DNA of 30,873 bases from a virus. Position numbers and translations under genes: made by a program. Of the stretch, positions 1 through 30,873 are shown piece by piece. Below the pieces are notes generated by a model, which saw only the letters and a list, made by a program, of their open reading frames with translations, ran no database searches and had not been told where the DNA came from. The stretch covers positions 1 through 30,873 of the IMG/VR virus record IMGVR_UViG_3300035698_017908. The stretch is one strand, 5' to 3'. How positions within the stretch are numbered: the first letter of the stretch is position 1; the number at the start of each line of letters is the position of its first letter.

Positions 1-35
1 GTCGCCAAAAACTCATCTGCTATTCTCATAATACA

Positions 36-68
36 GTGGCAGGGGGCAGTTGCCCACCCCCATACCAC
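36..68 (-). terminator. GC-rich stem-loop after the tail tube gene
   Basis: An inverted repeat pairs GTGG (36-39) with CCAC (65-68) and GGGGG (42-46) with CCCCC (57-61). An alternative inner fold is GGGCA-GT-TGCCC (44-55). It starts 8 bases after the tube stop codon, which is where a terminator or mRNA-stabilising hairpin is expected. On the minus strand it is not followed by a clear T-run, so a classical intrinsic terminator is not proven. It may only attenuate transcription or protect the 3' end of the highly expressed sheath-tube message. Confidence 0.5.
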
Positions 69-75
69 GTTGTGC

Positions 76-753
76 TTAGTAGGTCCTCTGCTGTCCAGCA
101 GCGGAGTCTGCTATAGGTTTGACAAGGCCTTCCCATGTAGGCGGCGTAGCTTCAAGCGCCCGCCAAGGCGTAAGAGCTGTAGCCACATACGTGAAGTTCT
201 CATCAGTGGTGATGTCATCGATGGACACACCGGAGCCCGTGTTAAGAATATCGATCTGGTTAATCGACATTCGTGCGGCAATTCCAAGTTCCGTAAGAGC
301 AGTTAACACTACATCAAACGGGGGAATCTGGTCATGATACCAGGCGTAAGAAAGGCTCAACCGACCTTGGAACTCACGCGATGCGGTGATTCCGCTATCC
401 CCTAGTTCCGCGCTATTACGGAACGTAGATGGCGAATCGACACTACGTGCTTGGGCCTGCCTACTATAGTCCAGGGCAGAAGCCCAGAACTTAGCTCGGT
501 CACCAAGTGTTTCAAGTAGGTTGGACCTGTCCATAACCAACATTATCATTGACCCGGCTATTCCACGCTTGCCTCTACTGAATGTACGCGGATTAGCTGA
601 TCCCATAGCATAATTAGGACCCTTCTCCCTGGTGACTGTATAAGATATACCCTGTAAGGTGCCAACCCGGCGACCTGCCATGGTAACCTCACACTCCACA
701 CCAGTGATGGAGTTATAGGTCCGCGTATGCCTAGAGATATAAGGTTCAGCCAT
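76..753 (-). CDS. Tail tube protein (probable)
   Basis: 225 residues, directly downstream of the sheath gene, which is the usual sheath-tube order in contractile phages. The segment around residues 30-75 (GTLQGISYTV, then MGSANPRTFSRGKRGIAGS) resembles tube proteins, where a basic Ser/Arg loop leads into a hydrophobic beta strand. The C-terminal half (about 140-200) has the alternating pattern of a beta barrel and includes PPFDVVLTALTELG. In the family this protein polymerises into the rigid inner tube through which DNA passes. An AGGAGG site sits 6 bases before the ATG. A GC-rich hairpin follows the stop. The assignment rests on position plus motif resemblance; a related structural role such as a tail terminator is less likely. 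Confidence 0.65.
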   Translation of the reverse strand: MAEPYISRHTRTYNSITGVECEVTMAGRRVGTLQGISYTVTREKGPNYAMGSANPRTFSRGKRGIAGSMIMLVMDRSNLLETLGDRAKFWASALDYSRQAQARSVDSPSTFRNSAELGDSGITASREFQGRLSLSYAWYHDQIPPFDVVLTALTELGIAARMSINQIDILNTGSGVSIDDITTDENFTYVATALTPWRALEATPPTWEGLVKPIADSAAGQQRTY

Positions 754-763
754 TTTTTACCTC

Positions 764-2104
764 CTATCGGCGTAGGCCAACCCTAACTGTAATGTGCCTG
801 ATCTCTTCGTTGATCCAGAGTTTCAGATCAATGATGAGTTGTCCAAGCACCTGCATTGCACGTGTATAGATCAGGTCGTAGTCCCAACGCTCTAGCGCGT
901 CGCCACGCAGAAGCTTCAGTCCTTCATCGAGTGCCTCTTGTAGGGCTTCTCGGTTTGTTGTGCTATTGGTCAACCGAATAAACGGATTGGCCGCGGCACG
1001 TACCTGATCAATAGCTTCATGGACTATGCGTACTGTAGTAATACGTACGAAGTCCGAACGCACATACTCACTGATTCGGTGTGCACCGGTCATTGCATCA
1101 TATACCTGGTACTGGCCCAGCTTACGACACGACGCGATAATCCTACTACCAGCAAGTGAATCTGCCTGTGACGAGGACATATTTCGTATGGCCTCTGCAC
1201 CCGGCAGGGGAATATTCCTCGGTGCTTCATACGTGGGCGTGGCTGCGATCAGCCCTGCAAACGCGGCAGCACCATTGTTGTTGTAGTACCTTAGTGTGGG
1301 ATACAGACGGATACCAAGAGAGTTACGGAAACGTTCCCATCCAGCATAAACAGCAATGTAAGCACCGATATCGATGTTATTGCCGTTTGCGTCCGTGTCT
1401 ACTACACCGGTCATGGTCTCGTCGGCAGTAGCCCAGAACTCGTAGTTCTCTGGATCACCGTCTGCACCAGTGTCCGTAGTGCCATCATACTCCGTAAAGG
1501 CAGCGCCTTGTGTACCGGAGGTATCATATGCTGCAAGTGCAGTTACCCACGTGGCCATCTCACCTAAGGTGGGTTTGCCTGTGGTAGTTGTAGCTGCGGT
1601 AGGGGCAGTAGCACCAATCACGCCGAAGCGTGCGGTAAACTCACGGGTACCGCGATAGCAGTGATTAGCCAACTGATAACCAAAACTGGTATCAGCGGCT
1701 AAACCCGAAGAGTCTATATAAGCCCCAACAGGACATACAATGTCTACTTCGTGGTTTAGAAGTAGACTATAGGCACGTGTTAGTGCGTTGTAACGGTTTA
1801 CATTAGTAAGCGTACTCCACTGTGTTCCAGACCCATCAGAAAGCACAAAGACTTCGATGTTTTCCGCACCGGCACCTTGAGCTTCTATGACAGCCTTAGA
1901 TATCTCCGAAGGAGTACCAGAGGCCAAGTCAAAGTCTGAAATAGAGGAGCCACGCTCGATCCTATAGGGATCTTCAAGGTCTGCACTGGTATTATCCGTA
2001 GTGCCGATAAGCAATACAGTTGGTGCCAATGCCGGACGTGACAGAACTAAACCTTTGTCTGTCACTTCCGCCTTGGTGATCCCAAGATAGTTGTGATCAC
2101 CCAT
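764..2104 (-). CDS. Tail sheath protein
   Basis: 446 residues, in the size range of contractile tail sheaths. The N-terminus (about 1-75) has the typical sheath opening: a short strand, VLLIGTTD, then SDFDLASGTPSEISKAVIEA. The C-terminal part (about 355-446) carries the conserved sheath domain: VRIVHEAIDQVRAAANPFI, a long helix, then a strand ending IRHITVRVGL. The middle is more variable and acidic. In the family, sheath subunits ring the tube and contract to drive it through the envelope. The start is supported by AGGAGA upstream, and the gene is followed after 10 bases by the tube gene. This is the main evidence that the phage is a myovirus. Confidence 0.85.
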   Translation of the reverse strand: MGDHNYLGITKAEVTDKGLVLSRPALAPTVLLIGTTDNTSADLEDPYRIERGSSISDFDLASGTPSEISKAVIEAQGAGAENIEVFVLSDGSGTQWSTLTNVNRYNALTRAYSLLLNHEVDIVCPVGAYIDSSGLAADTSFGYQLANHCYRGTREFTARFGVIGATAPTAATTTTGKPTLGEMATWVTALAAYDTSGTQGAAFTEYDGTTDTGADGDPENYEFWATADETMTGVVDTDANGNNIDIGAYIAVYAGWERFRNSLGIRLYPTLRYYNNNGAAAFAGLIAATPTYEAPRNIPLPGAEAIRNMSSSQADSLAGSRIIASCRKLGQYQVYDAMTGAHRISEYVRSDFVRITTVRIVHEAIDQVRAAANPFIRLTNSTTNREALQEALDEGLKLLRGDALERWDYDLIYTRAMQVLGQLIIDLKLWINEEIRHITVRVGLRR

Positions 2105-2115
2105 GATGCGTTCTC

Positions 2116-3123
2116 CTATGTCTCATTGAATGTTACAGTGACCGGAACACTATCACCGTCATATGTGGGCCGGCCAGTCTTTGGCGCGTTATAGGTCTCC
2201 ATAACACGACTCTGTTTCAGGTTTACGTATAGGGCTATGTGATCAAGCTTTCTTATCTGACGTGTGAATAGGTGTTCAGTACGTATGTGGTAGTCTAATG
2301 GGCGATGGTACATATTTTGCCGCCACTTACCAACCGGCTGGTCGATACCTCGCCTTTCAAACTGCACAACTGGAATTCCGTTAAACTTGAATATCCAGCC
2401 ATTAAACCGCATATACCGATAAAACCAGTAGACCAGCTTCTCAGCATAGTCACTAGTCTGTGCCCACAGGTCAAACCGCACTCTTGCGTCAAGCCACTGA
2501 CCATAAATTTCATGGGCGATTGTTGGCTCTGTACTCTCGATGGTCTCTCTAAACATGGGAGCTTTAAACTTCGTAGGGCGTGCTGAATGTGGATCCGACT
2601 CCGCGATACGCTCCTCCACGACCGCAAAATCAATGTACGCCGCAGGTGCTGTCGGTGTGTCTTTGCGTGTTGCATCAGACTCAAAGTCAACGCCTGCTGA
2701 ATCCCTGGGCTGCGCCCTAGTAAAGATTAGTCCCTTGTCACGATCAAACTCGAGATTATCAGTAATCGCAGGAGCATCGGAGTCCTCGCTTAGACGGACT
2801 TCGCATTTGCTCGGGTTGATTACCTCATCTATAGTATACCTTGCATGGGTGTCTGGGTTAAACAACCTTAAGCCTTTTTCTAATAAAAAAGCATATGGCA
2901 TGTACCCAACATAGTCGTCTCCCTGCTCCTTAGGTATAAAGTACCCCTCATAAGCACGTAGGCTTTCTTCGACGTAAGTATAGAAGTCTTCTAGTGTTCC
3001 GCGGCCCGCATAGCGCTGTGGCTGTACGAGACGGTTCTCTATGTCGCGATGCTTAGCCATATCGGGGTGTATACCGATTACAGCCATCTCATCAAAACGT
3101 TCTAATGTTCCGTCTGCCCACAT
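2116..3123 (-). CDS. Unknown structural protein, neck or tail-completion candidate
   Basis: 335 residues, lying between the connector-type genes and the sheath. I do not recognise a family. The protein is acidic in the middle, with aromatic-rich segments (YWFYRYMRFNGWIFKFNG, about residues 240-257) and a beta-rich C-terminus. The N-terminal third holds a long helix (EDFYTYVEESLRAYEGYF). The start follows the previous stop almost directly (TAA then TATG) with only a distant AGGA, so it is probably translated by coupling. Position suggests a neck, tail-completion or head-tail joining role. This is inference from gene order alone. Confidence 0.55.
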   Translation of the reverse strand: MWADGTLERFDEMAVIGIHPDMAKHRDIENRLVQPQRYAGRGTLEDFYTYVEESLRAYEGYFIPKEQGDDYVGYMPYAFLLEKGLRLFNPDTHARYTIDEVINPSKCEVRLSEDSDAPAITDNLEFDRDKGLIFTRAQPRDSAGVDFESDATRKDTPTAPAAYIDFAVVEERIAESDPHSARPTKFKAPMFRETIESTEPTIAHEIYGQWLDARVRFDLWAQTSDYAEKLVYWFYRYMRFNGWIFKFNGIPVVQFERRGIDQPVGKWRQNMYHRPLDYHIRTEHLFTRQIRKLDHIALYVNLKQSRVMETYNAPKTGRPTYDGDSVPVTVTFNET

Positions 3124-3124
3124 A

Positions 3125-3709
3125 TTATTTAGTTAGTCCTGTATTATGTACCCAGCATCCCCAGAACTCTACTCTACCAAACTTATCTCTATAGTCCTGT
3201 ACCCAGTTTATTTCCCATACTATCTCTATTCTATAGGGCTTCTCCGGGTCACCAGTACCAGCATCAAGAGATACCTCTACTATCTTATCAAGTTTAGTAG
3301 GTTTCTTGTCATACTTAACCCAGATAATCTGGTCTGATATTGATACGCGGCCCTGAGGCGTAAGCTTATTAAGGAAGGCCGCCGTCATAGGGTCAGTAAC
3401 AAACGTCTTTCTGGCTAGTACTTTAGTGTCGGCGTACAGCCAGCCTTCCCCGGTACACCAGGGACAATTGGGGTCTGCTTCCCGTGTGGCAGAGTCCCAA
3501 CAGCTACAATGTCTACCGGTACTGCTTCTTAGGAATACATAGTGTCCGTGTTTGTCTAGTAACCCTGCAAACTCAGCACGTAGATCGATACTGCCGTCAG
3601 ATAGATCGATCCCCGGCCACTCAGAAATACGCTCTGAACTGCCATGGGCATCATACGGACCTAATGTACGACTAACGTTAGTACTAGAACTGGGTTTTCG
3701 TCTTGCCAC
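3125..3709 (-). CDS. Head-tail connector candidate with a four-Cys motif
   Basis: 194 residues, GTG start preceded by AAGGG. It overlaps the end of the upstream gene by 26 bases. Residues 68-85 hold C68-x-C70 and C82-x2-C85 in the context CSCWD...CPWCTGEGW, a likely zinc-binding loop; similar Cys-rich loops followed by TGEGW occur in phage neck or head-closure proteins. The C-terminal half (about 95-190) is beta-rich and ends on the strand EIVWEINWVQDYRDKFG. Position between capsid and sheath genes supports a connector or head-closure job. The exact role is not determined. Confidence 0.6.
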   Translation of the reverse strand: MARRKPSSSTNVSRTLGPYDAHGSSERISEWPGIDLSDGSIDLRAEFAGLLDKHGHYVFLRSSTGRHCSCWDSATREADPNCPWCTGEGWLYADTKVLARKTFVTDPMTAAFLNKLTPQGRVSISDQIIWVKYDKKPTKLDKIVEVSLDAGTGDPEKPYRIEIVWEINWVQDYRDKFGRVEFWGCWVHNTGLTK

Positions 3710-3992
3710 GTGCGCATCCCTTGTTACGGATCATGTCTCGGGACTCGTTCCAATTATCTATGAGTGTCTTGGCATCTACAGTAAGATCGTGGTTAGCGTA
3801 GTCACGCATAGTATCTTGTATAGATACCCCAGCAGCGTTAGCGCTAGCAAAGTAGAATACCATACGGTTAGTGTCTTGGTCTACCTCATAGCGATGTAGT
3901 TTGTGGCCGGAAGCCATTAACGCCGCATAAACGTGTACACGTTCTGTGGTGAATAAGGGTCCTACTTCTCTGTTGTCTATTCTCTTCTGCAT
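3684..3992 (-). CDS. Small unknown protein in the connector region
   Basis: 102 residues, preceded by GGAG 8 bases before the ATG. It has an N-terminal stretch with ALMASGHKLHRYEVDQDTN, then a predicted strand (RMVFYFAS) and a helix running to the basic C-terminus. No family was recognised. The 3' end overlaps the next gene by 26 bases. It sits among the neck-type genes, so a small connector or completion protein is plausible but unproven. Confidence 0.6.
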   Translation of the reverse strand: MQKRIDNREVGPLFTTERVHVYAALMASGHKLHRYEVDQDTNRMVFYFASANAAGVSIQDTMRDYANHDLTVDAKTLIDNWNESRDMIRNKGCARGKTKTQF

Positions 3993-4003
3993 GTCGATCT
4001 CCG

Positions 4004-5488
4004 TTATAGTCTTATGACTCGTGAGTCTGATGCACCCGACACCAGTATCTCGGTGTTATCATCTACTATTACCCTACGTGCGCCGGCTGATAGCCTCGGG
4101 TGGTCGCTACGTAGTGCTTGCTTGGCTGCGCGGTCAGCGCTTGTATTAGCAGTGGGAGAGCTAGTAGCCGTAATAGAATCCCAGGTACGCATATTGTAGT
4201 CGGCGCGCTCACCTAAGAAATTACCAGACTTAACTGCTGTTCTAGGTCCGCTTAGTCCTCTAGCCTTACGCAGTTCTCTAAGTGCTCTATCCCTATCTTT
4301 TAGTGCCTCTTGGCGCTTAGCTATAAGTAAAGGGTTACTACCATTGTACTTAACTATAAAGTCACCAAGTGTCTTTTGCTGGCCGGCTTGTATATCTGCA
4401 AGTAAACGTAGTTGGTCTACTACATCTATAACAGACTGTGCTTTAACAAACTTCTCTGTATTACCATATACATAGTCTCGAGACTGAGCAGTACCTACAT
4501 GGTCACTAGACTCGAGGATACTACGTATGGAGTTCTTTAGGATAATACGGTACAACGTATCATCGTACATAGAGCTTATGGTTGGTCCCAACTCTATGCG
4601 CAGTACCGTAGGCGATGCATATGCTGGCCAGTATACTGTAGTGAACGAGAAGTAGGTATCGTCTTCTAGTTGATACCCACTAGAGTTCGCTATATATGAG
4701 CTATTAACCTGTACAGTTATCTCTGCATTATACGGGAACGTGTATGTTGGGTCCTTAGTCCATATGGCTAAGTTACCCGTAACTGTAACAGCACCAACAG
4801 GATCAGTTATAAGCGCTACTCTAGACGGTGTATCAGACTCTACATCTCTCATCAGGTACTTACCTGTGGAGTCTTCGAAGCCATAGTCCCTGGTATAACC
4901 GTCTGCAGGGGTCATAACTAAAGTTAGTGCGTCACCACTACCGGTTGCTGCTATGGCCTCGCCAAAGTCTACCTCTATTGTGTCTAGTGTGCGTGACTGG
5001 CTAGTAGCAAAGCCTGCGGGTGCAACCGATGATATAGTTAGGTAGCCGACTGCCGCGGCTTCATCTTCTGTGGAACGTATAGGGCCTACGCGTTCTATGT
5101 CATCGCGGTCTGTTATCTCTGCTAACGACACAAAGCGTTCTGAAGTAGTCCTAAACAATACTGTATACGATGCAGCCAGGGCATCACCATCCGATGAGGT
5201 TATATGCCCTCCAGACGCACCAACATCATTACCAACTATAGCCCACGTATAGTTTATCTCTTCTCTTAGTGGTTTACGTGGTACTACGGTAACTGTAAGT
5301 TTGTCTGCTGACAGTATAACGTCAAGGTCTACTGTGTGTCCGCTGGCTGTTTCATAAATGTATATGGTGGACCGTGTTACGGTAGCAGATGCTAGCGCCG
5401 TACTGAACACCGCGCTTAGCGAAGACCTTGGGTCTACACTCGTAGCGCCTATTATAGGTGTTGTAGATGCTATAACTGGAGCCGCCAT
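4004..5488 (-). CDS. Ig-like (Big_5/SbsA-type) repeat protein, probable virion surface or neck protein
   Basis: 494 residues. Residues 1-115 form a bacterial Ig-like domain of the SbsA/Big_5 kind: P-x-I-G-A-T-S-V-D-P near the start, 'SADKLTVTVVPRKPL' in the middle, and 'AASYTVLFRT' as the last strand. A second, more divergent copy spans about 145-285 and ends YFSFTTVYW. From about 300 onward the protein is helical and charged, with coiled-coil-like stretches (RQEALKDRDRALRELRKARG). Ig-like domains in phages usually decorate capsid, neck or tail and bind cell-surface glycans. The gene lies after the capsid and before the connector genes. A good AAAGGA site precedes the ATG. Confidence 0.7.
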   Translation of the reverse strand: MAAPVIASTTPIIGATSVDPRSSLSAVFSTALASATVTRSTIYIYETASGHTVDLDVILSADKLTVTVVPRKPLREEINYTWAIVGNDVGASGGHITSSDGDALAASYTVLFRTTSERFVSLAEITDRDDIERVGPIRSTEDEAAAVGYLTISSVAPAGFATSQSRTLDTIEVDFGEAIAATGSGDALTLVMTPADGYTRDYGFEDSTGKYLMRDVESDTPSRVALITDPVGAVTVTGNLAIWTKDPTYTFPYNAEITVQVNSSYIANSSGYQLEDDTYFSFTTVYWPAYASPTVLRIELGPTISSMYDDTLYRIILKNSIRSILESSDHVGTAQSRDYVYGNTEKFVKAQSVIDVVDQLRLLADIQAGQQKTLGDFIVKYNGSNPLLIAKRQEALKDRDRALRELRKARGLSGPRTAVKSGNFLGERADYNMRTWDSITATSSPTANTSADRAAKQALRSDHPRLSAGARRVIVDDNTEILVSGASDSRVIRL

Positions 5489-5490
5489 TA

Positions 5491-5967
5491 TCAGTTTCCT
5501 TTATTCTTTATAAAGTTCTGGAACGCTGATTGGGCATCTTTTGCACGTGCTTCACGCTCTTCAGGCGAGTGGTGATCGAGTAGAGATACGGTACGCACAC
5601 CAACATCGAACTCCTCTATTATAGGCGATGCGGTCTTCTTTTCGGCAAGCCTAACGAATTTAACTGCATAATCATGTGCCTTATCTATCCAGCTCATACA
5701 CGCAGAAGCATCTTTTATGTCGCCAGCTGCGTTAAGATCTTGGAGTATCTCTGACATACGATTAAGCAAGTAGATAGTCTTAATCTTTACCTGCCGCGCT
5801 ATCATTTTAGTGTCATCGTTAAACGTACTACGTAGTTGTTCTACTAAGAGTGTTTTTAGTTGGTCTTTGAGGGCGTCGGCGTCTATACCAGTAAGGAAGG
5901 TGTGTAACTCTTGGTCTATACTGTTAAGTTGCTCTGTTCCATGTGAAAAGGCATCTGCTAGTCGCAT
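5491..5967 (-). CDS. Unknown helical protein downstream of the capsid gene
   Basis: 158 residues, almost entirely helical and charged, with no membrane segment. Heptad-like spacing is visible in the first 75 residues (QLNSIDQELHTFL, LKDQLKTLLVEQLRSTF). No family was recognised. AGGAG stands 6 bases before the ATG. It is the first gene after the hairpin that follows the capsid gene and is two bases from the Ig-like gene. A head-completion or capsid-associated role is possible from position only. Confidence 0.6.
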   Translation of the reverse strand: MRLADAFSHGTEQLNSIDQELHTFLTGIDADALKDQLKTLLVEQLRSTFNDDTKMIARQVKIKTIYLLNRMSEILQDLNAAGDIKDASACMSWIDKAHDYAVKFVRLAEKKTASPIIEEFDVGVRTVSLLDHHSPEEREARAKDAQSAFQNFIKNKGN

Positions 5968-6000
5968 TATTATCTCCTGCTATGCTGTCGTCGTAATAAA

Positions 6001-6040
6001 GACGAGGGCGACCCCCCAAAGGGGGAGCCGCCACATCGTC
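6001..6040 (-). terminator. Strong hairpin between capsid gene and next gene
   Basis: GACGA (6001-6005) pairs with TCGTC (6036-6040), GGC (6007-6009) with GCC (6027-6029), and CCCCC (6012-6016) with GGGGG (6021-6025), leaving a small CAAA loop. On the minus strand it is followed by CTTTATTA, a short T-rich stretch. It lies 28 bases beyond the capsid stop codon. I read it as a partial terminator or an mRNA-stabilising element that sets capsid expression above that of the genes downstream. Confidence 0.6.
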
Positions 6041-6067
6041 TTGTCATGTACGTCTATGCATCCGGTA

Positions 6068-7417
6068 CTATATACCGGTCACACCTGTAGGCAGAGTACC
6101 CGTACCCTGTTGCCAGGTCCGGACATCTTCCCAGTCATACCCGCGGACGAGTTTGACATTCTTGATCTGTGCGGCTGCTTCACCTTCATTGTCTACGGCG
6201 ATAGCATAGCGCTCACGGATCTTCGCATAACGAACATCGCGGAAAGGATCGTCCCAGCTCTCACTGGTGGGATCCTCGTCCTGTACCAGGACGCCTAGTT
6301 CGTTCCGGTCAGCCATGATGATATCCGTTCGCTGAGTTGTGTTATCAAAGCGGATGAACGGACTCACAACAATCGTGAGCGGTGCGGGGAACATGTTGGG
6401 TACATCAACGTAAGTGGAAGCCTGGAAATTGGCCTGTGGGTTGCCGCCCGAAAGCGCTGTACCCGCAGAAGGACCCAGGTTAACACCACCGCTGAATGGG
6501 AATGTTGGGCTCTGACCCGGTGAACCCTGCAGAGGCTGCCACATCGGTCCGCCGTTAGCGAAGCCGAAGGCGCGGAGCTCTGGTGAGCGCGCAAAGATGA
6601 GCCACCCAAGCGCATTCATAAGCAAGGTGTTAGGTAAGAAGCCCTGGTTGATCAGGTCCGCATACGTTACGAACAGATCGTCCAGAGTGAGAGTACCGTT
6701 AAGCTCACCGGAGGAGTCACGACCACTTGTGTTACCGTGTGTGGCGTTACTGGTATTAAGATTATCATACGAGATCGCGGTCTCGTTGGTAATCATATTA
6801 GATACCTTTTCCTCTTTGTGGCGAGCAAGGGCGCGACCTGCGGCCCTGTAATAGAGGCTCATCACGTCGAACATGGAGTAGCGTAGGACCTCTTCCGAGA
6901 TCTTGAACGCTAGACCGGACTTGCCGATCTTTGCGGTCACGATACCGGCCGCCTCAATCGTACCCTCGGGGTATTCCTGAGCCGGACCGATGTCTTCAGC
7001 ACCCATACTGTTAGTGATAGCGGGATAGGTGATGGTTTCTCCGTGGAAGTTAATCCTACGGAGTAGGCTGGTCAGTACCAACTGCGGCTCTGCGGCTTCG
7101 CGAACTACAGTTGTGATCAGCTTGGGGAAAAAGAGCGTAGCCTTGTCGGGCTGCAAGATATCAATCATTTGACTGAAATCAACGGCATGTTTGTGCCGCT
7201 CTGCCGGATCGTATTGAAGACGATCTTCAGTATTAGCCCAGCCGTTGTTGCGCCATACATGCTCTAAGAAGCTATACTTCTTCGCGTCATCGGCATCGGC
7301 AACTAGCGCACTAGTATCCGTTCCGTCTAGGCGAGAGGTAAGAGCTTCCTCGACCGCGCCGGCCACAAGCTTTTCAAAGGCGCTCTTCTCCACCTTGATA
7401 TCGATGGACGTTGACAT
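6068..7417 (-). CDS. Major capsid protein (HK97 fold, probable)
   Basis: 449 residues. After an N-terminal arm (1-110) comes the region typical of HK97-like capsids: paired strands (INFHGETITYPAIT, about 138-152), an E-loop-like stretch (GTIEAAGIVTAKIGKSGLAFKIS), then the spine helix segment (VMSLYYRAAGRALARHKEEKV). The C-terminal third has the axial-domain pattern, ending in a strand with RERYAIAVDNEGEAA. The gene is downstream of protease/scaffold and a decoration-type gene, the usual head order. A near-perfect AAGGAGG sits before the ATG, and the codons look more GC-ending than in the flanking accessory genes, both consistent with high expression. A strong hairpin follows the stop. Confidence 0.85.
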   Translation of the reverse strand: MSTSIDIKVEKSAFEKLVAGAVEEALTSRLDGTDTSALVADADDAKKYSFLEHVWRNNGWANTEDRLQYDPAERHKHAVDFSQMIDILQPDKATLFFPKLITTVVREAAEPQLVLTSLLRRINFHGETITYPAITNSMGAEDIGPAQEYPEGTIEAAGIVTAKIGKSGLAFKISEEVLRYSMFDVMSLYYRAAGRALARHKEEKVSNMITNETAISYDNLNTSNATHGNTSGRDSSGELNGTLTLDDLFVTYADLINQGFLPNTLLMNALGWLIFARSPELRAFGFANGGPMWQPLQGSPGQSPTFPFSGGVNLGPSAGTALSGGNPQANFQASTYVDVPNMFPAPLTIVVSPFIRFDNTTQRTDIIMADRNELGVLVQDEDPTSESWDDPFRDVRYAKIRERYAIAVDNEGEAAAQIKNVKLVRGYDWEDVRTWQQGTGTLPTGVTGI

Positions 7418-7432
7418 TATTGGTCCTCCTTC

Positions 7433-8275
7433 TTACATCAAGGTGATGTTAATACGACAGTAGTACGAGGCCTGATCCATAGACAACCACTTGGGTTTTC
7501 CTGTGGTGTCTTTACCCGGCAGGGACAACCCGCGGACAGGGCTCAACAGGTCAAGGCGGCTACGCGATTCTGTTCCGTAAGGAATTTCCGCCATCATGAT
7601 TACGCGACCGGCAATCTGATCAACTGAATCAGATGAGGGGTCAAAATAGGTCGGGCAACCCTGATAAAGATCACCAGCACCTGTGCCCGCATAAGGCTTT
7701 ACCAGGGTACCGGGAGCAAGACTGGACTGGCCGGAAAGGCCAATTGTAGCAACTTCAACGTAGTAGTCGCATACCAGTGTTACTGCAAGTTGTTTCTCGA
7801 AGTTAATGCGCACATAGCGCATTGCGTCCGAGTAGACGTTACCCTGCATCCAGCCAACGGGAGAGTTGGCAGGCAGTGTGGCCGAAGCCGCACCAGCAGC
7901 AGTAACTAGAGCTGTCTGATCATCAACATCAACTGCATAGCTGACGTCGTTTGCTGTATAAGTGATAGGCTGCGCAGCGCCCGAGCTATTAGCAGGGACG
8001 ATTCGCGGTGCGAAACCACTAGCAAACTTTTTGGCGTCGTATGTGTTTCCATACTCATCGTAGTTAGTAAGCGTACGATCAATAGAAACAATACGACCGG
8101 CGAGGAGGGTGAACCACTCGTTATCTAGCTTATTCTGTAGAACTACAGGTAGCCAGGGAGCGGAACGGCCCCCGTCACCCAGAGGCGGACGGTCACCTAC
8201 CGCGATCTCTTGATAGAGATCATAGCCGGTAACAGCATAGCCCCTTTCAGTCTTCACCGAACGGGTGATAGCCAT
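7433..8275 (-). CDS. Capsid decoration / head-stabilisation candidate
   Basis: 280 residues, between protease/scaffold and major capsid protein, the standard location for head decoration proteins. It looks beta-rich, with many Gly/Pro/Ala turns and no long helices (for example WLPVVLQNKLDNEWFTLLAG, about 42-61, and YYVEVATIGLSGQSSLAPG near the middle). No catalytic motif is visible. GGAGGAG precedes the ATG. Family knowledge suggests such proteins bind the mature shell and stabilise it against internal DNA pressure. The call is from order and composition, not from a recognised sequence signature. Confidence 0.5.
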   Translation of the reverse strand: MAITRSVKTERGYAVTGYDLYQEIAVGDRPPLGDGGRSAPWLPVVLQNKLDNEWFTLLAGRIVSIDRTLTNYDEYGNTYDAKKFASGFAPRIVPANSSGAAQPITYTANDVSYAVDVDDQTALVTAAGAASATLPANSPVGWMQGNVYSDAMRYVRINFEKQLAVTLVCDYYVEVATIGLSGQSSLAPGTLVKPYAGTGAGDLYQGCPTYFDPSSDSVDQIAGRVIMMAEIPYGTESRSRLDLLSPVRGLSLPGKDTTGKPKWLSMDQASYYCRINITLM

Positions 8276-8296
8276 CTAATACTCCTCCAACGGGTA

Positions 8297-8782
8297 CTAT
8301 TTATTCCCCAAGAGCTTCTGTACGCGCTCAAGGTTTGTCAGCTTCACAGGTGCAAGTACAGTCTGCACATCTTCAGTGTCTTGTAGATCCAGATCACCAC
8401 CTTCTGTCGCAGAGGCAACTACGGGGGTAACGGGAGGAGTAACCGGTGCTACGTCTGTAACGAGGCTCTCTATCATAGTAGATGCTTCAGTACGTAAGTC
8501 GCAGGCCGTATCCTTCAACGATACCATGTCACGCTCATTGAGACCCTTGATGTATGCTTCCTTATCCTTATCGGACAAGTCGGTTACATCCTTCCGGCCG
8601 AGTTTTACCCGTAGGCCGAAAATCTCATTAACAAGCGTATCCTGTAGCTCAGTAGTCATAGTCCCGTTAGAGGCTTTGACTTCTGCAAGCTCCTTGTCTA
8701 GGAGGGTATTCTGGCTCTTTGCATCAGCAAGGTTCTTCTCCAGGTCTTTGACCTGGTCTTGAAGCAGCTTCAGCTCGTCCAT
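8297..8782 (-). CDS. Nested in-frame scaffold protein (alternative start)
   Basis: Within the protease/scaffold gene, ATG at 8782 (Met540) is preceded by GGAGG with an 8-base spacer, a full-strength site. Translation from it gives 161 residues: a coiled coil (MDELKLLQDQVKDLEKN...) and an acidic, Pro/Val-rich region ending in a basic KLTNLERVQKLLGNK tail, the layout expected of a scaffold with a capsid-binding C-terminus. Lambda C/Nu3 is the established example of a scaffold made from an internal start in the protease gene. That this start is used here is inferred. Confidence 0.5.
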   Translation of the reverse strand: MDELKLLQDQVKDLEKNLADAKSQNTLLDKELAEVKASNGTMTTELQDTLVNEIFGLRVKLGRKDVTDLSDKDKEAYIKGLNERDMVSLKDTACDLRTEASTMIESLVTDVAPVTPPVTPVVASATEGGDLDLQDTEDVQTVLAPVKLTNLERVQKLLGNK

Positions 8783-10399
8783 AGATTTTGCCTCCAGGTT
8801 AGTATGTTGCTTAGAATCAACACCATATTCAGTGGCGTGTCTAAGCAAGCTTCCGCGAACTCGTTCTTTCTGAGCAGTAGACAGACCCTTTGCCTTTGAC
8901 AGCATACGCAAGCCAGATTCGACGTGCATCTTATCGTGTGCAGGAAAGGTCTTTTCCGGCCCACAGAACACATCTACTGGTAGTTTATGCCGATCAACAG
9001 CAGTTAGAGGCTTATCTATAATACCCAAAGAAACACCAGCTATCTCTCTCTCGAGTTCGTCCTTTTCTAGTATGGTTTTAGTTGCATCAGAAAGTCCGCT
9101 AAAGCTAATGCGCTGATAAACATCGGCAGCAAGACATTTCTTAAGCTCCTCTTCGCCATAGGTACAGTCATCTGGTAACGCACTAAGTGCATCCTTTAGT
9201 ACTGTATCCGGGTTCGGAGTGGTCTTTGGTGCAACCGTCACCCTATCTACGACGTCCAGTAGTTGCATACGTACTTGGCCTCTGTCGCCTGCGGTGTACC
9301 TATCAATGAACTTAATGCTGGCTTTTGCGAACACCTCATCCATGGCCGGTACTGCTGCGTCTTCACCAAGACGTGCCCTATCCTTGGTCTGGGAACACCA
9401 CTGTGCGAACTCGCCGGTAGACTTAAGAGCGTCGATGGCCGTTTTTATAGCGGTATGGTCATAACCATCACTATAGTCACGGTTTAAATCGAGCACACCT
9501 TTGTCTTCCATAGAGGCCAACACGATAGTCTCTTCCTTGGTAAGTGGAGGAGCTGTGGCAACAATCTCCGGCGTTATTAGGCGTACAACATGACCGGCCG
9601 CGTCGCATAGAGTTAGGCCGTGTAGTTGTCCGGCTAAGCGTTCGCCCTTGACTGTCTCTTGTAGACTATCATCTACTACTTGGAAGCCCAAAATACTGGA
9701 ATAGGGTTGCGCTGGACGGAACGTACTTGCTATATGGTCATTTACTATGTCCCTAGATACAAAGTAGAAGGGAAGCTTACCCTTATAGTGTTCTTCATCT
9801 ATGTCGTATATCTCTCCTGGCCTATGGTCACACTTTTCTGGCGGCTTTCCATCCTTCATCATGGAGGGCATCCAGTCAGTTAGACACGCAGGACACAGCA
9901 TACGACCCGGTTTCATACCAACACTTACGGTAAGCAAGCGCTCATCTATTACGCGCTCTACCGCATCTTGGTCGGTAATACGTGTGGTTGCTAGTACATA
10001 CCCAGATCCTTTGCCGCGTGCGGTGGGGTTTATCCAGTCGGTTGACAGGTCCATTGTACCGCTAGGAACAAACTTAGCATCCTCTATGCGGCCTAATACT
10101 TTTTCCTCGCCGGCACCGGTAAAGAGGCCGGAGCGTGGGTGTTGATCTAGGAGTGGGCGTTTATAAGGTGTCGTCCAGGAAGGGAGCGCACGTTCTATCT
10201 CGTGTGCTGGGTAACAACGCCCATTAACCAGCGAGCCGCTGTGCGTGGCATCGACATCAGCGAGGATGTATATACGCTTACCAAGTACTGAGAACGCTTT
10301 CTTGCGGTCAAAGTCCTTTGGTGTAGCGGCATCCCCGATTAACATCTCGTTAAAGCGGGGAATATTTACACTATAATCATCGCGTAAGAACACACCCAT
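8297..10399 (-). CDS. Prohead protease fused to scaffold-like C-terminus
   Basis: 700 residues. The N-terminal 240 residues look like a phage prohead protease. LLDQHPRSG places a candidate catalytic His at 87, and LLTVSVGMK places a candidate catalytic Ser at 159. A Cys/His insert (C169-x2-C172 ... C190-x-H192, then RPGEIYDI) follows the Ser, as in several phage proteases. Residues 473-505 (LPVDVFCGPEKTFPAHD and following) match a motif I know from phage protease/scaffold proteins, where it reads roughly LPDxxFCGPxRSFPVxD. The C-terminus from about 540 is a charged coiled coil typical of scaffolds. The protease would cleave scaffold and capsid arms after shell assembly. Acidic linkers join the parts. 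GAGG precedes the ATG. Confidence 0.75.
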   Translation of the reverse strand: MGVFLRDDYSVNIPRFNEMLIGDAATPKDFDRKKAFSVLGKRIYILADVDATHSGSLVNGRCYPAHEIERALPSWTTPYKRPLLDQHPRSGLFTGAGEEKVLGRIEDAKFVPSGTMDLSTDWINPTARGKGSGYVLATTRITDQDAVERVIDERLLTVSVGMKPGRMLCPACLTDWMPSMMKDGKPPEKCDHRPGEIYDIDEEHYKGKLPFYFVSRDIVNDHIASTFRPAQPYSSILGFQVVDDSLQETVKGERLAGQLHGLTLCDAAGHVVRLITPEIVATAPPLTKEETIVLASMEDKGVLDLNRDYSDGYDHTAIKTAIDALKSTGEFAQWCSQTKDRARLGEDAAVPAMDEVFAKASIKFIDRYTAGDRGQVRMQLLDVVDRVTVAPKTTPNPDTVLKDALSALPDDCTYGEEELKKCLAADVYQRISFSGLSDATKTILEKDELEREIAGVSLGIIDKPLTAVDRHKLPVDVFCGPEKTFPAHDKMHVESGLRMLSKAKGLSTAQKERVRGSLLRHATEYGVDSKQHTNLEAKSMDELKLLQDQVKDLEKNLADAKSQNTLLDKELAEVKASNGTMTTELQDTLVNEIFGLRVKLGRKDVTDLSDKDKEAYIKGLNERDMVSLKDTACDLRTEASTMIESLVTDVAPVTPPVTPVVASATEGGDLDLQDTEDVQTVLAPVKLTNLERVQKLLGNK

Positions 10400-10401
10400 G
10401 T

Positions 10402-10674
10402 TTATGTCCTCATGACATGGCCAACCGGCACTGGGTTATAAGGATTAGGAAAAGCACCTGTTACGGGCTTACCAGGATCCGGAAGAGGCTGCGGGTTCTG
10501 GAAGTCGGCAGCTTTAGGTACACCGTGTGCCGGCCTACCACTTTTCTTAGGATCGGTTCTCTTATCCTTTTGGAGCTTATCGATCTCTGCTTGTAGAGAT
10601 TCGAAGAAACGCGAAGTTGCATGATTCCGCGGATCATAATTAAGCCCAGGAGTTGTTGCGATTATCTCTGCCAT
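10402..10674 (-). CDS. Small Pro-rich unknown protein
   Basis: 90 residues, between portal and protease. It has a short N-terminal helix (TSRFFESLQAEIDKLQKDK), a basic middle, then a Pro/Gly-rich C-terminus (PQPLPDPGKPVTGAFPNPYNP) that looks disordered. AGAGG precedes the ATG. The stop (TAA) lies just before the ATG of the protease gene, and its last codons contain the GAGG used by that gene. No family was recognised. Its position suggests a minor head-assembly component. Confidence 0.55.
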   Translation of the reverse strand: MAEIIATTPGLNYDPRNHATSRFFESLQAEIDKLQKDKRTDPKKSGRPAHGVPKAADFQNPQPLPDPGKPVTGAFPNPYNPVPVGHVMRT

Positions 10675-10742
10675 TGTTACCTCTAACTATGTGTCTATGT
10701 TGATGTTAACGCGAACGTACCTATGCGGTCAAGGGTACAATA

Positions 10743-12674
10743 TTATTTTTCTTCTATAAACTCTAAACAAGATACACACGTATCGTGCTTAGGTATCATT
10801 TGTCCCAGCGTAAAGCGCCGTATGCGTATAGGTTGTAGGTTAGAACATTCAGTACACGCACTATCAGTTATTTTCCATTTAACATGAGTATGTTTTTTAT
10901 GTGCCTGTCCAACACGTACATATGCATAGTTAATTGCAGCCGTTCTAAATAGATCAGCATATAAAGACATAGTATCAACTATGCTTAGTGGCTTATCTAC
11001 TGCTTTAGTTTTATCTTTTATGGTGGTGGCTACACAATCATCCATAAACCCAGATATTAGTGCCTTACCTAAGAACGTAGTTGCATCATTATCTGCGTTA
11101 TATGCTTGTACGCCTTGTTGCATCCAGGTAACTATATGTGGGCGTGTGTTCTTTATAAGGCTATCTACATAATCTTCAGCACCATCGTGTAGTATAGTAC
11201 GGTACATACCGCATAGTGCTTGGGTATCCTTCTTTACGCGTGTTTTAGTCGCCTTGGTACCGTGTTGATTAGTGGGTTTAGCCTTATTAGTGGTAGACGC
11301 CGCGGAGGCACTACCCTCTTGCGGTGCTGAGCTCATCTCTGCAAGGGGTACTGTCATCTGTTCGTATTGTGTCTCTTTCCACTGCTCATCAGTAAACGGC
11401 TCGAGGCCTATACTAATACGCATTTCATCGTGCGTTATAGCACTAGCCTGGTACATAAATACTTGGTGTGTATCTTCAGAGCGTTTAGACTCCCGGTCTA
11501 TGGGAGGAAAGTACATATATACACGTGTTTCGGGTGTTAGTTCGAAGCCGCCCTCTAGCAGCAGCTCGTCTATGATAAAGAAGGTAAATAGCTCTGCAAA
11601 ATTCTCTTGGTACTCTGCGCAACGTTCTGCTAGTCCCTTACTAAGGGTTTCGGCAGTATTACGTGTAGCACTATCTCCTCTACCTATATCTAGTGTAGAA
11701 AGGTTTAACCCAGCAAGTACGCGTGCTTCCCAGTAGTGCAATATAGGATCTAGGTCTATGGCGTGGTCTTTAGCGCCGATTACCTCTACGGAGTGCCTAT
11801 AACTAGTAACTAGGTGGCCTTCTGGTGCCATACCTGCTATTGCGGATGCGGCCTCGCTAATCTCACTAACACCGTTATCATAGGTTTCCGGGTCGCGTTC
11901 TTTAGTACCTATAGTGTGGTGGTACAGCGGATACGTGAACTTGTGGTACATCTTCTCGGCTATCTCTTCGAAGCGTCGCCAAGCAATAATGTCATCTAGT
12001 ACTGGTAGTAGGTAGGGTGCACCTAGTATATAACCGTCGTCCCTATCGAAGGCACCGTGAACTACGTCTACGGGCTTAAGTACCTCATCAGAGTGTGGAG
12101 TTACTACTTGGTACCACTCTAATACCCTATTACGTACGTCTCTACGGAACCGCATACACGTAGGGTTCATAGAGAATATACCTGTTGGGCGGAACTTATT
12201 TTTATTATAGCGGGATTTATACTCTACATTACGGTCTCTAGTCCATGCTAAGAAGAAGTTAGAGTACTTAATATAGTTAGCAATTGCTTGCCGTATCTCC
12301 TGCTCTACTGGGCGTAGCATACTCTCGCTAAGTTCGCGTAGTCTACGGTGTACGTACGCTACTGCCTTAGGATTCTTGCCAACAAAGCGCCAACCGTGTC
12401 TCAGTGTGTGCTCACGGTGCTTGTTTATACTAATCTGTACATAGGATTCTACTTTGGTGGCTTGTGCTATTTCGGTAAGGTTATATGCAGGCTTCTCCCA
12501 TCCAGGCCTGCTCATAGCCTCCCAACCAAACCCTAAGTGCTTAGGCGTCTGTTTCTTACGGGGCATACTAACGCTATACTCCGGCAGCGCCGGCATAGGT
12601 AACATATCAACTATGGCCAGCTCTTGTTTAGAGATAGCAGGCGGTAGTATGCTAAACAGATCAGATAGTGGCAT
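10743..12674 (-). CDS. Portal protein with MuF-like C-terminal domain
   Basis: 643 residues, longer than typical portals of about 450-520. Residues 1-445 have portal features: VQISINKHREHTLRHGWRF, then DVVHGAFDRDDGYILGAPYL (the conserved 'h-h-f..d...yG.P.L' segment), and LAGLNLSTLDIGRGDS as in the portal helix-loop region. A low-complexity Ala/Thr/Lys linker (about 446-480) leads to a helical C-terminal domain ending W600-K-I-T-D-S-A-C607-x2-C610 ... H630-D-T-C633-x2-C636. This resembles the end of MuF/gp7 minor head proteins (W..D..VC..C..L ... P.HP.CRC). Portals form the dodecameric DNA channel that docks terminase. The ATG lies inside the previous gene (14-base overlap), suggesting coupled translation. 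Confidence 0.85.
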   Translation of the reverse strand: MPLSDLFSILPPAISKQELAIVDMLPMPALPEYSVSMPRKKQTPKHLGFGWEAMSRPGWEKPAYNLTEIAQATKVESYVQISINKHREHTLRHGWRFVGKNPKAVAYVHRRLRELSESMLRPVEQEIRQAIANYIKYSNFFLAWTRDRNVEYKSRYNKNKFRPTGIFSMNPTCMRFRRDVRNRVLEWYQVVTPHSDEVLKPVDVVHGAFDRDDGYILGAPYLLPVLDDIIAWRRFEEIAEKMYHKFTYPLYHHTIGTKERDPETYDNGVSEISEAASAIAGMAPEGHLVTSYRHSVEVIGAKDHAIDLDPILHYWEARVLAGLNLSTLDIGRGDSATRNTAETLSKGLAERCAEYQENFAELFTFFIIDELLLEGGFELTPETRVYMYFPPIDRESKRSEDTHQVFMYQASAITHDEMRISIGLEPFTDEQWKETQYEQMTVPLAEMSSAPQEGSASAASTTNKAKPTNQHGTKATKTRVKKDTQALCGMYRTILHDGAEDYVDSLIKNTRPHIVTWMQQGVQAYNADNDATTFLGKALISGFMDDCVATTIKDKTKAVDKPLSIVDTMSLYADLFRTAAINYAYVRVGQAHKKHTHVKWKITDSACTECSNLQPIRIRRFTLGQMIPKHDTCVSCLEFIEEK

Positions 12675-14520
12675 CGTTCACATCCATGGATAACTGATCG
12701 CTACGCGCTAGGAATTCCTTTAAAGTCTTATCATTTATTATAGCACGTGCGCAATCCTCAGTCCCAACAGCACTTGTGCCATCGGGGCGTTTCTCACTGA
12801 TTGGCTGTAATACTTTTATGCCTTCTGCGGATATCAGACTGTTCATCTCTTCGGATGAGAATGTAGTATATGGGTCCCCATCAGTAACGACAGCTATTGA
12901 GGGCGGTAATTCACGCTCTACCTCATCTAGCACATCGCTTATATCTTCCGGTGATGGTGTCCTCTGGTCGCCCTGTGCGCACATGTTGCCATTTTCAATA
13001 CTTTGCAGCGCAGTACGCAACAACTTTAGTAACACCTTACACCGTTTACTGTCAGCTAGGATCTGTATCTTGATAGATCCCATCTTATTTTTCAACTGTA
13101 TACGTCTCCAATACTTATGAATATATTTTACTATCATTACACGTAGTTTTTCCAGTGCTGATAGTACGTATTTAAACAATTCTTCTATTGGAGTACATAT
13201 AAAGATGGTATCTACTATGCTTGGGTCCGAGTACTCACTAGGATCTATGAGCGCTAATATCTTTGTAGCAGCCCTACTAAAGAACTGGTTTACGGTGTGT
13301 AGTATGGGCTCTAGTACGCGTTGCTCGAGTAGCGAGTTAGCACGGTCATATACTGCTGCTGCTGCAGCACCCAAGTCTAAAGAGATACCATTGGCTGCTA
13401 TTTTAAGTACAACTTCCATAAGTTTTAGTTGGTCTGTTGGTATAGCACCCACGAATCTTGTAAAACAACACAGTAAGTCTTTTGTGTATTTGGAAGATAA
13501 TATTGCTGCTAGTTTGTCTGTGCGTGAGTTGGCGGAGTTGGTCTTACATGCTATAAGTTTATACATCTCCGGTACCATGGCTATTGGTGCGCCGGCCGAT
13601 GTCAGGTACTTATCTGCCTGGTTAGAGGATGATTGTAGGTTACCGCGTGTGGTGTGTGCTTCTTCAGCAGCGATCCAGCCCTCATAGCCAGGATCATCTG
13701 TATTGGTAACATGTGACTGTGTATATTCTCGTATGTACTCGTAGTTTTCTGCGTTCTTGGTCTTTAAGTACCCTTCCATAACCGGGTCTGGTTGTTGTGC
13801 CGCGGCGTCGTCTACTGCGGAATCTATATTTGCGCTACTTACAGAGTCTTTAAATGAGGCTTTTAGTGCGCTCCTAGCATCTTCCTTATTGATTATGCCT
13901 TGTGCTAATATAGTAGCTATACCTACGGCTAGTTGTGTAGCAGTAGATGCTACTTCTGTAGCAGGGGGCATCTTACCGGCAACCGCCTGTTGTGTATTAG
14001 ATGACTGCCATGTCTGCATCATCTTGTTTGCTATAGATAGTAGTGCTATCTGGCCGCTCATAACCAGCAGCTCTTCTGTTGATAGTTCAGTACCCTGGGA
14101 TAGTACGGCCTCGCTAACTAGTCTGGAGTCAACCGGACCATCGCCAGTCATAGCGCTATTAAGCCTAATAGGATCTATGTTGGTCTCTTTATCTACAAAG
14201 TCTAGCGATTCCAGGTATTGATCAAAGGATATAAAGTCTTCGGACTGCCCAGGATATAATATACGTAGTGCTGTACGTACTGTTGCTGCGGAAGGGTGTA
14301 CTGGTATACGTGTTGGTGTAGTACGTTTAATCTCCGCTAGTAATGTATTGTTCTTGCCTATAACGCCCTCTAACTGACGAAACAGTTCTTGGGTCATTTC
14401 GGCTGTTACTTCGGGCTCTACTGGTGCGACAGTAGGTTCGCCTGCTGTAGGCGGTAGGTTAAGCTTACGCTCACGCTGATAATTAAACTCTGGTATGCCG
14501 TCGAGGTTTCCTATCGCCAT
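12661..14520 (-). CDS. Unknown 619-residue protein between terminase and portal
   Basis: Not recognised. The N-terminal 100 residues are Pro/Glu-rich and helical (EVTAEMTQELFRQLEGVIG). The middle is Ala/Ser/Thr-rich (about 150-260). Residues about 345-480 are strongly helical and partly hydrophobic (LCCFTRFVGAIPTDQL, LVMIVKYIHKYWRR region), then basic. The C-terminus is acidic. It overlaps terminase by 10 bases at its start and portal by 14 at its end, so the three genes are translationally linked. Placement between the two packaging genes hints at a portal- or packaging-associated virion protein, but no catalytic motif supports a specific job. AGGA precedes the ATG. Confidence 0.65.
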   Translation of the reverse strand: MAIGNLDGIPEFNYQRERKLNLPPTAGEPTVAPVEPEVTAEMTQELFRQLEGVIGKNNTLLAEIKRTTPTRIPVHPSAATVRTALRILYPGQSEDFISFDQYLESLDFVDKETNIDPIRLNSAMTGDGPVDSRLVSEAVLSQGTELSTEELLVMSGQIALLSIANKMMQTWQSSNTQQAVAGKMPPATEVASTATQLAVGIATILAQGIINKEDARSALKASFKDSVSSANIDSAVDDAAAQQPDPVMEGYLKTKNAENYEYIREYTQSHVTNTDDPGYEGWIAAEEAHTTRGNLQSSSNQADKYLTSAGAPIAMVPEMYKLIACKTNSANSRTDKLAAILSSKYTKDLLCCFTRFVGAIPTDQLKLMEVVLKIAANGISLDLGAAAAAVYDRANSLLEQRVLEPILHTVNQFFSRAATKILALIDPSEYSDPSIVDTIFICTPIEELFKYVLSALEKLRVMIVKYIHKYWRRIQLKNKMGSIKIQILADSKRCKVLLKLLRTALQSIENGNMCAQGDQRTPSPEDISDVLDEVERELPPSIAVVTDGDPYTTFSSEEMNSLISAEGIKVLQPISEKRPDGTSAVGTEDCARAIINDKTLKEFLARSDQLSMDVNDATI

Positions 14521-17500
14521 GTTTTTCGTCCTAATGGTGCTCTGTTAGCGCGTGCTAGTTTCTCTCGGAACGCCGGAGACAGTGTTGCGTTATTAGCGTT
14601 TATAGCCTCTACCACACCCATCTGCGGTCCCCTATCGCCAGTCCTACTTAGCGGCTCTATTCTATTAGCCGTTTGTTTTTGTGCTATCGCTTCTTGGTGC
14701 TTAACGTGGCTAAGTATGCGCTTAAAGTCGTTATCGAGTAACTCTACGCCAGCTGCGCTTGATGCGTTTGCTATATCGCTAAACTCCATAACAAACCCCA
14801 TGACTGCTAACATCCAAGCTATGATGACATGGTCATGTGTACCAGAGTACACTTTAATACCGCCGCGGCCAACGTATTCTGCTTTATATTCCCGCATTTG
14901 TCCAATAACACCGTCTCTGTGGTCCTCCGACCGCGGGAAGATACACTGTCCAGCTTCTACACGAGATACCGCTAAATCTACCATTAGGTTCTTGGCTTGC
15001 TTACGCACAGGACGCTTCGTAACCGGGTCTCTAATCTCTATACCACTCTGCATAGCAATACCCTTAACACGCTTGTGTAGTTGGGTCTCGCGATGCTCCA
15101 TACCATACTTATGTAGTAGTTCTACTTGCGTCTCGCCAGCACCGGCATCTACGTATATATACTCTGGATCCCATACACGGTTTAGCCGTACTGTTGCTTC
15201 TACCGCAGATAACTGTGTGAAGCTTTCTGGGTCAACTACTTCTCTATAGGCCACACGAAACTTTTTTGTTACTGTGCTATAGCCTACTATAACGAATACA
15301 CCACCAGTACCCTTGGAGTTCCAATCGATACCTATAATATACATCTCATTGTTACGCGGTACGGCTTCGTATACATCATAGTCCTGTATAACCCCTTCTG
15401 CCTCAATATCTTGTCGCCTAAATACACCCTGCTCTAGTTCACCAAATTCTGCACAGTTATACGTAACTGTACCATCGGCAAGTATATAAGAGTGGTCTGG
15501 GCTATCAACAGTTATGTTATACATCGGTGTTGGCATTGAGTATGGGCCCAGTCTTTGTGGTAATGTTGGATGGAAAACCAACCCGTTATGTATATTCTGT
15601 TTGCGCCACTCGGCAAACTTAGGAAAGATGCGTGGTGGGCGATCACTAATTCTAGGGATATCGGTACGTAAAAAGAAGCGAACGCGGTCTATGCTTATGT
15701 GCAGCACAGATGCTATATATTGCTTGTTAGCGTGCTCTGCCATAGTGCGCACAGAACTACATATCTCATTGCGTTTGGCTACGGCCTGTTCGACATCCAT
15801 AAGATAGTGGGCTATTATTTGGCCTTTATGTTCTTTTGCTGGGCTATACCTATAACCAACGTTTTGTATGAACCGTATATAGTTCTTTCTGCTTGCGTGC
15901 ACGTACAGTGTCCATACTGTTTTGTTTTGTTTACCGTACTTATGCTTAAGTGTGGTGTGTATCCCCCAGGCTGATAATGCGTACTGTATGTTGTGTAATA
16001 GCCGGTGCCTTTTACGGCCTATCTTTGTCATGGATAGCGATATGGTATTGGGTACGTAGTACGCAGTCATGCGTGGTGTCGAGCCTTCAGCACCAAACAG
16101 CGTGGCTACAAACTCCACCAATGCTGGGTGTTTGTTACAGCGTAGCCACGACGGAATGTCTATGTCCTGTTCTATCTTTTTACCGGCCACAGCGCCCTTA
16201 GACATCAACTCATTAGCCACAGCGGTACCGCATATTATTTGTTTTGTTGGTATTGGGCCCGGCTTGGGTGCTATTGTGGCCGCACTATACGGGAATAGTG
16301 CTTTTATGTCTTCCCGTATAAGTGCCATCTCTTCGTGTTCCTTGGAATAAAATGATGCTTGGTATTGCCCTGTTTTACTATATAGTGCTGGTCGGCCCCT
16401 TCCATTATTCTTGTATTCCTCTGGGCGCTTTCTGCACGTTATAGTACCATCACCAAGATTCCACGCTACAAGGCGTGCCAACCTACTACAATAGTCCTGT
16501 GCGTAGTAGCCGGTTATCGGTGCATATCCTATTTCTGTAGCGTCTGCTATGGTTACTTTGTTGTTGTTGCGGTCTTTTATGTTATGGTCGGCGGTACCTA
16601 CAATACGCCCAGCACATGTAAGTTTGCTGTGTTCGTGTTCCCATCTAGTTTGTTTTACCGCAAGCACCGTAGTAGGTACAATACCGGCGTCTGTGGGATG
16701 TAAAAGTGTGTCGCCAGGCTTTAGATTCTGTATCTCTTCTATAGTATTATCCGCTTTGCGTACTTCTGTACCGGCTGCAAGGCAGTATTCATGAGCAAAA
16801 TGTGCCGCAGAGTATGTACGTCTTAAGAATAGCTCGTTCTCCTTATCCCACTCTGGAGCTTCCATGGACGTGTAGTGTAGTACTCTAAAGCCTTCATTTG
16901 GGTTTGTTGCCCACTGGTAGAACTTACCACGTTGTCCAGTAGGCGTAGATGTTACGAACAGTTCCGGTACCTTGGCCCTAGTAAGGATAGCCATAGAGGC
17001 TACGATAGTTGGGTCATCTAGGTAATCGGCTTCATCGAAGATTAGCCAATCAGCAGGCTGTCCGCGAACATCGGATGCACCTTTACCTGTTTGTACGCCC
17101 GCGGTAAACAACCGTACGTAACTACCACTATCAAACTGTATTTCGTGGTTAGTTTCCCTACAGCGTCTAACGCGTCGCTTTAAGTCTGGAGATGCATCTA
17201 TGAACGATACCATACGGGTAAAGATTTCATTTACCTGCTTTTGGTATGGACATATGATAACAATCTTATAATTACTACGGGTATCGAGGCGGTTAAGTGT
17301 TTTAACTACAAGTACCTCGGTATTGTGTGTGAATAGCCCATTGGCTGCGTAATTTCTATCATCATAGTTATCAGTATCTAAGATAGATAGAGCATATGTT
17401 TGGTGGCTACCTATGTGCTCTACCGATAATACTTCATCCCATATAATATCTGACTCTGCCCAGGCACGCAGGTCAGGCGCATCTAACAACGCGTCTAGTT

Positions 17501-18983
17501 CTAATGCTACTCTACGCGATAAACCCCTGTTACGTTTAATGCGTATGTTTGGGCATACTTTATGCTCTACACGACCGCGTAAGGCCGCCTTAGCAAGCAT
17601 ACGGGCTTCTTTAGGTAGCGTGTCTGCTATAGAGCGTTCGTTAGCAGTCGGAGGTCTTATTTTATCTATTACGTTTTGCAGGGCTTCTTCTTTGCCCAAC
17701 ATACCTATTTCCTTGGCAAACGTACGTAGTCCTTCGCCCCTGTTTATCAATAACTGCCAAGCATCAAACAACTTACCATTACAGGTGGCCTTCTTTTTAA
17801 CAAAGCCGGCGTATATGCCGAATTTAAGCAGTAAGTGCTGCACGTCTACTACTAGTTGTTTAGACGCAGAACAATACCCTACCTGAGTATTACCATCTGC
17901 ACAAACGCATGCCCACCCGTCGCAACCAAATAACGTATTTAGGAATTTAGATACTACGCGTTTAGTGCCGCGTTGTACTCTTACAGGCACTGTTTTGCGC
18001 TTGGATAATTTACCAATAAGCCCGTGGCCGCGTAATACTTCTACAGCTGCGTTTTCATAGTCTATATCCCGGACAACCCTGTATTGCGGGGTTGTTCCGT
18101 ATCTACGCAGTAAGCAACCATAATACTCTGCTATATAGGCCAGGCGTGCTAATATAATAGGATTATCTTTAGTAAACCTAAAACCGTTTTGAGATAAACC
18201 CCCATCGGCTATAGCCATGCCTAACATTTCGGCTTCTTCGTCGGGCATCTCATCAGTACCAAATACCCCACGACCCATAGCCGCAACACGATCTTTGGGT
18301 TTTAGGTTTGCACCCTCAACCCAATCTTCGAAAGTACGGAATGGATGATCGGTGCTTACCTCTAGCTCACGTCCAGACACAAAAGATACCTTAACACAGG
18401 GCTTAACTATGTTCTTAGAGACTAGCGCCCTACGCTTTACGGTCTCTGTTCCACACTGTGATATTACATCAATTGTTTGGCCAACAAGGTCACTCACCAA
18501 AGTGTGCGATCCGTCGTAAGTGCTTATGTAGCAAGCCCTCAGACATTTTCCAAGCTGTCTTCCAAACAACAATAGCTGTTTGCGTGCAGTACATGTAAGT
18601 GGTTCTAACTGATAGAACTGTGGCCTCCAGGGCTCATCAGGGTTTTTAAGGTTGCGTAGCCTTGCTTCTGCCCACGACACGGGATCGTTAGCTATCCTAT
18701 AGTATATTTGTTCCTCTGGTGTAAGGCTCTTCCACGCATCAGTCCTCATTGTCTTAGCAAGCTGTTGCATAGTGCTTAGCTCACACATAGGACCAAAGGC
18801 TATACCGTTTGGGGTACGTGCTAAGGGATTATCTTTATAGGATATAATACACTTAGTGCATACCGCATCTACACCATCGTGACGAGATACTATGTCTTGG
18901 TAGCGTTTTATACGCTCCGCATCTATCTCTACTTGTAGTTTGCGTTGCTGTTCTTCGTACAGGCTTTGATGTTCTGCTGCCAT
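14511..18983 (-). CDS. terL: Terminase large subunit containing two inteins
   Basis: 1490 residues encoded; removing two inteins (147-554 and 734-1176) leaves a 639-residue terminase of normal size. ATPase: Walker A is GRQLGK|T, with Lys146 joined to Thr555 after splicing; Walker B is LIFDEAD (Asp650, Glu651); the coupling motif is VTSTPTG (about 678). Nuclease: acidic residues in IIGIDWN (Asp1220), YVDAGAGE (Asp1279) and GTHDH (Asp1384), the RNase-H-like metal-binding set. It cuts concatemeric DNA and drives it through the portal. The N-terminal extension holds C42-x2-C45 and a further Cys at 67. Upstream are ejection-type genes; the 3' end overlaps the next gene by 10 bases. The start has only a weak GAGA site. 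Confidence 0.95.
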   Translation of the reverse strand: MAAEHQSLYEEQQRKLQVEIDAERIKRYQDIVSRHDGVDAVCTKCIISYKDNPLARTPNGIAFGPMCELSTMQQLAKTMRTDAWKSLTPEEQIYYRIANDPVSWAEARLRNLKNPDEPWRPQFYQLEPLTCTARKQLLLFGRQLGKCLRACYISTYDGSHTLVSDLVGQTIDVISQCGTETVKRRALVSKNIVKPCVKVSFVSGRELEVSTDHPFRTFEDWVEGANLKPKDRVAAMGRGVFGTDEMPDEEAEMLGMAIADGGLSQNGFRFTKDNPIILARLAYIAEYYGCLLRRYGTTPQYRVVRDIDYENAAVEVLRGHGLIGKLSKRKTVPVRVQRGTKRVVSKFLNTLFGCDGWACVCADGNTQVGYCSASKQLVVDVQHLLLKFGIYAGFVKKKATCNGKLFDAWQLLINRGEGLRTFAKEIGMLGKEEALQNVIDKIRPPTANERSIADTLPKEARMLAKAALRGRVEHKVCPNIRIKRNRGLSRRVALELDALLDAPDLRAWAESDIIWDEVLSVEHIGSHQTYALSILDTDNYDDRNYAANGLFTHNTEVLVVKTLNRLDTRSNYKIVIICPYQKQVNEIFTRMVSFIDASPDLKRRVRRCRETNHEIQFDSGSYVRLFTAGVQTGKGASDVRGQPADWLIFDEADYLDDPTIVASMAILTRAKVPELFVTSTPTGQRGKFYQWATNPNEGFRVLHYTSMEAPEWDKENELFLRRTYSAAHFAHEYCLAAGTEVRKADNTIEEIQNLKPGDTLLHPTDAGIVPTTVLAVKQTRWEHEHSKLTCAGRIVGTADHNIKDRNNNKVTIADATEIGYAPITGYYAQDYCSRLARLVAWNLGDGTITCRKRPEEYKNNGRGRPALYSKTGQYQASFYSKEHEEMALIREDIKALFPYSAATIAPKPGPIPTKQIICGTAVANELMSKGAVAGKKIEQDIDIPSWLRCNKHPALVEFVATLFGAEGSTPRMTAYYVPNTISLSMTKIGRKRHRLLHNIQYALSAWGIHTTLKHKYGKQNKTVWTLYVHASRKNYIRFIQNVGYRYSPAKEHKGQIIAHYLMDVEQAVAKRNEICSSVRTMAEHANKQYIASVLHISIDRVRFFLRTDIPRISDRPPRIFPKFAEWRKQNIHNGLVFHPTLPQRLGPYSMPTPMYNITVDSPDHSYILADGTVTYNCAEFGELEQGVFRRQDIEAEGVIQDYDVYEAVPRNNEMYIIGIDWNSKGTGGVFVIVGYSTVTKKFRVAYREVVDPESFTQLSAVEATVRLNRVWDPEYIYVDAGAGETQVELLHKYGMEHRETQLHKRVKGIAMQSGIEIRDPVTKRPVRKQAKNLMVDLAVSRVEAGQCIFPRSEDHRDGVIGQMREYKAEYVGRGGIKVYSGTHDHVIIAWMLAVMGFVMEFSDIANASSAAGVELLDNDFKRILSHVKHQEAIAQKQTANRIEPLSRTGDRGPQMGVVEAINANNATLSPAFREKLARANRAPLGRKTWR
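15456..16784 (-). mobile_element. Intein 2 in terminase, with LAGLIDADG-type endonuclease
   Basis: 443 residues, from Cys734 to Asn1176. It begins CLAAGTEVRK, has a block B GTADH (796-800) and ends TVTYN|C, followed by extein AEFGELEQG. Removal joins HFAHEY to CAEFGE, restoring a segment seen in terminases just before the nuclease domain. Endonuclease motifs are at about 838-847 (LVAWNLGDGT) and 957-968 (FVATLFGAEGST), with acidic Asp845 and Glu966. The penultimate residue is Tyr1175 rather than the usual His, which is unusual for splicing. The intact downstream nuclease frame suggests that splicing still works. Confidence 0.9.
17322..18545 (-). mobile_element. Intein 1 in terminase, with LAGLIDADG-type endonuclease
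   Basis: 408 residues, from Cys147 to Asn554. The N-terminal block begins CLRACYISTYDG, the block-B-like STDHP (210-214) is present, and the end is FTHN|T, with penultimate His553, terminal Asn554 and Thr as the first downstream extein residue. It sits between Lys and Thr of the Walker A motif, a highly conserved site. Two endonuclease motifs lie at about 253-262 (LGMAIADGGL) and 347-357 (FLNTLFGCDGW), as in dodecapeptide homing endonucleases. Both acidic residues (Asp260, Asp355) are present, so the endonuclease may be active. Boundaries are read from conserved splice residues and from the intact P-loop they restore. Confidence 0.9.
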
Positions 18984-19028
18984 TGTTATCTCATGTAACT
19001 AGTGCTAGATACTGGGGTTACGTCGATA

Positions 19029-19475
19029 CTACCTGTGGAAAAGTCTTGCTTCTTTCCCGAGGACTGAGTTTAACATATAACCACTATCATGTATAGCACG
19101 CATTGAGGCTTGGCGCATACTCATAGAGGCTTGTGTATCTAGCATAGGCGCACTAAACTCTGGCTTACCTCTACCTACTTTTTCTAGGAACCTAGCAATA
19201 TTAGGTGCGGCGCTAATTACCTCCCGTGCAGTAGCATATGCACTGGCACCTAGATAGCCGGCCGCTACAAACGGGGCAGCAATTGCAGCACCTACACCAC
19301 CTGTGGCTAAAGCCGAAGCAGTGCCGAAGAGTGTAAGGCCTACAGGAGAACTAAAGGGTAAATCCCGTATAGCACGTGAGGTACCATATAGAAAACCTGA
19401 TGGTGCATTAGCGGGGTTGTGTCGATCTAACGAGGACACAGTTTTTTGTATTAAGTAGGTTGGTGTAGCGCGCAT
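19029..19475 (-). CDS. Gly/Ala-rich hydrophobic protein (ejection-type candidate)
   Basis: 148 residues. Residues about 35-80 form an uninterrupted Gly/Ala-rich hydrophobic stretch (LTLFGTASALATGGVGAAIA and following) that could insert into a membrane. The flanks are basic. No family was recognised. It overlaps the upstream gene by one base (TAATG), a sign of coupled translation. Together with the two genes above it and the large nuclease protein, it forms a set of Gly-rich proteins just before terminase. Internal-virion proteins that enter the cell envelope with DNA often look like this; that role is inferred. Confidence 0.6.
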   Translation of the reverse strand: MRATPTYLIQKTVSSLDRHNPANAPSGFLYGTSRAIRDLPFSSPVGLTLFGTASALATGGVGAAIAAPFVAAGYLGASAYATAREVISAAPNIARFLEKVGRGKPEFSAPMLDTQASMSMRQASMRAIHDSGYMLNSVLGKEARLFHR

Positions 19476-19885
19476 TATAAGTATCTAAGTCCAAACATAC
19501 CAAAGTGCTTGTTACGGTTCTTTGCGTAGTGTGCTGCCAAGACTAGGCCTGCCGTATTAGCGTTACCAGAACGCATACCCATACTGGCAGCGTTTGGTCC
19601 ATAGGGTCCAGACTGTGCATTTAGTAGCATACGCGACATCACCATAGATTCTGATGCGCGTTGATAGGAACTAAAAGCATCGGGCACATTCCAAGCTAAG
19701 GATGCTGCGCCCCATTGCATGCTAGAACCAACTAGTAGTCCTGCTCCTAACACGCCATACTTAGCGTATGAGCGTACACGACCAACACCAGCCGCAGCTC
19801 CTATAGCGCCATAGGGACTATTAGCTGCAACGTTTAGTGCGCCTTTTAGTGTGCCCTTAAGGGCGTATGCTACTATGCCTGCCAT
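19475..19885 (-). CDS. Gly/Ala-rich hydrophobic protein (ejection-type candidate)
   Basis: 136 residues. Residues 1-60 are Gly/Ala-rich and hydrophobic (GTLKGALNVAANSPYGAIGA, then YGVLGAGLLVGSSMQWGAAS), suggesting one or two membrane-active helices. A Met/Ser/Asn-rich segment follows (RMLLNAQSGPYGPNAASMGM). No family was recognised. Both ends overlap neighbours by a single base (TAATG), so the three small genes are probably made in fixed proportion. Likely a virion component of the same module as the 1457-residue protein. Confidence 0.6.
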   Translation of the reverse strand: MAGIVAYALKGTLKGALNVAANSPYGAIGAAAGVGRVRSYAKYGVLGAGLLVGSSMQWGAASLAWNVPDAFSSYQRASESMVMSRMLLNAQSGPYGPNAASMGMRSGNANTAGLVLAAHYAKNRNKHFGMFGLRYL

Positions 19886-20532
19886 TACATGAATAGTCCT
19901 ACACCAGCGCCTATAGCACCTGCGGCAAACCTGGTATATCCGCCGCCAAGTGATTTATTTGTTGCCCATTGCGCTCCGCGTGCAGCGCCCACACCTATAC
20001 CGCCTAGAGCCCAAGATTCCCAACCCATGGCTTGGCCTGTAAAGGCACCGGCTGCTACGCCGGCTGCGCCAGCAACCTTACCTAGTTTACCGCCACCCCA
20101 AGCACCAGCTCTTCCTGCTACTTTGCCGGCCATAATACCACCGGCAACACCCTGAGCCTGGTCAAACACACTATATCCGGTAGCAGCTGATATACCCATA
20201 CCCACGCCTAAGGCAACACCACCTACCGCACCATAGCGGTTCATACTCAGGCCTTTACGGGCCGTACTCAGACCGCCAAGATAACCGCCTGCGCCGCCGC
20301 CGCGCAAGTGAGCACTAGCACGGTTTTTTATAGTGGCTATGCCGCCAACATCTACAGTGCCTCCAGTAGCATTCATCCAGTTGCCCATGGCTTTTCCTAA
20401 GCCAGCCATGCCGCCACGTTTATATCCGGCGGATAGGATATTAGTTGTCTGTGCCATGTTGGTGCCGAGCGATTTACGCACGTAACTACCAGCGCCGTGC
20501 TTGGCTCCTGACCACCAGCTCTCTTGTCCCAT
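19885..20532 (-). CDS. Gly-rich hydrophobic protein (ejection-type candidate)
   Basis: 215 residues, strikingly rich in Gly and Ala, with GxxxG-like spacing over most of its length (for example AVGGVALGVGMGISAATGYS about 98-117, and AGAAGVAAGAFTGQAMG). Short basic segments separate the hydrophobic runs. It resembles glycine-zipper-like membrane segments. AGGAG precedes the ATG. It follows the 1457-residue nuclease protein, whose own C-terminus has the same kind of Gly-rich segment. The composition could reflect a pore- or channel-forming protein ejected from the head; no specific family is recognised. Confidence 0.65.
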   Translation of the reverse strand: MGQESWWSGAKHGAGSYVRKSLGTNMAQTTNILSAGYKRGGMAGLGKAMGNWMNATGGTVDVGGIATIKNRASAHLRGGGAGGYLGGLSTARKGLSMNRYGAVGGVALGVGMGISAATGYSVFDQAQGVAGGIMAGKVAGRAGAWGGGKLGKVAGAAGVAAGAFTGQAMGWESWALGGIGVGAARGAQWATNKSLGGGYTRFAAGAIGAGVGLFM

Positions 20533-20543
20533 ACTTATATCTC

Positions 20544-23500
20544 CTATGTTGCGCGTATAAGCCTAGACCTATTGTGGTGTAACCGAGGCTTACGCGGTGT
20601 ATCCCATTGTACCGGCCACCTGTTTCCAGGGCGAGCTATTCTTTTCCTGTTCTTCCATAGTACTTTGGTAGTAAGTCCTGCTGTGGGTTTAAGTTTGGAC
20701 CGCGGCCGTGCTAGTGTGAGCTGTGTTTCTTCTGGTATTGCGCCTACTATTTTACCGCATGCCTTACCTAAAACGTTGCCTAGTTTAGTTGCTTCCTTGA
20801 GGGGTTTAAGCCCACCACCAAAGCCAGTAAACTCACTATTTTGTATACCGTGGCCGGCAGTAAGATAGGTATCCATACCTCCAGTGTTATTAGTACCCGG
20901 TATACCATGTTTATTTCTATCATAATGCGATGGCATATGCGGGGAAGTGTTTACTGGGGAGAAGAACTGCCTGCCGCCCATACGTACAGCCTCGCCGGCT
21001 AATATTGTAGCTGCGAGTGTTGCGACACCACCAACAAGACCACCAATAACCATGCCTGCATACTTACCTATAAGCGCACCAGCAGGAGCACCAACACCAC
21101 CAAACACTGCACCTATAGCACCACCAATTCCGATACCAGCCATAGCACCTATAGAAGCGCCTGTAGTTACGCCGGCCCAACCTATAGTGTGCATGACTGC
21201 CATTTCGGCAGATGCAGCGGCGAACTCTATACCAAAACCAGCGACGGAGTTTCTATACTCACCCGCTCGTGATGCCGCAAAGAGTAAGTCAAAAGCAATA
21301 CCAAATTTCCCAGTTGCACGCTTACCAAATGTTTTGGCTCCCCTTAACAGCGCATTAGTCTCCTTAGACAAACTACCACTAGCTTTGGCAACCATGCCTC
21401 TGGCAGCGGTTTTTAATCCTTCAACTTCTTTTGATGGCGCTTTTTTACTAAATATATAGTTCTTAGCCTTACGAAAGTAAGCGGACATACCGGTACCAGG
21501 ATCTGGATGTGGTACATTCTTCCACGCAGTAGGCGTATACGCCTCTAGCGGTTTGCCGGCATAGGCCATAAACTCTAAGAAACCACCAACCTTACTAAGT
21601 ACGTGTGCTTTCCCGGCCATCTTACTATGCCAGAGGTGCTTACGGATATTTAGTTGCGCGGATAGATGCTTTTTAATACCGCCCCACGCACCGAACTTCT
21701 TGGCTAAGGCGTTTGTAGTACCAGGCTTAGTCTGGAATAACGATGCCTTAGCATCATCCCACCACCCATCTATATGGCCCCTCCATATAGCAGTACCTAG
21801 TTTAGCCGCCTTATCCTTCATACCGGTGGCTTCTTGTATACCGCGTGCCTTGGTTATATTGCTACGGAACTTCTTATGTATACCGCTACTATGTAATACG
21901 TTTGCTGTTTCTTCTTTATCGAGACCCATACCCTTACGTAGTAGTTGGTATAGTTCCTTATAACCAGCCTTAGCGTCATTCTCCATTGCGCCGCTATTAA
22001 AACTTGCCCATGCACCCTCTTGCCAGCTGCCTGGGAACCCCCAGCCTGTAACTGCTTTATACTCGTTTAGCGGTCTATATGGTGCGCCGTATGCTTGCTG
22101 TCCCGCATATAGAGCGCCTAAGTACTTACCCTGGTTCTGTTTAAGTGCCGGGCCACGAACATTAATAGCCGTACGTGCTGAGGACTCTATTAACGCACTT
22201 TGCATACCTGGTTTTTGTGCACGTCTTAACGGTGCTATAATTGGCGGTCTTTTAGTCTTATAGGGTACGTTTATCTTGGGTATAGACGTATCTATATACT
22301 TAGCCATAGTACGCGCAGATAAAACTAACTTATCTTTAGTTCTACGCGCGTATGTGGTTAATGCTGTTTTTATCTTACCTGGTTTCATTAACGGCTCTGC
22401 TTGCCGTATAAACCTACGCCTTAGTGGGTCTGCACTACGTAGTACCTGTTCGGCACGCCGTACACTCCATCCAGAACCAAACGCGGATACATTAGCACCT
22501 GGTAGCCTACTCGGTGATATACCAGAGCCTGCTACTCCCCAAGGACTAGATCCATCATTAATTCCTCGTTTCCATCCATATCGTTTAAGATAAGTATTTT
22601 CTTGCCAGTTACCCGCTTTCTCCCGTACCTCCATAACTTTGTAGAGTGCTTGGAGCTCGCCTTCATCCCACTGCGCTTGGCTTGTCGATTTATCAAGTCC
22701 TTGTACGAGACCGTATGTTTCAGCGAGGCTAGCTCTAGTAGCCAGTCTCTCCATGTTAGCCAAGCTAGTATTAGTAACACGCTCACCTCCAACCAAGTCT
22801 AGTAGTCTTTTTGCTTGCCATCCCTTGCTAGCCCACATACCCAGGCCTTCGTTTGCGGCGCGAGCTTCGGCGGCAGCAAACTTACGTTTGTCTGTTATGC
22901 CTTTACCGAATGATGGTAGTGACGACGCTGCACCAGAGGTTACGAGCTTTAAGTTAATATTAGGATGGACATCGCCAGATATAACACCCGTGTGTCTGCC
23001 ATAAGTATTCCTAAAAGGATCAAGCAGAAGGGTCATGTTCTGCTGGGTATTAATTATCTCTTGTAGGTACTTAGTACCGCCATGCCCTGCTGGTTGTATC
23101 CCGAACGGCCAACTAGGGTGTGTTTCCGGCGCATCAATACCAGATAGCCGTACTTGGATCGGGTCATCAAATAGGTGCCATAATCCCTTGCGAGCAAGAG
23201 TAATAGTATCGGCATCGTCTACTTTAGTTTTATAATCTTTAAGGTCAACTACGCCCATGAATACGTCAGGACGTAGACCAGGTATAGCACCGTCTGCACT
23301 AAACTTCCTTAGGTCCATATCTTTAATGGACAGTTGGGAAAGTCTTTGTTGGCTTATTGCGCTGCCCCAAGCGCGTTGGGCCTTCTGTACATCACCAGCA
23401 CTGTATTTACCCTGTTCTGGGTCTTTGTACGCACGGGTAGTACGCCACGCAGCGAGTAAGGACGATGCATTGGTTTCGTCCCGGCCAGTACCGAAGTCGG

Positions 23501-24917
23501 TTAGTTGGTGCGCTGCTGTTGTATTTATAGCACCAAAGGCTATACCATCTATAGTACTGTACTTAGAGTTTGCTTTACGTCTACCTTCTAGCCGATTGTC
23601 CTCTGGTATGAACGCATCCGCTAGTAATAAAGACCCTATTACCCCTACCGCGGTTGCTGTTTTGGGGTGTTTTCTAGCCGCATCTTTAACTTCTTTTACG
23701 GTACCTTTTAGTAGATTACGTACTTTAGGTATACGGTGTCCTGTAGTTGCTACAGCATCAGCGGCACTTCTAGAGCCGTCTGCTAGTTCCTGTGCGCCAG
23801 AATATACCTTACGCATATACGCACGGTCATACGCATGCACGGCGTCCGTGTTCTGGTATGTCTCGAGCATATCTCGTACATCGCGCTCGAGTGCAGACTT
23901 ATATTGGGTAATAAACTGTCCTTCGGACCTTACCCCATAGTTCTGCATAGCCGCTGCTGGGTCACTACTGCCAAACACTTCTTGTAGTATGCCAGTAAGT
24001 ACTACATCATGTTTGGCCTCGTGGGCAGTAACGGTTTTCTGTGCTACACGCTTGGCCATCTCTTGGCCTAGTAGCGTGCTAGTAGGTTTATCTAGGAAGC
24101 CCGGTGATATAGCTTCGGCTAAAAGCTGTTGTCTCCATCCTTTGGTATAACGGAATTCGGGGCGTTTCATGCCCTTACTAAATTCCTGCATACCAAATAT
24201 AGCTCTAGCTGTAGAATCTACCTCCTTCTTATAGTCTGTATAGTCTATCGCTGGCTGTGTGGAGAATAGGGCTTTAAACCCCTCATGCGGCTCCCACAGC
24301 TCCTTCATTGTCATCTTACGAACTTCGTCTATTTGCCCACTAGTCGCTTTCATTACAGCCTTAGGTGCTATATTACCTAAGGATATCTTTCCCTGCTTAG
24401 CAAGACCAAATAGGTACTTACGTGCTGGGTCAGACATTTCTTCTATCTGCCCAGCGTTCTTAGCCTTATGTAGTACGTCTAGAAACTTTGTATTACCCTG
24501 CCTGGTGGCAACACTAGCTAGGATGTTAAAGTCAAACTCTACGTTCCAGCCACCCATTTTATGGCCGTCAGCTAGTTTAGACCCCACAGCAGATAGTACT
24601 GCCGATTCGGAGTGTAGTTTAGCACCACTTTTAACCGCAGATAGGTGACGTTCATGTACGCCGGCTAATACATCGCCTGGTCGTGTTATGCCGGGTTGCC
24701 ATGCTGGTGTGCCGGCCTGTATCTTCTTAAAGTAATCTTCTGAAGACTTGGCTGTAGACAGGGCAGTACCCAGTATATCTGTATAACCACCCTCTACTAT
24801 CTTGCCTGAGACAGAACGAAGTGCGAACTCGGAGATGCCTACTGGTTTTTGTGCGCGTCCATACGCCGATATAAGACCGGTGGTCTCTAGGTCGAGTATG
24901 AAGGTGTCTTTACTCAT
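20544..24917 (-). CDS. Giant DnaQ-like exonuclease / SNase-like / Gly-rich membrane-active protein
   Basis: 1457 residues. Residues 1-245 match a DEDD exonuclease: Exo I is FILDLETTG (Asp9, Glu11), Exo II is GWNVEFDFNIL (Asp129), and Exo III is Y229-x4-D234 with following STARAI, where DnaQ proteins have H-x4-D. Residues about 415-437 are hydrophobic. Residues 555-700 match a staphylococcal nuclease domain: VDDADTI (Asp570), VRLSGIDAPE (Arg590, Asp595, Glu598), NTYGR (Arg641) and the A...GLGMW end. Residues about 1225-1310 form a Gly-zipper-like hydrophobic stretch. The C-terminus is basic. The gene precedes three Gly-rich genes and terminase. I infer a virion protein that enters with DNA and acts on nucleic acid. 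Packaging in the virion is not shown by the sequence. Confidence 0.8.
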   Translation of the reverse strand: MSKDTFILDLETTGLISAYGRAQKPVGISEFALRSVSGKIVEGGYTDILGTALSTAKSSEDYFKKIQAGTPAWQPGITRPGDVLAGVHERHLSAVKSGAKLHSESAVLSAVGSKLADGHKMGGWNVEFDFNILASVATRQGNTKFLDVLHKAKNAGQIEEMSDPARKYLFGLAKQGKISLGNIAPKAVMKATSGQIDEVRKMTMKELWEPHEGFKALFSTQPAIDYTDYKKEVDSTARAIFGMQEFSKGMKRPEFRYTKGWRQQLLAEAISPGFLDKPTSTLLGQEMAKRVAQKTVTAHEAKHDVVLTGILQEVFGSSDPAAAMQNYGVRSEGQFITQYKSALERDVRDMLETYQNTDAVHAYDRAYMRKVYSGAQELADGSRSAADAVATTGHRIPKVRNLLKGTVKEVKDAARKHPKTATAVGVIGSLLLADAFIPEDNRLEGRRKANSKYSTIDGIAFGAINTTAAHQLTDFGTGRDETNASSLLAAWRTTRAYKDPEQGKYSAGDVQKAQRAWGSAISQQRLSQLSIKDMDLRKFSADGAIPGLRPDVFMGVVDLKDYKTKVDDADTITLARKGLWHLFDDPIQVRLSGIDAPETHPSWPFGIQPAGHGGTKYLQEIINTQQNMTLLLDPFRNTYGRHTGVISGDVHPNINLKLVTSGAASSLPSFGKGITDKRKFAAAEARAANEGLGMWASKGWQAKRLLDLVGGERVTNTSLANMERLATRASLAETYGLVQGLDKSTSQAQWDEGELQALYKVMEVREKAGNWQENTYLKRYGWKRGINDGSSPWGVAGSGISPSRLPGANVSAFGSGWSVRRAEQVLRSADPLRRRFIRQAEPLMKPGKIKTALTTYARRTKDKLVLSARTMAKYIDTSIPKINVPYKTKRPPIIAPLRRAQKPGMQSALIESSARTAINVRGPALKQNQGKYLGALYAGQQAYGAPYRPLNEYKAVTGWGFPGSWQEGAWASFNSGAMENDAKAGYKELYQLLRKGMGLDKEETANVLHSSGIHKKFRSNITKARGIQEATGMKDKAAKLGTAIWRGHIDGWWDDAKASLFQTKPGTTNALAKKFGAWGGIKKHLSAQLNIRKHLWHSKMAGKAHVLSKVGGFLEFMAYAGKPLEAYTPTAWKNVPHPDPGTGMSAYFRKAKNYIFSKKAPSKEVEGLKTAARGMVAKASGSLSKETNALLRGAKTFGKRATGKFGIAFDLLFAASRAGEYRNSVAGFGIEFAAASAEMAVMHTIGWAGVTTGASIGAMAGIGIGGAIGAVFGGVGAPAGALIGKYAGMVIGGLVGGVATLAATILAGEAVRMGGRQFFSPVNTSPHMPSHYDRNKHGIPGTNNTGGMDTYLTAGHGIQNSEFTGFGGGLKPLKEATKLGNVLGKACGKIVGAIPEETQLTLARPRSKLKPTAGLTTKVLWKNRKRIARPGNRWPVQWDTPRKPRLHHNRSRLIRAT

Positions 24918-25617
24918 CGTCTTCAGGCGGTAGTGGTACCTCGGTTATATCTATCTTCGGCATTGGCAGGGAACCAGATGTACGGTTTGACAGTTCTTGC
25001 GTGTTAGCCGCAACTACTATAACTGCGTTCTTTAGTTTTTCCTCTAGTTCACGCCTAATTTGGTCAGGTTTCTTATGATCATGTTCTTGGTTTAGTTTAG
25101 CCTTGGCTTTACGTGATGCTACAAGGTCTTCCCCATAATCCCGTAAGGCCTTATGTACTCGTTCTATAAGTGTCACTGCCGGGTTTATCTTCTTCTCGTA
25201 TAGCGCATTACCCCGGTTATCTACGCCTCTATAACTATTGATGGCTATAGGATCGTTCTTGGACTCGAGGGCTGCTCTATACAACAGTAACTCCCATAAC
25301 GTAGCATATTCTATCTGTGCTAGTGACCACTTATCATTAGGGTCTACGTTTGCCGCGTCACGCTTAGTGGCAGCCCACTTGGCTATAAGTGTACGCTCAA
25401 CTACGCATTCCCTACCATAGGGTAGATCTACGTCTAGCATAGCCAGCGGACAAGAGGGCTTGTATATACAGTCTGGAGTACACTCTTTGGGCATAGCCGC
25501 TAGTGCACTATTAGACCTACGACTAAACCAGTCCTCTAACCACTCTTGTTGGTCACCAGACAGGTTCGGTGCGTGCCAGCCCCAAGGCTTATCTAGTGCT
25601 GTTGGTTCATTCATCAT
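24910..25617 (-). CDS. Cys-motif protein, possible small terminase
   Basis: 235 residues. A Cys motif lies at residues 46-71 (C46-x3-C50-x5-C56-x14-C71), probably metal binding. The rest is helical, with INPAVTLIERVHKALRDYGEDL (about 142-165) and a Lys-rich coiled coil to about 200; the C-terminus is acidic and disordered. An NPAV-containing helix pair before a basic coil recalls some small terminases, and the gene is upstream of terL, but about 6 kb separates them. The call is tentative. It overlaps the giant nuclease gene by 8 bases and starts beside the previous gene's stop (ATGATGAATGA). Confidence 0.45.
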   Translation of the reverse strand: MMNEPTALDKPWGWHAPNLSGDQQEWLEDWFSRRSNSALAAMPKECTPDCIYKPSCPLAMLDVDLPYGRECVVERTLIAKWAATKRDAANVDPNDKWSLAQIEYATLWELLLYRAALESKNDPIAINSYRGVDNRGNALYEKKINPAVTLIERVHKALRDYGEDLVASRKAKAKLNQEHDHKKPDQIRRELEEKLKNAVIVVAANTQELSNRTSGSLPMPKIDITEVPLPPEDDE

Positions 25618-25867
25618 CGTTTCTCTTAAGATAGTGGTCTAGCAGTCGTAAGCTTGTCTTATATAACGTACAGTCAGTACCACTAGTACGGCGGAAAAAG
25701 ATAGCCTGGTCTATTGCGCTGGCAATACGCTGGTCTATCGAACTGTACTCTATACATAGTGTGTCATCTGCTAGTATCTCTACTGCAGTAAGCGCTCTAT
25801 CGATTTCTTTAGGGCTATTACTTCCTGCTTGCATGCTTCTACTTCCCTCTGCATACGCGTCTCGCAC
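25607..25867 (-). CDS. Small unknown protein overlapping its upstream neighbour
   Basis: 86 residues from a GTG start at 25867, or 75 from ATG at 25834. Both starts lie inside the upstream gene, and no ATG, GTG or TTG occurs in frame between that gene's stop and the conserved-looking core, so an overlap of 55-88 bases seems real. The core is helical (AVEILADDTLCIEYSSIDQ and RIASAIDQAIFFRRT). No family was recognised. The stop overlaps the next gene's start. A GAGAGA stretch before the GTG is a weak binding site. Confidence 0.5.
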   Translation of the reverse strand: MRDAYAEGSRSMQAGSNSPKEIDRALTAVEILADDTLCIEYSSIDQRIASAIDQAIFFRRTSGTDCTLYKTSLRLLDHYLKRNDDE

Positions 25868-26136
25868 TTCTCTCGGTCTGCTCTACAGGTTTCTTGGCAG
25901 TGCTCTACACGCTCTCCGAACCGCTCGTTACTCTTACGGAATTCCGAGTTAACAGATGCTTTAATAGATATTAGTGTGGTATTAACATCGCGCATAGACG
26001 TGGCTATATGCGCAAGTCCCTCACGAAACGACTTTACGAGCTGTGGTAAATGGTAATGCAGTATATATACTATCACTACCACTAGGACAAAACCTACTAT
26101 ACCAAACTCTAGCCACTTGGGATCCATCATGGGCAT
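25780..26136 (-). CDS. Single-pass membrane coiled-coil protein
   Basis: 118 residues. A strong membrane segment at about 11-28 (FGIVGFVLVVVIVYILHY) is followed by a long charged helix to the end, with heptad-like spacing and four Cys (HCQETCRADREKCE ... EACKQEV). The layout resembles small phage membrane proteins such as holin-like or spanin-like proteins, but I see no defining motif. AGGAG with an 8-base spacer precedes the ATG. It is the third in a row of small membrane proteins. Confidence 0.6.
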   Translation of the reverse strand: MPMMDPKWLEFGIVGFVLVVVIVYILHYHLPQLVKSFREGLAHIATSMRDVNTTLISIKASVNSEFRKSNERFGERVEHCQETCRADREKCETRMQREVEACKQEVIALKKSIERLLQ

Positions 26137-26149
26137 AACCTATACTCCT

Positions 26150-26452
26150 TTAGGCCTTGTTATCGAAGCCCATGGTATCAACCAGCTGGTCTACCTTTTC
26201 TTTCAACCCACGACGTTCTAGCCGGGAACCAAGAGTCTTCATGGTAAGTTTGCGTTCATCTTTGCCATCAGATAGGATCTTGAATTCATTGATAGCACCG
26301 ATAAGTTCTTCGCCCACAGCACTGGCACTATCGAACGCTATTTTGTAGTTGCGTGCTTTTACATGCTTATACGTGGCTATTATACCGCCGATAAGCGCAA
26401 TAACTGCATTTATGCCTGCAATAAGAGTTGCTATGTCTAGTCCGTCAATCAT
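26150..26452 (-). CDS. Small single-pass membrane protein
   Basis: 100 residues. Residues about 8-28 are a hydrophobic helix (TLIAGINAVIALIGGIIATY), followed by a basic-charged soluble helical domain (HVKARNYKIAFDSASAVGEE). The topology resembles small holin-like proteins, but only one membrane segment is evident. GGAGG with a 6-base spacer lies in the end of the upstream 44-residue gene, and the start ATG overlaps that gene's stop by 8 bases. No family was recognised. Confidence 0.65.
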   Translation of the reverse strand: MIDGLDIATLIAGINAVIALIGGIIATYKHVKARNYKIAFDSASAVGEELIGAINEFKILSDGKDERKLTMKTLGSRLERRGLKEKVDQLVDTMGFDNKA

Positions 26453-26579
26453 CTTCTACCTCCGGTCTTATAGCCTCGGTAAACTTACCATTAACAGATG
26501 CCTTTAGTCCTTGTAGTTGGGATATGCTAACGGCTAACGATATTGAGGCTAGCACTACTAAGAAGCCGCCAATGATCAT
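26445..26579 (-). CDS. 44-residue membrane microprotein
   Basis: MIIGGFLVVLASISLAVSIS opens the protein as one hydrophobic helix, followed by a short charged tail ending RPEVEDD. GGAGG with a 9-base spacer precedes the ATG. An in-frame ATG 21 bases earlier would add seven residues but lacks such a site. The start overlaps the upstream stop (TAATG) and the stop overlaps the next start. The strong ribosome binding site and both overlaps support a real gene despite its length. Function is unknown. Confidence 0.65.
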   Translation of the reverse strand: MIIGGFLVVLASISLAVSISQLQGLKASVNGKFTEAIRPEVEDD

Positions 26580-26725
26580 TACTGTGTTCCTCCCACACAT
26601 CTATCCGTCCCAGGTTCTACGATGGTAGGACCATTGATACGCCAGCAGCAACCTATACAGTTTATATGCGCCCAACTTAGATTATAGTGTATGCAGTTGG
26701 TTTGGGCACAGCAGGACAGTGGCAT
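26579..26725 (-). CDS. 48-residue Cys-rich microprotein
   Basis: The protein begins MPLSCCAQTNCIHYN and has seven Cys in 48 residues (positions 5, 6, 11, 23, 26, 27 and 43), including an NCIGCCW cluster. The spacing suggests metal binding or disulfides. GGAGG with a 9-base spacer stands before the ATG at 26725, inside the end of the upstream gene, and the TAA overlaps the next ATG (TAATG). It fills the gap between two other genes with no spare bases, so I regard it as real. No family was recognised. Confidence 0.6.
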   Translation of the reverse strand: MPLSCCAQTNCIHYNLSWAHINCIGCCWRINGPTIVEPGTDRCVGGTQ

Positions 26726-26726
26726 A

Positions 26727-26984
26727 TTAGTCGTCCTCCGACATTGGACACGTGGGTTGTGGTTTGCGGTAGCGTGCCCTATATACCATGACCCCTGATC
26801 TAGCCTCTAGCTTAGCACACACAGGACAGTACCTGTACATGGGGCCTATAAGCAATCGATCATTGCGATACTCATGCTTTTCCTTGCACCGGGGACACTT
26901 GACTACCCACAACTTAACCACAACAAACTCCCACCCCGGAACCAGCCACACGTACAAGTTACACCATACGCAATGTCCTGTCAA
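26727..26984 (-). CDS. Zinc-ribbon-like small protein
   Basis: 85 residues from a TTG start overlapping the upstream TGA (TTGA). Three CxxC pairs are visible: CVWC (5-8), CPRC (about 30-33) and CPVC (about 53-56). The last two form a classic zinc ribbon flanking a basic segment (KEKHEYRNDR). A GTG inside the gene, preceded by GGGAG, could give a shorter protein that keeps the ribbon but loses the first pair, so the start is uncertain. Such small ribbons in phages often bind nucleic acid or protein partners; no specific role is evident. Confidence 0.6.
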   Translation of the reverse strand: MTGHCVWCNLYVWLVPGWEFVVVKLWVVKCPRCKEKHEYRNDRLLIGPMYRYCPVCAKLEARSGVMVYRARYRKPQPTCPMSEDD

Positions 26985-27184
26985 TCCCTATAATAAGCAA
27001 AGGCCATTAAGGTAGGTAGCCAAAGGAAGAGTAGTACTATAAATACCACTATCCTGATTATGTGTAGTTCTTTATCGCTGATACTATGTTGTGCTGACTC
27101 CCGTATAAAGTGCTCAGGGGATAATGCAGCATAACTACCAAGTAGAAAGCCCGTGGCCAGGTATAGGCTTATAAGGACACTCAT
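26981..27184 (-). CDS. Small two-pass membrane protein
   Basis: 67 residues with two hydrophobic segments, about 2-22 (VLISLYLATGFLLGSYAAL) and 44-63 (IVVFIVLLFLWLPTLMAFAY), separated by a polar loop. GGAG with an 8-base spacer precedes the ATG, which overlaps the cupin gene's stop (ATGA). Two membrane helices in a small protein is a holin-like layout, but no lysin gene is visible nearby, so I leave the function open. Confidence 0.65.
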   Translation of the reverse strand: MSVLISLYLATGFLLGSYAALSPEHFIRESAQHSISDKELHIIRIVVFIVLLFLWLPTLMAFAYYRD

Positions 27185-27483
27185 GGTGTCGGCTCCAACA
27201 CCCCTACACGCGTCTCTATGTATACTAGGTCATCAAACACGTGTACGTTAGATATAGTATGCCACATATCCTTGTTTATGGTAAAGGTACCACTAAGAGG
27301 TATACCACTGAACACAGGTTTAGTATCTTCGTGTTTAGCAGTGCTTATATGGGCTGCGCCGGCAACTATAACTATAGACTCGTGGCTACCACTATGTTTA
27401 TGTTGTTCTACGGTCTCGCCCGGCCGTAGTCTTATTTTACGGACTATATAGTAGGTACTCTTAGTAAGTATCTCGTCTGTCAT
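27181..27483 (-). CDS. Cupin-domain protein
   Basis: 100 residues from ATG at 27483, chosen over an upstream in-frame ATG at 27507 because GAGGTGG lies just before it and it overlaps the previous stop (TAATG). Cupin motif 1 is intact: RPGETVEQHKHSGSHE, then IVIVAG (HxH, Glu, Gly). Motif 2 is reduced to KDMWHTISN, keeping the third His and Asn. This is a small single-domain cupin of the sugar-isomerase-like kind, likely metal binding. Its role in a phage late operon is unclear; sugar-nucleotide or glycan modification is one possibility. Confidence 0.75.
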   Translation of the reverse strand: MTDEILTKSTYYIVRKIRLRPGETVEQHKHSGSHESIVIVAGAAHISTAKHEDTKPVFSGIPLSGTFTINKDMWHTISNVHVFDDLVYIETRVGVLEPTP

Positions 27484-27632
27484 TATCCACCTCTCATACG
27501 CCAGCAAGAAGCACAGTAACAGTACACTCTAGGACCACCACTACCCTTACTCTCTACACGTTCGTTAGCTTTACTCTCAACAACTGGTTTACCGCATCCG
27601 TCACATAAAACGTACCTAGGTTCTTTAGCCAT
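27483..27632 (-). CDS. 49-residue zinc-ribbon microprotein
   Basis: The protein opens MAKEPRYVLCDGCGKPVVES and ends CYCASCWRMRGG. CDGC (10-13) and CYCASC (38-43) supply four or five Cys for a zinc ribbon. AAGGAG with a 9-base spacer precedes the ATG. The start overlaps the upstream stop by 8 bases and the stop overlaps the cupin start (TAATG). It is shorter than usual gene-calling limits, but all signals agree. Likely a metal-binding adaptor; no specific function is known to me. Confidence 0.7.
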   Translation of the reverse strand: MAKEPRYVLCDGCGKPVVESKANERVESKGSGGPRVYCYCASCWRMRGG

Positions 27633-28098
27633 CGTTAAGTACTCCTTTACATACGCGGCCGCACTTGTCTACTAGTCCTTCTTTACGCCAAAGCGTGGAT
27701 CTAGTATATGCATACAATACGAGGGAACTTGCCCCATTAGTGTTATCAGTACGAATATAACCCCCAGACTTACCACCACTACTAATACCGGTAAATGCTT
27801 TCCACTGTTTACCATATTTAAGGATAATAACCTTAACACCCTTGCTAACGTCTACAAGCCCACTGTTAGTTATAGTTATGATACCATCTTCCCATGTGAT
27901 ATGCTCACAACTAACCATAGGAGCATACGTACCTGTATATACATAGTATACTTCTATTTCGCGTATAGTATTCCATAAGAAACCACTACTTACAGTAGAT
28001 GAGCTTAAGGCAAGCGCACCACTAGTGGTACCAATTGTGATGGGGGTACCGGTACTAGTACCAGCTGTAGATATAACTTGGTTACTAGTAGAACTCAA
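27625..28098 (-). CDS. Unknown Ser/Thr-rich beta protein
   Basis: 157 residues from a TTG start preceded by AAGGTG. The N-terminal 40 residues are Ser/Thr/Gly-rich, and the rest has alternating hydrophobic strands (REIEVYYVYTGTYAPM, GVKVIILKYGKQWKAFTG), ending with a short Cys-containing basic segment (KCGRVCKG). This looks like a small beta-sandwich or decoration-type domain. No family was recognised. It overlaps the zinc-ribbon microprotein by 8 bases. Confidence 0.55.
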   Translation of the reverse strand: MSSTSNQVISTAGTSTGTPITIGTTSGALALSSSTVSSGFLWNTIREIEVYYVYTGTYAPMVSCEHITWEDGIITITNSGLVDVSKGVKVIILKYGKQWKAFTGISSGGKSGGYIRTDNTNGASSLVLYAYTRSTLWRKEGLVDKCGRVCKGVLNDG

Positions 28099-28143
28099 GG
28101 GTCACCTTCTTTCTATCCTATGAGAATTAGGACACCGTCTGTA

Positions 28144-28275
28144 TTAACGCTTGCCATAGTACGCCTCTAGTAAGGGTAAGGACATATGCCACCTGCCCAT
28201 GGCGTTATGCCGCACTACAATACCAGGTCTCCAACCTAAACGCCCACTTGCAGTATAGTGTACTTCTTCTGTCAT
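28144..28275 (-). CDS. 43-residue unknown microprotein
   Basis: Starting at ATG 28275, which overlaps the upstream stop (ATGA), the protein is MTEEVHYTASGRLGWRPGIV and continues to EAYYGKR. A longer reading from 28344 would overlap the upstream gene by 73 bases and is less likely. It is basic and aromatic with no Cys or membrane segment. Function is unknown; support comes from the ATGA junction and its fit between neighbours. Confidence 0.5.
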   Translation of the reverse strand: MTEEVHYTASGRLGWRPGIVVRHNAMGRWHMSLPLLEAYYGKR

Positions 28276-28592
28276 ATATATATGTCGTTTAGGGATAGTT
28301 GCGATTCGGTACCTCCTGTATGTACGTCTAGCAAAGCACACCATATGTGAGTATCAGATGCACCACAATGTGACTGCAATACTATAGCCTGCATATGGGG
28401 TGGCACCACACGGTATCCATGTACGGGGTTAGAGTATACGAGGGTAGATATAACACCGCTTACACGGCCGCCAGGCTCTGCAGCAGTACTTATAGACTGT
28501 ACGGTACCTACTTTAACTGTAGTGTCTGTAGAGCAGCCCAGACGTAATTTACTGATAGCATATATATTGACGTCGCTTGGTATATGGGACAT
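28272..28592 (-). CDS. Unknown small beta-type protein
   Basis: 106 residues with alternating strands (VKVGTVQSISTAAEPGGR, MQAIVLQSHCGASDTHIWCA) and no charged helix. AGGAG with an 8-9-base spacer precedes the ATG. It follows the ADP-ribosyltransferase-like/unknown gene after three bases. It resembles the neighbouring beta-rich proteins in size and composition, perhaps a set of virion-surface or fibre-associated parts, but no motif supports this. Confidence 0.55.
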   Translation of the reverse strand: MSHIPSDVNIYAISKLRLGCSTDTTVKVGTVQSISTAAEPGGRVSGVISTLVYSNPVHGYRVVPPHMQAIVLQSHCGASDTHIWCALLDVHTGGTESQLSLNDIYI

Positions 28593-28595
28593 TTC

Positions 28596-29456
28596 TTACT
28601 CTCCTACCTCTTTCCAGGAATCTGTAGCGAAGAAGCCCGCAGCTATCGATTGTCCGCTGTACGCCCTTATAACTAACGAATACGGATCTGTTATTGTGAT
28701 AGTAGGTACAACACCTGGTAAGCATCCTGTACAAAAGACAAACGTAACCGCAGCACTAGCCTCTGCAAGAACCCCCGATACCTGTACGTCTAGTTTGCCC
28801 GCACTCGAGATATCGTATACGTACACTGTATTCTGCAGTGCGTCTCCCCACTTTGTACCGCTAGGGCGGGTAATCGCACCAACTACGTATCCAGATAGCC
28901 CGCTCACGGTTTCTGGCACGAATGGCTGCTCTACGCATGCCAGCGGCAGCCGTACCTTTACCTGCGTCCCCGGTGTAGGTATTGAGGGAACATGGCGACA
29001 ATCATATAGCGATTTCCCAGGAAGTATACTTATGGTGTACTCTCCGGCATCAACATATATAATACCTTCTGATAACATACCAGATAACTCAACACCAGCC
29101 CAGCGTGTGCTATCTAAGACCGTAGTACGCTGTATGGAGACTGGTTCCCCATGCCATACGAAGTTATGGATAAAGTGGGCCCCAATACCAACTTCGTATG
29201 TACCTGGTCTATGTGGCGGCCAAGCAGGAGGAGCGAAGCTATGCTTTTCACAAAAGCGTACTAACTCTTCCGGCACACCAGTAACAACGTAGTCATACTC
29301 TCCAGGTAGTATGCCAACATCACGTACAGACAAAATGTGTGCTTGTTCCCAGTTGGTAGGTGTCCACACTATATTTGCTTTGTGGGACATAGCTAGTTCA
29401 TGCAAGATCCAGGGCATCACTGTTGGAAAGTCCACGTGGCTAGTAGTTTCACCCAT
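28596..29456 (-). CDS. Alternative product: unknown 286-residue protein from internal start
   Basis: Reading from ATG 29456 gives a protein opening MGETTSHVDFPTVMPWILHE. It has a mixed first 120 residues and a beta-rich remainder with repeated Tyr/Val strands (YTISILPGKSLYDC, GYVVGAITRPSG), ending DSWKEVGE. AGGAGG precedes the ATG at ideal spacing, stronger than the site before the long form. I believe this is the ancestral gene and was first in the operon before the ART-like segment arrived. Function is unknown; a beta-rich virion protein is possible. Confidence 0.55.
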   Translation of the reverse strand: MGETTSHVDFPTVMPWILHELAMSHKANIVWTPTNWEQAHILSVRDVGILPGEYDYVVTGVPEELVRFCEKHSFAPPAWPPHRPGTYEVGIGAHFIHNFVWHGEPVSIQRTTVLDSTRWAGVELSGMLSEGIIYVDAGEYTISILPGKSLYDCRHVPSIPTPGTQVKVRLPLACVEQPFVPETVSGLSGYVVGAITRPSGTKWGDALQNTVYVYDISSAGKLDVQVSGVLAEASAAVTFVFCTGCLPGVVPTITITDPYSLVIRAYSGQSIAAGFFATDSWKEVGE

Positions 29457-29759
29457 AACTTCCTCCTGTAATCGCTTCACGCTTGCCAGTGGAATCGGGT
29501 TGAAAACGGCGAACTGCCAACATGTTTGCCCGGGTGGTGGGTCAAATCCGTAGTTGTCGGATAGATTGCCTTCGGAGTCCGTCACCCCGGCCCCCTTCGG
29601 CTGGTATTCGACTTCCAGAATTACTCCCCCACCAAACCTCTTGGCGATCTCCATGTCCGGTGTCAGGTAGGTGTAGCGGTCTGGGTGAATTCCCCACAGA
29701 ATGCCCTCCTCCTGAATCTTCTCCCACACCTCCTCACTGGTCCCGTGATAAAACTTCAT
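28596..29759 (-). CDS. ADP-ribosyltransferase-like domain joined in frame to an unknown protein
   Basis: 387 residues in one frame. Residues 1-98 look like an ART/KptA-type fold: FYHGTSEEVWEKIQEEGI (His5), RYTYLTPD (Tyr around 29-31) and ILEVEY (Glu49 or 51), a possible H-Y-E set for using NAD. Residues 102-387 are a separate beta-rich protein with no recognised family. Met102 (ATG at 29456) has its own AGGAGG site with a 5-base spacer, so a 286-residue protein can be made alone. The ART part is about 55% GC against about 47% in the next 300 bases (hand count) and is bounded by an 18-bp repeat. Whether the long form is a real fusion or simply lacks a stop is open. Confidence 0.65.
   Translation of the reverse strand: MKFYHGTSEEVWEKIQEEGILWGIHPDRYTYLTPDMEIAKRFGGGVILEVEYQPKGAGVTDSEGNLSDNYGFDPPPGQTCWQFAVFNPIPLASVKRLQEEVMGETTSHVDFPTVMPWILHELAMSHKANIVWTPTNWEQAHILSVRDVGILPGEYDYVVTGVPEELVRFCEKHSFAPPAWPPHRPGTYEVGIGAHFIHNFVWHGEPVSIQRTTVLDSTRWAGVELSGMLSEGIIYVDAGEYTISILPGKSLYDCRHVPSIPTPGTQVKVRLPLACVEQPFVPETVSGLSGYVVGAITRPSGTKWGDALQNTVYVYDISSAGKLDVQVSGVLAEASAAVTFVFCTGCLPGVVPTITITDPYSLVIRAYSGQSIAAGFFATDSWKEVGE
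29453..29470. repeat. 18-bp direct repeat, copy at the internal start
   Basis: CCATAACTTCCTCCTGTA occurs here and again at 29773-29790, exactly 320 bases apart. On the minus strand each copy is a complete AGGAGG ribosome binding site plus ATGG start. The bases on either side of the two copies differ, so the match is exactly 18 bases. The segment between them carries the ART-like domain. Confidence 0.9.
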
Positions 29760-29776
29760 TTGTATGCCTCGTCCAT
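29756..29776 (-). CDS. Six-codon leader reading frame MDEAYK
   Basis: ATG at 29776 has an AGGAGG site with a 5-base spacer, the best at the operon head. It encodes MDEAYK and stops with TGA overlapping the next ATG (ATGA) at 29759. It may act only to hand ribosomes to the ART-like gene by coupling. GAGG inside it could also serve that gene directly. Confidence 0.4.
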   Translation of the reverse strand: MDEAYK

Positions 29777-29790
29777 AACTTCCTCCTGTA
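29773..29790. repeat. 18-bp direct repeat, copy at the operon head
   Basis: Second copy of CCATAACTTCCTCCTGTA. On the minus strand it provides the first ribosome binding site and ATG of the operon, which now opens only a 6-codon reading frame (MDEAYK, 29776-29756). The stop of that frame overlaps the ATG of the ART-like gene (ATGA). Confidence 0.9.
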
Positions 29791-29809
29791 TTTGAGAACT
29801 AATATACAC

Positions 29810-29837
29810 ATAGTATAGGTATGTCATCATATGTCAA
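29810..29837 (-). promoter_or_regulatory. Promoter of the leftward late operon
   Basis: On the minus strand TTGACA (29837-29832) is a perfect -35, followed after 16 bases by TACTAT (29815-29810, four of six matches to TATAAT). Transcription would start near 29803, about 27 bases before the first ATG. TGACATA occurs twice, at 29836-29830 and 29826-29820, ten bases apart, which might bind an activator across one helical turn. Upstream DNA is very AT-rich. Confidence 0.6.
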
Positions 29838-30097
29838 TAGGTAAACCGGACGTATGTATATATTTCTGTCCAGTTTCTATATAGGAGGTTGAAAACCTAT
29901 ATTTATATTTCGGCGGTTTTGAACATAGGCCTAAGGCTACGTATTTTAGTAATTTTTATATAACGCACACATATACATATATAAGATTTTGGAATTTAGT
30001 AAGGGTAATAATTACATGATATAACAACTCTATAGTTGTTGTTTCGTCCCCCGGGGTCTGTTTTAGGGTCTATGCTTGGCCTTAAAGTATGCCTATC
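29838..30097. other. AT-rich intergenic DNA with promoter-like elements
   Basis: No gene is visible. It holds runs of TATA-like sequence, a small inverted repeat AGGTT-GAA-AACCT (29886-29898), an operator-like palindrome GTAAT-A-ATTAC (30005-30015), a hairpin AACAACT-CTAT-AGTTGTT (30023-30040), and a possible rightward promoter TTTATA (29955-29960), 17 bases, TATATA (29978-29983). All of these are weak individually. The stretch probably controls both divergent directions. Confidence 0.4.
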
Positions 30098-30730
30098 AGA
30101 GTGTGCACCTGCGCATAGCTACGCATTAAGCGTTTGCATAGCAGTGTATGCACATCAGTATGGCATATGGATAAGACTTAGCATATGACTACTAACTCAG
30201 ACAAGACAACTTGGCACTTGCTTAGGTAGCCGTATGTGGCACTAAGTGGAGGAGTAACGGACGCATACACGCTTAACCACCACAGTATATCTATACTGTA
30301 GCGTTGAGTAAGACCATGGTGTACGCATAGTACTGAATGTGAGAAACAGTACTGTGTGCTTGGCATGCATCATGGTGGGTACATAGGTGTTAGGCCTGCT
30401 CATCGGCACGTAGATGAGTGGCTCCCTTGCTATGTGGAGCCTTACAAATAGCATAAGTACACATGCTAGTAGTGGAGTGGACTAGCTGCGCTATACCAGT
30501 AGTGCACCAACAAGGACTGGTACCTTGCCTAGTGGGTACGTGAGGACTAGGTATGCTCTGCCTGTAGCATGGGAGGACAGGCCACACACTACGTCTACCC
30601 TGTAGGTAGGCATGACAAGGTAATACTAACCCTATGTGAGGGGGTTAGTAGGAATAGCCTAAGCACTACACTCATAGTGGGTTGCACTATGGGTAGGGCT
30701 GTATAGGGTCGCATCCTAGTTAGGCTATTA
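30098..30730 (+). ncRNA. Candidate large structured noncoding RNA
   Basis: No convincing gene lies on either strand, yet the stretch is tiled with hairpins. Perfect stems include 30135-30140/30147-30152, 30282-30289/30292-30299, 30313-30318/30371-30376, 30399-30404/30413-30418, 30420-30425/30436-30441, 30465-30470/30481-30486, 30494-30500/30516-30522, 30528-30533/30546-30551, 30560-30565/30577-30582, 30595-30599/30605-30609 and 30624-30632/30642-30650. A 12-bp stem with two G-U pairs lies at 30324-30335/30347-30358. A three-way-junction-like fold (30653-30729) ends it. G-U pairs fit rightward transcription. Phage ROOL and GOLLD RNAs are known large ornate RNAs; relation to them is untested. 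A long structured leader is the alternative. Confidence 0.5.
30653..30729 (+). ncRNA. Three-way-junction-like RNA fold upstream of the rightward gene
   Basis: A 10-bp perfect closing stem (30653-30662 with 30720-30729) encloses two hairpins. The first pairs 30663-30669 with 30693-30699 (six of seven) and 30672-30679 with 30685-30692 (one U-G), with a GGUUG loop. The second pairs UAGG (30704-30707) with CCUA (30715-30718). It ends 18 bases before the AAGGAG of the downstream gene, so a cis-regulatory role is possible. It is not a tRNA: the anticodon arm and D-loop do not fit. Confidence 0.5.
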
Positions 30731-30760
30731 GCGTAATAGTACGCAATAAGGAGACACAAC

Positions 30761-30873
30761 ATGGAAACGTACTGTTGGAGACAGGAATGTACGTGGCCAG
30801 ACCACGTACAGGAAGAATCGGCAGATCTATTGGACCTGCTGGAGGAGTTGCTCCAATTTAAATGGTATCACTA
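30761..30873 (+). CDS. Rightward gene, start only (cut by window edge)
   Basis: ATG at 30761 is preceded by AAGGAG with a 7-base spacer. The visible 37 codons read METYCWRQECTWPDHVQEES, then an acidic Leu-rich helix (ADLLDLLEELLQ) ending FKWYH at the edge. Two Cys near the start may bind metal. It is the only plus-strand gene in the window, so it opens a divergent unit, perhaps of early genes. Family unknown; the protein is incomplete here. Confidence 0.65.
   Translation, partial: METYCWRQECTWPDHVQEESADLLDLLEELLQFKWYH

Follow-up and report, generated by a model that had tools for sequence, protein, structure and literature searches.

To our knowledge, very few large structured RNAs have been described from phages, and what they do is unknown. 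GOLLD and ROOL are large (500–800+ nt), highly structured, phage-encoded and conserved RNAs; both are frequently found near tRNA islands, the linkers of GOLLD hold tRNAs in some cases and the function of either RNA is unknown (PMC12286853). Phage ICP1 has an abundant noncoding RNA of ∼800 nt, similar in size to the RNA described here and likewise from a space without open reading frames, which its authors compare with GOLLD and ROOL and for which no role is known (PMC7567579). MALAT1 and NEAT1 are long noncoding RNAs with a 3′ tRNA-like element (mascRNA and menRNA, respectively) that serves their release by RNase P and RNase Z, with RNase P freeing MALAT1 at mascRNA (PMC11693755), and the phage C4 antisense RNA and M3 RNA are noncoding RNAs that are substrates of bacterial RNase P (PMC11143913). 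tmRNA, which is also large, has an acceptor and T-arm that resemble those of a tRNA. In RNAs that act as sponges for CsrA/RsmA, short hairpins are numerous and their small loops contain A(N)GGA. At the locus analysed here we regard it as practically certain that there is a conserved structured RNA of ∼700 nt, read rightward and present in two distantly related phages (capsid proteins about 50% identical). Our explanation as a whole, a structured noncoding RNA of the phage that acts in trans, is released by tRNA enzymes and presents a scaffold of GGA-ending loops, is held at a probability of about 0.6; it lacks transcript data and rests on three homologues.

The window (the whole stretch of DNA analysed, 30,873 nt, IMG/VR record IMGVR_UViG_3300035698_017908) comes from a large uncultured phage with a contractile tail, for which capsid, portal, terminase and sheath are recognizable. 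The portal protein is 26–28% identical to those of the closest named phages, Moorella phage MTATph1 (177 kb), Bacillus phage KLEB27-3 (217 kb) and Acinetobacter phage ME3 (235 kb), and the RNA was not found in any of the three. All recognized structural genes of the window run leftward; the RNA region lies between the start of the last leftward gene (29759) and a rightward gene with its ATG at 30761, and is apparently transcribed rightward, divergent from the structural genes, at the head of the operon starting at 30761. Capsid searches gave five contigs with 44–53% capsid identity, only two of which are long enough to span the region (L006, 57.6 kb, and L007, 63.7 kb), and a DNA search hit each of these where the RNA was expected and in the expected orientation (E = 1.4e-8 and 6.6e-6). 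The RNA-bearing parts taken from these two records are referred to as L020 and L021. In the window and in both relatives the RNA comes after a long intergenic stretch and stops 15–16 nt upstream of a rightward start codon; these three sequences, all metagenome-derived, are the known homologues. Searching a phage collection with the RNA using blastn gave no homologue, and scans of the genome contig collection with capsid alignments gave no relative; a rerun of the capsid scan from six sequences settled on identical patterns and gained nothing, and a sheath scan added one contig, which has no match to the model of the 3′ module (R1, see below). A third pattern match, L024, was rejected as chance, as it falls in a coding region of an unrelated 94.7 kb contig in which there is no capsid relative. 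L021 carries an array of 32 tRNA genes (called by ARAGORN) on the minus strand (L021:55-4211), ∼8 kb to the left of the structured RNA; neither the window nor the retrieved sequence of the other long relative yielded any tRNA.

An earlier note on this DNA had described positions 30098–30730 as gene-free, densely packed with stems and a candidate large structured RNA of the phage. The absence of a gene holds: the longest open reading frames are of 62–70 codons, overlap each other and all lie on the minus strand; across the three homologues, stop-to-stop frames reach no more than 77–84 codons, on differing strands. A recoded gene was ruled out, since the frames are still broken with reassigned stops, barring scattered runs of 70–176 codons on conflicting strands; the genes of the phage terminate at all three stop codons, which also counters reassignment. 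The density of stems is borne out by 27 helix segments, each 5 bp or longer, in the best plus-strand fold of 30040–30761. The element starts ∼50 nt earlier and stops ∼25 nt later than given there (about 30046–30755). The region as a whole is more stable than dinucleotide shuffles, with z = −3.6 on the plus strand and −5.3 on the minus strand (0 of 100 shuffles in each case). This excess is about equal on both strands, and so is not strand-specific, it is patchy (plus-strand z from −3.4 to +1.5 in 150 nt windows) and it also occurs in coding windows, 11–15% of which are at z = −2 or lower; energy alone is thus inconclusive, and as a weak guide it was dropped as proof. Nor was the best-energy fold accepted as the full structure, because it buries locally covarying hairpins; the hairpin at 30420–30441 does not appear in it. 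The proof of a structured RNA comes from covariation and not from energy. Four G–U pairs that had been put forward as holding only for rightward transcription (30325/30357, 30328/30354, 30398/30419 and 30672/30692) are quoted correctly and the argument from them is sound, but it has minor weight because, measured against shuffles, the two strands are about equal in stability. Stability on both strands, together with the divergent intergenic position, could also be accommodated by a single-stranded or cruciform DNA element (an origin, packaging or recombination site) instead of an RNA. We find this hardly credible, as the T-loop and acceptor geometry described below is RNA-specific and unidirectional, the G–U pairs in conserved helices and the orientation towards the gene favour a plus-strand RNA, and the length is far beyond that of known cruciform sites.

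Piecewise alignment of the window with L021, assessed against shuffles, gave z values of 4.4, 4.0, 3.4, 7.6 and 11.8 in successive segments of 30046–30761, with no similarity above shuffles in the linker 30593–30652. Outside the element, the upstream promoter region is not clearly similar (z = 1.7) and the downstream coding start is not similar (z = 0.2). The proteins encoded downstream in the three phages are unrelated (only 37 residues of that of the window are present). As the downstream genes differ and the similarity drops at both ends, the conserved unit has definite limits and does not depend on the gene after it. Helices matched by hand fall into eight families with 41 pairs, all of which are standard in every copy, with none broken, and 23 of which have changed on both sides. 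This matching was partly performed by eye, and an independent covariance-model test was therefore run, in which the models R1 and R2 were built from the window sequence alone and searched against 198 kb of sequence from this phage and its relatives. Apart from its own sequence, R1, covering the 3′ module, matches nothing but the homologous sites of L021 (E = 5.5e-8) and L020 (E = 2.5e-4). R2, covering a pair of hairpins termed A and B, finds two tandem copies in L021 (E = 5e-12 and 7.2e-9) and one copy in L020 (E = 5.8e-7), the next-best match having an E of 0.058. In the R1 alignment 95% of cells are paired and 16 of the 29 pairs are compensatory, which is reached by none of 500 shuffles; structures slid along the same alignment have 31–43% of cells paired. 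The alignment was fitted to the structure and is thus biased in its favour. Covariation in the relatives is positive both for the 3′ module and over the eight helix families, and single-sequence models locate the syntenic sites in two relatives; the candidate large structured RNA of the phage was thus rightly proposed.

Table 1. Features of the structured RNA and of its junction with the downstream gene (window coordinates).
Feature	Position	Strand	Support
Whole conserved structured RNA	30046-30755 (approximate ends)	+	Similarity to L021 above shuffles except in the linker
5′ domain, long irregular stem with inner hairpins	30054-30204	+	Pairing probability 0.88-0.99 (outer stems)
Hairpin with large loop ending GGAGGAGTAACGGA	30232-30268	+	Stem covaries with L021
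Long bipartite hairpin, loop AATGTGAGAAA	30313-30376	+	Pairing probability 0.98-0.99; region like L021 (z = 3.4)
Conserved linker around GTTAGGCCT	30388-30396	+	Alignments; identical in L021
Hairpin with covarying stem	30399-30418	+	4 of 5 compared pairs compensatory, three phages
Hairpin with covarying stem GGCTCC/GGAGCC	30420-30441	+	All 4 compared pairs compensatory
A+B hairpin pair, copy 1 (A 30464-30488, B 30495-30521)	30464-30521	+	Weak match to copy-2 model (12.7 bits, E = 0.5)
A+B hairpin pair, copy 2 (A 30528-30551, loop TGGGTACGTGAGGA; B 30560-30582, loop TAGCATGGGAGGA)	30528-30582	+	R2 model
Linker hairpin of 10 bp, TACTAACCCT-ATGTGAG-GGGGTTAGTA	30624-30650	+	Pairing probability 0.97; segment not sequence-conserved
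tRNA-like module	30653-30729	+	R1 model, covariation, shape scan
3′ hairpin GCGTA-ATAG-TACGC (14 nt)	30731-30744	+	2 compensatory pairs, loop conserved
Shine-Dalgarno and ATG (30761) of the downstream gene	30749-30873	+	Sequence; gene truncated by the contig end

The 5′ domain is closed by GTCTG (30056–30060) pairing with CAGAC (30198–30202), and onward from there; a similar fold of ∼145 nt is predicted in all three phages, and the sequence resembles that of L021 (z = 4.4). This domain stays a prediction from sequence: its only support is the similarity between the window and L021 and the likeness of the fold, and its single-sequence model (R3) found neither relative. In the hairpin at 30232–30268, comparison with L021 shows seven pairs kept and two changed on both sides around a conserved loop. 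The two local hairpins at 30399–30418 and 30420–30441 have stems that are wholly different among the three phages with the pairing retained; those of the first are CTCATC/GATGAG, CCTGT/ACAGG and CCAGT/ACTGG. The tandem duplication of the A+B pair is shared with L021, and the B stem of copy 2 is 100% paired, with three of its five pairs compensatory. Across the 12 hairpin copies examined, GGA stands before the closing C at the 3′ edge of the loop in 11, and a Shine-Dalgarno-like tetramer is present in the loops of all 12, compared with an average of 1.4 of 12 for random segments. The GGA-loop statistic is partly circular, as the A and B hairpins were recognized via their loops. A loop of sequence ATGTGAG (30336–30342 and 30634–30640) is common to two different hairpins and also occurs in a hairpin region of L020 (∼9925); it is possibly another repeated loop type.

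The fold at the 3′ end had been likened to a three-way junction. The fold is real, as seen from R1 and the covariation, but it is in fact a tRNA-like module, which had gone unrecognized. It consists of an acceptor-like stem (30653–30662/30720–30729), a central arm (30670–30679/30685–30694) and a T-arm (30704–30718), with the central arm standing alone where a tRNA has its D and anticodon arms. The acceptor-like stem is of 10 bp in the window, 9 bp in L021 and 7 bp in L020, and the T-arm adjoins it within 0–2 nt. The T-loops of L021 (TTCGAAC) and L020 (TTCGATT) both match the tRNA consensus TTCRANY exactly, while that of the window (GTCGCAT) deviates. Defined as an acceptor of at least 7 bp that is 0–3 nt from a T-arm with a 7 nt NTCGNNN loop, a tRNA-like element is present in all three homologues, and its stems covary. 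A scan with the shape descriptor gives a single plus-strand hit per RNA, in every case at the 3′ end; of 2000 shuffles of each of the three RNAs, 1, 3 and 0 contain the shape. The same scan flags 21 sites on the L021 strand with the genuine tRNA array. ARAGORN reports no tRNA in the window or at the module, which is missing a D-arm and an anticodon arm. Further deviations of the module from a tRNA are the lack of CCA, the absence of a clear D-loop GG pair and a coaxial acceptor and T stem of 13–15 bp compared with the canonical 12 bp. The 3′ hairpin that follows has the counterpart GCTCA-ATAG-TGAGC in L020. No terminator-like site was found between the RNA and the gene at 30761, so the two probably share a transcript.

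The missing terminator, the location in each of the three phages directly 5′ of a start codon and the placing of the 3′ hairpin 15–16 nt from the ATG are also what would be expected of a very long 5′ leader (riboswitch-like or an attenuator) that controls the operon at 30761 in cis, with the module and the 3′ hairpin forming a switch by the Shine-Dalgarno sequence. We consider such a leader to be unlikely: the RNA is conserved yet the downstream genes are unrelated, which is evidence against cis regulation, a riboswitch or T-box match in Rfam is absent and ∼700 nt would be an exceptional length for a leader. We infer with good confidence that the RNA acts in trans.

An Rfam scan of the window, riboswitch and T-box families included, gave no family above threshold, and relaxed scans of the window region and of both relatives gave only chance-level matches. 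The mascRNA-menRNA model (RF01684) matched the module of L020 only, at 20.7 bits (E = 1.1), and did not reach its cut-off of 42.5 bits; MALAT1 and NEAT1 are human nuclear RNAs, and any resemblance to them would be convergent. The C4 and M3 RNAs differ in having no Rfam match in the window, and C4 RNA is much smaller. Unlike tmRNA, the window RNA has both acceptor strands together at its 3′ end, and it has neither a tag reading frame nor a tmRNA call by ARAGORN. For a CsrA/RsmA sponge the evidence is mixed: GGA stands at the 3′ edge in 11 of the 12 loops, but these are of 12–25 nt, unlike the short loops of CsrA sites, and there is no Rfam match. ICP1 differs in being a phage without tRNAs. GOLLD (RF02032; threshold 150 bits) has no match at E ≤ 10 in the window, either relative or MTATph1, and ROOL (RF03087; threshold 99.1 bits) has none in the same sequences, although this search had no positive control; the earlier note had mentioned both families without claiming a match, and this caution was justified. 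One could still suppose a member or drifted relative of ROOL or GOLLD, forming RNA-only cages and bearing the tRNA-like module as an added tail. The length is alike, the phage is large, there are many arrayed loops with conserved sequence, and in one relative the 32-tRNA array lies ∼8 kb from the RNA, which recalls the tRNA islands and tRNA-holding linkers noted for these families (PMC12286853). We judge this to be very unlikely nevertheless, as neither model matches, there is no detectable likeness in sequence or structure and no common motif was recognized; the part of the source available to us also describes neither tandem GGA-loop A/B hairpins nor a 3′ tRNA-like module for these families (PMC12286853). 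The RNA is a separate family, which is grouped with the large phage RNAs by its size and setting, and its tRNA-like 3′ feature is new.

For the trans-acting RNA that we prefer, the tRNA-like element at the junction of RNA and gene suggests cutting by RNase P and RNase Z, for which the phage C4 and M3 RNAs and MALAT1 offer precedents. RNase P would cut on the 5′ side of the module and an RNase Z-type enzyme on the 3′ side, which would free the body from the shared transcript in a manner similar to the release of MALAT1 RNA at mascRNA; the 3′ hairpin would stay behind on the downstream mRNA as a protective cap. That host tRNA-processing enzymes cut the RNA from a common transcript is a tentative inference made without cleavage data; it has against it that CCA is missing, that the D-loop guanosines are unclear and that the stem length is not canonical. 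The freed body would most likely be a scaffold that acts via its arrayed loops ending in GGA, a function that is untested. Contact of the body with the ribosome (through the anti-Shine-Dalgarno sequence) is the most concrete guess as to its role, if a rather improbable one; RNA–RNA self-assembly of the ROOL/GOLLD kind is an alternative, and a protein sponge working through the GGA-ending loops is conceivable. It is doubtful that the full chain applies, namely a new family of large phage noncoding RNAs using tRNA maturation, in which a 3′ tRNA mimic leads to release by RNase P and RNase Z and a scaffold of Shine-Dalgarno-like loops then engages the host ribosome; if true, this would be a phage counterpart to MALAT1-type maturation. 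The locus adds a distinct RNA family that can be recognized by its tRNA-like 3′ module, and the module allows a specific prediction for biochemistry, namely that RNase P cuts at a known base.

Several protein-coding genes of the window are also worth recording. The gene at 28596–29759 encodes a protein of 387 amino acids (starting FYHGTSEEVWEKIQEEGILWG...YLTPD...AKRFG) which by eye resembles the beginning of an ADP-ribosyltransferase-type fold and has no match in Pfam or PHROGs. The C-terminal domain of the protein at 76–753, with the motif GSG[VI]SIDD, reappears in separate open reading frames to the left of the RNA in both relatives (L020:3211-3828 and L020:6809-7609; L021:6190-6993). The gene for the terminase large subunit (14511–18983) contains two apparent inteins, at about residues 147–554 and 739–1177, with LAGLIDADG and intein-splicing domains; the first sits directly after the Walker A-like GRQLGK, and the terminase gene of the relatives L005, L006 and L007 is without them. 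The protein of 1457 amino acids at 20544–24917 has a staphylococcal-nuclease-like domain, and its versions in the relatives are of up to 1843 amino acids.
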